Shown here: positions 1-52,811 of the stretch, one piece after another
Layout: every line of letters begins with the position of its first letter
Position numbering within the stretch: position 1 is the first letter of the stretch
From: a virus
IMG/VR virus record: IMGVR_UViG_3300050015_000111
Location: 1-52,811 of that record
DNA length: 52,811 nucleotides
Reading direction: 5' to 3' (one strand)
The notes under the pieces: model-generated
What the model was told of the DNA's origin: nothing
The model's database searches: none
Seen by the model: only the letters and a program-made list of their open reading frames with translations
Program-made: the position numbers and the translations under genes

Positions 1-250
1 AGTCGAAGTCCCGGCCATCCCCCGCCACAATGGCACGACGGACGCGGATCGACTGAAACGCGCCGTCAACTACGCAGCAGGAATGGTCGGCGTTTCCTCG
101 GGCGTTGCCGTCTGCCACGACGATGCCAGCACGCTCCAGCGCCACGGCTTCCCAATCAACCGCGTCTGGCGGGACCAGGGTGGAGAGCGTTGCGCTTAGA
201 AGACGGGACGGCTCCCGGGGAACATGGATGAGGCCGAGGCGGTTATTCAT
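1..250 (-). CDS. Hypothetical protein, C-terminus cut by window edge
   Basis: An open frame of 83 codons runs from ATG at 250 to the left edge without a stop. It begins MNNRLGLIHVPREPSRLL and overlaps the end of the preceding gene by 8 bases (ATGAATAA). An AGGAAG ribosome-binding sequence lies 8 bases upstream. I recognise no family. It is the last visible member of the chain of small overlapping genes downstream of the lysin. The start and reading frame are well supported; the function is unknown. Confidence 0.6.
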   Translation of the reverse strand, partial: MNNRLGLIHVPREPSRLLSATLSTLVPPDAVDWEAVALERAGIVVADGNARGNADHSCCVVDGAFQSIRVRRAIVAGDGRDFD

Positions 251-425
251 CGAGCAGCTTCCTCATATCGTCCACCAGCCGCGTGGCGTCGCAGCCCAAA
301 CATCTCACGTTCGGATCGTCAGGCCAGTCATCCCGAATATCGGTAGGGCAGTCGGCACCGTAAAGCAGCCGCAGTGCCCAGATACCGACGTGTGCCGCAA
401 TGCGGTCCAATAGGCCGAGCTTCAT
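243..425 (-). CDS. Small hypothetical protein (60 aa)
   Basis: Begins MKLGLLDRIAAHVGIWALRL, so the N-terminus is amphipathic or weakly hydrophobic. The C-terminal half is acidic and holds a single CLGC pair. The ATG overlaps the stop of the 54-aa gene upstream as TGATG, which decides the start. It belongs to the run of coupled small genes after the lysis genes. No family is recognised; a membrane-associated peptide is possible but unproven. Confidence 0.6.
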   Translation of the reverse strand: MKLGLLDRIAAHVGIWALRLLYGADCPTDIRDDWPDDPNVRCLGCDATRLVDDMRKLLDE

Positions 426-589
426 CACTGGTGATCCTCCCCCCACAATAGGCATTTTCTGCATTGCTCCGGCAGCGGTTCGACCTGCGCCGTCAGCACG
501 AGGTCAACTTTTTCGATGGCCTCGGGGCATGGTGCCCGTGAGGAAACGAGGTCGTGGAACAGGTCTTCGAGCCAAGCGATGATGCTCAT
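425..589 (-). CDS. Small hypothetical protein (54 aa)
   Basis: Begins MSIIAWLEDLFHDLVSS and contains three cysteines near the end (C31, then CRKC). The ATG at 589 overlaps the stop of the preceding lipoprotein-like gene as TGATG, and its own stop overlaps the next ATG in the same way. A longer version starting at 607 would add codons inside the upstream gene and is less likely. Function unknown; a small metal-binding or membrane-proximal protein is conceivable. Confidence 0.6.
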   Translation of the reverse strand: MSIIAWLEDLFHDLVSSRAPCPEAIEKVDLVLTAQVEPLPEQCRKCLLWGEDHQ

Positions 590-741
590 CAGAAGCTCCC
601 GCTCCACAACGTCACCACGACGCCGGCTCGCAGTTCATTCGCTGCTGACTGCGCGGCCTGATGGTATAGCGCACAGCCGTTCAGCACCAGCACCGCCGCC
701 AGGATCGCCACGAGCCAGCCAAGGCTTCGTTGACCTTTCAT
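589..741 (-). CDS. Small lipoprotein or membrane peptide (50 aa)
   Basis: Begins MKGQRSLGWLVAILAAVLVL, a basic N-terminus followed by a strongly hydrophobic stretch, then NGCAL, which fits a lipobox (L-N-G-C) with Cys22 as the lipid anchor. About 28 residues follow. Phage o-spanins (Rz1-like) are small lipoproteins near the lysin, so this is a candidate, but it is not proline-rich and its partner is not obvious. It overlaps the previous gene by ATGA and the next by TGATG. Confidence 0.6.
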   Translation of the reverse strand: MKGQRSLGWLVAILAAVLVLNGCALYHQAAQSAANELRAGVVVTLWSGSF

Positions 742-857
742 CCACTACCTGCCGGCCCATCGTTGCCCGGTGGCGCGGTGGGTTTCTGCTGTACCCATCG
801 GACAAGCCGATAGAGCGCAACCAAGGCTTTCCACCGCGCCACTAGACGAGCGAACAT
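738..857 (-). CDS. Very small cationic protein (39 aa)
   Basis: Begins MFARLVARWKALVALYRLVR and continues into a proline/glycine tail. The first 25 residues form a strongly basic amphipathic helix (Arg and Lys spaced every 3-4 residues between hydrophobics). The start overlaps the stop of the 168-aa gene as TGATG and the stop overlaps the next start as ATGA, so it is well placed as a real gene. A membrane-active lysis accessory is a guess; no family is recognised. Confidence 0.55.
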   Translation of the reverse strand: MFARLVARWKALVALYRLVRWVQQKPTAPPGNDGPAGSG

Positions 858-1363
858 CAGTGCGGCTGCGACAGGACGGCGCGCGCCGCGTCAACCGTCA
901 TCGTTGCCTTCACAGCAAACGGCGCACTGGTCAGGCCAAGCGCCGCCGCCAGTTCCGGCACCAGCGCCATGAACGCCTCCACGATCGGCAGCAGCGGTGC
1001 CGTGACCGGGAACAGTGGCATGACGACGGTGGCAATCGCCATCAGCGTCTGCATCGCCTCCTGGACGTAAGTTGCCGACGACGTGCCGACGACGACGGTA
1101 GCGGTCGCAGTGGCAACGGCGGCGGCATCCGTCTTGACGGTGTTCGCCCATGTGGTGATCTGGGTCAGCGTGGCAGCCGGCACGCCCAGAGCCGCGAGGG
1201 CAGAGACGACGCTGGGCATCCACCCGGCGGCGAGGCTGAGGTCGGTTGCCCACTGCGCCGGCGTCATGCCGAGCACGGACTGGAGGGCGGTGCATGCACC
1301 GATGGGCAACAGCGCGACGGGCAACAGCGCGGTGGTGGTCAAGAGCGAGCGACGGGTGTTCAT
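857..1363 (-). CDS. Predicted exported lipoprotein (168 aa)
   Basis: Begins MNTRRSLLTTTALLPVALLP followed by IGAC. The N-terminus is a signal sequence with paired arginines (RRSLL, reminiscent of a twin-arginine leader) and a clear lipobox, with Cys24 as the anchor. The rest is Ala/Val/Thr-rich, with a hydrophobic stretch near residues 110-140. It overlaps the holin-like gene by ATGA. A phage-borne lipoprotein here could act in lysis or in blocking superinfection; which one cannot be told from sequence. Confidence 0.7.
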   Translation of the reverse strand: MNTRRSLLTTTALLPVALLPIGACTALQSVLGMTPAQWATDLSLAAGWMPSVVSALAALGVPAATLTQITTWANTVKTDAAAVATATATVVVGTSSATYVQEAMQTLMAIATVVMPLFPVTAPLLPIVEAFMALVPELAAALGLTSAPFAVKATMTVDAARAVLSQPH

Positions 1364-1662
1364 GATGTTGGTCCTTTCGGGACGCTTGCGGTTGAAACCT
1401 GAGGATCGCTTATAGCCCCGCCACCGCCGACGATGCCAGTAGCGGCCGGGCTGCTGAGCGCCGTGGCGTGACCTTTGTTCAAGGCGCACCACTGCAAGAT
1501 AGCGTAGACGCCGCGATAGAGCGCGGAGTTCGTCCAGCCGGTTGCTTTCGGACCGGGGGCCACCGTGGCAATCGCAGCGCAGATAGTCACGGCGAGAGCC
1601 ACGTAGGGAAGATAAGGTCCAACGCCAGGGATGCTTTGCAGAAGCAAAATCGGGTCCATCAT
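1360..1662 (-). CDS. Holin-like small membrane protein (100 aa)
   Basis: Starts MMDPILLLQSIPGVGPYLPY and contains one confident transmembrane segment at about residues 16-36, then a short polar region and a Gly/Ser/Pro tail. It directly follows the endolysin (10-base gap) behind a good AAGGAG ribosome-binding site. Position and topology suggest a holin or holin-associated protein that controls lysin release. There is no family-level match by eye, so the role is inferred from context. Confidence 0.6.
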   Translation of the reverse strand: MMDPILLLQSIPGVGPYLPYVALAVTICAAIATVAPGPKATGWTNSALYRGVYAILQWCALNKGHATALSSPAATGIVGGGGAISDPQVSTASVPKGPTS

Positions 1663-1671
1663 TCGTTCTCC

Positions 1672-2262
1672 TTATGCCGCGCTCGGCGGCCCTTTGTATG
1701 GCGTCCCGACGTGTGCCGGGACGGTCGCTGGAACGGCATCGTATGTCATGCAGACGAGCAGGACGTGAAATAGCCGCCGCAGCCAGCCCTTGCCGTAGAG
1801 GCTGAACTGTGGGATGGCGCGGTAGCGATCATCGCGCGCATGGGCAAAGTCGGCAACGGCGGTTTGCAGATCGCAGCGATTGGATGCCGCGACAGTCGCC
1901 TTGCCGATGGTGCCATCCGGCCCAGCGCCCACAGAGGATTGGAACGCCGATGGTGCCCAGCCCTGCCCTTGGTTCACAAGCGCATCGAAGAAAATCAGCA
2001 TTAGCGGTGCCGGCATCTGGTCACAGTGGAAGAAGATGATGTAGCCATATTCGTAGGCCAGTACCGCCTGCTCGCGCGTCAGGTCGCGCACCATCACCGG
2101 CAACTGCGCCGCCACGCCCGCCGGGCAGCGTCGCAGTGTGTCGGGCCATGATGCTTGATCGTGGCCGAACCGGGTGTAGCCGCCGGAGTCATTCGGATCG
2201 TTGCTCGGCGCGCCTTCTACCCCAATGATGAGGTCTATCGCTGCCGTAGCCGCTGGGGTCAT
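1672..2262 (-). CDS. Endolysin, GH108-type N-acetylmuramidase
   Basis: Peptidoglycan hydrolase of the glycosyl hydrolase 108 type (family with a C-terminal peptidoglycan-binding domain 3). Near the start it has the diagnostic pattern E-G-x-x-S-N-D-P-x-D-x-G-G-x-T-x-x-G (VEGAPSNDPNDSGGYTRFG, residues 15-33). Glu16 is the predicted catalytic acid. The 196-aa length is normal for the family. There is no signal peptide, so it should need a holin or another release route. The start overlaps the small gene upstream by ATGA. Confidence 0.9.
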   Translation of the reverse strand: MTPAATAAIDLIIGVEGAPSNDPNDSGGYTRFGHDQASWPDTLRRCPAGVAAQLPVMVRDLTREQAVLAYEYGYIIFFHCDQMPAPLMLIFFDALVNQGQGWAPSAFQSSVGAGPDGTIGKATVAASNRCDLQTAVADFAHARDDRYRAIPQFSLYGKGWLRRLFHVLLVCMTYDAVPATVPAHVGTPYKGPPSAA

Positions 2263-2393
2263 TTTTTCCTTACCTTCGGCACGCCCGCCACATAATCATG
2301 CCCAACGATAACGCGGCCAGGAAACACCATCCCGGAATCTGTGGCCTCGCATAGTTCGGGTGGCAGCATACACCCATCCGTGTCGAAAGTCAC
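2259..2393 (-). CDS. Small hypothetical protein between holin-like gene and lysin (44 aa)
   Basis: A GTG-started frame reading M-TFDTDGCMLPPELCEATD and ending VPKVRKK. Its GTG overlaps the stop of a 16-codon frame (GTGA) and its stop overlaps the lysin ATG (ATGA). A GGGAGGG ribosome-binding sequence lies about 10 bases upstream. GTG at 2396 is an alternative start one codon earlier. No function is recognised. The overlaps on both sides argue that it is translated. Confidence 0.5.
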   Translation of the reverse strand: MTFDTDGCMLPPELCEATDSGMVFPGRVIVGHDYVAGVPKVRKK

Positions 2394-2440
2394 CACGGCG
2401 AAACCCTCCCGATGGCAACCAACAGCATCGTGTCAGTCAT
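2390..2440 (-). CDS. Possible 16-codon coupling peptide
   Basis: A 16-codon frame (MTDTMLLVAIGRVSPW) starts with ATGA overlap on the previous gene and ends with GTGA overlap on the next. It may only carry ribosomes from one gene to the next. Size alone cannot support a function, and it may not be a conserved gene. Confidence 0.25.
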   Translation of the reverse strand: MTDTMLLVAIGRVSPW

Positions 2441-2778
2441 CTGCCCAACCCCGCTCGAATCAGTAGCAACGTTACCAGTCCGCCGATAAGGCATGGCACA
2501 ACCCACCCCATGATCCGATCAACAGTGCTGAGCATTCCGTGCCCGGTAGCTAGTTGCGTTGCTAGATCGGCCGTGCGCTGACTGAGCGACGTGAAATGCT
2601 GGTCGATGTTCGCAGACATTTCCCGGAAACCCTGATCCATCCTCGATTCCAGGGCAGCAAATCTGGAGTTCCCGGTGGAGTCTACGTGTTCGACTTGATC
2701 TTTCAGGGCGTCAAGCTGTCCCTCTATCCAGCCAAGTCGGCCATCGAACGAAATGCCGTGAGTATCACGTTCTTCCAT
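2437..2778 (-). CDS. Coiled-coil protein with C-terminal membrane anchor (XhlA/holin-like)
   Basis: The 113-aa protein has a predicted helical coiled coil over residues about 10-80 (LGWIEGQLDALKDQVEHV and following heptads) and one C-terminal transmembrane segment (IMGWVVPCLIGGLVTLLLIR). This layout resembles hemolysin XhlA-type or spanin-like lysis proteins. It lies just upstream of the endolysin, supporting a lysis role. ATG at 2778 overlaps the previous stop as TGATG and is preferred to GTG at 2787. Confidence 0.6.
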   Translation of the reverse strand: MEERDTHGISFDGRLGWIEGQLDALKDQVEHVDSTGNSRFAALESRMDQGFREMSANIDQHFTSLSQRTADLATQLATGHGMLSTVDRIMGWVVPCLIGGLVTLLLIRAGLGR

Positions 2779-3134
2779 CACGCCCACACCCCCAGAACGG
2801 CAGCGTTCTCGGCCGGGTCACACACCGTCATCCCGAAGGTCGCAGGGTCAAATACCACGTCTGCACTCACGCGCAGCGCAGCATACCAGTAGGTAGGATC
2901 ACCAGCCGCCGGCACGTTGACCACTTGAGCGGTATCCGAGTCTGTGTAGGACAAGGCTGCGCGGCCCATACGGCCTTGGGCAACAGTGTTGCCATCCACG
3001 TCCAAGATCGGATCGCCCAGCATGTTGATGCTGGCGGTTGGGTTCGTGGCCCGGAGCGCGGTCAGGGCGGCGACGATCTGCCCTTGGTCAGTGGTCTTGA
3101 ACAGGAAATCTTGGTATCCGACTGTGGTGCTCAA
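2778..3134 (-). CDS. Hypothetical protein, likely virion-associated (118 aa)
   Basis: Residues read STTVGYQDFLFKTTDQGQIV and later contain LDVDGNTVAQGRMGRAALSY, a small beta-rich protein with no recognisable family. The best start is TTG at 3134, one base after the stop of the 409-aa gene. A longer frame reaching 3215 would lie inside that gene and begins with an implausible Pro-rich stretch. Confidence in the gene is fair; in the exact start, low. Confidence 0.55.
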   Translation of the reverse strand: MSTTVGYQDFLFKTTDQGQIVAALTALRATNPTASINMLGDPILDVDGNTVAQGRMGRAALSYTDSDTAQVVNVPAAGDPTYWYAALRVSADVVFDPATFGMTVCDPAENAAVLGVWA

Positions 3135-3135
3135 G

Positions 3136-4365
3136 CTAATAGTTCCCGTTTTGCAGCCATGCGGTGGAGGACGGGCCGGCGCGAAGGGTGAGGGAGAGGG
3201 CGTGCATGGCAGCATATCCGCTTGCGAAAATCGAAGATCGGCCCAATCCCATAAGAGTTGGAACCCACATACCTGGTTTGGACAGCGTAATTACCGACGC
3301 GCCGTTAAGCGAGAACGATAAGCCGAGGTTGCTTGAAGACAGCGCGAAGGAATTACCTGCCCCAACCGCGTTCAGTGTATAGCTAGAACTGGCTACGCCG
3401 CTGCCTGCTACGTAATAGCTCACAACGGCTTTGTTGGCTGATTGCAACGCCAACGTTATTCGATTGGATGATGTTCCATCCGTAATATCCAGCACATTAA
3501 CTGACGATTGCGCGGCACCGCCTGACGTGAACCGGATCGCCCCGGAGAACCCACGCGACGACGCCCACCACGGATACAGCGACAGCGGCACGGAGAGGTT
3601 GTCCGCGTTGCGGGTGACGGCGGTGCCGGCGGTGAATATGGTTGAGGTCGCGAAGGTTCCGGTGTCTAGCTGCGCCCCGTCAATGATCACTGTGCCGGTG
3701 CCAGCAACGTTCCTGACAGGGTAGATGCGGACGCTTGTCGTGGTTCCCGCCGTGGTGAACGGCACCGATATCCTGGAGAACGCCCCGGCGCCAGGCGCAT
3801 ACGTTGTTGATGCGACAAGAAACACCGAGTTCGTCACGTCGTAGACGGCATATTGCGGCCCGGTCGCGTTTCCGGCTTTTGCCCAGAAAGAGAAGGTGTA
3901 GTCGGTGCTCTGGGAAACTGTTTGGATCTCATATATAAGCCCCGCAGTCGTTCCTATCGTAAGCGTGCTCGCCGCATTTGCCGCGCCATCGACACCCGTT
4001 GCGTTTTTTGCTGCGGTGAGATTGCCGGGGAACCAGTTGCTTACGTTCGTCAGGTCGCGGCTGTAGAGCACCGGGTTCGTCGCCGCCGGCCCGTTCCAAT
4101 ACCCCAGCGGCACGCCGTTCGCGTCCGTCTCGAACCGAGGCACGTTCGCCAAGGCGGTATAGAGCACGCCACGGTTCATGTAGGTCGCCGTGCTGGCGCG
4201 CGCGAACGTCCACCCAGCCGGGATCGAGCCAACGAGCGGGATCGTGACTTGTCTCGGGCCGGAGTTCAGCAGGAGGTTCTGCGCGGGCGTCAGTGCCAGG
4301 GCCCGGCGATAGGGCAGCACCAGAGCCGGGGTTGCGAGCAACAGGCAGCGTCGAGATACCAGCAT
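3136..4365 (-). CDS. Leader-bearing surface/fibre protein with phage carbohydrate-binding-like modules (409 aa)
   Basis: The N-terminus MLVSRRCLLLATPALVLPY followed by RRALA looks like a twin-arginine leader (SRRCLLL) with cleavage after ALA. Next comes a module seen in phage spike or LamG-like proteins: an arginine-alanine-serine segment (WTFARASTATYMNRG), a PRFETDANGVPLGYW stretch and a TNPVLYSRDLTNVSNW stretch. Residues about 100-240 look like a beta-sandwich carbohydrate-binding domain, and another lectin-like domain follows. It probably contributes to cell-surface binding; export of a virion protein by Tat would be unusual. Confidence 0.7.
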   Translation of the reverse strand: MLVSRRCLLLATPALVLPYRRALALTPAQNLLLNSGPRQVTIPLVGSIPAGWTFARASTATYMNRGVLYTALANVPRFETDANGVPLGYWNGPAATNPVLYSRDLTNVSNWFPGNLTAAKNATGVDGAANAASTLTIGTTAGLIYEIQTVSQSTDYTFSFWAKAGNATGPQYAVYDVTNSVFLVASTTYAPGAGAFSRISVPFTTAGTTTSVRIYPVRNVAGTGTVIIDGAQLDTGTFATSTIFTAGTAVTRNADNLSVPLSLYPWWASSRGFSGAIRFTSGGAAQSSVNVLDITDGTSSNRITLALQSANKAVVSYYVAGSGVASSSYTLNAVGAGNSFALSSSNLGLSFSLNGASVITLSKPGMWVPTLMGLGRSSIFASGYAAMHALSLTLRAGPSSTAWLQNGNY

Positions 4366-4376
4366 CGGACCGCCCC

Positions 4377-5096
4377 TCAGTTCACGACCTTGGGAATGAA
4401 CGTGAGATGGCTGCTAGCCGTTACCGTCCCCGTGCCGCTAGTGGCAATCATGGTCACGTAGACTTGTGCCAAGGCATCCGCAGTGACCCATGCCACCGAG
4501 CCGGTATTCGGTGTGCATTCCGCCGAGACCGGGCCGTCCGTCTGGATCGCTCCAAACGTGCAGCTAAACGCCGCCTGGTGCATCAGCGAGCCAGAGGTCA
4601 GTAAGAACGTTGTCCGGTCGCCGTGAGAGGTCGCGTAAACCGGCGCCACCTTCCAAAGATCAACCTGCACGGTCTGCCCGGTCCATGCGGTTGATAATGG
4701 ATCGTCCGATACAAGTCTCCCCGCAGGGATCGCTACGGTGCTGTTGGCAACGTTAACCGCGAAATATGGGATCGTCACGCTCGCCGCAGTCGCGCTGTTG
4801 GCGATGGTCCACAGGGCGGTGTAGCCGGTGGTCACGGACGTGAGAGCGATCTGCGCCGTCATGGGGGCGGTAGTGACGGGACCAAGTGCGACACCACCGA
4901 TATTAGCGGTGCCGGCGCCGACGCTCGTCACCCACGGCGACGTGCCCTGGGAGATAGGAATTGGCACGCCGCCGATCACGCCTTGGACGACCCCAGCCGA
5001 AGCTGCTCGGGCCCCGACCGGCGTAACGGGAATTTGCGCTACAGCACTACCAATGCCGAGCAGTAGCAGCGAGGCGATCCACAGAAGTCGTGTCAC
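4377..5096 (-). CDS. Secreted-type hypothetical protein with Sec leader (239 aa)
   Basis: Begins M-TRLLWIASLLLLGIGSAVAQ, a typical Sec signal peptide with an AVA-Q cleavage site. The mature part is Ser/Thr/Val/Ala-rich and beta-rich, with two cysteines (CTFG and ECTP) that could form a disulfide. GTG at 5096 is preferred because GGAG sits 7 bases upstream; a TTG at 5111 would add five residues. It lies 11 bases before the 409-aa gene and probably shares the promoter at 5193-5221. Confidence 0.65.
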   Translation of the reverse strand: MTRLLWIASLLLLGIGSAVAQIPVTPVGARAASAGVVQGVIGGVPIPISQGTSPWVTSVGAGTANIGGVALGPVTTAPMTAQIALTSVTTGYTALWTIANSATAASVTIPYFAVNVANSTVAIPAGRLVSDDPLSTAWTGQTVQVDLWKVAPVYATSHGDRTTFLLTSGSLMHQAAFSCTFGAIQTDGPVSAECTPNTGSVAWVTADALAQVYVTMIATSGTGTVTASSHLTFIPKVVN

Positions 5097-5192
5097 GGCG
5101 GTTCTCCGCAAGCGATTGCCACTGTGCTGCTTGCCCAGGCGACTTTCGCGGGTTGTGGCGATAGTGGCAGCGCGCCATACCGTCTCGGGAAT

Positions 5193-5221
5193 ATACTACG
5201 CGATAGACACGAGATTTTCAA
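5193..5221 (-). promoter_or_regulatory. Sigma70-like promoter for the leader-protein/lysis operon
   Basis: On the minus strand, TTGAAA (5221-5216) and TAGTAT (5198-5193) are separated by exactly 17 bases. It lies in a 189-base gap upstream of the GTG at 5096 and would start transcription near 5186. It is the only sizeable gap in this stretch, which fits a separate late transcription unit for surface proteins and lysis genes. Confidence 0.45.
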
Positions 5222-5285
5222 CGACATAGCCACTGAAGGAAGTGTCCTAAAGTCACCAGCATCACCACGGCTGTTGTCGCATCTC

Positions 5286-8200
5286 TCACGGCGGCGCCAC
5301 ATCAAAGACCGAAAGCCTGCCAGGCTCCTTCTGCTTTGCGTGCCAGCCCTTTTGCGCCTGCATCCGGTTCCACCTCTCCCCGCGTTCTGGTGCCGTAATC
5401 GACTTCGGTGCCGATTGGAAACCCCAGAAGGATAGCGCCTGAGTTAGCTTGTCCGCATTTTCATCGTGCATTTTATTGTAGGATCGCAGCGAGAACGGCA
5501 AAGTTTGGTTAAGTACGTAGTCAGCATAGGCTTGCACTGGCCCTTGACTGCGCTGTGGATCGTAGATAATTCCTCCGTAGTAATCCTGGTTTTTAGTCAA
5601 TTCATTGATAGTTTCCCACAGGGGGGCGATCTTGTTTTCGGCAGTTTGCAGCGGAGATTTCCAGAAAGCAACCACGTCTTTCATGTATCCCGGAATGCTT
5701 CGGCGTTCGTCGGGGGCATCCTTGTTCCCGGTCGGTGGATAATAATAATCCAGTAGCGACTGCGGCGAATTGCCAGTGGCTAGGTATGTCAGGATGGCAC
5801 CCATTGTTGCCGTCACTACAGGAAGCGCCATCGTGTAAGCCATTCGCGTCGTGAATTCCGGCGCCTTCCCGCTGGCGATGGCCTTCATGGCCCTGGCACT
5901 ATCTACGAAGGCGCCCCCGATCTCACGCAGAGTGCCGAGGTTCCATCCGACTGAACGGGTAGCGATGAAGGCAATGTCCTTCTGAACCTTCTTCCACATC
6001 AGATTGTCATAGACGAGTTGTCCCATGCGATTGTCCACGGAGTCCCAAAACTTAATCATCGCAGTACTGCGCTGTTCCGGGGTGGCGTCTGGGTGCGTGT
6101 CGTGCCAGTTGCGGGCAAGGTCAGAGAACACGCCAAGTTTGGCACGTGGCACGACCTGTCCCATCAGCGGTTCGTTGATCGTGTCAATTAGACGCCCGGC
6201 AATCCGCAGCGGCGTCTGTATTGCCGTTTCCATTGGCCCTTTGGCGTCGCGGAACATCTGCACCGATTCATAGAACGGACTGGCTGGGTTCTTCAGGTCG
6301 CCAATGTTCTTGAAGAACGCTCCAGAGGAGGTCGTCCGGTAGAACTGATCCATGTTCACCCGGCCGCCACCGATGTTCATGTCATCGACAAGGCGGCGCA
6401 GTTCTGGAGTTGCTTGCGCTGGATCGAACCACGCCTTTCGTAGTTTAGCCCCCTCGGAAACCGCCCTGAAGCCAGCCGTCAGGTTCACCCCGGGCGTTAC
6501 GCCCCACAGCACATTTCCGATGCCGCGTATCGGGTGGCCGGTGGCAATCTGCTGCAACCCCAGCGCCGCCTTACTGATCGCGGCGTCCATCATAATGAAC
6601 GTAGCATGGAATCCTGACAGGCCAAGTTGCAAGGAGTTGAGCGCGTTATTCGATGCCCTCAGAGCATCATAGATGATCGACTGACCGGCCAATCCTCGGC
6701 TCATATAGTTGTTGAACAATCGCGCAACAGGCTCAGGGGCATACCAGTTTCCGGGTTCCAGTCGCCCGAATCCTGCGGGGTTATTCTCGCCAATAATCCG
6801 AGGCTGAAACACCCGGTCATCCAGCTTTACCAACCCCTGTTCCGCCGCGCTTCGCTCATCACCAGCGGACACCCACCGGGCCAATCCACCACCCTTCATT
6901 TTATCGGACAGCAACGTACCGTGGTAGAACTTCTGCATTTCCCGCAGCTTCAGGAGTTGCATGTCGATCGGGTTGTGAGTGATTGGCTCAAGTCCGACCT
7001 TCATGGCGTCGTCCAACGTCGGGAACGAACGCTTCTTCAGGAACGCCCCCGACCCTTGCAGTGGCACCTTCGATTGTCCGGCGGCTTTCGCAGCTTGTTC
7101 GGCCTCGGCCGCCGTCTTGGTGGACTCAATGCCACGCGACCATTCTGGGTAATTGCTGTAGATATGACCCATGTAGTCCTGAATGGCATTGGCGAGGTGC
7201 CCTTTGCCAAGGCTCTGCACTTTTGCCGTCCATTGGCCGATGACGTTATGCAGGGTATCGCTGACTTTCTGCAACTCCGGGGTCGGCTGCTTCTCTCCAG
7301 TTTCGTAGCGGCGCGTGAAATCGTCCTGCTGCTCCGTTGGTAGTTTGTCGATGGCGTCGCGGACCTGTCCAAGAGCGTGCGCTGCGATTCCGTAGGATTG
7401 TGCCAGTGTCGCGCCGTGGAAGCGCAGCATGGCTTCCTGCGTGCCGGCACCCTTTATTGACGATGGGCCAAACGCCGCTTGCACCTCGCCCATTGCACGA
7501 GCAATGCCCTTCTTGTCACGTAGAACTTCTGGCTGTTGCTGGATGGCTAGTTCGGGATCGCGCCGGGAGTAGGATGGCGCGGCATCCACCCCGACTTCCC
7601 CCGTCCGCCTCTCCCCCCGCATCACCGAGTCGAACACGTCATCCGCCGTCTTGAACCCCTCGCCGCGCAGCCATTGGCCGATGCCCTTGAGAAAGTTCAG
7701 CATCTTGTAATAGGGAGCCGGCGCGTTAACGCCGCGTGCCAAGGCTTCCTCGCCCATGCGAGCAATGGCTTCCTCGCGGAGTTCGTTCTGCCCATAGCCG
7801 CGCGATTTCAGATCGGCGCGGTTCGTGCCCTGTTTCAGCCAGCGATCAGCGCCGATTTCCAGCGCCCGACGTTCTCCGTTTCCGAGTAGCCCAAGAGCCG
7901 GGTCCATCAGAGCGTGAACGCTTTCGTGGAACAACTTCGCCGGCAGCATACCGTGGGGGGTATCCAACGCGAGGTCGATCATGGTGTGCGTATAGCGCCC
8001 ATCCGCCGTGCCGTCCTGGATGCGATCGACCAGATTGAGCCCCACCTTGTCGGGGATGCCGATGGCGCGCATAGCGCGTTGGGCGGCGTCCTGTAGCCGC
8101 GCCTTGGCTTCGGGGTCGATCTCGCGAGGGGCGGCATCGGCATCACGACGATCCAACAGTCCGGGTTGCTTGGTTCCCTTCTCCGCGAACAATCCCTCGT

Positions 8201-10784
8201 TCGCTGGTTCCTGCCCGCTGCGTGGTCCGGCGGCATCGCGTGCCGCCTGCGCCTGGCGCGCCGTTGGTTCGGTGCCCAACAGGCCCATCTGCCTCGGGTC
8301 GGTGCGGATCGTCGGCGTCGGTTCGGGTTTCGGAACAGCCTCGCGTTCCGGTTCCCCGAACAACGACGGGCCGGTTGACGGGGGCAGTGGGGCGCGGCGG
8401 GAGAGTAGTGAGTTTCTTTCTCCAAAGTCTGGAGGCTCTTCTATGGGTGGGGGTTCGCGCATTGGGATCGCGGCGAAACGCGCTTTCATCGCCGCCAAGT
8501 CTTCTGGTGTATACGAGTGAGATAGCGGACGGATTGGAGGAAGCTGCCCTACCTCGCCTGCTTCGCCCGCAGGTCCGTTGCCGCGAATCTCAGTGCCATG
8601 TTGTACGCCTTCACCCGGTCCTCGCTGCTCAAGCGCCCGAACGGAGGCGAGAAACCGGGACGTGACCCCGGAGACGGATTTGCCGGCGGCAAGGTCGGTG
8701 GCCGCGGTGGTAAGGGCGTCCGAGACCGGGCCACGCTTGGTTCCGTCAACTGTGAGTTGGGTAAGGAGTCGGTCATTCTCTGATTTCCCCGCAAGGTTGC
8801 CTTCGCGCGTCAGCACGTTGCCGGCGGCGGTTAATGTGTCTTCGCCGTTCAGGGCGCCTTGAAACACAGCCCCGGCACGACGCAGCGTTTTCATGGCATT
8901 GTCGAGAACGCGAGCGCGCTGCGGGAACAACGATGTTGCCGTATCTTCGGCGCCGAACAGCGTTGTCTGCGCGCCCCGCAAGAACCCAGAATTGCGGGCG
9001 TCCTGCACCATGATGCGGGCCTGCTCGGCGTTGGCTGGGGGCCGCTTGGCGAGCAGGTCCATCGTGGCAATTTGTTCAGCGGGATCGGCGATCATGGCAC
9101 CGACGAATGACGCATAGGCGTCCGGAACCGAACCAGCTTCCACCATTCCGAATGCGTCCGGTGACAGCTCCGCCAAGCCGCGCGCCTGAATTGCCAGCGC
9201 ATTGTGCGGTGCAATATCCGGCAGGCTAAGATCGTCCGGAACCACCGACTTGCTCCGCAGCACTTTGGCGAAATCAAGCGCCGTTCCGCTACCCTCGGCA
9301 ATGTTCTGATAGGCACCCAGCGCCTTCATGAAATCTGGCGAGTAGCCATCGGCTTCCCGCAAAATGCGCGCCGGAACCTGCACATCGGGTTGCCCGGCAG
9401 CCTTGGCGTCTTGAGCGAGAATGGTGCGCTGATGGCCGTTGACTGGACTGATCGTGCCGTCGTTAGCCTGCCATGCCGTTATGGGATTAGTGATGTTCTG
9501 ATCCCACTTCGCACCAGCCAACGCGCCAGTTCCACCCCGTTCGTCCGACGCCTTGAACTGGAACAGGTCCGGCCTCAGCGTCAGTTGGTCGGGGGCCAGC
9601 ATCGTGTAGGGCGATTTGGACTCTACTGGCGGCGCGGGTCGTGCGGGGGCTGCATCGCTCGCGGTCGGCGCAGGAGGAAGCGTACCCAGCCCATCCTCGG
9701 CTATAGGAGCCTCCCCCATGGGTGTGATTGGCGGCTTTTGTCCCGCCGTCACCAGATCGGCAAGGGGCTTCTCGGCTGCCGGTGCGTTCGGGGGCAGTTC
9801 TCCCGGTGGCGCTGGGGGCGGTGGCGTCTCATCTTCCGCCGCCGCCGCCTGCTCAGGTGTCCGCGCGCCACCGGCGACCGGCGCTGTCTCGTCGAGCATG
9901 TCCGCCACGCCCTGCCGTAATTCCGGCGATGCCACGGGTGCGGTCTTGGCGCCCATGCCCCGAATGGCAGCGTGTCCAGCAAGCGGAATGGCGGTGCTGA
10001 CGGCAGACCCAAGATACGTTCCTTCCATGCCTTCGGTAAGCGGTTTCCCTTGCTCCCAATTTTCTACGCTGCGCTCAGTCATGCCAATGCCTGGCTGCAC
10101 GCCAAACGCTTGGAACAAAAGGTTCTTAACCGGCCCCTCGAAGAACTTGGCACCGAAGGCAGCCCATCCGGCGGCGGAGAACAACCCGGCTTGCCCAGCT
10201 TGAGCCAACGTTGCGTCCCACGCCTTGTTCGGATCGGCGTTCGGCTTCTGCATTTCGCGGGCGAAGATCGGCGTCAACTGACCGAGTGCCGTAGCGGCTC
10301 CGGCCGCTGCTGCGCCACCAACAAGCCCCCCACCCTCGGGCGCCACGGCCTCTCCAGCGATGCCGCCCGCGATGCCGGCGCCGAGCGTCGATCCACTGGA
10401 CGCCAGTTGGTACGTGATCTTAGGAAGCGCCTGACTGGGGTGCGCTATGTCGCTAAGGGTAAGGGGCTGCTGGTAAGGTTGCGGTGCATCGTCTGGTTGT
10501 TGCTGTGCCTTTCCTTTGAGGGTAGATGGTAGTCCGGCGAGGTTACGAACATCCTGCATGAATCCCGACTTTGCCGCCTGCCCCATGTTGGACAGAAATC
10601 CCGGTTCCTCCGGTGGCAAATCCTCGGCCTGCGCTGGGGGTTCCTTCGTGTTGATGGCGCGGGAGGGCGCGTGTTCTACCAACTGCGCCGTTGAAGGATC
10701 AAAAGCACTCTTTGCCGTAGACGGATCGAAGGACGATCCTCCGCCGTCTGTCACTAGGGTTGCTGTAGACGGATCGAAAGGCAT
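5286..10784 (-). CDS. Giant polyvalent ejection protein: ParB-like, zincin-like and LPD38-like regions (1832 aa)
   Basis: Several regions are visible. Residues 3-35 contain three FDPSTA repeats. Residues about 125-215 are Gly/Ala-rich and hydrophobic. Residues about 395-475 resemble a ParB-like fold, including VNGHQRTILA. Residues 953-957 are HESVH (HExxH) with REEAIARM some 50 residues later, resembling a metal-dependent protease. The long helical C-terminal third ends with a membrane-like stretch (ALPVVTATMGAILTYLA) and a PTGN...RRSIPGYMKD segment typical of large polyvalent protein domain 38. Such proteins are thought to enter the cell with the DNA. The start overlaps the previous stop as TGATG. 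Confidence 0.75.
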   Translation of the reverse strand: MPFDPSTATLVTDGGGSSFDPSTAKSAFDPSTAQLVEHAPSRAINTKEPPAQAEDLPPEEPGFLSNMGQAAKSGFMQDVRNLAGLPSTLKGKAQQQPDDAPQPYQQPLTLSDIAHPSQALPKITYQLASSGSTLGAGIAGGIAGEAVAPEGGGLVGGAAAAGAATALGQLTPIFAREMQKPNADPNKAWDATLAQAGQAGLFSAAGWAAFGAKFFEGPVKNLLFQAFGVQPGIGMTERSVENWEQGKPLTEGMEGTYLGSAVSTAIPLAGHAAIRGMGAKTAPVASPELRQGVADMLDETAPVAGGARTPEQAAAAEDETPPPPAPPGELPPNAPAAEKPLADLVTAGQKPPITPMGEAPIAEDGLGTLPPAPTASDAAPARPAPPVESKSPYTMLAPDQLTLRPDLFQFKASDERGGTGALAGAKWDQNITNPITAWQANDGTISPVNGHQRTILAQDAKAAGQPDVQVPARILREADGYSPDFMKALGAYQNIAEGSGTALDFAKVLRSKSVVPDDLSLPDIAPHNALAIQARGLAELSPDAFGMVEAGSVPDAYASFVGAMIADPAEQIATMDLLAKRPPANAEQARIMVQDARNSGFLRGAQTTLFGAEDTATSLFPQRARVLDNAMKTLRRAGAVFQGALNGEDTLTAAGNVLTREGNLAGKSENDRLLTQLTVDGTKRGPVSDALTTAATDLAAGKSVSGVTSRFLASVRALEQRGPGEGVQHGTEIRGNGPAGEAGEVGQLPPIRPLSHSYTPEDLAAMKARFAAIPMREPPPIEEPPDFGERNSLLSRRAPLPPSTGPSLFGEPEREAVPKPEPTPTIRTDPRQMGLLGTEPTARQAQAARDAAGPRSGQEPANEGLFAEKGTKQPGLLDRRDADAAPREIDPEAKARLQDAAQRAMRAIGIPDKVGLNLVDRIQDGTADGRYTHTMIDLALDTPHGMLPAKLFHESVHALMDPALGLLGNGERRALEIGADRWLKQGTNRADLKSRGYGQNELREEAIARMGEEALARGVNAPAPYYKMLNFLKGIGQWLRGEGFKTADDVFDSVMRGERRTGEVGVDAAPSYSRRDPELAIQQQPEVLRDKKGIARAMGEVQAAFGPSSIKGAGTQEAMLRFHGATLAQSYGIAAHALGQVRDAIDKLPTEQQDDFTRRYETGEKQPTPELQKVSDTLHNVIGQWTAKVQSLGKGHLANAIQDYMGHIYSNYPEWSRGIESTKTAAEAEQAAKAAGQSKVPLQGSGAFLKKRSFPTLDDAMKVGLEPITHNPIDMQLLKLREMQKFYHGTLLSDKMKGGGLARWVSAGDERSAAEQGLVKLDDRVFQPRIIGENNPAGFGRLEPGNWYAPEPVARLFNNYMSRGLAGQSIIYDALRASNNALNSLQLGLSGFHATFIMMDAAISKAALGLQQIATGHPIRGIGNVLWGVTPGVNLTAGFRAVSEGAKLRKAWFDPAQATPELRRLVDDMNIGGGRVNMDQFYRTTSSGAFFKNIGDLKNPASPFYESVQMFRDAKGPMETAIQTPLRIAGRLIDTINEPLMGQVVPRAKLGVFSDLARNWHDTHPDATPEQRSTAMIKFWDSVDNRMGQLVYDNLMWKKVQKDIAFIATRSVGWNLGTLREIGGAFVDSARAMKAIASGKAPEFTTRMAYTMALPVVTATMGAILTYLATGNSPQSLLDYYYPPTGNKDAPDERRSIPGYMKDVVAFWKSPLQTAENKIAPLWETINELTKNQDYYGGIIYDPQRSQGPVQAYADYVLNQTLPFSLRSYNKMHDENADKLTQALSFWGFQSAPKSITAPERGERWNRMQAQKGWHAKQKEPGRLSVFDVAPP

Positions 10785-13700
10785 CAGGGCACCGCTTGGA
10801 ACTGGCCGCCTCGGTAAACTGCCTTGTTGCCGGCAGCGTCGGTATAGGTGCCTCCTTCAACATAGGACGGCGCGGCGGCAGGAGCCGCACGCGGCGCAAT
10901 AACTGTCGGCGCCACGCGCGGCTGCGGTCTTCCTGTCGTGGCTCCTGCCGCGTTGTTCTGCTGAATCTGTTCCTCAGTCAGACCGTGGCTAATAGCCCAA
11001 TCATGGGCGCGCTGGGTTTCTTGCAGCGAAGCGTCACCGTGCGTCATCTGCCATTGGTGATACTGGGTCATTGCATCCAGAGCGTCTCCCCTTAAATCCA
11101 AACCCTGCTGCGCCCTCGATGCTCGACCAGCAAAACCCTTCGCTGCTTCAATGGCGTCCGGCAGCGAGTAGCCCTGCCTCTGCAACTCCTGAACGTAAGT
11201 CCGCTCGCCCTCTGCTCCTGACATATGCCCAGCGGCCACTCGCATCATTGCAATCTGCAATGCCTGTTGCGTTTTGGCATTTGCATCCGCCGACCGCAAC
11301 TGCGCGACGGCAAGTGTGTTGTCGTTCCGGTTGGCGCCGTTCTGCGCCATTTGCTGGCGGTAGTCATTCTGCCACTGCGCCTGCTGTTGGCGAATCTGGT
11401 CCTGCACCGCCAGTTGTCGCTGGCCCTGATAATTCTGCATGCCAGCTAAGCCACCAGAGCCGATATTCACCATGGCGTGCGGAGACTTACCCGCCATCAT
11501 GCTGAGGCCGGCGGCAAGAAGCGCCTCGCCTACGTTGGGCTTGAACTGGCCGGTATCGGCATCGCGTGGCTGCTGGTTCTGTGATCCAAATCCACCTTGC
11601 TTCTGCACATTGATAATCGGATGTTGATCTGTCGGGGCGCCACCAGAAGGCGGAATCGGCGGAACTGGCGGCACGTCGTTCGCTGGGCCGAAGCCGCCGA
11701 CGCTGGGCGTCCTCGCCGCGGCATGCCCCGACTGTCCCACACCGAACGGCATTGCCGATGGACGCGGATTGGCGTTGGCCGGGCCGGCGATGGGTTGATC
11801 CGGGTTCGGCATGTCATCCGGCTGCGGAACGTCATAGGGCCGATCCACGTCCGGCATTCCCACACGCGGCGCCAGGCCGCCATTCAGCCGAATGTCGTTG
11901 TTGTAAGTTCCCGGGGTGCTATGTGCGCCAGATGGAGCAGCAAAGTCAGAAGGAGTGAAGCCGGACAGATCACGCGACGGTGCTCCGCCGATGATGTCCT
12001 GTTGTTCGCTTGGCGACATTCCGGCAGCAGCCATGCCACGCTGTCCGGCAGCCGTATAGGCGGCGTGGGTAGCAGGAGAGTCGGAAGACAACGGCGCCAT
12101 CCCCGCGATGGCGGCGGGCACGCCGCGCAAATCAACACTCGGGATATTCGGCGTCGCGCTGTCTCCAACACTCCCTAGGTCAGTCGAGACACGATCGCGT
12201 GCGCTGGGGGAAAGGTGTTGCCACATGGCGGCGACGGCAGGCGTCACATCAAAATTCGGGTCATAAGGATCGCCAACCGGCGCGCCCCCATCCGCGAACC
12301 CTTGCGCCGGCCCAAAACCCGCCTGTTGCTGCGCCTGCCCAGACGGCATCCCAGTGGGCACCGAAGGCTGCGCCGGATTGGACTGCGGGTTCATCTGGCG
12401 CATCCGCAACGCCCGCTGTGCCATGGACCCCTGCGGCGAGTTCGGGGATGCTCGCGAGGCCATCTCCTGCAACTGCTCGGTTGGCAGGCCGGAATAAGCC
12501 TGCGTCAACTGCACCATCGCCGGGTTGCCCCCGACGCTTGCCGTCAGCCCAGCCGGCGCCATCGCCGCCCCGCCATCGTCTCGGTGCAGTGGCATGAAGC
12601 CACCACGGGCGCGACGCGGGAACGGCACGTCGCCGATGCCGAGTTGCAAGCGGCGGGGAGCACCGAAGTCGATGGCGCCGCCGCGAGCCGCCAACCCATA
12701 ACCAAAATCCGGAGTTGGAAGAGCGGCGTCCGACAAAGCGGCGTTGGTCGTATTCTGCATGCCGGACGACATGCCGAACAACGAGGACGCATCGTCTGGA
12801 TTTGTACCGTTAAACCATCCGCCGATTTGGCTACCAAGGTTTTTCAGATCGCCGCCCAGCCCCTTCAGATCGCCCGATTTGCCCAAGGAACCCATGGCTC
12901 CGAGTTCGCTTTGCAGCGACGTGTCCTGTTGCGGGTGCGGTGCCTGCGGAATTGTGGACCCATGCGCCTGGCTGCTTGAACCGGACGGAATAAGAGAGAT
13001 GGAAAAATCTGGCACGCCGGAACCGAAATTGGCACTCGACGGCGTTCCACCATCCGCAAGAGGGACAAATCCCCCAGCTTTGCGCCTCAGGGACTCTTGC
13101 GTTGCTTCGCGATAATCTACACCAAGCAACCCGCTGTCACTTTGATGCACCGCATCGGGATGATGCTTCTTGACGTTTTGCGCGATCAGGCCGATTTGAA
13201 AGTGAGGGTCTCCCTTGTACCGGAATCTATAGACGGGGGTTCCATCATTGAGCGAACCAACCTTCCCGATATCTGTCTTTGCTCTCTTGTCGGATAGCAG
13301 ACTGTAGATTCCAGCGCCAGCAAGACCTAGGCCCGACCCCTGAGACAATATAGACGTCCCCGGCGATGTGGTGCTGCTCGTCCCGCCACTCAGGCTTCCG
13401 GTGCCCTCCGCAATGTTAGCCAGATAGTTGGTAGTCTGGAACGGATAAGCCTGCGCGGCAAGGTAGGACTCATATGGCACATTCAGTTCATTTTGCGCCT
13501 GGGTCTGCTGCGTTTGGCCGGCCGACAGCATGGAATTTGCGGCCGTTTCCCCCTGCGTCTGCGCCTCAGTTCCAAGGTTGCCCATCATCGCCGCGCCCTG
13601 CGAGTTCAACCACGCATTACTCTGCGCTGCGCTTGTCGCATTCTGGAAACCCGTGTTATTTAGGTTGGCGAGAGTTGCATTGTTCGCGGTAGCCTGTTGC

Positions 13701-14200
13701 CCACCAAGAACCGCCTGCGCCACACCCTGCCGATCACCACCGAACGCTCCCGCCGACGCTGCATTGCCGGCCAGTTGGTTCTGTTGGATAGCATCCTGAT
13801 TATTCATCTGGGCCGTCGTGGCGTTGACGACCTGTTGGGTATAGGGACTTTGATACTGCGAGACAGTGTTGCCGAAGTTTTGTCCGTTCAAAGCAGTCGT
13901 CGAGTTAGTCACATCCTGCGAGGCTTGGTTGATGAAAGGCTGGCCGGCGTTCGCTGCCGTGTTGACGGCGTTGAATCCCTGCTGCTGCATCGGCGTGAAG
14001 CCGGCAACAGTCGAGCCCGAGTATGGCTGGTAAGGCTGATTGGCGACGTTCTGCGCCTGATTATAGACCTGTTGATAGTTGGCAAGCACCTGGGCAGGAG
14101 GCCCGCTACTGGTGGTGGTCGTGTCGCCTCCGCCCTTGAACCGACGAAATTCCGGCGCAGCGATCAGTCCGGCCCGAAGGTGTTGGCGCTTGGTGTGCAT
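10784..14200 (-). CDS. Large virion/ejection protein with internal S74-type chaperone motif (1138 aa)
   Basis: Residues about 35-270 are Gln/Ala/Asn-rich with a PYTQQVVNATTAQMNNQD segment and AGAFGGDRQG, a pattern seen in phage internal or injection proteins. Residues 302-364 match the intramolecular chaperone (peptidase S74) family: LSDKRAKTDIGKVG, then PVYRFRYKG, IGLIAQNVKKHHPDAV and VDY. Ser303 and Lys308 keep the spacing of the known catalytic dyad. About 770 residues follow, rich in Gly/Pro/Gln, with an RRARGG motif and a late helical region. In other proteins this chaperone is C-terminal, so the internal position is odd. The start overlaps the previous stop as TAATG. Confidence 0.75.
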   Translation of the reverse strand: MHTKRQHLRAGLIAAPEFRRFKGGGDTTTTSSGPPAQVLANYQQVYNQAQNVANQPYQPYSGSTVAGFTPMQQQGFNAVNTAANAGQPFINQASQDVTNSTTALNGQNFGNTVSQYQSPYTQQVVNATTAQMNNQDAIQQNQLAGNAASAGAFGGDRQGVAQAVLGGQQATANNATLANLNNTGFQNATSAAQSNAWLNSQGAAMMGNLGTEAQTQGETAANSMLSAGQTQQTQAQNELNVPYESYLAAQAYPFQTTNYLANIAEGTGSLSGGTSSTTSPGTSILSQGSGLGLAGAGIYSLLSDKRAKTDIGKVGSLNDGTPVYRFRYKGDPHFQIGLIAQNVKKHHPDAVHQSDSGLLGVDYREATQESLRRKAGGFVPLADGGTPSSANFGSGVPDFSISLIPSGSSSQAHGSTIPQAPHPQQDTSLQSELGAMGSLGKSGDLKGLGGDLKNLGSQIGGWFNGTNPDDASSLFGMSSGMQNTTNAALSDAALPTPDFGYGLAARGGAIDFGAPRRLQLGIGDVPFPRRARGGFMPLHRDDGGAAMAPAGLTASVGGNPAMVQLTQAYSGLPTEQLQEMASRASPNSPQGSMAQRALRMRQMNPQSNPAQPSVPTGMPSGQAQQQAGFGPAQGFADGGAPVGDPYDPNFDVTPAVAAMWQHLSPSARDRVSTDLGSVGDSATPNIPSVDLRGVPAAIAGMAPLSSDSPATHAAYTAAGQRGMAAAGMSPSEQQDIIGGAPSRDLSGFTPSDFAAPSGAHSTPGTYNNDIRLNGGLAPRVGMPDVDRPYDVPQPDDMPNPDQPIAGPANANPRPSAMPFGVGQSGHAAARTPSVGGFGPANDVPPVPPIPPSGGAPTDQHPIINVQKQGGFGSQNQQPRDADTGQFKPNVGEALLAAGLSMMAGKSPHAMVNIGSGGLAGMQNYQGQRQLAVQDQIRQQQAQWQNDYRQQMAQNGANRNDNTLAVAQLRSADANAKTQQALQIAMMRVAAGHMSGAEGERTYVQELQRQGYSLPDAIEAAKGFAGRASRAQQGLDLRGDALDAMTQYHQWQMTHGDASLQETQRAHDWAISHGLTEEQIQQNNAAGATTGRPQPRVAPTVIAPRAAPAAAPSYVEGGTYTDAAGNKAVYRGGQFQAVP

Positions 14201-14697
14201 TACGCAGTTCCCACCTGGCTAGGCCACGAGTCGGTGCCCCCGATCATGAACGAGGCGCCGACACGGCGACCGAAGCGAGCGAACAACCTTTCCTTGCCGG
14301 GGAAGTCCTCTTTTGGCATCAAATTGAGAACCACTGGCAACTTTGTCTCCTGCTCCCACCACTGAGCAAATCGGAACAGCCTAGCGGCATGACGAGTCCG
14401 ACGATGCAGAGGATGAACATAGATCAGCATCTCAGTAGAGTAGTAGTTGCTTGGCTTGTCCGTCGAGTACCAGCGGCGCTCAGGTGTCAAAGCGATCACG
14501 GCCTCAATGCGCTCCGGCCCATCCACCAGCGCGATCACGTTTCCGTCGCCTACGCATCCCTTGGCGATGGCGTCGCGCACCCGCTCCGGGTCCATGTCGC
14601 CGTAGCCATTCTCGGCGTGAGCAACGGCGAAGATGGCGAACAGACGATCTTCGTCGCCCTGCTGCGCCATGCGGATGCATTTGGGGAAGGCGGTCAT
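14200..14697 (-). CDS. GNAT-like acetyltransferase-fold protein A (165 aa)
   Basis: The fold pattern fits GNAT proteins: IRMAQQGDEDRLFAIFAVA at the N-terminus, a VIALVDGPERIEAVIALTP hairpin, a strand ending IYVHPLHRRTRHAARL where motif A normally binds acetyl-CoA, and a C-terminal FARFGRRVG. The usual Q/RxxGxG/A signature is degenerate (glycine replaced), so catalysis is uncertain. It overlaps a paralogue upstream by ATGA and the 1138-aa gene downstream by TAATG. Its place inside the structural block suggests a virion or assembly role. Confidence 0.7.
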   Translation of the reverse strand: MTAFPKCIRMAQQGDEDRLFAIFAVAHAENGYGDMDPERVRDAIAKGCVGDGNVIALVDGPERIEAVIALTPERRWYSTDKPSNYYSTEMLIYVHPLHRRTRHAARLFRFAQWWEQETKLPVVLNLMPKEDFPGKERLFARFGRRVGASFMIGGTDSWPSQVGTA

Positions 14698-15182
14698 GCC
14701 GCTGCCGCCTTTCGAACCGTCGGCGCACCATGAATGAACAGGCCTCCGATTGGTGTTGCCTGCCGACCATAGAGCCGCATCTTCGCCTCAGTCCGCTCGG
14801 GGTGCAGAACCTCGAAGATCACAGGCATGCCGGATAGCTCGCCAAACCATTTCGCGAACTGCGCCAGATGAACGGCGTGCGTCGATTTTCGATAGAGGGG
14901 AGACACGTAATGAAAGAATGCCCGGATGTATGGCTCGTTCGAGTTCCATGGTTCAGTTGGAAATAGCCCGATCGCACCCTCAAGGATGGATGGCCCCACC
15001 ACCACACCGAACACTGGTCGCGGCGGAGGGCCGCCCATCGTCGCCATTCCGATCACATCGCGCACCTTATTGTCATCGCGCGGACCAAGGGACCATTCCT
15101 CATCGGACTCGCACGCCAGCGCGAACAGCAGTTCCTCGTCACCGTGGCGGGCAAGCCGAACGTCGGCGGGCTTCTGGGTCAT
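14694..15182 (-). CDS. GNAT-like acetyltransferase-fold protein B (162 aa)
   Basis: Same fold plan as the downstream neighbour: VRLARHGDEELLFALAC, a VFGVVVGPSILEGAIGLFP hairpin, a HYVSPLYRKSTHAVHLAQFA motif A region and a final GGLFIHG strand. The pair is probably an old tandem duplication. Motif A is again degenerate (RKSTHA). It overlaps the RGG-motif gene upstream and GNAT-like protein A downstream, both by ATGA. Function in the phage is unknown. Confidence 0.7.
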   Translation of the reverse strand: MTQKPADVRLARHGDEELLFALACESDEEWSLGPRDDNKVRDVIGMATMGGPPPRPVFGVVVGPSILEGAIGLFPTEPWNSNEPYIRAFFHYVSPLYRKSTHAVHLAQFAKWFGELSGMPVIFEVLHPERTEAKMRLYGRQATPIGGLFIHGAPTVRKAAAA

Positions 15183-16201
15183 CGAACGGGTCCCGGCAGC
15201 GCCTTCGTCTTTTTCACGATCTCACGCCGACGATCCAGTATCCAAGCATCCACGGCGTCATGCCCTTTCTTGCCTTGGTAGGTAACGCGCTGCACTTCGT
15301 CCGGTGAAAGAATCCACTCGCCACCCGCGACAATGCACTTTACGCCGCCGTGTTCAGGGGGCACGCTGCCCTTAGCGATGCGGATGGAATGCCCCTCAAA
15401 CTCAGGATCGCCACCGCTAGCGAAGTGCTGACCTATCGCCGCCGGAGGACGGGGAATCGTCGAGTGAGATGGGCCGCGAGGAAGCGAGATGCCACCCGGA
15501 CCGGAGCTCAACGCCATGCTCATCGCGTGGGCGCCAGCCAAGGTGTTGCCCTGGCCCAACCCGCTCATTACATCGGCCGGAATGACATGCGACCCTGCCG
15601 CAACACTCATAGGAACATTGTCAGTACGCCCCGCCCCAGCCGTGTGGATCAAGCCAGACGGCGCATCCATCCCCCGCGCCGCACTCCGCACGTACCACGG
15701 GGCCATCTCCGATGATGTCGGCACACCGCCCTGAGCGTAGCCGATCCTGCCACCGCGGTGCTGCGTGCCGCCGCCATTTTGAGAGAACATTTGGTTAAAT
15801 GCGTCTATCGCGGCCTGCCCAGGATCGACGGGCGCCGGGGATGGATTGGCGGACGGCGTGCCCGTGATGGGTAGCCCCCGCTGGGCATAGGTCTGTAGCG
15901 CCGCCTGGGTGGGCTGTGTCAGTGCCCCAGTGTTGAGGTCCATGCCGTAGCTACCAACCTGGGGAACTGGCATGAGGCCGCTGGAAAGAACGCCCGATGG
16001 CGAGGTGGCATAGGTCGGGGCCGTCGGGGCCACGGCCGCCGAGGGAGCGCCGGTCGAGCCGCCAGCGGCCCGTCGCTTGGCATAGCGATCGGCAGTTGCC
16101 AACGCGGCAGCAATCGCCTGGCGGCGTGGATGGTTCTTTTTTTCCATCTCCTGGATGTTTCTTCCAATGGCTGCACGACTGCCGGATTTTTCTAAGGGCA
16201 T
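15179..16201 (-). CDS. Structural-region protein with RGG motifs (340 aa)
   Basis: The N-terminal stretch (MPLEKSGSRAAIGRNIQEM, then PRRQAIAAALATA) resembles a short conserved motif of DUF6496-like phage proteins. The middle is Pro/Ala/Gly-rich, then come HRGGRIGYAQGGVP, a well-conserved-looking RTDNVPMSVAAGSHVIPADV and LGQGNTLAGAHAM, and a C-terminal GGVKCIVAGGEWILSPDEV. Comparable proteins occur beside tail and ejection genes in phages, but I know of no established function. It overlaps GNAT-like B by ATGA. Confidence 0.65.
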   Translation of the reverse strand: MPLEKSGSRAAIGRNIQEMEKKNHPRRQAIAAALATADRYAKRRAAGGSTGAPSAAVAPTAPTYATSPSGVLSSGLMPVPQVGSYGMDLNTGALTQPTQAALQTYAQRGLPITGTPSANPSPAPVDPGQAAIDAFNQMFSQNGGGTQHRGGRIGYAQGGVPTSSEMAPWYVRSAARGMDAPSGLIHTAGAGRTDNVPMSVAAGSHVIPADVMSGLGQGNTLAGAHAMSMALSSGPGGISLPRGPSHSTIPRPPAAIGQHFASGGDPEFEGHSIRIAKGSVPPEHGGVKCIVAGGEWILSPDEVQRVTYQGKKGHDAVDAWILDRRREIVKKTKALPGPVR

Positions 16202-16208
16202 TCTCGCC

Positions 16209-16484
16209 TCACGATGTCACCTGGGCGCCAGACGAAACGGAGAACCACGCGCCTGTTACATTATAACATACCACGACTCCCGTCCCAGCGCCAGAACTCT
16301 CTCCAGGCTTGCGCCCGTTCACAGCATAGGAGAGACTGCCAATACCAGAGGTTATCGGTAGCGCCGCCACGGCATAAGATGGCAAAGGGACTGGGCCGCT
16401 TCCTTTGATGGCTTGCACAAGCGCTGCCAGCACCTTTGTCTGGTCCTGTAGAGACGCGATAATACCACTCATGTCGGTAGCCAT
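16209..16484 (-). CDS. Small hypothetical tail-region protein (91 aa)
   Basis: Begins MATDMSGIIASLQDQTKVL, a short helix, then a beta-rich C-terminus ending WFSVSSGAQVTS. ATG at 16484 overlaps the previous stop (TGATG) and has GGGAGGA upstream; a TTG one codon earlier is less likely. It lies between the gp10-like tail protein and the RGG-motif protein. No family is recognised. Confidence 0.6.
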   Translation of the reverse strand: MATDMSGIIASLQDQTKVLAALVQAIKGSGPVPLPSYAVAALPITSGIGSLSYAVNGRKPGESSGAGTGVVVCYNVTGAWFSVSSGAQVTS

Positions 16485-18502
16485 CAAATCCTCCCGTCCG
16501 GAGCATATCTATATCGCAGCGCGCCAAGACGATTAAACGTGCCCATATCAGACCACGATGCACCGATTGCCATTTGGCGCCCCCGCGCCCGCAGCGGAAC
16601 AAACGGGGTCGTGGTCGTCACGGCAAACGGGCCAATGGCAGCAGCCGGTTGGTTCGGATATAGCGCCGAGTAAACCGTGTAGTTGATCGCCGGATTTCCA
16701 AGCGTGGTCGAATCCGGGATCAACAGGTCAACGAATACAAAATCCTCGCCTTCCGAAAGATCAAAGTATCCGGTTTGCCAGCCGCCGATCATCGCGGACC
16801 CATTCGCGTCGTAGCCGATTTCGTGCTGTTGGAGCAACCCCGAGTAGTCTGCCCCTACCGGATTACCGATAGGTGACTGCCCAACCCACGCCGTTCGCTG
16901 ATACTGGCTGGACTGGCCGTAATCCCAAACCTGTTCCACGTAGTTGAACTTCAGATAGGCCATGGGGGACGATGGAGAATAAAGCGGAGAGGTTACGGAA
17001 ATGGGGAAATGCCACGCCATTTCATTAAACAGAGAATTTATGGCACAATGAATTTGATCGAGTTGCGCAGTGTCCACGTTGTTGATGAAGAAGTCCCACA
17101 CTGAACACTCGATTGGGGTCACGCCGCCGCCCATCGAATAGGTGAAGAACCCGCGCGTCGATAGCCATATCACAAAGCTACCAGCAATACCAGCCGCACG
17201 TTGCGCAATGATACCGCAGCCCGTGGCGATGCGATTGAACGAGAATACGAACGGTAGCCCTTGGTAAGTCATCGCTGTCACGTCAACATCGGTCCACAGC
17301 AGCGCGCCGAGGCCGACCGCCAGCCCCGCCATCAGTCTGTTGCCAGTAGCCACCTGATAGGAGCCGGCCTGGTTCGTGGCGCTTGCCGTCCAATCCGTGA
17401 AGTCCCCGGCATCGCACCACCGCGCCAGCAACGGCTCCTGAGTGCCGCCGATCTCCGCCCCGATGGCAACAATAATCTGGATTTGTGGCATGACGAAAAT
17501 GGCGGTGCTGTAGAGCGGCGCATTCGGCATCACGACGGCGGGAGATTCAGCGGGGGGAACCCAGTAGTAGATGCCTCCATCCGACGGACTGGCAACGAGA
17601 TACGCCCCCCAATGATCCAGCGACCATTGCCGTAAAGGCTCAATTATCTGACCAGTACCGCCTTCGCCATAATCTCCGGCTCCGTAATCGCCGATGCCAT
17701 ACCCGGCCGTTGCCGTTGCAACTACATACCCGGTTGGCAACAGATATGTTATTTGTGCATTTCCGCCATTCTCAAAGGCCGACGTCGATGCGTTTGCAGT
17801 CGTGTCGGCCGTGATGACAAAGCTATTGGCATCTGTCCACGACGTAATGCTATAGGTTCCGAAAAGCACTATCGTTGCAACTGTCGTGGAGACGTTTACA
17901 TCGAACAAATTACCAGCAGAAAGCCCATGATTTGCCAGTGTAACCGTTACTAACGCACTTCCATTAGTCGTAGTAAACTGCGGAACTGCCCCCCCATTCG
18001 TTACATTTGACGTTGCCGCAGGAAGTCCCCATACCGTATAGTGAGTTCCATCTATTACCTCGACAACCCGGTAATATCCACTGCGTATTGTGCCTCCGAC
18101 GCTTACCTGCGTCTGTATGTTGATCCAATCACCTGCATTTGGACCGTATCCGGAATCCTCGATTTCAACAGATATCGATCCCGCCGTTGTGCTGAATGCT
18201 ACGGCTGGATTTGTCGTCTGCACAACGGGCGTGACGTCGAAAAGCGTACCGCCGATCAGTACCTCAAGACGTTGTTCGGTGCCCACCGCCATATAGGGAT
18301 TGCCAGTTATGTCCGCCCAGCCATGAAGAGCCCGCGCTGTTCCGATGAATGTCTGTGTCGTTAGCGCCCGCCATCCACCCAGCTTTTGGACGAGTCCAGA
18401 ATAGAATCTTATAAGATTGCATGAAGTAAGGTTTGTCTGGTTAAGAGTTGGAGTCCTCTCTAGGTTTACCCCTGGTTGAAGTTGAAGTTTGCGGTATGGC
18501 AC
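16484..18502 (-). CDS. Tail protein, P22 gp10-like stabilisation / tail tubular-type (672 aa)
   Basis: The N-terminus (LQLQPGVNLERTPTLNQ, then CNLIRFYSGLVQKLGGWRAL) matches the opening of podoviral packaged-DNA stabilisation or tail-hub proteins (pattern PGVN-T--L----LIRF--G--KLGGW). The rest is beta-rich, with AVGTEQRLEVL and GDYGAGDYGEGG. It would sit below the head-tail adaptors and close the channel. GTG at 18502 directly follows the previous stop; TTG at 18517 is an alternative that overlaps that gene by 14 bases. Confidence 0.75.
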   Translation of the reverse strand: MPYRKLQLQPGVNLERTPTLNQTNLTSCNLIRFYSGLVQKLGGWRALTTQTFIGTARALHGWADITGNPYMAVGTEQRLEVLIGGTLFDVTPVVQTTNPAVAFSTTAGSISVEIEDSGYGPNAGDWINIQTQVSVGGTIRSGYYRVVEVIDGTHYTVWGLPAATSNVTNGGAVPQFTTTNGSALVTVTLANHGLSAGNLFDVNVSTTVATIVLFGTYSITSWTDANSFVITADTTANASTSAFENGGNAQITYLLPTGYVVATATAGYGIGDYGAGDYGEGGTGQIIEPLRQWSLDHWGAYLVASPSDGGIYYWVPPAESPAVVMPNAPLYSTAIFVMPQIQIIVAIGAEIGGTQEPLLARWCDAGDFTDWTASATNQAGSYQVATGNRLMAGLAVGLGALLWTDVDVTAMTYQGLPFVFSFNRIATGCGIIAQRAAGIAGSFVIWLSTRGFFTYSMGGGVTPIECSVWDFFINNVDTAQLDQIHCAINSLFNEMAWHFPISVTSPLYSPSSPMAYLKFNYVEQVWDYGQSSQYQRTAWVGQSPIGNPVGADYSGLLQQHEIGYDANGSAMIGGWQTGYFDLSEGEDFVFVDLLIPDSTTLGNPAINYTVYSALYPNQPAAAIGPFAVTTTTPFVPLRARGRQMAIGASWSDMGTFNRLGALRYRYAPDGRI

Positions 18503-18503
18503 G

Positions 18504-19538
18504 TCATGCCCCCACAAACATGAGTACGGCCGCCGCCATGCTCGGCTGAATGTTCTGTGAAGTTCCGGTTAACGCAGAGGTGACGGTCGCCGATGCGGTG
18601 ATGTTGGCTGTGCTGGTCGTAATATTGGCATACCCGGTATTGACACTGAAGGAACCGGGGGTCGGCGATCCCTGTGGAAGACTATAATTACCTCCATCCC
18701 CATTATTTATCGGCATCACATGTGTATGCCCAGTGTCCTGGTGCGTATGTCCGCTGTCAGTCGCGGTCACGGCTGCCGACAGCGTATCTTTCTGCGCCAA
18801 CTGACTTCCCCCGATATTCAGCGCAATCGTCGGATCGAAGCCAGTCACGGCTTTCGTCAGCAGCCCCGGACTTGTCGCGCCACCCATGCCATCCAGGCCA
18901 ACCAACACTACATCCTGCGCATTCGGCATATTGTAGGTGGATGAGCCGGTGTACCCCGGCTTCCACGATGCGGCAAGACTCTGCGCGATCACAAAAACCC
19001 AAAACGGATCAGTTTGAGGGCGCGTCTGACCATTACAGAGTCGCCAACCATTCCCCTCAATTCCTAGCGCCGAATATTTCATGTCGCCATACTGCAATCC
19101 GGCCGGTGGAGTTGACGCCCCCACCGCCCCGATCAGAACGACGTTGGTTGCCCCATCCGCTTTATACCAGTAGTATTTTCCGTCTGGAGGAACGGTCGCC
19201 GTCGTGCCGGCGCCTGCCGTCAGGACCACGCTGAAGCCGCCGGTCGTGCTGTTCTGCGCCCAGCCTACCTTCGGCACGTTCGGCAGGTTAACTGTGCAGT
19301 TTCCCGTTAGTGCCCCAGTATAGGACTGTGCGAAAGGCCGTGCCTGATCCGCCGAACCATTGGCGGTTGTGAGCGAGTATGACAACAGGCCGTTGATACT
19401 GACTGTTGCAGTATCGGTTATCGCGGCTTCGAGGAGAACCAGATTTTCATTGAGAATATCCCCCCATGCGTTTTTTACGCTCGGGTCGCCGGGCTGGGGT
19501 TCTGCCAATCTCAGGGATTGTGTGTACGTAGTCGTCAT
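18504..19538 (-). CDS. Tail fibre / collar-domain protein (344 aa)
   Basis: The N-terminal LAEPQPGDPSVKNAWGDILNEN is typical of phage fibre attachment regions. A later GNGWRLCNGQTRPQTDPFW followed by YNMPNAQDVVLVG fits the phage tail collar fold. Two histidine pairs (DSGHTHQDTGHTH) resemble the metal-binding HxH sites of trimeric fibre tips. It lies 3 bases after the adaptor gene. Likely role: receptor-binding or fibre base. Confidence 0.8.
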   Translation of the reverse strand: MTTTYTQSLRLAEPQPGDPSVKNAWGDILNENLVLLEAAITDTATVSINGLLSYSLTTANGSADQARPFAQSYTGALTGNCTVNLPNVPKVGWAQNSTTGGFSVVLTAGAGTTATVPPDGKYYWYKADGATNVVLIGAVGASTPPAGLQYGDMKYSALGIEGNGWRLCNGQTRPQTDPFWVFVIAQSLAASWKPGYTGSSTYNMPNAQDVVLVGLDGMGGATSPGLLTKAVTGFDPTIALNIGGSQLAQKDTLSAAVTATDSGHTHQDTGHTHVMPINNGDGGNYSLPQGSPTPGSFSVNTGYANITTSTANITASATVTSALTGTSQNIQPSMAAAVLMFVGA

Positions 19539-19541
19539 TGG

Positions 19542-20249
19542 TTACGTCCTCGGGCCAGCTATCGGGGTCGGGGCCTGGGCCTGCCACCCCTGACCTTGGA
19601 ACTTTTTCCTCGCTTCCTCCACCTGCGCGCTTTGTAGCAGGCGCTTGTATTCGGCGGACCAAGACATTGGCATTTGCGGACTATCCGTCATGGCCCCAAA
19701 ATTATGCGTATACCCGCTCCAATAGATCATCGCTGCTGCCCACGCCAAATCAGGCAAGTTCTGCCATATGAACGTCGTCGGGTTGGCCGCCGACATCGGC
19801 GTTTGCCGTTGGGTGCCATATCCCGAAAGCACATAGGCGGCGTCCGGCGCCGGACCGAGAAGAACCTGAATGCCCGGGGTCCATCCCGTCGAAGCCATCG
19901 CCGAACCTTCGGTGACGAAGTAGAGCGGAGGGCCGTTTGCGGCGCCGGCAAAGACGGTGCGGATGTAATCGGAGCTAGCTGGCGTTACCGGAATATCGTG
20001 CGGACCATAGTAGAGCATTTCCAAAACAACCACCGCGCTCGGAACAGCCTGCGTGTTTACCCCGATAGTGGTGTTTCCTAATTCTATGTCACCATGCAGG
20101 GATAAGAAGTCTAAATCGCGCTGGATGCTCGTCTCAACATAGTCGATTGAGTTCGGAAGCATAACTTGAAAATTACTGTCCGTCACCAGCGATGGTATCT
20201 GCGTCACCACAGCGGCTTGATAGGATGCGTAGGTGAGTCCGGTGCTCAT
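19542..20249 (-). CDS. Head-tail adaptor-like protein (235 aa)
   Basis: Begins MSTGLTYASYQAAVVTQIPS and continues with a helical segment (NSIDYVETSIQRDLDFLSL), PPLYFVTEGSAM, and a C-terminal AWAAAMIYWSGYTHNFGAM then AEYKRLLQSAQ. This matches the layout of phage adaptor proteins that dock on the portal. The ATG overlaps the previous stop as ATGA. A longer frame to 20840 in the same frame crosses two other genes and is rejected. Confidence 0.7.
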   Translation of the reverse strand: MSTGLTYASYQAAVVTQIPSLVTDSNFQVMLPNSIDYVETSIQRDLDFLSLHGDIELGNTTIGVNTQAVPSAVVVLEMLYYGPHDIPVTPASSDYIRTVFAGAANGPPLYFVTEGSAMASTGWTPGIQVLLGPAPDAAYVLSGYGTQRQTPMSAANPTTFIWQNLPDLAWAAAMIYWSGYTHNFGAMTDSPQMPMSWSAEYKRLLQSAQVEEARKKFQGQGWQAQAPTPIAGPRT

Positions 20250-20440
20250 TTTCCCGTTTCCTCCGCCTTCTGCGCCGCCATCTGCTGCTGGGCCAGTGCG
20301 ATCAGTTGCTCGGCCAGCGCCTGCCCCTCCGCGAACTGCCGCCGGCGCCGAAAATCCGCGGAAAATGGCTGGCCGCGAGGCGCGCCACCCAGCCATGCCT
20401 CTCGCCGGCGATAGATGACGCAGCCGTAGGGGGTACCCAT
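20246..20440 (-). CDS. Small helical basic protein (64 aa)
   Basis: Begins MGTPYGCVIYRRREAWLGGA and ends in a helix rich in Gln, Ala and Glu (ALAEQLIALAQQQMAAQK). The ATG overlaps the stop of the preceding frame-shifted gene as TGATG, and the stop overlaps the adaptor start as ATGA. It lies in the same frame as the first part of the upstream gene, so without a frameshift the two would be read as one 195-residue protein. Confidence 0.55.
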   Translation of the reverse strand: MGTPYGCVIYRRREAWLGGAPRGQPFSADFRRRRQFAEGQALAEQLIALAQQQMAAQKAEETGK

Positions 20441-20833
20441 CAGTAACAAACCGCGATGATCGGGTGACCGGCGGTTGGGGCCACCGCACTGACGGCGTTG
20501 CTGATCTGCCGCGAAATCCGATACGACTGGCCGGGCAACAGCGGGAGCGAGGTTCACGCTGTAGGTCTGCGTGTCCATGCCGGTCTGGGTGCCGTGGGCG
20601 CGAACTATCACGCCGCCCGAGGAGATCAGTCCCCAGGGCGACGGCAGGCCGATCGTCGCCACCATGCCGCTGAAGGATACCGTCATCGCCTCGGGGGCCG
20701 ACAGGCCTGGACCAGCCCAGGCGGCGGTGCCAAGTGAGGCGAACGTGCCTGATACCAACGCGAAGGCAGGGTTCAATCCACCAGGAGCGCTGGCGTCGAG
20801 AAACTGTGGATCTGAAAACAGTGGATACTTCAT
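20440..20833 (-). CDS. Hypothetical structural protein with apparent +1 frameshift (130 aa)
   Basis: The first 97 codons (MKYPLFSDPQFLDASAPGGL to QTYSVNLAP) lie in one frame. The natural continuation (LLPGQSYRISRQISNAVSAV to VCY-stop) lies one base further on. The switch fits skipping one C in the CCC at 20545-20543. In the shifted frame the stop overlaps the next ATG as TGATG, the habit of this genome, whereas the unshifted frame runs through low-quality sequence into the next gene. It may be an assembly error, a decayed gene or programmed shifting. Confidence 0.5.
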
Positions 20834-20862
20834 CGCACACTCACAACGCTTTACCGGATCGC

Positions 20863-22743
20863 CTACTTGAACTCGAAGATCAGCATGCCGCCCGGGGAGC
20901 CGTTGGTGCCGTTGGCGCCGCCGGCGCCGTAGCCACCCCAACCCATGCCGGCCCCGGTTATGCCGGGCTGCCCGTTGCTGCCGTTCCCTGACTGGCCCTG
21001 GACGAGCGCCTGCCCGACGCCGCCTGCGCCGCCACCGCCGCCAGGGCCGCTGTCGTCGTCGGGGGCCGGCCCGGCCGACCCGCCACCGCCGCCGGAGACG
21101 GAGGCGAGCGAACCCAACGACGTGCCGCCGCCGGGGCCACCGGCGACGGGGTTGCTATTGGTCCCGCCCGTTCCCCCGGCGCCGATCGTGACGGCCTGGC
21201 CGCTTCCGATCTGCGCCGCGGTCAGGGTGGTGATGCCATACTCACCGCCGCCGCCGGGGGCACCAGGACCGAAGCTGCTGCCGTTGGCCGTCCCGCCACC
21301 ACCGCCCGCGCCACCCCAGAAGTAGACGATGGCGTACTTCAGGCCGCTCATCGGTGTGTACGTGAAGCTGCCGACGGTCCGGAACGCCTGGAGATTCAGC
21401 CCGTTGATGCCGCCCGCGGCGGCGAGGGCCGCCATCGTGGCGACGGTGGCGTTGTTGGTCCCCGGCGCCTGCGTCGTGGCGGTCGTGCCGCTCGGCAGCA
21501 CCAGCGTCCCGGTGGCCGCTTGCGCGCCTCCGGCGGCTCCCGTCCCGGTCAACGGTGCCGTCGTCGCGACGCTCGGCAGGGCGGTGTTGATGTTGGCCGT
21601 GGTCGCGAGCGTGCCGCCGCCGGTTGGCGCCAGCAGCGTGCCGCTGATGGCGCCCGTCACGGGCTGGACCGTCAGCGTGCCGCTTGTCGCGTTGCCGAGC
21701 GTGACGCTGCCCAGCGTGCCGCTTGCGCCGAGCGTCAACGCGCCGAGGTTGACCGACGCGTTGGCCGCGGTGCCGCAGCCCCCGGCGCCGTTGTTGTAGA
21801 GCAGGAGGCCGCTCGTGGCGCCCACCACTGTGCAGCCTCCGCCGCCCCCGCCGCCAAGCGCGTTCGCGACGAAGGCCGTGGAGGCGATCGACCCGTTGTT
21901 GGTCCCCGGCGCCTGTGTCGTAGCGGCGGTGCCGTTTGGAAGCGTGACCGCGCCCGCCAGATTGGTCGCCGTCGTGGCGTTGCCTGAAAGCGAGCCGACC
22001 AAGGCACTCCCGAACGTCGTCGTTCCCGTCACGCTGAGCGTGCCACCGATGGTGGCGTTGCCGGTGACACCCACGTTGCTCAAGGTGGTGTTGCCGGTGA
22101 CACCCAGGCCGTTGGCGATGGTCGCGCCGCCACTCAGGGTGGTCGCTCCGGTGACACCCAGCGTGCCGCCGACCGTGGCGTTGTTGGTGGTAGTGCTGGT
22201 GCCGGCGGTGAGCGTATCGGTGGTCGTGCCGCCGGTGACTGCCGCGCCGCCGTTCAGGCGGCTCAGGCCGGTGACACCCAGCGTGCCGCCGACCGTGGCG
22301 TTGCTCAAGGTGGTGTTGCCGGTGACACCCAGGCCGTTGGCGATGGTCGCGCCGCCACTCAGGGTGGTCGCCCCCGTCACCCCGAGCGTGCCGCCGATGG
22401 TGGCGTTGCCGCTCGTTCCAAGGGACGAAAGCGACGTTGCCCCAGTCGCCGCGAGTGTTCCCCCCACCGTGGCGTTACCCGTCACCCCGAGCGCGCCGCC
22501 GATGGTGGCGTTGCCCGTAACAGTTGCAGACCCAAATGTAGGATTGGCAAACACCGTCGAAAGCGGCGTAATCCCTACCGAGTTAGGGAACAGCGAGGGT
22601 CGCCATGTCAACACATAGTCACTCGGTTGCGAAGACGACATCAAAGGTAGGCACCCAACCGAACCGGCGGGAGATTGCGCCGGGTCACATGCCCAAACGG
22701 ATGCGGGGAACGCCAATGCCGCGAGAATGACAAGGATTTTCAT
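20863..22743 (-). CDS. Fibre protein with repeat shaft and glycine-rich tip (626 aa)
   Basis: Starts with a Sec signal peptide (MKILVILAALAFPASVWA-C; a Cys follows the cleavage site). Residues about 70-270 are repeats of the type GNATIGGTLGVTGATTLSGG, expected to form a beta-structured trimeric shaft. Two TTQAPGTNN modules follow, as in many phage fibres. The last 150 residues are polyglycine-rich (WGGAGGGGG, GPGGGGGAGG), like phage adhesin tips that fold as glycine sandwiches. Likely receptor-binding fibre. The start overlaps the previous stop by ATGA. Confidence 0.8.
   Translation of the reverse strand: MKILVILAALAFPASVWACDPAQSPAGSVGCLPLMSSSQPSDYVLTWRPSLFPNSVGITPLSTVFANPTFGSATVTGNATIGGALGVTGNATVGGTLAATGATSLSSLGTSGNATIGGTLGVTGATTLSGGATIANGLGVTGNTTLSNATVGGTLGVTGLSRLNGGAAVTGGTTTDTLTAGTSTTTNNATVGGTLGVTGATTLSGGATIANGLGVTGNTTLSNVGVTGNATIGGTLSVTGTTTFGSALVGSLSGNATTATNLAGAVTLPNGTAATTQAPGTNNGSIASTAFVANALGGGGGGGCTVVGATSGLLLYNNGAGGCGTAANASVNLGALTLGASGTLGSVTLGNATSGTLTVQPVTGAISGTLLAPTGGGTLATTANINTALPSVATTAPLTGTGAAGGAQAATGTLVLPSGTTATTQAPGTNNATVATMAALAAAGGINGLNLQAFRTVGSFTYTPMSGLKYAIVYFWGGAGGGGGTANGSSFGPGAPGGGGEYGITTLTAAQIGSGQAVTIGAGGTGGTNSNPVAGGPGGGTSLGSLASVSGGGGGSAGPAPDDDSGPGGGGGAGGVGQALVQGQSGNGSNGQPGITGAGMGWGGYGAGGANGTNGSPGGMLIFEFK
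22075..22371 (-). repeat. Internal direct repeats in the fibre shaft gene
   Basis: A perfect 72-bp direct repeat occupies 22075-22146 and 22300-22371 (offset 225 bp, 75 codons). A 33-bp repeat occupies 22151-22183 and 22271-22303 (offset 120 bp, 40 codons). All offsets are multiples of three, so unequal recombination would lengthen or shorten the shaft without breaking the frame. Confidence 0.85.
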
Positions 22744-23357
22744 TGAGTCTGCACCACGATAGTTAGACCAGAGATGGTCGTGAAGTAGGTTATAGCAGAT
22801 TGCGCTGCCAACCCGATAGCCGTGTAGGACGAACCCGGGGCATAGAACACGGTATCCTGCTGAATTGGATCGGCGATACCACCCAGTGCGTTGATGAACA
22901 ATCCGAAGGATGGCGGCATAGCAAAGTCCACGCTCTGCCGTGTCGGATCAGCGGTCAGCAGCGTGCCATACGTGCCCGGCATCGCCATGATCGGGTTGCC
23001 GTAGCCGTCGAGGATCAGGTTCCCGTATCCGTCCCGCAACCACACGGCCGGCGTGCAAGCCGTCGTAGTCACAACGACGGGACGGCTCCCCATGTCGCTC
23101 ATGTCGGGGCGAGGGTCGCGGATCGGCAACGGGTCGGGGGGAACGGCGTATGCCCTCAACTGCTCGCTAGGAACATCTTTACAACGATTACAAACCAAAA
23201 TTCTTAGGTTTTTAAGTTGGTTTCCGCTCCATTGAAACTCCCACTGGAGGGCTGATCTATCGCACCGGAAGCCGCAGCGGTCGCACACCGCCCAGGCGCT
23301 CGGAGCCCTTGGGTTGAGTGTTGCCCTGCCTCGCGCTCCTGAAGGAAAACCCCCCAT
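22740..23357 (-). CDS. Zinc-ribbon structural-region protein (205 aa)
   Basis: The N-terminal part has two cysteine pairs (AVCDRCGF at about residues 24-31 and LVCNRCKD at about 55-62) enclosing QWEFQWSGNQLKNLRI, followed by PPDPLPIRDPRPD. This arrangement recurs in uncharacterised phage head-tail proteins. The C-terminal half is Ala/Thr-rich and beta-rich. ATG at 23357 overlaps the preceding stop as TGATG, favoured over GTG at 23360. The fibre gene follows with ATGA overlap. Confidence 0.65.
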   Translation of the reverse strand: MGGFPSGARGRATLNPRAPSAWAVCDRCGFRCDRSALQWEFQWSGNQLKNLRILVCNRCKDVPSEQLRAYAVPPDPLPIRDPRPDMSDMGSRPVVVTTTACTPAVWLRDGYGNLILDGYGNPIMAMPGTYGTLLTADPTRQSVDFAMPPSFGLFINALGGIADPIQQDTVFYAPGSSYTAIGLAAQSAITYFTTISGLTIVVQTQ

Positions 23358-24037
23358 CACATTCTCGTATATCGGCCAAGGCCCAGCGAGATATACAGCG
23401 GCACTGACTCGGATTCACTTCCTTGCGCCCGCCCGTACGAAGCCCCGGCCACAGACGAAAGCTGCGCGTAGCGATCCGGCGCATAGGACAGCGCCAGTTG
23501 GGCGGCAAGAGCATCGGCGAAGGGACCAAGCATCCGGTAGGGCAGCGAGGTGGCAGATGCGCCGGACGTTGCCGCGTCCTGGTCCCGATACACCCCATAG
23601 TAGTGCAGGACATACGAGGCATTGCCGTCCGGCGTCGGATAGAGGGAAACCACCACTGGCTCGGTGCGATCGGCCCAGAAGACGGTCGGGGGCGCTTGAT
23701 GCGCCTTGTTGGGGTAGCTGGCAAATTCCGAGCGCGATACCGGGTAGATGATCCGGTCGGTGCTGGTGCCCGCGTAGGTGACGGTCAGGTAGCAGTCCAG
23801 GACCAGCAGCAGGTTGGCCGGCAGCACGTAAGATGCCGTGCCCTGAACGATCGACACGCTGGCGAGTTGGACCTGCCACAACTGAGGTTGATCCACTGAC
23901 CACCCGGAGAATACCAAGTTCGCCGCCATCGCCACGTCGGCCAGGTGCCCGACTGTGATCTCAGGGCGGCGGACACCAACGCGCCCCAGCGCAAAAGCGC
24001 CGAGGCTACCGAGGTCTGGATTCCAATTGGTTGTCAC
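23357..24037 (-). CDS. Head-tail adaptor/connector-like protein (226 aa)
   Basis: Contains GAFALGRVGVRRPEITVGHL, a helical region, LPANLLLVLDCYLTV, a hydrophobic VFWADRTEPVVVSLYPTPDG strand pair and a C-terminal RMLGPFADALAAQLALSYAP helix. This alternation resembles P22 gp4-like and related adaptors. GTG at 24037 has AAGGAG about 10 bases upstream. It lies in the connector block with the zinc-ribbon protein. Confidence 0.6.
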   Translation of the reverse strand: MTTNWNPDLGSLGAFALGRVGVRRPEITVGHLADVAMAANLVFSGWSVDQPQLWQVQLASVSIVQGTASYVLPANLLLVLDCYLTVTYAGTSTDRIIYPVSRSEFASYPNKAHQAPPTVFWADRTEPVVVSLYPTPDGNASYVLHYYGVYRDQDAATSGASATSLPYRMLGPFADALAAQLALSYAPDRYAQLSSVAGASYGRAQGSESESVPLYISLGLGRYTRM

Positions 24038-24074
24038 CGGGCGCCGACTCCTTGTGGTGCGGCGAGCAGCACCC

Positions 24075-24422
24075 CTACCTTGAACTTTGCCCCTGAAGGA
24101 CCGCGAAGCGCGCGTTGCCGCCGGATAGCGCAGATACTACCACACGCAACCCTCGGATGGGAAACGAGTAATAGCCGCCAGCCGAAACCGTCGTGGTGCC
24201 CCCAAGCGTCAAGTCTGGCAGCCAGATCGGTGTCCAGGCCGCGCTGCCGTAGTGGTCGATCTGCTGATTCACGTCATCCAGCGTGTAGGACATCGTGTAG
24301 GTAGCCGACGTGCCGGCGGCGAGTTCCACGGCATAGGACAAGTTGAACGGCGACTGAATCCAGTCCGGGTAGAAGGCGAAGGTGCCGGTAGCCGTGATGA
24401 GCGTGTAGGACGGTTTTGCCAC
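24075..24422 (-). CDS. Hypothetical beta-rich structural protein (115 aa)
   Basis: Begins M-AKPSYTLITATGTFAFYPD and consists mostly of alternating hydrophobic strands (YAVELAAGTSATYTMSYTLD and GLRVVVSALSG). GTG at 24422 directly abuts the stop of the previous gene and is preceded by AGGAGGG. It may be a minor capsid or connector component; no family is recognised. Confidence 0.6.
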   Translation of the reverse strand: MAKPSYTLITATGTFAFYPDWIQSPFNLSYAVELAAGTSATYTMSYTLDDVNQQIDHYGSAAWTPIWLPDLTLGGTTTVSAGGYYSFPIRGLRVVVSALSGGNARFAVLQGQSSR

Positions 24423-24809
24423 CTAGCCCTCCTTTATGCCCGGAAACTTGGCATGGACCTTCCGGCGCACTTCATATTTCTCCGCGGCGGTTCCGTGCTG
24501 GGCCACGCGGGCGAGGGCATTTCTGCCGTGTTTTTCGTCGGGAATCGGGTATGACCCCGAACCCTTTCCTTCTGGCCCATTGCCGTGCCCTGGCAACGCA
24601 AAGTCCCTGCCGGGCAGTTCACGGCGATCCTCGGCGGTCAAGCGGCCTCCGATCTTCCGTTCCGGTCCCGTCAGTGGCTCATGAGAGCCATAGTCTGGCG
24701 GAGGAAGGTGCCCCGGCCGATTGACGCTGCCCCCGCGGGCGCGGCCTTCCACGGCGTCAAGACGCCGCTTCTTGGCCGCCTCTACGAGATGGAGCGCCGG
24801 GTGCGTCAC
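24423..24809 (-). CDS. Basic phage protein, DUF6582-like (128 aa)
   Basis: The C-terminal part (RRELPGRDFALPGHG, YPIPDEKHGRNALARVAQHG, RRKVHAKFPGIKEG) fits a short conserved phage protein whose motif is LP-FA-P---YPI-D--HARNAL-RV---G---V---V--KFP. The N-terminal part contains EGRARGGSVNRPGH, an RGG-type motif shared with the 181-aa gene near the portal. GTG overlaps the previous stop as GTGA. Confidence 0.6.
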   Translation of the reverse strand: MTHPALHLVEAAKKRRLDAVEGRARGGSVNRPGHLPPPDYGSHEPLTGPERKIGGRLTAEDRRELPGRDFALPGHGNGPEGKGSGSYPIPDEKHGRNALARVAQHGTAAEKYEVRRKVHAKFPGIKEG

Positions 24810-25165
24810 GGCACTGCCGGCGGCACAGTCGGCGGAGCCGGATACGGTTCCACCAGCGGCCCAGAAGCCGGCAGGGGGGCCACATAAGGCACATACGGTG
24901 GCGCTACATACGGAGCCGGCTCAGGCACCACAGCCTTCGCCGGCACGCTCGCCAGGTCCTGCATCGCCTTCAGGAGCACGGTCGAGGTGATCGTCACCTC
25001 GGCCTCGTTGAAGAGCTTCTGCATACCGCGGCTCACGAGGTTGTCGCTGGTCGTGATGATGTTCCACCGGCTCTTCGCCGCAACACACTCATCCAACATC
25101 CATGCTGCCACGTCGGCGACGACATCCTTGGAAACTGAGTCCCACGTCACCACGGGGTCAGTCAT
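24806..25165 (-). CDS. Hypothetical protein with proline-rich tail (119 aa)
   Basis: The N-terminal 75 residues look helical (VTWDSVSKDVVADVAAWMLD). The C-terminus is a proline/valine/tyrosine tail (PAPYVAPPYVPYVAPLP). ATG at 25165 has AGGAGG 9 bases upstream and overlaps the previous gene by 8 bases; GTG at 25171 is too close to that site. Function unknown. Confidence 0.55.
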   Translation of the reverse strand: MTDPVVTWDSVSKDVVADVAAWMLDECVAAKSRWNIITTSDNLVSRGMQKLFNEAEVTITSTVLLKAMQDLASVPAKAVVPEPAPYVAPPYVPYVAPLPASGPLVEPYPAPPTVPPAVP

Positions 25166-25532
25166 CTTCACGATCCTCCTTGTCGCCGCGGCTCATGCCT
25201 TCGACTGGCTCCAAGTGTGCAGCCGAACTCATCGGATGGCTGTCGGCGCCGACGCTGCCACCGGATTTGCGACCAGGACGGTTCTCGTGATGCTTCGGGG
25301 CGTGGCCGGCAACCATGGTCGGCATCTTGCCCTTGTGCATGATGGCGCCACCGCGCTTGCGGCGCTCGGCTTCCTTCTCGGTCTCGGACCCGACGCCGGA
25401 GTACACCTCTTCCTTGGGGGCCTTCTCTTCGATCTCGCCGCCCTTGGCGCGGACCTTGCCTCCCCGCTTGCGCTCTTCCTCGATCTTGCCGCCGCGCTTC
25501 CGCTCTTCGGCGTCGTGACGTTCTCTGCTCAT
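25158..25532 (-). CDS. Highly charged protein with KRGG repeats (124 aa)
   Basis: Low-complexity, strongly charged sequence with repeated motifs (EERKRGGKI, EERKRGGKV, RAKGGEI, ERRKRGGAI) and a His/Pro region. It is probably disordered and may bind nucleic acid or capsid proteins during assembly. AAAGGAA precedes the ATG. It lies between the beta-helix gene and the proline-tail gene. Confidence 0.6.
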   Translation of the reverse strand: MSRERHDAEERKRGGKIEEERKRGGKVRAKGGEIEEKAPKEEVYSGVGSETEKEAERRKRGGAIMHKGKMPTMVAGHAPKHHENRPGRKSGGSVGADSHPMSSAAHLEPVEGMSRGDKEDREDD

Positions 25533-25552
25533 CGTCCTATTCCTTTACTGTC

Positions 25553-26551
25553 TCAGAGGACCAGCGAGATGCCGCCGCCAGGAGCGGAAACAGCACTCAT
25601 GTTCATGTAGACGCTATTGCTCGGGGTCGTCTCCCAAGCCGTGATGCCGAACGCCGTGCAGCAATCAAGCAACACACCGCCTCCGGCCGCCGCGTTGACG
25701 TTAAGTGCCTGAGCCATCGCCGAACCCGCCGACTTGATCGAACTCAGGAAGATGCTGTCCCGAATCACGCACTCGCGATCGATGCCGCTGGCGCCGATCA
25801 GGATATGGCTGGAAGCCGTCCCGCTACCGCCAAGATCGGCTTGGAACGAGCAGTTGTCGAACAGCATCCGAGGTGCGCCGCCCTTGATCTCCAGCGTGTA
25901 GTTGGTGGCGTTACGAACGGTGGTGTTGGTGCCAAATACGCAGTGATCGAAGGTCGATTCACCGACGTTGTTGTTGAACACGAACGCCCGGGCTCCGGTC
26001 AGGTTGGCCGTGCCGGTCGTGGTGGTGGTGTCACCGAAGCCCAGGAACTCGCAGTTAACGTAGTTGTTTCGGCCGCCATCGTCTTCCCAGTTGATGAGCG
26101 CCCCGGCTGTGTTGCTGAACCCGTAGAACGCCTGGAGGTTGGCGAACAGGCAGCCCGAAGCCGTCACGCTGACCAGCTTGTTGAAGCCGGCGGTTCCGGC
26201 CAGAGTGGTAAGTGGCGCGAGGCGCGCTCGCTTGCCATAGAACGAGCCGTTGCACAGGCCGATGAGGTGGGTCTGTCTCTTCGACCACACCAGCGTCGCA
26301 CCCTGGTAGCAAGAACCGGCACCAGAAGTCGCGCCGCCGCCCTGAAACAGCACCACGTCGTCATTGTCGGCAACTGCCTGCGCGTGCGCCTGCGCGAGCG
26401 TAGCGAACGGCGAGTCAGCCGTGCCGGCGTTGCCGTCCGACCCGAAGACCGGATCAACGAACCAGTAGTTCCCTGTAAAAACAGGCAGGCCACCCATCCC
26501 CATGGTGGGGACGCCGTTGACCTCCAAGCCGCTCAGATGGGAAATACCCAT
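25553..26551 (-). CDS. Right-handed beta-helix protein (332 aa)
   Basis: After a short N-terminus comes GNYWFVDPVFGSDGNAGTAD followed by SPFATLAQAHAQAV, the usual opening of pectate-lyase-like parallel beta-helices. Later coils show Asn/Cys/Gly-rich repeats (NNYVNCEFLGFGD, STFDHCVFGTN, MLFDNCSFQAD). Such proteins may decorate capsids or act as depolymerases; no catalytic residues are obvious. It starts with TAATG overlap on the endonuclease gene, behind GAGAGGAG. Confidence 0.7.
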   Translation of the reverse strand: MGISHLSGLEVNGVPTMGMGGLPVFTGNYWFVDPVFGSDGNAGTADSPFATLAQAHAQAVADNDDVVLFQGGGATSGAGSCYQGATLVWSKRQTHLIGLCNGSFYGKRARLAPLTTLAGTAGFNKLVSVTASGCLFANLQAFYGFSNTAGALINWEDDGGRNNYVNCEFLGFGDTTTTTGTANLTGARAFVFNNNVGESTFDHCVFGTNTTVRNATNYTLEIKGGAPRMLFDNCSFQADLGGSGTASSHILIGASGIDRECVIRDSIFLSSIKSAGSAMAQALNVNAAAGGGVLLDCCTAFGITAWETTPSNSVYMNMSAVSAPGGGISLVL

Positions 26552-27600
26552 TACGCACTCCTCTCCATTTGCACCACGTTCGAGGTGCGGTTACGCTCTA
26601 GGTAGGATGCCGCGGCACGAAGGCGCGCGGGGGAGTCGCCAAGAAGACCAATGGCGGTGTTGCAGTCTGAACAAAGCAGGCCACGCACGGCGTTCGTCCC
26701 GTGATCGTGGTCAACAGAAAGCCAACGCACAACGCCGTTCCGGGTTGCCGTCTCGGGCTTCTGGCAGATCGCGCAGACGCCGTTCTGGACAGCGAGCATG
26801 GCGTCGAAGGATTCGATGGTCATGCCTTCATAGCGACGAAGCATATTTTTCCGATTGGCCTCTGGGTGGCGCCGGTGGAAGACCGCATTGGCCTCCTTCA
26901 TCGTCCGTCCAGCACGAAGGTTGCTGATGCGGCAATCCCCCGGGGTCTCATTGTCGAACATGACCTTACCAAGCGGCCATTCACCGTAGTGGTGTAGCCA
27001 CGCAAGCCGCTGCGCCTGATGGTCGCAACCGAAGATGTGGATGACGCGATACCCGCGCATCTGAACGTTTCCGGCAGGCTGCCCCTTGATGCGCCCACTA
27101 CCGCTTTCGCGCCACGTAAAGATGCCGGTCAGGGGGTCGTAGTTCAGCAGTTCCCGCAACGTATCGGCATTCAGTTCGCCGGCCCGTTCGCGCAGGTCCG
27201 CTTTGTAGGCGCGGCGAGATTCGGTATCCTTCACACGCTCCGAGTTCGGAACCGACAGCCGAAGATTGCTGATCCGAACGTTGGTCGTGTCGTCGTCATT
27301 GAACCGAAGAACCGTCGTCGGCCACTCGCCATGCATGTAGAGCCACGCCAGGCGAGCGGCTTGGTACACCTTGTGGTCGATAATGACTTCCCAATGGGAT
27401 GCCTTCAAACGACCCGCCAGGCGCCCGGCCAACCGCTGACTGCCCGCCCGGCGCCATGTGAATACCCCGGTCTCGGGGCTGTAGTCCAACATCGCCTGAA
27501 GCTGTGCCTGATCCAACATCCCACTCTCTACCACTTCATGCGGAGGATTCCGCATGTCATGGTCCTCTATAGCACCATTGAGGGTGGGATGCAAGGTCAT
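26551..27600 (-). CDS. Endonuclease VII-type nuclease fused to two degenerate HNH-like domains (349 aa)
   Basis: Two related blocks come first: YSPETGVFTWRRAG with ARLAWLYMHGEWP and ISNLRLS (about residues 40-125), and YDPLTGIFTWRESG with QRLAWLHHYGEWP and ISNLRAG (about 155-230). Both resemble HNH_3 domains but lack the usual histidines. The C-terminal 110 residues match recombination endonuclease VII: CAIC, LSVDHDHGTNAVRGLLC and CN-AIGLLGD. It could resolve DNA branches or act as a homing endonuclease. ATG at 27600 was chosen; TTG at 27633 overlapping the capsid stop and ATG at about 27558 are alternatives. Confidence 0.8.
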   Translation of the reverse strand: MTLHPTLNGAIEDHDMRNPPHEVVESGMLDQAQLQAMLDYSPETGVFTWRRAGSQRLAGRLAGRLKASHWEVIIDHKVYQAARLAWLYMHGEWPTTVLRFNDDDTTNVRISNLRLSVPNSERVKDTESRRAYKADLRERAGELNADTLRELLNYDPLTGIFTWRESGSGRIKGQPAGNVQMRGYRVIHIFGCDHQAQRLAWLHHYGEWPLGKVMFDNETPGDCRISNLRAGRTMKEANAVFHRRHPEANRKNMLRRYEGMTIESFDAMLAVQNGVCAICQKPETATRNGVVRWLSVDHDHGTNAVRGLLCSDCNTAIGLLGDSPARLRAAASYLERNRTSNVVQMERSA

Positions 27601-27629
27601 TTTATTCTGCTTAATTCCAGCTAAGTCCT

Positions 27630-28541
27630 TCAAGTTGCTGGGGTTGATCCAAACAACGCCCTCGGGTTGTAGTATCCGGTGAAAAATCGGCTATACCCTT
27701 TTACCAGAAGGTTGTCTGTAATGAAATCAATCTCCATGCTCATCTCAAACGGCTCGCGTTCGAGGAAGATGAGGCCGGGGATGGTGGTGAGCACGAACCA
27801 GTAACTCGGAGAAGTCAGGAAGTCCAACACCTCGTAACCGTCCGGCAGACTGCCGGTGGCACGCATCGCGTTGGCGTCGTTGTCGGACGTGCCGGGCCGC
27901 AGCGTGGTGTGCCACAACCGGGCAGCGATCCACTCCAGGGCCGGCGGAACCAGCAGCTTCTTGCCGCGGGCAAAAATCTTCAGGTTCGCCTGGTCGCGGA
28001 AGTTGACGCGGACGTTGGTCAACGCCTGAAGGAGCGATCCTTCGTTGAGGTCAAGCTGCGTCGAGAACGTGTTCGCGTAGGTGCCGCCGTCGATCGGATG
28101 CAGCGTGGAAAGCAGCGCCACGCCATCGCCGCCGACGTTCGGGTTGTAGGTAGTCGCCGAGTTGAGCACGTTCGCCGAGTAGATTTCCTCGGCCTGCTCG
28201 AAGCTGTTCTGGAGGCCCAGGTTCGATGCCGGGAACTGCGACTCGTACAGGTTATCGGCGATGGCCTTGCGAGTGATCGCGTAGCCAAGACCGATTTCCC
28301 ACGCCTCGTGGTTGAAGATGAACCGCTCGCCCGCGTTGTTGTCCATGGCGGTCGCGCCGCCCTCGAACTTCAACTGCGGCAGGCTGACGTAGCGGGCCTC
28401 GGCGGTGCGCTCGATGCCCATCTTGGACACGCCACGCTCCAGGTATTTCGGCCACTGCCGAGGGATCATCTTGTACTTGCCCTCGATGCCCCGCAGCCCG
28501 GGACGGGTCAAGTCGTAGAGGGCCGCAACATTGATTGCCAT
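27630..28541 (-). CDS. Major capsid protein, Mu gpT-like HK97 fold (303 aa)
   Basis: The sequence (MAINVAALYDLTRPGLRGIE, then LERGVSKMGIERTAEARYVSL, FNHEAWEIGLGYAITRKAI, LNSATTYNP, LLVPPALEWIAARL and LEREPFEMSMEIDF) follows the pattern of Mu-like gpT major head subunits. Length and position, after the scaffold candidate and decoration gene, agree. It is expected to form the icosahedral shell. AGAGGGC precedes the ATG. It is transcribed with the decoration gene from the promoter near 29300. Confidence 0.85.
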   Translation of the reverse strand: MAINVAALYDLTRPGLRGIEGKYKMIPRQWPKYLERGVSKMGIERTAEARYVSLPQLKFEGGATAMDNNAGERFIFNHEAWEIGLGYAITRKAIADNLYESQFPASNLGLQNSFEQAEEIYSANVLNSATTYNPNVGGDGVALLSTLHPIDGGTYANTFSTQLDLNEGSLLQALTNVRVNFRDQANLKIFARGKKLLVPPALEWIAARLWHTTLRPGTSDNDANAMRATGSLPDGYEVLDFLTSPSYWFVLTTIPGLIFLEREPFEMSMEIDFITDNLLVKGYSRFFTGYYNPRALFGSTPAT

Positions 28542-28556
28542 TTTCTATGCCCTCTT

Positions 28557-29177
28557 TCAGATGCCTGCCGCGCCGCCGGCGCGAACCGTGTAGTTCATCT
28601 TCACGACAGCCCAGTTGTAGATCGTCGTGTTGTCGGCGCCGTTCTGCCCCGGAGGAGCGAAGGTGCTGTAAAGATCGACGATCTTGAACGGCAACGTCGC
28701 GGTGACGGTCATGTTGTTGTCGTCGATGCAGTAGCTGCTGATGCCCGTCGCGGTATTGCCGCCCGCACCCGCCACCCACTGCACGTTTTCGCCGATATTA
28801 GTCAGGGCAATCGGGTTAGTGGAGGTGCCAAGTTCGGCGGCCAAGAACAGGGTATCCGGGTCTTGGATGACGAACGCCGTCACCACCGTCGCGGAATTGG
28901 TCAGCGCCACACCGGGCCAGTACTTGCTCTTGATCGGCAGCGCGGTAAGAGGGGTGTTGGTGGTGTATTCGCATCCCCAGAAAATGCCCGCAAGGGGCGC
29001 GGTCTGGTCCGAGGCGAGGATGATGTTGCCCGAGGAGTTGTAGGCAACGGGGTCGCCGCGGAACATGGCCGTGGCGTAGTTGTAGGCAATCGTTACCCTG
29101 GTCAGACCGAAATTCGGGGTTTTCCCAGAAACGCTGCCGTACGGCTGAAAGCCGAACTGGAACTGGACATTCGCCAC
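28557..29177 (-). CDS. Capsid decoration / head-stabilising protein candidate (206 aa)
   Basis: Begins MANVQFQFGFQPYGSVSG, has a beta-rich centre (NYATAMFRGDPVAYNSSGNI, LAGIFWGCEYT) and lies 15 bases before the major capsid gene, the usual place for decoration proteins. The pattern 'FRGDPV---SSG-I' is common in such proteins. AGGAGA lies 8 bases upstream of the ATG but falls inside an inverted repeat that may hide it (see 29181-29266). Confidence 0.65.
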   Translation of the reverse strand: MANVQFQFGFQPYGSVSGKTPNFGLTRVTIAYNYATAMFRGDPVAYNSSGNIILASDQTAPLAGIFWGCEYTTNTPLTALPIKSKYWPGVALTNSATVVTAFVIQDPDTLFLAAELGTSTNPIALTNIGENVQWVAGAGGNTATGISSYCIDDNNMTVTATLPFKIVDLYSTFAPPGQNGADNTTIYNWAVVKMNYTVRAGGAAGI

Positions 29178-29180
29178 GCT

Positions 29181-29266
29181 GGCGGTCTCCTGATCAGGAC
29201 CATTCCTGCGCCCCGAGCTTCGGGGCCAAGCGATCCAAGGGAGACCGCCATCGGCGCGATGGCGGT
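29181..29266 (-). promoter_or_regulatory. Folded leader with alternative pairing over the ribosome-binding site
   Basis: In the minus-strand leader, a 9-bp stem with a 5-base loop is formed by 29266-29258 and 29252-29244. The same 3' arm plus its flank (29250-29240) is also exactly complementary over 11 bases to 29190-29180, which contains the ribosome-binding sequence of the decoration gene. A second hairpin (29226-29210, 7-bp GC stem, 3-base loop) sits between. The two pairings exclude each other, so this may control capsid gene translation. Confidence 0.5.
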
Positions 29267-29288
29267 TGCCTATTTAGGCATCGAGCAC

Positions 29289-29315
29289 CTTATACCCATT
29301 CCTGACGGGGGTCAA
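29289..29315 (-). promoter_or_regulatory. Putative promoter of the capsid unit
   Basis: TTGACC (29315-29310) and TATAAG (29294-29289) are spaced by 15 bases, shorter than ideal; TAAGGT with 17-base spacing is an alternative -10. It lies between the 81-aa gene and the decoration gene and would give a leader of about 105 bases carrying the hairpins at 29181-29266. Confidence 0.4.
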
Positions 29316-29324
29316 GTGTCTTTT

Positions 29325-29570
29325 TTAGACGAGTTCAAGCCACTCCCCACCGAGTTTCAGTCGGCACCGAAGGCTTTCGTCGAGCCACATGCACTCCGCT
29401 TCTACGACGGCCTCTGACCCGCGCCGGTGTAAACCGGGGTGCCAAAGCATGATGATCCTGTCAAAGCGGCTACCAACCAAACCCTCCGCCGGATGGATGA
29501 TCCGGCATCCCGGCCACAGGATTCTCACGGCACCGTCTAGGTGAGGCAAACAAACGACGGCTGTTTGCAT
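29325..29570 (-). CDS. Small hypothetical protein (81 aa)
   Basis: Begins MQTAVVCLPHLDGAVRILWP and ends LKLGGEWLELV. The ATG follows the stop of the previous gene directly (TAGATG), with GGTGGAG upstream. The composition (Trp, Cys, His, Arg) looks like a folded small protein. No family is recognised; its place before the capsid genes suggests a head-assembly accessory. Confidence 0.55.
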   Translation of the reverse strand: MQTAVVCLPHLDGAVRILWPGCRIIHPAEGLVGSRFDRIIMLWHPGLHRRGSEAVVEAECMWLDESLRCRLKLGGEWLELV

Positions 29571-30080
29571 CTACTCCACCATGATCTCCGTAGTCCCGGA
29601 TTCTCGACGAACCACCGGAACCGTGCTTCGGCTGGCGTCGCGAGGGCCGGTGCCGGGCGGCGCATAGATCAACTGCGAGTTCATGTCGTCCACCCGCTGC
29701 TTTGCCTGCCGGGCCGCCAGTTGGCGCTTGATCCGATGCACGCGATCGGGGATTTCGTACAGCATCATGCCGTCAACGATGATCGGGCCTTTGGTGCCCG
29801 GGGGCATGTAGAGACCATCATGGCGTTCGGCCGGAACCGCTCGCCAGCCGCCGCGTTCGGCATCGGCCGTTCGGGAATAGGCCGGCTGGCCCAGCACCTC
29901 GCACGTCACCCACTGATAGGCCATCCCATCGGGGATGATGTGCTTCGGAACCGCGTACTTGTCGGTGTCGGTTTGCTGAGAGAAATAGGTCTCGATCTCG
30001 GAATCCGACATGGTGTCGAAGTCGGGACCGGCGTGCAGGGATTTGTGAAGGGGATCGCGCGGGGTGTCAAGACAGGGCAT
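29571..30080 (-). CDS. Conserved-type phage head-region protein (169 aa)
   Basis: Contains MSDSEIETYFSQQTDTDKYA, then VPKHIIPDGMAYQWVTCEVLG and GWRAVPAERHDGLYMPPGTKG, segments seen in uncharacterised phage proteins next to scaffold and capsid genes. The C-terminal third is helical and basic (RVHRIKRQLAARQAKQRV). It may help head assembly; no enzymatic motif is seen. Confidence 0.65.
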   Translation of the reverse strand: MPCLDTPRDPLHKSLHAGPDFDTMSDSEIETYFSQQTDTDKYAVPKHIIPDGMAYQWVTCEVLGQPAYSRTADAERGGWRAVPAERHDGLYMPPGTKGPIIVDGMMLYEIPDRVHRIKRQLAARQAKQRVDDMNSQLIYAPPGTGPRDASRSTVPVVRRESGTTEIMVE

Positions 30081-30092
30081 TGTTATTGTTCC

Positions 30093-31124
30093 TCACCGAC
30101 GACGATATGGATATTCGCCGCAGGCGGCAAGTCGTGATTTTTCCGATGCGTAGTCCGCAGGATCGACACCAAGCCACTCGGCGGCCTGCTTGTCCTCCGG
30201 AGAAACGTAGACGTCTCCACCGCGCGTCCGTCCACCCTGGCCGCCAGCATCTCGGCTCGGCGGCGCGGATGGAGGTGGGGCGCCCCGCTGGTCGGGCGGC
30301 GTTTCACGTGGAACCTCCGGCGGTCGATATGTCGGGGATGCTGCCGGTTCGGCCACGCCTGCCTCCTGTTTGATGAGAGCGAAATACTCCGGGGTATCGA
30401 TGGTTAGGCCACGCCCTCGCGCCAATCCTTCGGCGCCCGTAATGCGATCGAACGCAGCCTGATCGGTAAAGAACTGCGGGTTGTCCCGCAGGAAGGTTGC
30501 CGTCGCGTCGGTGCGGCTGGCAATGAAAGCGTCACGCGATGGGGCGCCGAGGCGGCTAAGGATACCGCGCTCCGTTGCCGTTGCGGCCTCCGGTCCTCGG
30601 GGTTGCGGAGGTGGCGCTCGCAGTCTGGATTCCCGTTGGCGTTCGTACTCGCCCTTGCCGCGTTCCAGCTCGCCAACCTCGAACCCTAGTCGGCCAAGCC
30701 GCTCAGTGATCTCAGCAATTCGGCCAAAATCCCCAGCCTCTCCGGCCGTCTTCATCTCGGTTTTGAGGGATTGGACTTCGCCCTGCGCGGCACCGAGGGC
30801 GGTGACGATGGCGGTGAAGCCGGTATCCTCGGCCCCCTGCGCGACACGGAAGGCGTGTTGCTCGGCCGCCACCCTGGCCTGCCGCTCCTCAGCACGCTCG
30901 CTTTCCGCCTGCGTAGCGCGGTTGCGCCATCGGGACAATTCGGCGGCAGCGCGTTCGGCGGCATCTTCGGGGGGCGGGGCCTCCTTGTGTTCTTGTTCAG
31001 GCGTCGGCGGCTCCGGTCCTTCGGCGGAGCGGCGTTCCAGGATTTCGCGGATGCCAGGCGCTTCGCCGGTTATCGGGTTGACGATCGGCGTCTCGGGAAC
31101 ACGGGTATGAGATGTGTCGCTCAT
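30093..31124 (-). CDS. Scaffolding protein candidate (343 aa)
   Basis: Low-complexity, highly charged and helical (AAERAAAELSRWRNRATQAE, IAEITERLGRLGFEVGELE), with disordered Pro/Gly-rich ends. Size, composition and position between portal and capsid genes fit an internal scaffolding protein. The C-terminus includes YVSPEDKQAAEWLGVDPADY, a possible coat-binding tail. Assignment rests on context, since scaffolds diverge quickly. Confidence 0.65.
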   Translation of the reverse strand: MSDTSHTRVPETPIVNPITGEAPGIREILERRSAEGPEPPTPEQEHKEAPPPEDAAERAAAELSRWRNRATQAESERAEERQARVAAEQHAFRVAQGAEDTGFTAIVTALGAAQGEVQSLKTEMKTAGEAGDFGRIAEITERLGRLGFEVGELERGKGEYERQRESRLRAPPPQPRGPEAATATERGILSRLGAPSRDAFIASRTDATATFLRDNPQFFTDQAAFDRITGAEGLARGRGLTIDTPEYFALIKQEAGVAEPAASPTYRPPEVPRETPPDQRGAPPPSAPPSRDAGGQGGRTRGGDVYVSPEDKQAAEWLGVDPADYASEKSRLAACGEYPYRRR

Positions 31125-31127
31125 GGC

Positions 31128-31613
31128 TTAAAAGACCAAATCGGGGCGAGGCAGGATCATCTTCACGCTACGCTCGCTTTCCAGAAGGATGCACTCCTCT
31201 TTCCAGATACGGCAGCGAACACCCTCGCCGCGGCGGAACATCACCCAGTCACCGACCCTGCAGCGGTCTTCATCCCTAAACTCAATGGCGTCGTTCTCCT
31301 CATAGGCATGCGGTCCCATCTTAAGGACGAGTCCAGAAACGCCCTGCCACTTGTCCTCGTCACGCACCTTGTCGGGAAGGAAAAGGCCAGACCCCTGCCG
31401 CTTTTCAGGCCGCACCCAGATGGCGACGAGGATACGATTCAGGGGGATGACCACATCGCTCAAGTCACCGACCTTGTGCCAGATTTCGGCTTTGTTTTCA
31501 GCAAAGAACGCCGCTGGGTCGTTGACTAATCCAAGGGCTTCGCTTTCTCGTTGCGCCGGTCGCGTGACCAAGCCGATCGGCGACGGGGCGTCCGCCGCCT
31601 TGTGTGCTGTCAC
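31128..31613 (-). CDS. GroES-like co-chaperonin (161 aa)
   Basis: Residues about 58-160 follow the GroES pattern: LNRILVAIWVRPEKRQ at the start of the barrel, a mobile-loop-like GSGLFLPDKVRDEDKWQ, GVSGLVLKMGP, then CRVGDWVMFRRGEG and a terminal CILLESERSVKMIL strand. About 55 extra N-terminal residues are unusual. Phage co-chaperonins such as T4 gp31 replace GroES to fold the capsid protein, which fits the location between portal and capsid genes. GTG overlaps the previous stop as GTGA. Confidence 0.75.
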   Translation of the reverse strand: MTAHKAADAPSPIGLVTRPAQRESEALGLVNDPAAFFAENKAEIWHKVGDLSDVVIPLNRILVAIWVRPEKRQGSGLFLPDKVRDEDKWQGVSGLVLKMGPHAYEENDAIEFRDEDRCRVGDWVMFRRGEGVRCRIWKEECILLESERSVKMILPRPDLVF

Positions 31614-31798
31614 TTTCTCTTCTCCTCTGTCATTTCATCTATGATGGCTTGAACGCGCTCCAAGCCTTTGATAAAGCCGACTCTTCTCTGGTAGTCTGGC
31701 CAGTCGGAAGCAGACCCGTTGGCAAGCTGAGAGGCGCGGTCAGCGATATCCTCGATGACGCGCGCCTTTAGCATATCGAACGGCTGGGAAAGGATCAC
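31610..31798 (-). CDS. Small helical phage protein (62 aa)
   Basis: Reads as two helices (FDMLKARVIEDIADRASQLA and GFIKGLERVQAIIDEMTEEK). GTG start overlaps the preceding stop (GTGA) and its stop overlaps the co-chaperonin start. Short helical proteins of this kind are common between portal and capsid genes. Function unknown. Confidence 0.6.
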   Translation of the reverse strand: MILSQPFDMLKARVIEDIADRASQLANGSASDWPDYQRRVGFIKGLERVQAIIDEMTEEKRK

Positions 31799-32340
31799 TT
31801 CTTCCCCTCAGCCTTTTCCAACCGACCCTCACCCGAACCCGCCCCAGCCGTCATCCGGCCACCACGGGCACGCGGCGGCATCCCGGCAGGAGGCGCACCA
31901 GGAGGCATCGGCCCCATGCCGCCCACGGGAGCACCCGTGGGACGCGGAGGCATCGCGCCCCCAGGAGGCATTCCAGCGCCCGGTGGCGGGGCACCGCCGC
32001 CCGGGGGCGCGCCCATCGGAGGGCGCATAGGCACCGGAACCGGAACGGGGCGATCCTGGCCCTGACCTTGCGGCATGACGATGTTCACGGTGGTTTTGCC
32101 GCCGTGCTTGCCAGGACGATCCACCTTGCCGCCGCGGGCGCGGCCCTCGACCAAGTGGGCCTTTTTGATCTCGGCGGCCATGTCTTTCTTGTCTTCAACC
32201 TTATCCTTTCGCATCGCGGCGTCGATCATCTTCTTGTCCTCGGCCTCATCGCCGTGGACGGCGCCCCCGTGCGCCCGGTGTTCAGCCACCCTCTTGTCGC
32301 GGCTTTCTTTGACGGCTTCCCGGAGTTCGTTGAACTTCAT
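31795..32340 (-). CDS. Charged, Pro/Gly-rich protein with RGG motifs (181 aa)
   Basis: The N-terminal half is helical and charged (MKFNELREAVKESRDKRVAE). The second half is a collagen-like Pro/Gly/Met stretch. Two RGG-type motifs occur (VEGRARGGKVDRPGKHGG and PPRARGGRM); the first closely resembles the one in the 128-aa protein at 24.4-24.8 kb. It overlaps the end of the portal gene by 59 bases. Probably disordered, perhaps an assembly factor. Confidence 0.6.
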   Translation of the reverse strand: MKFNELREAVKESRDKRVAEHRAHGGAVHGDEAEDKKMIDAAMRKDKVEDKKDMAAEIKKAHLVEGRARGGKVDRPGKHGGKTTVNIVMPQGQGQDRPVPVPVPMRPPMGAPPGGGAPPPGAGMPPGGAMPPRPTGAPVGGMGPMPPGAPPAGMPPRARGGRMTAGAGSGEGRLEKAEGKK

Positions 32341-34603
32341 TGGTCTTCTCCTGTTGCAACATGGCCTGTAGGCCAGCTATGCCGGCTGCGTGAGCGTGAT
32401 CCTGCGCCTGCATGCCGGCTTCATGCTGGCGGTCGATTTCAGCTTGCTGAGTTTCGACGGAGTGCTTGGCTCCGGCCTGCGCCAGGTCGGAACCCGTCTT
32501 CTGTTGGGCACTTTCCTGGTTGATCTTGGCTATTTGCAGATGCGAGGCGCGGTCGGCATCGCGTTCCTGCGATTCAGCCAGCATCTCGGTTGCCCGAAAC
32601 TGCCGCTCACTCGCCTTATCCTGAAGGCTCGCCTGCGCATCGGCACTGGTGGTCTGCGTCTCCGCAACCGCCTGAGCAGTCTGGGCCTCTGCCAGTCCAG
32701 CGGCGGCCTGAGCCTGCTGCGCCTTGGCGGCGATAAGGGCGGGGTTATCGCTACCCTTCTGCTGCCCCATCTGCGCCTTGGCCTGAGCGATCTCTTGCGC
32801 GCTGGCAAGAATGCCTTCTGGGTCCGGGATGCCGACCATCCGCATGAACCGCAGCGCGGTGTCGCGCTCGTGGAACAGATAAGGGGCAGTCTTCGCTAAT
32901 TCGAGCATCGACCACGCGACGGCAATGCGCTGCACCTGGCTGGCGGTGTTGGGATCGGCCATCGGCACCAGCTCGGCTTGATCCAAGGCCGACAGGAACT
33001 CGCTGACTTCCCATTGCCGCGCCGGTTTCGGGTTGAAGCGCCATAGCGCCTCCGGGTCTTCGCGGAACCGCTGCTTGAATAGGCGGAACTCCTCGGCCTG
33101 GCTACGATGCAAGCCCTTGAAGACGCCCTTCATGGGCTTCAGGGCCTGTTCGATCTGGGCAACCATCGTGCCAACCGGCATGTTGGCAGTGCCTTCAGAC
33201 AGCGGAGTCGATGCCTCGCCGCCCAACGCGCGACCGGATTCCTCGATATGCTGGATGAACGCCATGAAGGCAGCATCGGGGGATTTGTAGGGAAGTTGGC
33301 CGATGATCTCCCCCATTGGCTTGCCGCCAGTCTGAATCGGCACGCCGGCACCAGGAGGAACGCGGAACTGGTTCGTCACCTGCTTGCCGGCGTCGGCGGC
33401 ATAAAGGAAACCCGGGAAGTTCGCGAACATGCCGGAGTCGATGAACTCACGGAACGCCGCCGTCAGGGCGCGCACGGTATTTCCGAGGATATGCACCAGC
33501 CCCATAGCGTAGAACCCAAGAGCATTGACGTAGAAATACGGAACAATTTCCTGTCGCGGCAGCTTCAGTTTGTCTGCTTCGTCCCAGTTCCGATAAATCG
33601 ACAGTATTTCGTGGCTATCTTTGTCAATCGTAATCTTATATGGATTGAAATCGTCATCTTCGATATCGCGTTCTGTGCAGCATTCGTAGATCGTATGCAG
33701 ATGGTCGGACGGCAGGGTTGAGAAGCGCGTCAGGCCGGAGGCCCTGTCCTCTGCTTCCCGCAAGGCATCCGACATCGGCAGCGGTGTGCCGAGTTCAACA
33801 TTCCGGTAAACGTCGGCCTTCACCATGCGCCGCAGGACATTGTGGCGCATCATGATCCGGTGCGTCACCCGGGCCGCGTTGCGGAGATCGGTGGCCGCGT
33901 AGTCCACGATCAAGTCGTTGACATCAATGGATTCCGATACCGGGCGACGACGCAACGGGCAGTTGTAGACCTTCTTAAACCCGGTTCCGAATAGGCCAAC
34001 TCGGAACGCCATGCGGGTCGTGTCCGGGTAGTACTCGGTCGCCGTCGTGGTCAGGTAGTGGTTAAGGTCGGATTGCAGCGCCATCGCTAGGTCGGCCGAC
34101 GTGGCACCCGGTACGTCCTGCTGATCCGGGGTTCCCGTAGGCGGTTCTGAGCTGTCATCCCGCACCTTGACTGGCCCATCGGCGGGCAGCAGTTCGGCCA
34201 CGAAATCGGCCTGGAACCGGATGGTGGATTGCAGCAGCAGGGGGTGCCGAAACGTGCTGGTGCCGTCAACTGGCGCCGATGATTCAGAAGCCGCAGATGC
34301 GTTATCCTCGATCCTTGTGCCCAGCAGATCGACGGCCTTGGCAAGACTTTCGATGTACTCACGCCGGCTCATGTCATCGGCAGCAATCTCGCGCAGCAAT
34401 TCATCGGCCAAACCGGCGAGAGCCGTAGGGTCCAGAGTCAAGGCCAGATTTTCGGTGTGCTTGCCGCCAACCTTGGATTTCTCGCGCCAGTTCGTCCGGT
34501 AGATGACGCCACCTTCGGGCGTCGGAATGGCAAGGCGCCCCCGCTCATCCAGGGAGCCGGTCAGTCCATCGTCGGTTTCAACTGTGCGCTCCGAGCCTGC
34601 CAT
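32282..34603 (-). CDS. Portal protein (773 aa)
   Basis: The dodecameric head vertex through which DNA is packaged. Key segments are RYKVGG-type opening (EKSKVGGKHTENLALTL), LLQSTIRFQADFVAELLPAD, a FRVGLFGTGFKKVYNCPLRR stretch and ALTAAFREFIDSGMFANFPG, which fit portal proteins of uncultured podoviruses. The last 170 residues form a long Ala/Gln/Glu-rich coiled coil, longer than in most portals and compatible with a barrel inside the capsid. It lies one small gene downstream of the large terminase. Confidence 0.8.
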   Translation of the reverse strand: MAGSERTVETDDGLTGSLDERGRLAIPTPEGGVIYRTNWREKSKVGGKHTENLALTLDPTALAGLADELLREIAADDMSRREYIESLAKAVDLLGTRIEDNASAASESSAPVDGTSTFRHPLLLQSTIRFQADFVAELLPADGPVKVRDDSSEPPTGTPDQQDVPGATSADLAMALQSDLNHYLTTTATEYYPDTTRMAFRVGLFGTGFKKVYNCPLRRRPVSESIDVNDLIVDYAATDLRNAARVTHRIMMRHNVLRRMVKADVYRNVELGTPLPMSDALREAEDRASGLTRFSTLPSDHLHTIYECCTERDIEDDDFNPYKITIDKDSHEILSIYRNWDEADKLKLPRQEIVPYFYVNALGFYAMGLVHILGNTVRALTAAFREFIDSGMFANFPGFLYAADAGKQVTNQFRVPPGAGVPIQTGGKPMGEIIGQLPYKSPDAAFMAFIQHIEESGRALGGEASTPLSEGTANMPVGTMVAQIEQALKPMKGVFKGLHRSQAEEFRLFKQRFREDPEALWRFNPKPARQWEVSEFLSALDQAELVPMADPNTASQVQRIAVAWSMLELAKTAPYLFHERDTALRFMRMVGIPDPEGILASAQEIAQAKAQMGQQKGSDNPALIAAKAQQAQAAAGLAEAQTAQAVAETQTTSADAQASLQDKASERQFRATEMLAESQERDADRASHLQIAKINQESAQQKTGSDLAQAGAKHSVETQQAEIDRQHEAGMQAQDHAHAAGIAGLQAMLQQEKTNEVQRTPGSRQRKPRQEGG

Positions 34604-34696
34604 CTAGGGCATCCTGTCGGCGACGCTTCCAGACCCGGCGCGGGCGCGGTACGTCGCGATATGGCCCCGTGCGACGCGCAAGGAACCGGGATGCAT
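34604..34696 (-). CDS. Possible 30-codon leader peptide before the portal gene
   Basis: An ATG-started 30-codon frame (MHPGSLRVARGHIATYRARA and onward) ends in TAG immediately followed by the portal ATG. It fills the only gap between the 68-aa gene and the portal gene. Its basic composition is unremarkable and no good ribosome-binding site was found, so it may be chance. Confidence 0.25.
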   Translation of the reverse strand: MHPGSLRVARGHIATYRARAGSGSVADRMP

Positions 34697-34705
34697 TATG
34701 GACCA

Positions 34706-34912
34706 CTACGGCGGCGGGGTCAAGGAAAGCACGCGGGTAAGGAACATCGTCCTGACACAGCTGATGTGGTCGCGCGCCAGCAGCGGCGCAATACGGGCGA
34801 TCTCGGCGACGATCTCGGCTCGGGGGATTGCCTTCGCGACCTCCGGAGCCGGATCGGTGCCCCCGTGCGATGTGAATTGGTATCCAGCGTTCATGGCTTG
34901 TTCGAGCGTCAT
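34706..34912 (-). CDS. Small hypothetical protein (68 aa)
   Basis: Begins MTLEQAMNAGYQFTSHGGTD and continues with a helix (EIVAEIARIAPLLARDHISC). ATG at 34912 lies 5 bases after the terminase stop behind TAGGAAAG. A longer frame to 34987 would overlap the terminase and is less likely. No family is recognised. Confidence 0.55.
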   Translation of the reverse strand: MTLEQAMNAGYQFTSHGGTDPAPEVAKAIPRAEIVAEIARIAPLLARDHISCVRTMFLTRVLSLTPPP

Positions 34913-34917
34913 CTTTC

Positions 34918-36480
34918 CTACCCCGGATACAGTGGCTTCGGCGCCACTTGAGATCGCGTCATCTGCGCCAGATCGTCGTCCTGCCACCGTTTCTCCTGCT
35001 TGCGGTAGAGGATACCGCGCTCGCGCAGGTGGCGAATCCCTTGAACCAAGGCATCCACACGGTCATCATGCCTTCCTCTAGGGAAGATAGCCGCTTCATC
35101 AATACAGTCCTGCGCCCACGTCGTGTTTGGATGCCAAATCAAGCCTTCCTCGAATAGATGCGTTATTGATTGAGTGCGAGCCACCTTTCCTCCGGCGTTC
35201 GTCGGATCGACCAGTTGTGTGTTCCAATCAGCGCGCTGATAGTTACGCACGATCTCCTGCTGTACCGAATGTCCGTTGGCCTTGTTCTCGATCAGCAGGG
35301 TATGCACATGGTACTTCTCACACGTCGCCGCCACGCGCTTGACCAGCGGGTTCAGTTGCAGGTGTTCGGCCCATACATTCACCAGCATGACGGCCTGCTG
35401 CCCGGTCTGCGGCACCGTCCAGATACCCAGCACAACGCAGGCTGAAGGATCATTCTCTATCTTGTCCGTCAGCGCGCAGTCCAACGACGCCACCAGATAG
35501 TCAAACGGCGGGAATTTCAATCTTACAGTCGTCGGGTCTTCGCCTTCCTTGCCGTATAGTTTCCACCAGTCTCGCTTGATGATTGCGCCACCACGGGGCT
35601 CAGGATGCTGTTGCATTTGTGAGCTCCAGGCATATTCTGTTAGCGTTTCTTTTAGGTTCTTCACAGCCACGGCGCTGAACCGCTCCGGCCAGAACAAGTC
35701 TCCCTTGACGGTCCTCGGGTCTTTCCAGCCGATCTGCGTCTCACCGCAGGTCCAGTCGGGATCGTACTCCATCGGAACCATAACGTAACACCAGCGATCA
35801 CCGCCTCGGGTAGGGTCCAACAGAAACCCGGTGGCATCCTCCTGGTGGGTGCGCTGCTGAATGACAACAATGGCTGACTTCTCAAGATCGTTAAGTCGCG
35901 TCGGCATTACCTCTGACAACCACCTGTTCGTAGTCTCTCTGATGACTTTACTTTCGCTGTCTGCAATATTGTTAGGGTCATCGATCAGGAAGATATCACC
36001 GCGCTCTCCGGTAATAGTTCCTCCGACCGAAGATGCAACTTTCCATCCGGTTTTGTTGTTTGCCAGCTTTACCTTGCTGTCGTTGGCCTTGAAGATGTGA
36101 CCCCAGTAGCGTTGATACTCCGGCGACGAAATCAGTACCCCCATGCGGCCATTGTCGCGCTCAGTCAGGGTTTGGGAATAGGCGGCTGTCAAAAACCGGA
36201 TGCTTGGCTTGTTGCGCGGACCCCACACCCAGGCGGGGAAGAAGACATTGCTGATCAGACTTTTCGTACTGCCTGGCGGGCAGTTCGCCACGATTCGGTT
36301 GATGTCTCCATTGACCACCGCCTCCAGATGCCGGCACCACGCCCGCGGCCACCAACCATCAGCAAACGGCGTAGATGGTTCCAGAACCGGCCACATCAGG
36401 CGCAGGAAGTAGTGCAGAGACTTTTCCGCCCTGGCGATGGCGAGAGATTCGACCTGGGCAGCGGAGAGGGGAAGGAGCAT
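34918..36480 (-). CDS. terL: Terminase large subunit
   Basis: ATP-driven packaging motor with nuclease. The ATPase has a Walker A variant CPPGSTKS (residues 67-74), Walker B IFLIDD (163-168) and a coupling QQRTH (209-213). The nuclease domain has D334 (SLDCALTD), E398 (LLIENKANG) and the DD at 472-473 (RHDDRVDAL), the expected three acidic metal ligands. The 520-aa length is typical. The start overlaps the stop of the small upstream gene as TGATG. Confidence 0.92.
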   Translation of the reverse strand: MLLPLSAAQVESLAIARAEKSLHYFLRLMWPVLEPSTPFADGWWPRAWCRHLEAVVNGDINRIVANCPPGSTKSLISNVFFPAWVWGPRNKPSIRFLTAAYSQTLTERDNGRMGVLISSPEYQRYWGHIFKANDSKVKLANNKTGWKVASSVGGTITGERGDIFLIDDPNNIADSESKVIRETTNRWLSEVMPTRLNDLEKSAIVVIQQRTHQEDATGFLLDPTRGGDRWCYVMVPMEYDPDWTCGETQIGWKDPRTVKGDLFWPERFSAVAVKNLKETLTEYAWSSQMQQHPEPRGGAIIKRDWWKLYGKEGEDPTTVRLKFPPFDYLVASLDCALTDKIENDPSACVVLGIWTVPQTGQQAVMLVNVWAEHLQLNPLVKRVAATCEKYHVHTLLIENKANGHSVQQEIVRNYQRADWNTQLVDPTNAGGKVARTQSITHLFEEGLIWHPNTTWAQDCIDEAAIFPRGRHDDRVDALVQGIRHLRERGILYRKQEKRWQDDDLAQMTRSQVAPKPLYPG

Positions 36481-36833
36481 CAGCGCCCTATTTCGAGAAG
36501 ATCATCATCAGCACGCTCCTGTTTCTTTCGCTTCGCCTCATCGCGTATCCCGCGCAGCCTTCGCACGGCTCGGTTGTGCATGTCCGCGGCGTCACGAGCA
36601 CCCTGCGTGAAGCGTGGCCCGCTGGCCTGAAGGGCTTCGTGCAACGCCTTGAAGTGCGTCATCAGCAGCGTCAGTTCGGCGGTCGTCAGCGGCGCCTCAG
36701 TCACCAGCGCGTTGGTGGTCTCGGCACCAACGGCGCGACCATTGTGGCGCTGCGCGAGTTGCCGTAGATCGGCGTCGCTCGGTGGTTCTAGTGTGGGGGA
36801 TGTCGAGGGCAACTGCCTAGGCGCCTTGCTCAT
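36480..36833 (-). CDS. Small helical protein upstream of terL (117 aa)
   Basis: A helical, charged protein (TTAELTLLMTHFKALHEALQ, AADMHNRAVRRLRGIRDEAK). It could be part of the packaging machinery, but the better small-terminase candidate is two genes upstream. Start overlaps the previous stop (ATGA); stop overlaps the terL start (TGATG). Confidence 0.55.
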   Translation of the reverse strand: MSKAPRQLPSTSPTLEPPSDADLRQLAQRHNGRAVGAETTNALVTEAPLTTAELTLLMTHFKALHEALQASGPRFTQGARDAADMHNRAVRRLRGIRDEAKRKKQERADDDLLEIGR

Positions 36834-37150
36834 GCCTGGAATCCCTGGATCATCGGCCCGGTGCCGCCCAGCATCCCGGCCTTGGCCGCTGCGGCGCGCT
36901 GCATCTTGGCATTAAGATCGATCTTGGTCCGGGCGATGAACTCCATGCCCTCCATCTCGGCTGCCCAATCCACGACGACAATGGCCGCTGTCTCGGCGGA
37001 ATCGACGTGCAAAGTCTTGCCGTAGTCGTCCGTCAGGTGGCAGTTCCCCTCAGTCAGAAGCGCCGTTTCATCCCGCCGGCAAAAATCCTCGCCCTTGTAG
37101 AACAACTCCACTTGGCCGCCGCTAGTCAGGAATATCCGAAGAATCCACAT
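36830..37150 (-). CDS. Small hypothetical protein (106 aa)
   Basis: Begins MWILRIFLTSGGQVELFYKG, then HLTDDYGKTLHVDSAETAAI and a helical C-terminus ending GMLGGTGPMIQGFQA. ATG at 37150 lies inside the last 29 bases of the preceding gene, a modest overlap. The longer frame to 37231 begins with an implausible Cys/Arg-rich stretch. No family is recognised; it is in the packaging operon. Confidence 0.55.
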   Translation of the reverse strand: MWILRIFLTSGGQVELFYKGEDFCRRDETALLTEGNCHLTDDYGKTLHVDSAETAAIVVVDWAAEMEGMEFIARTKIDLNAKMQRAAAAKAGMLGGTGPMIQGFQA

Positions 37151-37748
37151 TCTGGGTTTCCACCTTTCCTTCGATCTGGGGTCGCGGTCCCTGCCGGACC
37201 AGCATGAGCAGCACGGTATCCAACGCCTCAATCTGGTCAGGCGTCAGGTCATCCAAATCCACGGACAGCGGTTCGCGGGCCTGCGCGGTGACGATAGGCT
37301 GCACCGCCTTGCCCTCGGCGCGCTCCACGAGTTTGTCGGCGGCAATGACGCGGGCTTGCGGAGGAGCATCATCGTCCATAGCAATTCCGCGCCACACCTC
37401 CACCATCTCAACGGCGTGCGGGCGGGCGGCCTCGGCGGCGCTCCTGGCGGCTGGCCGACCGGCCTGTTCCCGCGCTCTCCACTCGGCCTCCGGCAACGGA
37501 TCTCTCACCCCCTTGGGAGGACCGCCCCAACCATCACCACCCTTATCGGTCTTCTTGCCACGAGCAGCTTTCTTCGGGTCGTAGTTCTTTCCGCCGGGGC
37601 GGAAATGTGCCCCGGGTTTGTAGTTCGGGTCTCGCGGGGGCTTCACCTTCACTGGCGGTGCCGTCCCCTCCGCCCGCCGACGTTCCCACGCGGCCCGCAT
37701 CTTGGCCTTGGTCTCTTCAGAACGAAGGATGCCTTTGGGTGGTGCCAT
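37122..37748 (-). CDS. Terminase small subunit candidate with NUMOD3-like N-terminus (208 aa)
   Basis: The N-terminus GILRSEETKAKMRAAWERRR resembles a NUMOD3 DNA-binding motif. The middle is basic and disordered (KPPRDPNYKPGAHFRPGG). Near the C-terminus PPQARVIAADKLVERAEGKA resembles helical segments of phage small-terminase-like proteins (ARV-AA--LLDR--GK). First gene of the packaging operon. ATG at 37748 has no ribosome-binding sequence, and an extended -10 box ends 10 bases upstream, suggesting a leaderless mRNA. Confidence 0.55.
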   Translation of the reverse strand: MAPPKGILRSEETKAKMRAAWERRRAEGTAPPVKVKPPRDPNYKPGAHFRPGGKNYDPKKAARGKKTDKGGDGWGGPPKGVRDPLPEAEWRAREQAGRPAARSAAEAARPHAVEMVEVWRGIAMDDDAPPQARVIAADKLVERAEGKAVQPIVTAQAREPLSVDLDDLTPDQIEALDTVLLMLVRQGPRPQIEGKVETQNVDSSDIPD

Positions 37749-37757
37749 GTGGGGGAC

Positions 37758-37782
37758 GATAATATCAGGACGCCGTATTATC
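37758..37782 (-). promoter_or_regulatory. Extended -10 promoter and palindrome for the packaging operon
   Basis: Minus-strand TGATATTAT (37767-37759) is an extended -10 element (TGn-TATTAT). It overlaps an inverted repeat GATAATA-N11-TATTATC (37758-37764 and 37776-37782), which could be an operator. The predicted start of transcription would be within a few bases of the ATG at 37748. Confidence 0.4.
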
Positions 37783-38035
37783 AAGAGGCTATGTCGAAAA
37801 CACTCTCGTTCCCCTACAGACACGAAACCTCCATCTGGATTTTGCAGGTAGAGGGGCTGTGTAAATTTCCGCCAGTCTCAGCCAATGGGGGTGGGGGGGG
37901 GCTATCCTCGGCCGTGAACAGCACCGCACGCGCCAGGCGATCGAGGCGGCATCGACCCCCACCCCTCCGATCAACATGGATGCCGGGGCGCGAGGATGGG
38001 CAAGGATGGCGGGCTGGGGGTTGGCATGGTGGCCA
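37783..38035. other. Non-coding gap between recombinase and packaging operon
   Basis: No convincing gene is seen on either strand. The plus strand carries a G-rich tract at 37889-37903 (two G runs separated by one T), and the region between the recombinase stop and the packaging promoter could hold a recombination site for the serine recombinase. I found no terminator with a T-run here. Confidence 0.3.
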
Positions 38036-38731
38036 CTACCCGGAGCGTAGCGCGGCGCCACCAGCGGACCACGTCGGGGCTTGGCGGAGGATGGCGGCGA
38101 CGAGAGATGGACGCCACACACCACCGCGAGGCGTCCGCACACCAGCCGCCGTCATCTCGGCGGCGATCACGGCCAGCGATGCACCTGTTGACCTGCGCGC
38201 CTGGATCATCGGCAGCACCATGCTGGCGAAGGCAAGCGCCTTGCGATGCATCACCTCGCCTCCCTTGCGCCCATCGACGACTGGACCGCCGCGCCAACCG
38301 CCCAACTTGACGCCCCTTGCCTTGGCCGCCGACAGTGCGGCGCGCGTCCGCTCCGAGATCATCCGCGCCTCTTCCTCGGCCAGCGATGCCCGGATGTGCA
38401 ACTCGAATGGCTTGGCGTGCGGCATGTCGCAGGCAATGAACGGCACACCCGACTCCATCAGCCCAGCGATAAACGCCACGTTGCGCGCCAATCTGTCCAA
38501 CTTGGCGATCAACAAGGTTGCGCCGATCCGCTTGGCGTGAGCCATGGCCGCTGCCAACTGCGCCCTATCGGCTCTCTTGCCGCTTTCAACCTCCACGTAC
38601 TCACTGGCCAGTTGCCCAATCCCGCCGATCAGGTAGGCGTTGACCGACGCGCGTTGCGCCTCGATGCCCAGCCCAGACTGCCCTTGCCGATCTGTGCTGA
38701 CCCGCAAATAGGAAACGAAGCACCCATCCAT
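38036..38731 (-). CDS. Serine recombinase, resolvase family (231 aa)
   Basis: DNA strand-exchange enzyme. The catalytic domain starts [20 protein letters not shown], with Ser12 as the nucleophile, and continues with AKLDRLARN and a long helix E ([20 protein letters not shown]). A short C-terminal domain ends in a recombinase HTH ([20 protein letters not shown]). At 231 residues it is resolvase-sized, well below large serine integrases, so it may resolve multimers, invert DNA or integrate. It has its own promoter-operator at 38738-38766. Confidence 0.85.
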
Positions 38732-38737
38732 GTCAGT

Positions 38738-38766
38738 ATCCTATACGTGACAACCACCGTTGTCAG
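38738..38766 (-). promoter_or_regulatory. Leaderless promoter with perfect operator palindrome for the recombinase
   Basis: CTGACA (38766-38761), a 17-base spacer and TAGGAT (38743-38738) form a sigma70-like promoter whose -10 ends 6 bases before the ATG. A perfect palindrome TGACAAC-CACC-GTTGTCA (38748-38765) fills the spacer. Its left half with flank (38746-38758) recurs with one change at 39214-39226 in the GTGAC array, suggesting a shared regulator. Confidence 0.5.
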
Positions 38767-38999
38767 ATAATAGCACACCCACGCGCCGCCCGCAAAGTCC
38801 TCCCACGTCACGCACACCGCAGCCGATCGTTCGACATCGAATGATTATGAGTCATGACTATTCTACGTCATACGCACACGCCACACGCCATACGCGCGCG
38901 CCAAGTGTCCGAAAACCGGACGGTTGTCGTGAAACCGGACACTGCCATCTCTCCGTCCTTTCGTTCTCTCGTGTCGCAATTCCTGGACGGGGTGGGGGA
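38767..38999. other. Non-coding region with palindromes upstream of the recombinase
   Basis: No gene is seen. Recognisable elements are the perfect palindrome AGTCATGACT (38850-38859), repeated CACGCCA/ACGC units (38871-38900), and an inverted repeat AGTGTCCG / CGGACACT (38904-38911 and 38936-38943) enclosing two copies of AAACCGGAC. These may be regulator or recombinase sites. Confidence 0.4.
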
Positions 39000-39182
39000 T
39001 CATGACACATCATCCGCCAACATGGCCGCAACCTGCTCGGCGGTCTGATCCACCATCCAATAGTCGGCCTCGATGCCGGAGAAGTGGATGAAGGTTTCGT
39101 CGCCTTGCATCCGAATCGTGGCGATCCGCTGGGGATTGAAGTAGACGGGGCTGCCTCGGCAGGTCAGCTTCACGAATTCCAT
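39000..39182 (-). CDS. FlbD-like small protein (60 aa)
   Basis: Begins MEFVKLTCRGSPVYFNPQRI, then ATIRMQGDETFIHFSGIEAD and a helical WMVDQTAEQVAAMLADD. The layout (KLT-x-G-x-x-x-x-NP-x-x-I, strand pair, then V-E/Q-EV helix) resembles FlbD-type small proteins and similar phage proteins. ATG at 39182 follows AAAGGAACCC. Isolated between the recombinase and the GTGAC array; function unknown. Confidence 0.55.
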   Translation of the reverse strand: MEFVKLTCRGSPVYFNPQRIATIRMQGDETFIHFSGIEADYWMVDQTAEQVAAMLADDVS

Positions 39183-39212
39183 GGGTGGGTTCCTTTGTGC
39201 GGTTTTGGGGAA

Positions 39213-39366
39213 GCGTGACAACTACCATAGTGTGACGTTAGACCGGGGCGTCACCAGGCGTGACAAAAGCCCTTCTAAAGAAGGGGCTTTTTTGTCACGG
39301 CCATCCTGTCACGCCTGAACGTGACAAAGCGTGACGTTAAATTAGTGTCACGCATTAGTGTCACGC
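39213..39366. repeat. Array of GTGAC/GTCAC sites, likely iterons or operators
   Basis: Ten copies of the core GTGAC or its complement occur in 154 bases, at about 39215, 39232, 39250, 39260, 39294, 39308, 39321, 39331, 39347 and 39360. Most fit GCGTGACA/TGTCACGC. The last two lie in a perfect tandem 13-bp repeat ATTAGTGTCACGC (39341-39353, 39354-39366). Four more cores follow inside the replication gene (39652, 39671, 39686, 39701). Location next to the replication gene suggests an origin. Confidence 0.7.
39265..39293. terminator. Bidirectional intrinsic terminator
   Basis: AAAAGCCCTTC-TAAA-GAAGGGGCTTTTTT forms an 11-bp stem with one bulged G and a T-run on both strands. On the minus strand it would end transcription of the primase/helicase gene 80 bases past its stop, insulating the small FlbD-like gene. 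Confidence 0.75.
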
Positions 39367-39372
39367 TTGGGA

Positions 39373-41325
39373 TTATGGCCTTGCCAGCCAGATATAGGGG
39401 CCTCTCGCGACGGCGATTTCGCGGTCTGTGAGGGATTTTTTGGCCCGGAAGAAGGCTTGACGCTTCGCGGCCGGGGTTTCGCCGTCCATCTCGGCATAAA
39501 ACTCTTCGCGGAAGCGGTCGGTAGCGCAGGCGGATGTATTCTCGGGGTAATCTGGGCCTGGTGGCAGCATGGCGCCGTGCTTGGCGAGGGCATTGACGAG
39601 AAGCTGGCGGGCATGGACGACGCTATCGGCCATACTCCGGCGACTGGGGGCGTGACGGAGCGCGGCGTCTGTCACGCTTAGGGGCGTGACAGTGCAGCTT
39701 GTCACGGCTTCGCCGTGTCTATTACGGCCAATTTCAACGACTTGTAGGCTGAACGTGAACACGGAGCCTTTGCTAAGATCGCGCTGCTTGACCACGGTGG
39801 CGGACTTTTTATCGCCTTCTGGATCGGCTACAACCTCAATCTCGGTGTCGATCGCAGCGCGCAAGAGGGAGTGGCCGCGCGCGCCCTTGGCTGCATCCTT
39901 GCCGCTGTGATGGATGAACATGACCATGGCGCCAGTTTCTGCCCTGATCCTGTCCATATTGACGACTAGGGCGCCCATATCCTCGGGGCTATTTTCATCG
40001 CCCCCCGCCATGGCGCGAGACAAGGTATCGACCACGATCAATTTTACGGGCATTTCAAGTCGTTTAGCGGCGAAGTTGACCGATGATATGAGCTTCGGTG
40101 TGTCGGCGTCGGGATGTAGTAGGTTGATGGATGAGGGGATGGAGGCGAAGGGAATTGTCTTATCATCTAAGCCATGGTTCAGTTTCCAGGCATAGACGCG
40201 GTTGCGGAAGCCGATGCCGCCTTCGAGGGCGCAGTAGACGACGGCGCCTTGTTCAACCCTGCGCTCATTCCACGGAAATCCGGCGGCGACGTGTAACGCC
40301 ATATCTGTGGCAAAGAAAGTTTTTCCGGCGTTGCTCTCGCCGTAAACGACAGCGGCGGTCTGTTCGAGCAGGACACCTTGGATGAAGTCTCGAACATCTG
40401 TGACTGGTTGGATATCCTCGAACCACAGGAGGGGAAGGGAAGGTTCGACGGGGTTTATATCTGGCTCGGCGACGGGCTCCGAGCCTTCATGTTCGGATGT
40501 TGGCGGCGGCGGTTCCTCTGGCGCGTGCCCGTTTAGTCGGGGTCTGTCCGGTAGGTCTAGTGGGTTCTGCATCCCCATCTCGACGCCCCACTCGGCCGTC
40601 TTCTCGGCCCCCTTGCGGTCCAGCGCCGTCGCCGGCAGGGCATCCATGAGCCGGCGGACCAGATCGGGTTTGGATAGCGGGCCGAGGTGGGCGACGCCGC
40701 CGAGGATCATGGCCTGATTGCGGAGGATGAAATGCTTCTGACCTTCCGGGGCGGAACTGACCCGGCTCAGGACGGCGCGGACGAAGCCTTCGAGGCGAGC
40801 GGACGGGATCGGATCGTAGGAACTCGGCGCTGGTTTCGGGTCTGCGGCGCGCGTCTTCGGTAGGATTTCCGCCAGCAGCCAGTCCGGCCAATGGGCGATC
40901 TCGGCATCGCTGACGACAGAATAGGATGGGGATGGGGGGACGACGACATATCCCCCGCTGCCCCTCACATCAATTCCGGGCGCAATAGCCGAAGCTGAAT
41001 TGTGAACGCCCTCGACGTGGCGGAAGAGCCAGTGCCGGCCGCCGCCCATCGTTTGGTGGATGCGAGTTTCCGGCAGGCGGTGTTGATTGGCCTTCTCCCA
41101 CTCGTCGCCGCCGTGGCGGGGGTCCACGTCCAGCACGTCGAAACCGGACGCCTCGCCGGTCGGGACGCCGATCAGGGCGCCGGAGCCGTTGAATAGCCGG
41201 CGGATTTCGCTGGGATCGGATGTGGCCGCCTTGAATCCAAGTGGGCACGCTGGCGCCTTTGAAGCCTTACATGGAAAGACGGGGAACGTGGAGGAAAGCC
41301 GAATGGCCTCATCAACGATGGTCAT
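39373..41325 (-). CDS. Primase-polymerase / AAA helicase fusion (650 aa)
   Basis: Replication protein. Residues 12-135 form a bifunctional primase-polymerase (AEP) domain: PVFPC at the start, LIGVPTG, the metal-binding FDVLDVD (D66, D68), GGGRHWLF with H98 and GIDVRGSGGYVVVPPS. After a linker, residues 315-520 are a RepA/DnaB-like ATPase: Walker A GESNAGKT (329-336), CALEGG, Walker B LIVVDT (429-434) and MFIHHSGKD. The C-terminus is HTH-like. GGAGGA lies 9 bases upstream. The gene lies next to the GTGAC array. Confidence 0.85.
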   Translation of the reverse strand: MTIVDEAIRLSSTFPVFPCKASKAPACPLGFKAATSDPSEIRRLFNGSGALIGVPTGEASGFDVLDVDPRHGGDEWEKANQHRLPETRIHQTMGGGRHWLFRHVEGVHNSASAIAPGIDVRGSGGYVVVPPSPSYSVVSDAEIAHWPDWLLAEILPKTRAADPKPAPSSYDPIPSARLEGFVRAVLSRVSSAPEGQKHFILRNQAMILGGVAHLGPLSKPDLVRRLMDALPATALDRKGAEKTAEWGVEMGMQNPLDLPDRPRLNGHAPEEPPPPTSEHEGSEPVAEPDINPVEPSLPLLWFEDIQPVTDVRDFIQGVLLEQTAAVVYGESNAGKTFFATDMALHVAAGFPWNERRVEQGAVVYCALEGGIGFRNRVYAWKLNHGLDDKTIPFASIPSSINLLHPDADTPKLISSVNFAAKRLEMPVKLIVVDTLSRAMAGGDENSPEDMGALVVNMDRIRAETGAMVMFIHHSGKDAAKGARGHSLLRAAIDTEIEVVADPEGDKKSATVVKQRDLSKGSVFTFSLQVVEIGRNRHGEAVTSCTVTPLSVTDAALRHAPSRRSMADSVVHARQLLVNALAKHGAMLPPGPDYPENTSACATDRFREEFYAEMDGETPAAKRQAFFRAKKSLTDREIAVARGPYIWLARP

Positions 41326-41340
41326 GAGCCGGTCCTCCGG

Positions 41341-41556
41341 CTACAGCGGCGCGACGATGACCGTCTCTAAATTCTCGCGGACTCGGCTGGTGCCCACCAG
41401 CAAGCCGGCCTTATTGGCCTCGTGCATGACCATCAGCGCCCCAAGGGCCTGCCGGATTAGCGTCGTCCGCGCGACATTCCGCTCTTTAGACAGCCGAATC
41501 AGGGCATCGGCGGCATCGGCTGGCAGGTCAAGATTAACGCGGACGTAACCATTCAT
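41341..41556 (-). CDS. Ribbon-helix-helix regulator (71 aa)
   Basis: Begins MNGYVRVNLDLPADAADALI with a beta ribbon (VRVNLDLP) followed by helices around RLSKERNVARTTLIRQALG, the classic CopG/Arc layout. It lies 15 bases before the primase/helicase and behind the strong promoter at 41576-41604, so it may repress the replication unit. AGAGGTG precedes the ATG. Confidence 0.75.
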   Translation of the reverse strand: MNGYVRVNLDLPADAADALIRLSKERNVARTTLIRQALGALMVMHEANKAGLLVGTSRVRENLETVIVAPL

Positions 41557-41575
41557 GTGGCACCTCTACGCAATC

Positions 41576-41604
41576 CCTATACACAATGGAGTTGCCCCTG
41601 TCAA
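41576..41604 (-). promoter_or_regulatory. Strong sigma70-like promoter for the replication unit
   Basis: TTGACA (41604-41599), 17 bases, then TATAGG (41581-41576). Transcription would begin near 41569 and enter the regulator and primase/helicase genes. This is one of the best consensus matches in the window. Confidence 0.65.
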
Positions 41605-41778
41605 TACACCACCCCTAGTCGCCACGCCGTCGCCCCGCCGCCACATGCAGCATCTCGGGTGTGTCGCGCCCCGGCATCAGGGCTCCTGGGCCGCCCCATG
41701 ATCCATCTCCTGCACGCAACCCAGCAATGCATACACCGCACTCCCTCACCCGCGCACATAGGCTCGGGTGGACCCCGT
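41605..41778. other. Short gap with two possible mini-frames
   Basis: Between the SH3-like gene and the replication promoter. On the minus strand a GTG-started 19-codon frame (reading MYALLGCVQEMDHGAAQEP if initiated) overlaps, as TGATG, a 20-codon frame (MPGRDTPEMLHVAAGRRRGD) that has AGGAG upstream. Both are too short to call as genes. Longer frames here look like chance. Confidence 0.2.
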
Positions 41779-41964
41779 TCAGGCGGCCGACACCTGCACG
41801 GGCCGCGCGCTGGTGGTGCTGCCATCGGCGAGCTCGATCTGGAGCCACGCGCCTTTCTGGCCAACGGTTTCGCCGCGGTATTTGCCGTCCAGATTGACGA
41901 TCTGGCCGCTGCGGGTGTTGCGCGTGATGCGGACCTTCTGGCCCGGCTTGAAGGCGTGGGGCAA
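41779..41964 (-). CDS. Small SH3/KOW-like protein (61 aa)
   Basis: Residues M-PHAFKPGQKVRITRNTRSG and QIVNLDGKYRGETVG, AWLQIELADGS form a short SH3-like barrel with a KOW-type G-x-x-V/I pattern. TTG at 41964 is favoured because AGGAG lies 8 bases upstream; ATG at 42018 would add 18 unstructured residues. It is divergently transcribed from the plus-strand island. Function unknown; possibly nucleic-acid binding. Confidence 0.55.
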   Translation of the reverse strand: MPHAFKPGQKVRITRNTRSGQIVNLDGKYRGETVGQKGAWLQIELADGSTTSARPVQVSAA

Positions 41965-42073
41965 TGGTCTCTCCTGTGGGTTGGTTGTGGTCGTAGGCTT
42001 CCCGGCCGCGTCTGGCATCGCCCGCTGGCCTTGCGGCGCCTCCCGGTGGCGATCGGCGGGCCGGAACCGAGAA

Positions 42074-42192
42074 ACCCCGGAGCCTTGCGGCGCCCGGGGT
42101 GTGTGTGCGGTGCCGCACATAGCTGCGCAGCCGCGCGAGTAGAGACACACTTTCTGAGGGTAGTCAACTCACAACCGCAAATATTTTTTGCG
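42074..42192. promoter_or_regulatory. Non-coding divergent control region: hairpin, leftward promoter, palindrome
   Basis: The 394-base gap 41965-42358 holds no gene. It contains a 7-bp hairpin ACCCCGG/CCGGGGT (42074-42080, 42094-42100), a leftward promoter TTGACT-N18-TCTACT (42167-42162 and 42143-42138), and a palindrome CGCAAA-TATTT-TTTGCG (42176-42192) that could be an operator between the two divergent promoters. Confidence 0.4.
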
Positions 42193-42263
42193 CGTTGCGG
42201 ATAGGCCACATTCGGGCGCCGCCGCCACCCCGAAAATAAATTCGCCCCGAGCGTATTTTCCCG

Positions 42264-42292
42264 TTGACGGGCGGATCGGATACGCTCATATT
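42264..42292 (+). promoter_or_regulatory. Rightward promoter of the plus-strand island
   Basis: TTGACG (42264-42269), 17 bases, CATATT (42287-42292). It would start transcription near 42299 and read the 143-aa gene and the HTH genes that follow. Confidence 0.5.
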
Positions 42293-42358
42293 GCGTGCAT
42301 CGGGACGGGATGGCCGGACCGATCGGGCGCCTCGCCGGACCTGGGGCCGAGACAGACA

Positions 42359-42790
42359 ATGACCAGCTATACCATCATCAACACGATCAGCGGCATCCAC
42401 ATGGGCGTCTACACCGGCAGTACTCCCGCCGAGGCCCTGGACGAAATGGCCCGCGCGGCCGGGTACACAGACTACGCAGCGGCTTGCGAGGTCGCCCCGG
42501 TCGCGGAGGGCGAGCTGGCAGTCGAGCCGATGAGCCACGCCCGCCGCGGTCGCAATATCTTCGCCAGCATCCGCCACAATGACGCGGTGGGCGATGACCC
42601 CCGCCGCGTCATGCTGGAGCGCACCTATCGCGGCGGCCGGTTCGTGTGGGTTGAGAGCGACGCACCGGACGTGATCGTCGCCGATGGAGCCACGCGCACC
42701 GAGGCCACCGCCGCACTCGTGGTCGTCTACTCGTCGCCGCAATGGGACCTCCGCATCCAGCGCCGCGTCAATTTCCGCTCGGCACAATGA
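42359..42790 (+). CDS. Hypothetical protein of the plus-strand island (143 aa)
   Basis: Begins MTSYTIINTISGIHMGVYTG, then STPAEALDEMARAAGYTDYA, a signature of small phage/plasmid proteins that carry a short helix after a beta hairpin. The C-terminal half (VWVESDAPDVIVADGATRTE) may be a second domain. A longer frame upstream lies in the promoter region and is rejected. No function is known. Confidence 0.6.
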   Translation: MTSYTIINTISGIHMGVYTGSTPAEALDEMARAAGYTDYAAACEVAPVAEGELAVEPMSHARRGRNIFASIRHNDAVGDDPRRVMLERTYRGGRFVWVESDAPDVIVADGATRTEATAALVVVYSSPQWDLRIQRRVNFRSAQ

Positions 42791-42990
42791 CCTCCGCCGA
42801 CCTCCGCGACGCGCTGGCCCTGCTCGGTCTCTCCGAGCGGGGCCTTGCGCGTGCCACGGGCTACAGCGCCGGGGCCGTGCGCATGTGGACCACTGGCCGG
42901 GCGCGGACGCCTGAGCCGGTAGCCTCATGGCTCCAGCGCCGCGTCAAGGAATGGCGGTCGGACCCGCCTCCAGACCGCCGGGCAGCGTAG
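42787..42990 (+). CDS. Helix-turn-helix regulator (67 aa)
   Basis: Begins MTSADLRDALALLGLSERGL and continues ARATGYSAGAVRMWTTGRAR, a canonical XRE-type HTH (recognition helix SAGAVRMWTTG). ATG overlaps the previous stop as ATGA. Likely a Cro- or excisionase-like DNA-binding protein of the island. Confidence 0.7.
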   Translation: MTSADLRDALALLGLSERGLARATGYSAGAVRMWTTGRARTPEPVASWLQRRVKEWRSDPPPDRRAA

Positions 42991-43053
42991 ATCACGCCGC
43001 CTCAGCCGGGGCGGCAGGGCAGACTAAGCCGCCAAACCCAAGGGAGCTACGAA

Positions 43054-43224
43054 ATGAACGAAATCATGACCGGCCGCGAAGCATACGAGGCCGACTGCGC
43101 CGCCCGCCCGCTGTATCCCAACGGCAGGCCACGTCTGACGTGGGAGGAATTGCCGGCGTACGCCAAGGCATCGTGGAACAAAGGCGCGCGGCTTTTGAAT
43201 GCCAAAAGAGAGATGCCGAAGTGA
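43054..43224 (+). CDS. Small hypothetical protein (56 aa)
   Basis: Begins MNEIMTGREAYEADCAARPL and continues YPNGRPRLTWEELPAYAKAS. AGGGAG lies 8 bases upstream of the ATG, and the stop overlaps the next start as GTGA. Its W-x-E-L-P-x-x-A-x-x-x-W segment is reminiscent of small phage proteins of unknown role. Confidence 0.6.
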   Translation: MNEIMTGREAYEADCAARPLYPNGRPRLTWEELPAYAKASWNKGARLLNAKREMPK

Positions 43225-43454
43225 CCGGCCCCGAATTCCGAGCCGCCCGCCACACCCTCGGCTGGACCCTGCGCGATACCGCCCGCCGGCTCGGCTACGC
43301 GTCCGATAATACGGTGCGCGAGATCGAGGCCGGGAAGATGAGTCTGACTCCGGACCGCGCGGCGTTTGTCGAGGCGTGGATGAAGTGGGATGCCAGGCGC
43401 GCGGAGTGGATGCGGAGAAATCCTCCGCCGCCCGATAAATGTGTTGACATGTAG
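43221..43454 (+). CDS. XRE-family helix-turn-helix protein (77 aa)
   Basis: The GTG-started protein begins M-TGPEFRAARHTLGWTLRDT and continues ARRLGYASDNTVREIEAGKM, with the HTH at about residues 15-40. A short acidic and Pro-rich tail follows. GTG overlaps the previous stop. Likely a Cro/repressor-like regulator of the island. Confidence 0.7.
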   Translation: MTGPEFRAARHTLGWTLRDTARRLGYASDNTVREIEAGKMSLTPDRAAFVEAWMKWDARRAEWMRRNPPPPDKCVDM

Positions 43455-43472
43455 GCGCTGGGCGCGCATAGT
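43444..43472 (+). promoter_or_regulatory. Strong promoter inside the island
   Basis: TTGACA (43444-43449), 17 bases, CATAGT (43467-43472). The -35 box overlaps the end of the HTH gene. It would transcribe the 99-aa, 88-aa and 88-aa genes and may be controlled by that HTH protein. Confidence 0.55.
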
Positions 43473-43499
43473 GCTTGGCATCGAACAGGGAGATACGCT

Positions 43500-43799
43500 A
43501 TGTCCGAATCCACCCACATCGCCACCACTGGCGGCGCCTACTACCCGGAGATGGGCGAGCGCCAGGACGGCACCGCGCTGTTCGTGCGCAGTATCGGCCG
43601 CGCGGGCTACTACATCACGTGGCCCGACGCTCGCCATTCCGATGCCCTCTCGGCGTTCGCTCGGCTGCGCATTCGCCCGCGCCATATGGAAAGCTACGCC
43701 AGGATCAGCGATGGCGCTCGACAATGGTCCGCCTCGGTGACGTGGGATGCCGGGAACAAGCTGGCGCCGATGTCCGTGACTAAGATGCTACTGGATTAA
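43500..43799 (+). CDS. Hypothetical protein (99 aa)
   Basis: Begins MSESTHIATTGGAYYPEMGE and contains GYYITWPDARHSDALSAFAR, RQWSASVTWDAGNKLAPM. It looks like a small beta-alpha protein. GGGAGA lies upstream of the ATG. Function unknown. Confidence 0.6.
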   Translation: MSESTHIATTGGAYYPEMGERQDGTALFVRSIGRAGYYITWPDARHSDALSAFARLRIRPRHMESYARISDGARQWSASVTWDAGNKLAPMSVTKMLLD

Positions 43800-43832
43800 A
43801 CCGCCGGCACACCCGGCAATGGGAGAGAACCG

Positions 43833-44099
43833 ATGACCTACGACGACCTGATGACGACCCGCAGCGGCGAACCATCTGAAACCGGACGCCTGACCGCCGC
43901 CAACATCGAGGAGGAAATTGCGCGCCGTCTGCGCGGATACGAGGCCGCGCGGCCCGTCATCGCGGCGGCAAGGGCGCTTCTCGCTCGGATTGACGAGATC
44001 ACAGAGGCCAATATTATCGAGGAATTTTCGCGCAGTGCTGAACGCCTTGAGCGCGAGGCTCTGCGCGGGGCTCTCGCTGATCTGGACAAGGCATCATGA
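43833..44099 (+). CDS. Hypothetical helical protein (88 aa)
   Basis: Mostly helical (AANIEEEIARRLRGYEAARP, VIAAARALLARIDEITEANI). GGGAGAG precedes the ATG and the stop overlaps the next start by ATGA. No family is recognised. Confidence 0.6.
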   Translation: MTYDDLMTTRSGEPSETGRLTAANIEEEIARRLRGYEAARPVIAAARALLARIDEITEANIIEEFSRSAERLEREALRGALADLDKAS

Positions 44100-44362
44100 C
44101 CTACGCCGGACCCATCCCCATGAGCCTCTACACCAACCTCCGTGCATCCCCTCTCTGGCACCCTTACCTCGCCGCCACGCTGCGGCTGCGGAGATGCACC
44201 GATGCGACGCCGCGCCTGACCAGGGGTGCCAGATTCAACAGCGTGCTGGCCGTGGAGCAGGCGCTGTGCCGCGCGACGCACGCCGGGTTCAGCGCTATTT
44301 TCGACGCGGCGGAGCGGGAGACGGACGAGATTTTGCGGCGGTATCGGCGATGGGCGGCGTAG
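44096..44362 (+). CDS. Hypothetical basic protein (88 aa)
   Basis: Begins MTYAGPIPMSLYTNLRASPL, then a basic centre (LRLRRCTDATPRLTRGARFN) and a helical end (FDAAERETDEILRRYRRWAA). It overlaps the previous gene by ATGA and is last in the plus island. Its last 68 bases overlap the 3' end of the opposing minus-strand gene. Confidence 0.6.
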   Translation: MTYAGPIPMSLYTNLRASPLWHPYLAATLRLRRCTDATPRLTRGARFNSVLAVEQALCRATHAGFSAIFDAAERETDEILRRYRRWAA

Positions 44363-44642
44363 TCGATTCCTCCACCTCCATCCAGTTAGGGCCCGGCGGA
44401 TCGACGGTCTCGCCCTCTGCTGCCCCCTTCCCGACGCTGTGCCAGCCTCGCAATTCGTGCAGGATTCCATCAACTCGGAATGTCCGCGCCGGCACGTCAA
44501 TCTCGACGTGAGACGCCCATAGCCCGTCGCAGGTTGCCGTGAAACTGACGCAGTTTGGCGCCGGGTGCTGTATGTCCGTGACGGCGTGTGGCGTGCCGTT
44601 CCACGTCATTGTGTCGCGGGTTAGGCGGAGGGGGTGGATCAT
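44295..44642 (-). CDS. Hypothetical protein, tail-to-tail with the plus island (115 aa)
   Basis: Begins MIHPLRLTRDTMTWNGTPHA and contains VSFTATCDGLWASHVEIDVP and FRVDGILHELRGW; the tail is Pro/Ser-rich. The ATG overlaps the stop of the nuclease-like gene upstream (ATGA), deciding the start. It overlaps the converging plus-strand gene by 68 bases. No family is recognised. Confidence 0.55.
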   Translation of the reverse strand: MIHPLRLTRDTMTWNGTPHAVTDIQHPAPNCVSFTATCDGLWASHVEIDVPARTFRVDGILHELRGWHSVGKGAAEGETVDPPGPNWMEVEESTTPPIADTAAKSRPSPAPPRRK

Positions 44643-45382
44643 CGCGCATTCCCGAGAATCATAATCGGTTCCGGTCGCCGCCATTTCTTCGGATCGGACG
44701 CGATCTCCTCGATGACGCGGGGGTGCTGAAACCGCAGATTCGGCATGTTGGGACCAGCGATGAAGCCGCGATCTCCTGGGATGATCCATTTACATCCAAT
44801 CCAGCGCCGGATGTCTAGTTTGAACATCTTGAAGTCATCGCGGGTTAAATAGCCGGTTTGTTCGAGCAGTACCGTCAGCTTGAGCGCGGTGACCTTCCAT
44901 TCCGTCAATTGTATCGGTGCCGACGCTCCGGCGCTGACGTCTGGGACGTATTCAGGAACCCGGTGTCGCCGTCCCGGAAGCATTTCGTGCCACTCCGAAC
45001 GATACCAAAATTCCTTTCCAGTCGGTAGATCTGGCTGAAAAAGATGCTGATGACAATATAATTCCGGGCGACTCATGGTAATCACGGTTAGGGCACAGTG
45101 CGGGGCCAGCGCGGCGAGTTCAGACCATGGAAACTGAGGGACTAGGACGGCGCGATAATCAGGCCCGTCGCGATCAACCCAATGATCTTCGGCGGCCTGA
45201 ATCAACACGGTGGCGTTAAGTTTGAGTTTGGCTTGAATGCCGATTTGACATCCATCTGCCTTCCTGACCAGCAGAATATCCCATCCCCCGGTTTCGGCAT
45301 AAGCCTGCCAGGTCTCCGGAACCGCTGCGATGAAGGCGGCACAGAGATCGGTTTCCTTGGTGAACTGCGGTATCTTCTTCAT
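44639..45382 (-). CDS. PD-(D/E)XK-like nuclease candidate (247 aa)
   Basis: The N-terminus contains YAETGGWDILLVRKADGCQI followed by GIQAKLKL, which fits the D ... (E/Q)xK core of the restriction-endonuclease-like fold (Asp at about 36, Gln-Ala-Lys at about 50-52). The remainder is unassigned, with LVPQFPWSELAALAP and a basic C-terminus. The Gln in place of Glu is tolerated in some families. It overlaps the VRR-NUC gene upstream by ATGA. Confidence 0.55.
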   Translation of the reverse strand: MKKIPQFTKETDLCAAFIAAVPETWQAYAETGGWDILLVRKADGCQIGIQAKLKLNATVLIQAAEDHWVDRDGPDYRAVLVPQFPWSELAALAPHCALTVITMSRPELYCHQHLFQPDLPTGKEFWYRSEWHEMLPGRRHRVPEYVPDVSAGASAPIQLTEWKVTALKLTVLLEQTGYLTRDDFKMFKLDIRRWIGCKWIIPGDRGFIAGPNMPNLRFQHPRVIEEIASDPKKWRRPEPIMILGNAR

Positions 45383-45882
45383 CGCGCACTCGGTGGCCGC
45401 TGCGACCAGTTCCCATTCTTAATCCCGCGCGCTGTCGTCGGCTTGGCGCGCGGCTTGCGTGTAGCCTTCTTTGGTGCCATAATCCGAGTTTCGCGCCGAG
45501 TGTCGTAGTCTGCCGCCATCATCGTGTGCGCCCGCAGCGGAAAGCCCCACGCTATTAGCTGGGCCTCGACATCCTCGACTGATCGGCAGATAGCGTATTT
45601 TCCGCCAGCGCGCTCGATTTCGGCCTGTATGGCGCACTGGTTGTCGCTTTGTTTTCCGGCGTCAATCTTCAATTCGATGCCGTAGAACTGGCCGCGCCAG
45701 ATCGCTTGCACATCAGGCCAACCTGAACGCAGTCCCCTGCTCTTACGACGTGCTCCAGCGATTACGTCCATGTGCTGGTCTGTCGCCATGTCTACGCTGG
45801 TCCATGTCGCATCAAGCGGCAGAGCGCGCCCGAGATACGTCGCGCATGTCTGTTGTAACGCATGCTCCCGGTACGCGCTCAT
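45379..45882 (-). CDS. VRR-NUC domain nuclease (167 aa)
   Basis: Residues about 50-112 fit the VRR-NUC family: GLRSGWPDVQAIWRG gives the conserved G--G-PD, YGIELKIDAGKQSDNQ gives E-K, then AIQAEIERAGGKYAICRSVE. Such nucleases occur in many phages beside helicases and may process DNA branches. A basic tail (KKATRKPRAKPTTARG) could bind DNA. Confidence 0.8.
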   Translation of the reverse strand: MSAYREHALQQTCATYLGRALPLDATWTSVDMATDQHMDVIAGARRKSRGLRSGWPDVQAIWRGQFYGIELKIDAGKQSDNQCAIQAEIERAGGKYAICRSVEDVEAQLIAWGFPLRAHTMMAADYDTRRETRIMAPKKATRKPRAKPTTARGIKNGNWSQRPPSAR

Positions 45883-45885
45883 CGC

Positions 45886-46191
45886 CTACGCCCGCTCCAT
45901 CACAGCATTGGCCAGAGGCGTGCCGACCAGTTGGCCGAGCGCGTTGCGGTACAGTTCGAGCAGGCTCTCGCGTTCCTCGATGGCGTCTGGTTCCTCGCGG
46001 CGCTCGCGGATCAACTGCCGGATCACCTTGACATCGAATCCTGCGCTCTTGGCCTCGGCGTAGATATCCTTGATGTCGCCGGAGAGTGCCTTGCGCTCTT
46101 CCTCCAAGCGCTCAATGCGCTCGACAATGCTCCGCAGCCGATCCGCCTCGACGCTGTTGTGGCCGGCCTCGATCTGGACTGGTTTTGTCAT
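45886..46191 (-). CDS. GapR-like (DUF2312) DNA-binding protein (101 aa)
   Basis: The segment ADRLRSIVERIERLEEERKA, then LSGDIKDIYAEAKSAGFDVK and VIRQLIRERREEPDAIEER, is the DUF2312/GapR signature almost complete. GapR is an alphaproteobacterial nucleoid protein that binds overtwisted DNA and helps replication and segregation. A phage copy may assist replication or compete with the host protein. Coiled-coil N-terminus and short C-terminal helices agree with the family. Confidence 0.85.
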   Translation of the reverse strand: MTKPVQIEAGHNSVEADRLRSIVERIERLEEERKALSGDIKDIYAEAKSAGFDVKVIRQLIRERREEPDAIEERESLLELYRNALGQLVGTPLANAVMERA

Positions 46192-46195
46192 TAGC

Positions 46196-46408
46196 TCACC
46201 CCCGCGAGGCTGGCTTGGCGGGAACGCGCTTCGTCGTGCGGATCGGCGGGACAGGCAGCGGCAACGGAACCGCCCCGCTTGTCACGAAGGTGTACATCTG
46301 CTCCGCCAGCGCGATGGGGCCTCGGTGGTCACACGCCGATACCGCCAATGCCAAGCACTCCATCCGCATCGCCGCATGATCTATGGGGCGCTTCCGGGTG
46401 ATTGCCAT
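46196..46408 (-). CDS. Small hypothetical protein (70 aa)
   Basis: Begins MAITRKRPIDHAAMRMECLA, helical up to about residue 50, then a proline-rich tail (LPLPVPPIRTTKRVPAKP). Lies between the GapR-like gene and the 181-aa gene. Function unknown. Confidence 0.55.
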   Translation of the reverse strand: MAITRKRPIDHAAMRMECLALAVSACDHRGPIALAEQMYTFVTSGAVPLPLPVPPIRTTKRVPAKPASRG

Positions 46409-46409
46409 A

Positions 46410-46955
46410 TCACGTCACCGCCGGAGCGTCGGCCGCCGCTTCATCCAACGTCGCCGGTCCGCCGCGCAGCCGCTCCAGTTCGATCCGCACCGGCAAGGCG
46501 CGGGCATGGCGAGCGGTCTGGTCCTTCGTGAGTTGGCGCACAAAAGCCTCCGAGTCGGCAGCGACGTTCGCCAGATCGGGTTTGGTGCCCGCCGCCTTTG
46601 CCGCCGCCTTTTCGTCGCGCGTCAGGTCCGCAATCCGCACCGCCAGAATGGCGCGCTGCACCATGTTAAGTGCCCTGGGTGCCGTGGATTTCTCGCGCTT
46701 GCCGGCGGGAAGCGCGCGGTCGGGCAGGCCCTTGCCGGCGACGATGTCGGCCATGCTGGTGCCGCGGAGAAGCAGGAGAGCGGCCATTTCGCAAGCCATC
46801 GCCGTTCGGACGTTGGTCGGAACGTCGGGCATCGGCACCACCACGTCGTCCTGCCCGATTGTGCGGAGGATGAAGGCGTCGCCGTCGATATAGCACCGTG
46901 TCGGCTTCTGGCGCACGTGGGTTTCGGTGTTGGTGTCGGGAGTTTCGTCGGTCAT
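46410..46955 (-). CDS. Hypothetical protein (181 aa)
   Basis: Begins MTDETPDTNTETHVRQKPTR. A beta segment CYIDGDAFILRTIGQDDVVV is followed by helices (NVRTAMACEMAALLLLRGTS, MVQRAILAVRIADLTRDEKA). ATG at 46955 overlaps the stop of the RHH-like gene (ATGA). No family is recognised. Confidence 0.55.
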   Translation of the reverse strand: MTDETPDTNTETHVRQKPTRCYIDGDAFILRTIGQDDVVVPMPDVPTNVRTAMACEMAALLLLRGTSMADIVAGKGLPDRALPAGKREKSTAPRALNMVQRAILAVRIADLTRDEKAAAKAAGTKPDLANVAADSEAFVRQLTKDQTARHARALPVRIELERLRGGPATLDEAAADAPAVT

Positions 46956-47131
46956 TTCGTTTCCTTGGGTTGTAGCAGTTTCGCAATCGGCGGCCATGCC
47001 CGCAACGCAGCATCGACCTCAATCGCCATCGGCCGGTCATGTGCCGCTGCCGATGCGCGTAACGCCTCGACCAGTTCCGGCTTCAACCGGACGCCGAGAA
47101 GATAGGTGCGCGTGGTCGGGGTGCGTGGCAT
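46952..47131 (-). CDS. Small ribbon-helix-helix-like regulator (59 aa)
   Basis: Begins MPRTPTTRTYLLGVRLKPEL and continues VEALRASAAAHDRPMAIEVD then AALRAW, a plausible Arc/CopG fold: strand LLGVRL, helix ELVEALRASAAAH and helix MAIEVDAALRA. First gene of the operon running down to 44295. Its ATG at 47131 lies 7 bases after the -10 box, with no ribosome-binding site, suggesting leaderless translation. Confidence 0.65.
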   Translation of the reverse strand: MPRTPTTRTYLLGVRLKPELVEALRASAAAHDRPMAIEVDAALRAWPPIAKLLQPKETK

Positions 47132-47138
47132 GAACTAG

Positions 47139-47167
47139 ACGATAACGCTACGGGGGCGTTAAGTCAA
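47139..47167 (-). promoter_or_regulatory. Leaderless promoter with operator palindrome
   Basis: TTGACT (47167-47162), 17 bases, TATCGT (47144-47139). A palindrome TAACGC-N7-GCGTTA (47143-47161) fills the spacer and touches both boxes. The downstream gene is a small ribbon-helix-helix protein, a usual autorepressor. Confidence 0.6.
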
Positions 47168-47170
47168 CAC

Positions 47171-47503
47171 CTACCGCGTCGCCTCCACGGCATCGCGCTC
47201 TTCCTTCGCGGCCCGTGCGGCAATGTCGGCCTTCACGGCGGCCACAAATCCCCGCGCCTCCTGGCGGTTTTCCAGGTGCATGGTGTTGTCTGTCATAGCC
47301 ATTTCGAGCAGCCAGATCAGCGCCTCGTCCTCGCTCCCAACGCTGCCATCCAGCGCGATATGCCAGCCCAGCGCGCGCATGAAGCCGAGGGCTTTCGTTG
47401 CGGCGTCCATTAGTTCGGCCAGGTCGTCCCGCGCGACGCTCACAACGTAGGCGTCGGGGTGATGGGCGGCGGCCCAGAGATGTTGCCACGTGGAGGGAGT
47501 CAT
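47171..47503 (-). CDS. Hypothetical protein (110 aa)
   Basis: Begins MTPSTWQHLWAAAHHPDAYV and is largely helical (DAATKALGFMRALGWHIALD, EDEALIWLLEMAMTDNTMHL, EARGFVAAVKADIAARAAKE). Last gene of the helicase-methyltransferase unit, 3 bases after the methyltransferase. No family is recognised. Confidence 0.6.
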   Translation of the reverse strand: MTPSTWQHLWAAAHHPDAYVVSVARDDLAELMDAATKALGFMRALGWHIALDGSVGSEDEALIWLLEMAMTDNTMHLENRQEARGFVAAVKADIAARAAKEERDAVEATR

Positions 47504-47506
47504 GGT

Positions 47507-48556
47507 TCAGTCCGCCGCCATTCCATCCATAGGCCAACCCTCTGGTGTCGGCGTATCGGAAAATTCCATGGCGATCTGGTCGTCGTGATCGGGTCCGGCA
47601 TCAATGGCCTGTCGGACGTTCTTTACCGCCTGCCGGTAGTAGGTGGGCTTGAGTTCTGCTCCAATTCCTCGGCGTCCATTTCGCAACGCGCCATATACCT
47701 CGCTTCCGACACCCATGAATGGGGTCAAAACAACCTCACCGGGGTTGCTCCACAGCGTCACGATACGATCTATCACATCCAACTGTAACGGATGTACGTG
47801 GCGTTCGTCGTTGTCGTCTCGCGCCGCATGGAACGGCATCACGCGCCCGATCCGGACGTCATCCCAGAACGCCGAGGCATACTGTCTCCATATCCAATGC
47901 GAATAGCGGTTTTCTATCTGGTTTCCAGTCCATCCGCGATATTTCAGCAACTCGGCAGGAACCTGACGTTCGCCAGCGTATCGGGTTAGTCCGATCGGAT
48001 GCGTGATCGGCACAGTGTTGTCACCATGCCGGCGAAACACCAGCAGATAGTCGGCAGCCGCCACACTGCACCGCGAGCTATCCTCGACCAGCGAACGGTG
48101 CGCCAGGTTCTTCGCCATGGTCCGATTGCGAACGCCGAGGGGTTCCTTCCACACGCAATACCGAGCGATGTAGGAGAAGCCGTGCTTTTCATGCAGTCTG
48201 ATGATATCTCCCGGGAAGTCGATCATGTGATCGGTGCCGGTGTTGCCGGACGGAACATCCATGCAATGTACCGCCGTCATGCGTCCTGGCTTTGTCAGTC
48301 GCGAGACTTCTTCGACCACAAAGGCGTAGTGCTCAAAAAAACCCTCATAGCTGCTGTTGTTTGATAGGTCTCGATCAGATGAAGAATAGGTGAACAGGCC
48401 GCCACCGGACGTAGCGAAGGGAGGACTGTAAACCGACAGATCAACGCTCGCGTTCGGCATGGATCGCATGATCGGGATGCAGTCTCCGTGGTAGATTGCA
48501 TATTGGTCGGTGATTTCCTGATCGTAAACTATCGTGTCCTTATCGCGTTCGGTCAT
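47507..48556 (-). CDS. DNA methyltransferase, beta-class (349 aa)
   Basis: Site-specific DNA methylase of the D12/N4-N6 class. Motif IV is SPPF (residues 44-47, VYSPPFATS), typical of N4-cytosine or N6-adenine enzymes. Motif I is FMGVGS (280-285, preceded by LTP), and HPLQ (255-258) and GIGAELKPTY (297-306) match flanking motifs. Motif IV before motif I is the beta-class order. The beta class includes CcrM. The substrate base and site are unknown. GAGGG precedes the ATG; the helicase lies 10 bases upstream. Confidence 0.8.
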   Translation of the reverse strand: MTERDKDTIVYDQEITDQYAIYHGDCIPIMRSMPNASVDLSVYSPPFATSGGGLFTYSSSDRDLSNNSSYEGFFEHYAFVVEEVSRLTKPGRMTAVHCMDVPSGNTGTDHMIDFPGDIIRLHEKHGFSYIARYCVWKEPLGVRNRTMAKNLAHRSLVEDSSRCSVAAADYLLVFRRHGDNTVPITHPIGLTRYAGERQVPAELLKYRGWTGNQIENRYSHWIWRQYASAFWDDVRIGRVMPFHAARDDNDERHVHPLQLDVIDRIVTLWSNPGEVVLTPFMGVGSEVYGALRNGRRGIGAELKPTYYRQAVKNVRQAIDAGPDHDDQIAMEFSDTPTPEGWPMDGMAAD

Positions 48557-48566
48557 GATGTTTCCC

Positions 48567-50006
48567 TCAGAGCCAGGATGGAAGTTTTGTCGGCAGCGAA
48601 AAATCTACCGCGCGGTCTATTGCCTGTGCCTCGTTCATGTTGGCGACAAGCGCGGTGAACATTTTGTCAGCCGCCACTGCCTTGCGTTGCAGATTTGCCA
48701 GTACCGACTTTTCTCCTTCAGTGCAGATGATATCGGAAACCACCGGACGCTTCTGACCGAAGCGCCAACACCTCCGAATTTCCTGATAGTATTCCTCGAA
48801 ACTGTGCGTCGGGAATGATACCGTGTGTGCGCAGTGCTGGAAGTTCAACCCCCACCCGCCAATTTTTCCTTTTGTAACCAGTACGCGGGCCTTCCCGTCG
48901 ATGAATGCGAGGAACTTTTCTTCCTTCTCATCCTCGCCGTCTTTGCCGCTGATCTGAATGCTATCAGGGATTGCCTTTTCCAGCCGGTCGCCTTCCTCGT
49001 TCAGAAAGCACCAGACGATTGCGGGTTGTCCGGTATGGTTGATCAGCAATGCGGCTTTCTCGCAGCGTTCTTCGATAGTGCGTCGCCGTTCCTCCCGCTG
49101 TTCGGATAATCCAACCGCCGGCAACGCGAACAACATCTCCTGCGGTAGCGTTCGGGTATCCACGAGATGCTGATTTTCGATCAACGGCGGAAGAATAAAT
49201 GGCCCATCCTCGAAGCCGAGGTCGGATGGTTTTCGGCAGGCGCGAGACCAGGAGCAAAGCCAGCGCCAGAACGGTACTTCGGCGTGGCCCTTGAACCGCC
49301 ACTTTGCATTGTCGTCAAGCTGCTGGAAATTCTTATTCCCATAGCGAAAGATATTCGGTTTGATGCTGTTACCTTGGTTGTTTTTGAAGAACCTGGTAAG
49401 CATATCCATGTAGCCTAGATAACCCAGGGCCTCGCTTGACGTTCCGAGTTCGGGATATTCATTCGGCGCGGCCGTCGCGGTCCCGAGCAGACGATACCGC
49501 ATCTTCCGCATAAAGTCTGTAATCTCTTGTTTCCGTGTGCCGTCAAAGGATTTCAGGATTGAACTCTCATCGGCTACCGCTCCGGCAAAGTCATTCGGAT
49601 CGAAGTAGTGCAACCGTTCGTAATTCACCACGTTGATGCCGGACTTCACGGTGCCATCGAGAGCAAGGTGAATGTCGATACCGAACTTATCTGCCTCGCG
49701 CGCTGTCTGTTGGGCAACTGCCATCGGGGCAAGGATAAGTACCGGGCGCCCGGTGTATCGGACTACGTTCTCAGCCCACACCAACTCCATTGGGGTTTTG
49801 CCGGTACCGCAATCAGCGAAGATGGCACCGCGCCCGATCTTAATTGCCCATTCGACGAGAGATGCCTGAAAGTCAAACAGGAATGGCGGCATCCATAGCG
49901 GCGTGAACCCATCCATGGTAGTGACCTGGGCCTTGCGCTCTAGGAACGTCGCATAGTTTGGCGACTTGATGCCGGCGCGTCCAGACGATATAATTATCTC
50001 GGTCAT
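48567..50006 (-). CDS. SF2 (SNF2-like) helicase (479 aa)
   Basis: ATP-dependent DNA translocase. Walker A/motif I is ADCGTGKT (64-71), motif Ia VLILAP, motif II ADESS (about 142-147), motif III LLGTATAAP, and C-terminal motifs KGKIGGWGLNFQHC (V) and QEIRRCWRFGQKRP (VI). Size and motif order fit phage SNF2-type helicases often found beside methyltransferases. AGGAGGG lies 8 bases upstream; the promoter is at 50079-50107. Confidence 0.85.
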   Translation of the reverse strand: MTEIIISSGRAGIKSPNYATFLERKAQVTTMDGFTPLWMPPFLFDFQASLVEWAIKIGRGAIFADCGTGKTPMELVWAENVVRYTGRPVLILAPMAVAQQTAREADKFGIDIHLALDGTVKSGINVVNYERLHYFDPNDFAGAVADESSILKSFDGTRKQEITDFMRKMRYRLLGTATAAPNEYPELGTSSEALGYLGYMDMLTRFFKNNQGNSIKPNIFRYGNKNFQQLDDNAKWRFKGHAEVPFWRWLCSWSRACRKPSDLGFEDGPFILPPLIENQHLVDTRTLPQEMLFALPAVGLSEQREERRRTIEERCEKAALLINHTGQPAIVWCFLNEEGDRLEKAIPDSIQISGKDGEDEKEEKFLAFIDGKARVLVTKGKIGGWGLNFQHCAHTVSFPTHSFEEYYQEIRRCWRFGQKRPVVSDIICTEGEKSVLANLQRKAVAADKMFTALVANMNEAQAIDRAVDFSLPTKLPSWL

Positions 50007-50036
50007 ATGCCCGCCCTCCTGCGGCGGCTTTGGCTA

Positions 50037-50072
50037 GGCCCGGAAAGCGGTGCGCAAACACCCATCCGGGCC
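50037..50072 (-). promoter_or_regulatory. 5' leader hairpin of the helicase mRNA
   Basis: GGCCCGG and CCGGGCC (50037-50043 and 50066-50072) form a perfect 7-bp GC stem. The hairpin begins at the predicted transcription start (about 50072), so it would cap the mRNA and lies 30 bases before the helicase ATG. It could stabilise the RNA or affect translation. Confidence 0.45.
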
Positions 50073-50078
50073 GACTAA

Positions 50079-50107
50079 TTTATAGGCCAAGGTTTGACCT
50101 GATGCAA
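50079..50107 (-). promoter_or_regulatory. Sigma70-like promoter of the helicase-methyltransferase unit
   Basis: TTGCAT (50107-50102), 17 bases, TATAAA (50084-50079). Expected start near 50072. A 16-codon frame (50125-50075) overlaps the region but is probably chance. Confidence 0.65.
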
Positions 50108-50126
50108 AATTTTTTCGTCGCTCATG

Positions 50127-50435
50127 CTAATGGCATTTCCTCCCATCATCCGCCCGACAGAGCGGGCACAATATCTGAAACTTGGAGTCGGGTCGGAACA
50201 TCGCCTTGCAATCCGGTCTCCGCGCGCATGGCCGCATCGGCAGCGTCGGAACCTCTTTTCGCACGCGACGGAACAGCACGTCGCCACGTTCCAACGCTAG
50301 CCAACTGCGGAGGGAAGCGACGCTCACACCCCACGTCGCGGCAACGTCCTTCGTAGGTTTGCCGGTGTTCATTGCCTCCGCGACGGCGCCTTGACGCTGG
50401 AGCGGCGCGTAGCGGGTTTGGGAGGATGCGCTCAT
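50127..50435 (-). CDS. HTH and zinc-ribbon regulator (102 aa)
   Basis: Begins MSASSQTRYAPLQRQGAVAE. The HTH is at about residues 25-45 (TKDVAATWGVSVASLRSWLA). Near the C-terminus, CARRPDC and CPLC suggest a zinc ribbon. The ATG overlaps the stop of the 45-aa gene (ATGA). Likely a DNA-binding regulator; the partner genes are unknown. Confidence 0.65.
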   Translation of the reverse strand: MSASSQTRYAPLQRQGAVAEAMNTGKPTKDVAATWGVSVASLRSWLALERGDVLFRRVRKEVPTLPMRPCARRPDCKAMFRPDSKFQILCPLCRADDGRKCH

Positions 50436-50569
50436 GGCCTGTTCCTCTCTTGTTCGCATGCCGACGCCCATTCGCCAGAATCGACGCTCCATTGAAATTT
50501 CACGGCCGCGATCTCGATCTTTAGGTCGCGCAGCATCAGTCGGATCGTGGCGTCAAGCGACGAGGTCAT
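50432..50569 (-). CDS. Small hypothetical protein (45 aa)
   Basis: Begins MTSSLDATIRLMLRDLKIEI then AAVKFQWSVDSGEWASACEQ. Its ATG overlaps the stop of the GcrA-like gene (ATGA) and its stop overlaps the HTH gene start, so it is probably translated. Function unknown. Confidence 0.5.
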   Translation of the reverse strand: MTSSLDATIRLMLRDLKIEIAAVKFQWSVDSGEWASACEQERNRP

Positions 50570-51057
50570 GCCGCCACCTTAGTCCGCAGAAATTCCCAGT
50601 TTGAGAATACCCGCGATGCATGTTCCGGGCACCAGCTATGGCCGACGACGGCTGGATTCCCGCAGAACACCGCGTGCCTAGGATCACCCTCGATCCACTG
50701 GCATGTACGCGTCGCAGAAACCTCTACCGCTGGCACCACTACACGTTCGACCTTCGGCGCCGGAACCGATCGCCGCCGGGGCTTCTTCCGTGCCGTCCTG
50801 TTCTTCGCGCTCACCGCGTTGCCTGCCGCCGACATATGCTGTTTGAGCGTCAACAAATACCAAGCCGGCCGCTTGACGCCGAGCGTCTCGGCACGTTTCG
50901 CCAGCGTCTTCCGGTCGGTTATCTCGCGCCGGCCAGGGATAGCATTGAGGGCCGCGAATATGGCTTCGTTGCTGGCGCCGGAAGTCCACATTGGGGCAAA
51001 GGCCGCGTCTCGCTCCGGAGACCAGTGAGAGGTTGGCGTGTTGTGCGGGGCGCCCAT
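50566..51057 (-). CDS. GcrA-like regulator (163 aa)
   Basis: The N-terminal domain (SHWSPERDAAFAPMWTSGAS, then NEAIFAALNAI) resembles the GcrA HTH start W-x-x-E-x-x-x-x-L-x-x-x-W-x-x-G-x-S. The C-terminal CQWIEGDPRHAVFCGNPAVV followed by GHSWCPEHASRVF matches the GcrA end (C-W-x-x-GDP ... F-CG ... YC--H). GcrA is an alphaproteobacterial transcription regulator that responds to DNA methylation. The middle is basic and disordered. ATG at 51057 overlaps the previous stop (TAATG). Confidence 0.7.
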   Translation of the reverse strand: MGAPHNTPTSHWSPERDAAFAPMWTSGASNEAIFAALNAIPGRREITDRKTLAKRAETLGVKRPAWYLLTLKQHMSAAGNAVSAKNRTARKKPRRRSVPAPKVERVVVPAVEVSATRTCQWIEGDPRHAVFCGNPAVVGHSWCPEHASRVFSNWEFLRTKVAA

Positions 51058-51233
51058 TATTCCCGCTCCATCTTTCGCCCGCACGTCGGGCAAACTTTCG
51101 GCTTTGGTTCGCTGCCCGGTTCCCACGAGGCTGCGCGGGCGTCAACGAGCGCCTTGGCTGCCCACTCGGTATATCCGCCGGCGACGTATGTGTAGCACGA
51201 ACGTTGCGACACGTCGGCAAACAGGTCAGGCAT
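51057..51233 (-). CDS. Small zinc-ribbon protein (58 aa)
   Basis: Begins MPDLFADVSQRSCYTYVAGG and ends KPKVCPTCGRKMERE, a single CxxC with a third Cys at residue 13. The stop overlaps the GcrA-like start (TAATG). AAAGGA lies 7 bases upstream. It heads the GcrA-like operon. Function unknown. Confidence 0.55.
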   Translation of the reverse strand: MPDLFADVSQRSCYTYVAGGYTEWAAKALVDARAASWEPGSEPKPKVCPTCGRKMERE

Positions 51234-51246
51234 CGTCCATTCCTTT

Positions 51247-51283
51247 CAAAAAGTGCCGGGCTGCGCCTCAGCAGCAGCCCGGC
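51247..51283 (-). terminator. Intrinsic terminator between the tRNA and the GcrA-like operon
   Basis: A perfect 10-bp GC-rich stem (51283-51274 with 51264-51255), 9-base loop, then ACTTTTT on the minus strand. It would end the tRNA transcript. The T-run ends just upstream of the 58-aa gene's ribosome-binding site, so readthrough would control the operon. Confidence 0.7.
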
Positions 51284-51348
51284 CAGTTTGCGCCAGCGGG
51301 AGGAGGGGACCCCACCAGCATCGGAGCCGAGCGAGCGCCCGGCTGTAG

Positions 51349-51423
51349 TGGAAGACAGGGCGGGACTCGAACCCGCAACCTCAAGAGTCAAAGTCTCGTG
51401 CTCTACCATTGAGCTACCTGCCC
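51349..51423 (-). tRNA. tRNA-Gln (anticodon UUG)
   Basis: A complete cloverleaf on the minus strand: acceptor GGGCAGG/CCTGTCT with two G-U pairs; D arm GCTC-AATGGTA-GAGC; anticodon arm CGAGA-CTTTGAC-TCTTG with anticodon TTG; 5-base variable region; T arm GCGGG-TTCGAGT-CCCGC; discriminator T and encoded CCA. It reads CAA (and possibly CAG) glutamine codons. The 5' GGGCAGG and T discriminator differ from the usual bacterial tRNA-Gln. The first position G1-U72 is a wobble pair. Confidence 0.85.
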
Positions 51424-51473
51424 GAAAGATAGTGTGCGGCGGCTGAGTTCATGAGTATTCTCGTCTGGATGGA

Positions 51474-51665
51474 TCATGGTACTTTTTCCGCGCATTTAGG
51501 ACAACGATTTACGCCTCGGACGATCTTCCATCCGGCGTTGAATGCGTTAGCGCAAGCTATGTCGTAGGTCGCGGCCAACATCGGCGTGTCGCAGTCGAAG
51601 CACCAGAAGCCGTAGCCCGGCGTTGCGGCTTTGATCGCGTTGGCCTCGGTGATTGTCCGGATCAC
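51474..51665 (-). CDS. Small zinc-ribbon protein (63 aa)
   Basis: Begins M-IRTITEANAIKAATPGYGF, with WCFDCDTPML and, at the end, NRCPKCAEKVP, two CxxC pairs that could hold zinc. GTG at 51665 overlaps the stop of the HTH gene (GTGA). Function unknown; a transcription-associated zinc ribbon is plausible. Confidence 0.6.
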   Translation of the reverse strand: MIRTITEANAIKAATPGYGFWCFDCDTPMLAATYDIACANAFNAGWKIVRGVNRCPKCAEKVP

Positions 51666-51907
51666 TTCGTCTTCTTCTCCGCCGCCGCCCGCGACGCCTT
51701 GTCTTTGACCGCCACACTCCAATCCTGAGTACGCCGAATTTCTGCCATCGAGACGCGCAGCATCACCGCCAAGGGGCGCACTTTATCGGTCGGCAGCAGC
51801 GTCTCGCCCCGGACGATTCGAGAGAACATTGAATCGTCCAGACCTAGTTGCCCGGCGATCCATCCCTGTTTCAGCCCGCGTGTGCGGATCATCTCTTGGA
51901 GGTTCAT
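51662..51907 (-). CDS. XRE-family repressor-like protein (81 aa)
   Basis: Begins MNLQEMIRTRGLKQGWIAGQ and continues LGLDDSMFSRIVRGETLLPT, a clear HTH at about residues 12-35 with a short basic tail. Candidate lysogeny repressor or Cro-like protein, facing away from the plus-strand genes at 52.0 kb. ATG at 51907 lies 7 bases after the -10 box and lacks a ribosome-binding site (leaderless, as known for lambda cI). GTG at 51913 would lie in the promoter. Confidence 0.7.
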   Translation of the reverse strand: MNLQEMIRTRGLKQGWIAGQLGLDDSMFSRIVRGETLLPTDKVRPLAVMLRVSMAEIRRTQDWSVAVKDKASRAAAEKKTK

Positions 51908-51914
51908 GTCCACC

Positions 51915-51943
51915 GTTCTAAGGGGTCAAACCCAACCCGTCAA
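51915..51943 (-). promoter_or_regulatory. Leaderless promoter of the repressor-like gene
   Basis: TTGACG (51943-51938), 17 bases, TAGAAC (51920-51915). The spacer contains the short palindrome GGGT-TTG-ACCC (51923-51933), which could bind the encoded HTH protein. The predicted start is at or next to the ATG. Confidence 0.5.
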
Positions 51944-52050
51944 GAAAATTGTGGCCGGGGGTAAGATTTTTCTGGACGCGCGCCTCGACCTGTGCCAATC
52001 TGCCTCCGCACCCACAAGAGGGTAACAGACACGAACGAAAGGAGGCAACC

Positions 52051-52122
52051 ATGGGCGGCTCGGCGGGAACCAAACCGCCGACGCGGAATCGGAAGCCGCG
52101 ACGCCTGGAAAAGCATCCATGA
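52051..52122 (+). CDS. Possible 23-aa basic peptide
   Basis: MGGSAGTKPPTRNRKPRRLE and three more residues, behind a near-perfect AAAGGAGG ribosome-binding site 6 bases upstream. The stop overlaps an 8-codon frame (ATGA). The excellent ribosome site is the only reason to list it; no promoter is clear. It may be a leader or small regulatory peptide. Confidence 0.35.
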   Translation: MGGSAGTKPPTRNRKPRRLEKHP

Positions 52123-52155
52123 ATAACCAGTCCCATAGGAAATGAGAGATTTGAC

Positions 52156-52341
52156 ATGCTGACAAACCATCGCCTCGATGAGCGCACCGAACTGGCCGGT
52201 GTCTGCTTATCATTATTGGGAATGAACTACATGGCAAATCATAGGGCCTCCATCTTTCCTGGCCCACCGGGTTACCCGCACCCGCAACCAGGCGGGATCA
52301 CCGAGGCGCCCGATCACAGATGTAGCGGGCGGCGCCACTGA
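52156..52341 (+). CDS. Small hypothetical protein (61 aa)
   Basis: Begins MLTNHRLDERTELAGVCLSL and then LGMNYMANHRASIFPGPPGY, with a Pro/His-rich end. No ribosome-binding site better than GAGA is seen, and composition is not typical of a folded protein, so this is only moderately supported. Confidence 0.35.
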   Translation: MLTNHRLDERTELAGVCLSLLGMNYMANHRASIFPGPPGYPHPQPGGITEAPDHRCSGRRH

Positions 52342-52422
52342 AGCGCAATCCTCGGGGTATGGCACGGGGACAATAGAACTAACCGCGCCATGCTCTGAAG
52401 AGTGTCAAACAAGGAGATGAAG

Positions 52423-52811
52423 ATGACCACCACCCTTCCCACCCTGCACATCACCGCCGAGCACATCCGCGACGGCGTCTACATCGGCCCCGACGTGTCG
52501 GCCGTTGTTGGCCACATCGAGATCGCGGCAGACCTTGGCTGCGTCCAATTCAGCGGTTCTATCGTCGCCACCGGACGCATTCGTGCTTTGTCCGGCTCGG
52601 GCATCAAGGCAAGACTTTACGTGAAAGCGGGCGATTCCGTGAAAGCGGGCTGGTCCGTGAAAGCGGGCGGGTCCGTGAAAGCGGGCGAGTCCGTGGAAGT
52701 GGGCGGGTCCGTGAAAGCGGGCGATTCCGTGAAAGCGGGCTGGTCCGTGAAAGCGGGCGGGTCCGTGGAAGTGGGCGAGTCCGTGGAAGTGGGCGGGTCC
52801 GTGGAAGTGGG
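52423..52811 (+). CDS. Hexapeptide-repeat (solenoid) protein, C-terminus beyond window
   Basis: Begins MTTTLPTLHITAEHIRDGVY; ATG at 52423 follows AAGGAG by 6 bases. After about 66 residues with beta-solenoid character (DVSAVVGHIEIAADLGCVQF, then SGSIVATGRIRALSGSG) come repeats of S-V-K/E-A/V-G-x (x = D, W, G or E). Six-residue repeats suggest a left-handed beta-helix or bactofilin-like shaft. Proteins with such repeats occur in phages and bacteria without a clear function. Open at the right edge. Confidence 0.7.
   Translation, partial: MTTTLPTLHITAEHIRDGVYIGPDVSAVVGHIEIAADLGCVQFSGSIVATGRIRALSGSGIKARLYVKAGDSVKAGWSVKAGGSVKAGESVEVGGSVKAGDSVKAGWSVKAGGSVEVGESVEVGGSVEV
52621..52811 (+). repeat. 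18-bp tandem repeats with 90-bp higher-order copies
   Basis: Ten complete 18-bp units and part of an eleventh, consensus GTGAAAGCGGGCNNNTCC. Units 1-5 (52621-52710) and 6-10 (52711-52800) form two 90-bp blocks with the order D, W, G, E, G, differing at 2 of 90 positions. The window ends inside the next unit, probably because the assembly could not resolve the array. Confidence 0.9.

Follow-up and report, generated by a model that had tools for sequence, protein, structure and literature searches.

A linear IMG/VR virus contig of 52,811 bp, analysed over its whole length and called the window here, carries a dense array of short repeats beside a primase-helicase gene, which raises the question of whether the array is a replication origin and which protein binds it. 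We consider it very probable that the array is the replication origin of this phage and that its GCGTGACA iterons are bound by the C-terminal winged helix of the neighbouring primase-helicase. This analysis established that the array exists where stated, that a winged helix is predicted beside it, and that recognition helix and repeat covary in a way that allows successful prediction.

The repeat array and its surroundings

The main iteron array (39213-39366) is intergenic and lies directly 3' of the minus-strand gene at 39373-41325. Ten GTGAC/GTCAC cores were counted within 150 bp (39215-39364), in both orientations, at positions 39215, 39232, 39250, 39260, 39294, 39308, 39321, 39331, 39347 and 39360. 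The pentamer occurs 111 times in the whole window, giving an expectation of 0.32 per 154 bp. Four further cores (39652, 39671, 39686 and 39701) form a second cluster at 39652-39705, in the 3' part of the helicase gene. The original prediction of ten cores in 154 bases, where chance would give well under one, and of four more in the end of the replication gene was therefore accurate, as was its perfect 13-bp tandem repeat (ATTAGTGTCACGC, twice, 39341-39366). The array is also the window maximum for the density of these cores (10 per 154 bp and 14 per 500 bp), and the next 500-bp peak, near 22.0 kb, has nine. This second-densest cluster lies in an unusually GC-rich stretch (21001-22500, with 74% GC at 21-22 kb).

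The enrichment proposed for the 8-mer GCGTGACA was borne out by the count. All seven copies in the 52,811-bp record fall within 39213-39691, five of them in the main array and two in the second cluster, and no other comparable cluster of GCGTGACA was detected in the window. Several copies of a short repeat are thus confined to one region beside a putative initiator gene, as is expected of an iteron origin. A bidirectional terminator-like hairpin (39259-39299, core stem 39270-39285) is nested in the array and closed by a convergent repeat pair, with a folding z of about -5.5 on either strand. No promoter-like match was found inside the array of the window. GC skew changed from -0.13 at 38-39 kb to +0.08 and +0.11 at 39-41 kb, without a genome-wide V shape or a clear origin signal. 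Across 72 comparison loci the first 250 bp past the stop codon were slightly richer in AT (45% compared with 40%, and higher in 58 of the 72); no distinct AT-rich unwinding element was shown in the window.

An isolated repeat-like site, CGTGACAACCACC (38746-38758, plus strand), is located just upstream of a recombinase gene. It had been described as a recombinase operator sharing a half-site with 39214-39226, and it is indeed identical at 12 of 13 positions to CGTGACAACTACC at those coordinates and forms part of the inverted repeat TGACAAC-CACC-GTTGTCA. However, CGTGACA occurs five times in the window outside the array, so this single site does not exceed chance and its membership in the array is uncertain. 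A gene for a 71-aa RHH protein (41341-41556, minus strand; PF01402 below cut-off) precedes the helicase gene. The FlbD-like label given to a small downstream ORF was not confirmed. A tRNA-Gln (TTG) gene is located at 51349-51423 on the minus strand.

The primase-helicase and arrays at other helicase genes

The gene adjoining the array (39373-41325, minus strand) encodes the proposed initiator, a primase-helicase of 650 aa. Its N-terminal Prim-Pol domain (aa 13-149, 40879-41289; PF09250, E 4e-26) and its RecA-fold helicase/ATPase domain AAA_25 (aa 303-478, 39892-40419; PF13481, E 3e-40) scored 92.7 and 138.5 bits, both above the respective Pfam cut-offs of 22.8 and 27. The C-terminal part of about 90 residues was modelled by AlphaFold2 as a winged helix with a mean pLDDT of 88.5 (80-93 in the full-length model). 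This proposed origin-binding domain (aa 566-650, 39376-39630) contains the recognition helix AAKRQAFFRAKKSLTDR (aa 618-634, 39424-39474) as its third helix, with the core KRQAFFR at aa 621-627 and Q623 and R627 as specificity positions. The nearest solved folds were CRP/FNR-type DNA-binding domains, and the match was weak (best E 0.056, probability 0.98). As a lead only, the spacing of R622, Q623 and R627 matches that of what we take to be the DNA-contacting residues R180, E181 and R185 of Escherichia coli CRP. In Pfam and NCBIfam, any one family was reached by at most two of 57 C-terminal domain sequences, all with E above 0.004, and a profile search of PDB sequences with this domain returned one weak, unrelated chain. 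The SaPI-type helicase family was absent from the domain matches of the window helicase.

Related arrays were collected by scanning IMG/VR DNA for three closely spaced GCGTGACA copies, which gave at least 120 loci. Clustering of the neighbouring proteins placed a DnaB/RecA-type helicase or a relative beside the array in 38 of 121 loci (the scan matches listed, with the window included), and 13 aligned AAA_25-type helicases of this repeat-selected sample had the C-terminal motif KRQAFxR or a variant in common. Since these loci had been chosen by their repeat, an unbiased sample was needed, and loci were collected by the helicase ATPase domain alone; removal of near-identical C-termini (85%) left 169 non-redundant loci. 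An array was measured as at least six copies of the most frequent 7-mer, with no prior sequence, between 300 bp before and 600 bp after the stop codon. By this measure 103 of the 169 loci have an array at the helicase gene's 3' end, compared with 45 of 1993 equal-sized control stretches from the same loci, and about 40% of this ATPase-selected sample had no strong array by the 7-mer measure. In a second set, drawn from a different part of the helicase tree, the counts were 43 of 67 loci and 2 of 699 control stretches.

A core could be aligned in 72 loci. There it reaches 12.1 copies per kb over the 600 bp that follow the stop codon, compared with 4.6 per kb over the 300 bp preceding it and 0.18 per kb in the remaining sequence. 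At least three copies lay strictly past the stop codon in 63 of the 72, and the association of array and gene is therefore not a coding artefact. In four loci (L366, L395, L408 and L455) the helicase reading frame continues through the array and the repeats encode the tail of the protein.

Covariation of recognition helix and repeat

The sequence of the repeat varies between phages, tracking the recognition helix and not the ATPase domain. Helices of the form KRQAFxR or KRQRFxR are accompanied by GCGTGACA, [KR][KR][KR]AFxR mostly by CGGGACA, KQKAFxR by CCGGACA, xRTAF[ML]R by CGTCACA, KRTAFHK by CGTTCCC, KRKAFF[TA]VK by CGTTACC and NKRQA[WY]xR by CGTACCA. Mutual information peaked between helix position 2 (Q623 in the window) and core bases 3 and 4 (z 14.1 and 10.7) and between helix position 6 (R627) and core base 7 (z 18.7). 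K or R at position 2 occurred with GG in 29 of 35 cases against 0 of 37 (p 1.4e-14), Q with TG in 4 of 8 against 1 of 64 (p 3e-4), and T or S with TC or TT (p 9e-7), while R at position 6 occurred with a final A in 49 of 50 against 6 of 22 (p 3e-10). Over these 72 related loci, with tree-free permutations, the partial Mantel correlation of repeat similarity with the helix given ATPase identity was 0.51 (0 of 2000 permutations), and that with the ATPase domain given the helix was -0.04. When ATPase identity was below 35%, an identical core was found in 78% of pairs with at least 80% helix identity and in 5% of those with less than 34%. The loci L121 and L318, in which ERKQWER accompanies CGTGACA, are a genuine exception to the rule.

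The relationship was also predictive. For loci of the second set the repeat was predicted out of sample from the nearest helix of the first set and ranked among 19 repeats, and among the 17 loci whose helix has R at position 6, the predicted repeat came first in 15. Eleven of the 15 successes had less than 45% identity to any training domain, although among these 11 one (L411) is the same as L102, already in the repeat-selected sample, and two (L469 and L480) have only three copies. A single precedent sufficed to predict CGGCACA correctly for V at position 2. The two misses were L479, which has no array, and L428, which was mis-assigned through an exceptional neighbour and fits a simple K-to-GG rule. 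In the reverse direction, from DNA to protein, 9 of the 10 distinct helices reached from GCGTGACA arrays have Q at position 2, and all 20 reached from CGGGACA arrays have K or R there (p 7e-7). The scan with CGTTACC gave one helicase-adjacent locus, and none of the loci fetched had a type-A domain, a result without bearing on that branch of the code.

The reversed pattern ACAGTGCG served as a control and gave 46 loci compared with at least 120 for GCGTGACA. The control was not clean because it matched arrays of another helicase type: in nine of its loci the array adjoins a different AAA helicase that has its own C-terminus, and eight of these nine come from near-identical phages. Among the matches listed, a helicase near the array was found by strict criteria in 21 of 120 GCGTGACA loci against 1 of 46 for the reversed pattern, and by loose criteria in 20 of 120 against 9 of 46. 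A type-A winged helix lay near the array in 12 of the GCGTGACA matches listed and in none with the reversed pattern. As the reversed pattern also matched helicase arrays, a helicase near the array is not discriminating by itself, while the type-A winged helix is.

Other combinations of initiator and repeat were encountered. GCGTGACA arrays of a second class are located within the genes for replication-initiation or primosomal phage proteins of about 260-340 aa (O-like, DUF1376), such as L013:9125-10057 and those in L021, L026, L031, L042, L048, L051, L061, L064, L074, L078, L095-L097, L116 and L123. The GCGTGACA repeats of these genes coincide with the coding sequence of linker peptides (VTRD and CHAxVTPxSR, for example), in a lambda-O-like layout; the same 8-mer is thus used by a different, O-like initiator family, which also speaks for an origin. 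In several reversed-pattern loci (L132, L133, L143, L146, L157, L163, L169 and L170) the array follows another AAA helicase with the C-terminal helix GDGKSAAARAKVLLKEW, apparently a further type of initiator and repeat. Helicases ending in helices with RRFKE or NNRFWE (L430, L439-L441, L443-L449, L452, L456, L459, L463, L465, L472, L475 and L483) have dense arrays of 10-18 copies of GTACCGA, GCACCGA or CATCCGA at the gene end and would be a further branch of the helix-repeat code. A second C-terminal type (APQSK..GRYAPR..) was accompanied by GCGGAAGT- or GGCGAAGGT-like repeats, some of them weak (L345, L344, L002, L189, L346, L347 and L350).

Function of the array and comparison with known systems

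Arrays of the repeat were also sought in related phages, with a divided outcome. In the Rhizobium phages 16-3 and RHph_X2_25, which were identified through their protein, the helix is KRQRFNR and the gene is immediately followed by 13-14 GCGTGACA copies, in a hairpin and repeat layout similar to that of the window, while the nearest relatives of the window carry another repeat. Roseobacter phage CRP-811 has a different helix and ACTACAAA repeats. The contigs L001-L004 are 96.5% identical to the window in nucleotide sequence over 40504-41226, the Prim-Pol half, and keep a homologous RHH gene; their helicase domain and C-terminus differ from those of the window, and their gene is followed by GGCGAAGGT repeats, with six exact copies in 338 bp and no GTGAC. 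In this natural swap the helicase end and the array have therefore been exchanged together.

Several known systems resemble this arrangement. In lambda O-type initiators, iterons are likewise tied to the initiator gene and next to the helicase. The iterons of lambda O lie inside the initiator gene, whereas those of the window lie mainly after the helicase gene; the O-like GCGTGACA proteins match the lambda layout. The P4 repeat is GGTGAACA, compared with GCGTGACA in the window, and RepA of RSF1010 is a RecA-fold helicase. The alpha protein of P4 unites a primase and a helicase with a winged helix at its C-terminus, which binds the repeats of the origin (PMC4234260). The window protein has the same three parts, with repeat binding predicted, but its N-terminus is a Prim-Pol domain (PF09250) and not a Toprim-type primase. 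ORF904 of the crenarchaeal plasmid pRN1 also combines Prim-Pol, helicase and C-terminal winged helix, and an essential origin region lies downstream of its gene, next to a terminator; however, the pRN1 helicase belongs to SF3 and its origin is a stem-loop that lacks iterons, in contrast to the AAA_25 helicase and iteron array of the window (PMC4234260). In RSF1010 the helicase RepA, the dedicated primase RepB' and the iteron binder RepC act on an iteron origin (PMC4234260), but as three separate proteins, whereas these functions would be fused in one polypeptide in the window.

A similar layout is that of SaPI Rep/ori and SCCmec Cch2, where the C-terminal domain of the initiator helicase recognises iterons directly downstream of its gene (PMC7581432, citing Ubeda et al. 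2007). The window would share this C-terminal recognition domain, as judged from covariation, and the downstream iterons. It differs in its RecA-fold AAA_25 helicase, which is not of the SaPI Rep/Cch type, in the Prim-Pol domain fused in the same protein, in the sequence of the DNA-binding domain and in the repeats. By analogy, the window system would work like SaPI Rep/ori, P4 alpha and pRN1 ORF904 without belonging to those families, because it combines a RecA/AAA_25 helicase with a winged helix that has no curated family in the libraries searched. Our literature search, of incomplete coverage, found nothing on GCGTGACA as an iteron, on the origin of phage 16-3 or on the origins of this family, and earlier descriptions may exist.

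The helicase C-terminal domain could also bind the array mainly for copy control, autoregulation or termination, with replication starting elsewhere. Plasmid iterons also act in copy control, and the terminator nested in the array and the second repeat cluster inside the gene would suit such a role. We nevertheless regard it as unlikely, since no other cluster of GCGTGACA comparable to the array was detected in the window and the analogues use a downstream array or region for replication: SaPI Rep has its origin there (PMC7581432), and in pRN1 the sequence 3' of the replication gene is required (PMC4234260). About equally improbable is the other branch of the original prediction, in which the repeats serve as operators for a shared repressor. 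Such a repressor, either the RHH protein or a recombinase regulator, would control both gene blocks. The repeat-like site upstream of the recombinase gene and the RHH gene directly upstream of the helicase agree with it, but the array lies 3' of the gene around a terminator and lacks a promoter-like match, and the repeat covaries with the helicase terminus. Moreover, an RHH homologue (E 2e-21) persists in L001 and L002, where the array was replaced by GGCGAAGGT, and the other 19 GCGTGACA loci examined showed no RHH homologue, which argues against the RHH protein as the array binder. A chance or compositional origin of the repeats can practically be dismissed: GTGAC is a common pentamer, but random placement of all seven 8-mers in those 505 bp has p of about 7e-15, and more than 100 loci have arrays of other repeat sequences in the same place.

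The identification of the iteron-like cluster beside the primase-helicase as a candidate origin is thus supported by several independent comparative tests, and the binder that we propose is the C-terminal winged helix of the primase-helicase itself. We infer physical binding, DNA melting, priming and initiation as follows. Copies of the primase-helicase would bind the GCGTGACA repeats through the winged helix and its recognition helix, gathering RecA-fold helicase rings on the DNA just past their own gene. The duplex would be opened at the array, beside the helicase gene, and the N-terminal Prim-Pol domain would then lay primers. The helicase end and the array may form one self-recognising cassette that moves between phages as a block, and a change of the recognition helix would be followed by a change of the repeat.

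More broadly, there is probably a large family of RecA-fold initiator helicases in phages and prophages that use an undescribed C-terminal winged helix to read an array of short repeats immediately after their own gene, by a largely readable code (at position 2, Q for TG, K or R for GG, T for TC or TT and V for GC; at position 6, R for a final A). Only a minority of environmental phages have a known replication origin; should this reading hold, the end of the helicase gene would mark the origin in many others, and the repeat could be predicted from the recognition helix, making origins and initiator compatibility predictable from sequence alone. It would also provide dozens of natural protein-DNA pairs for studying the coevolution of initiator and origin, a possible basis of replication incompatibility between phages, and a route by which phages exchange replication cassettes.
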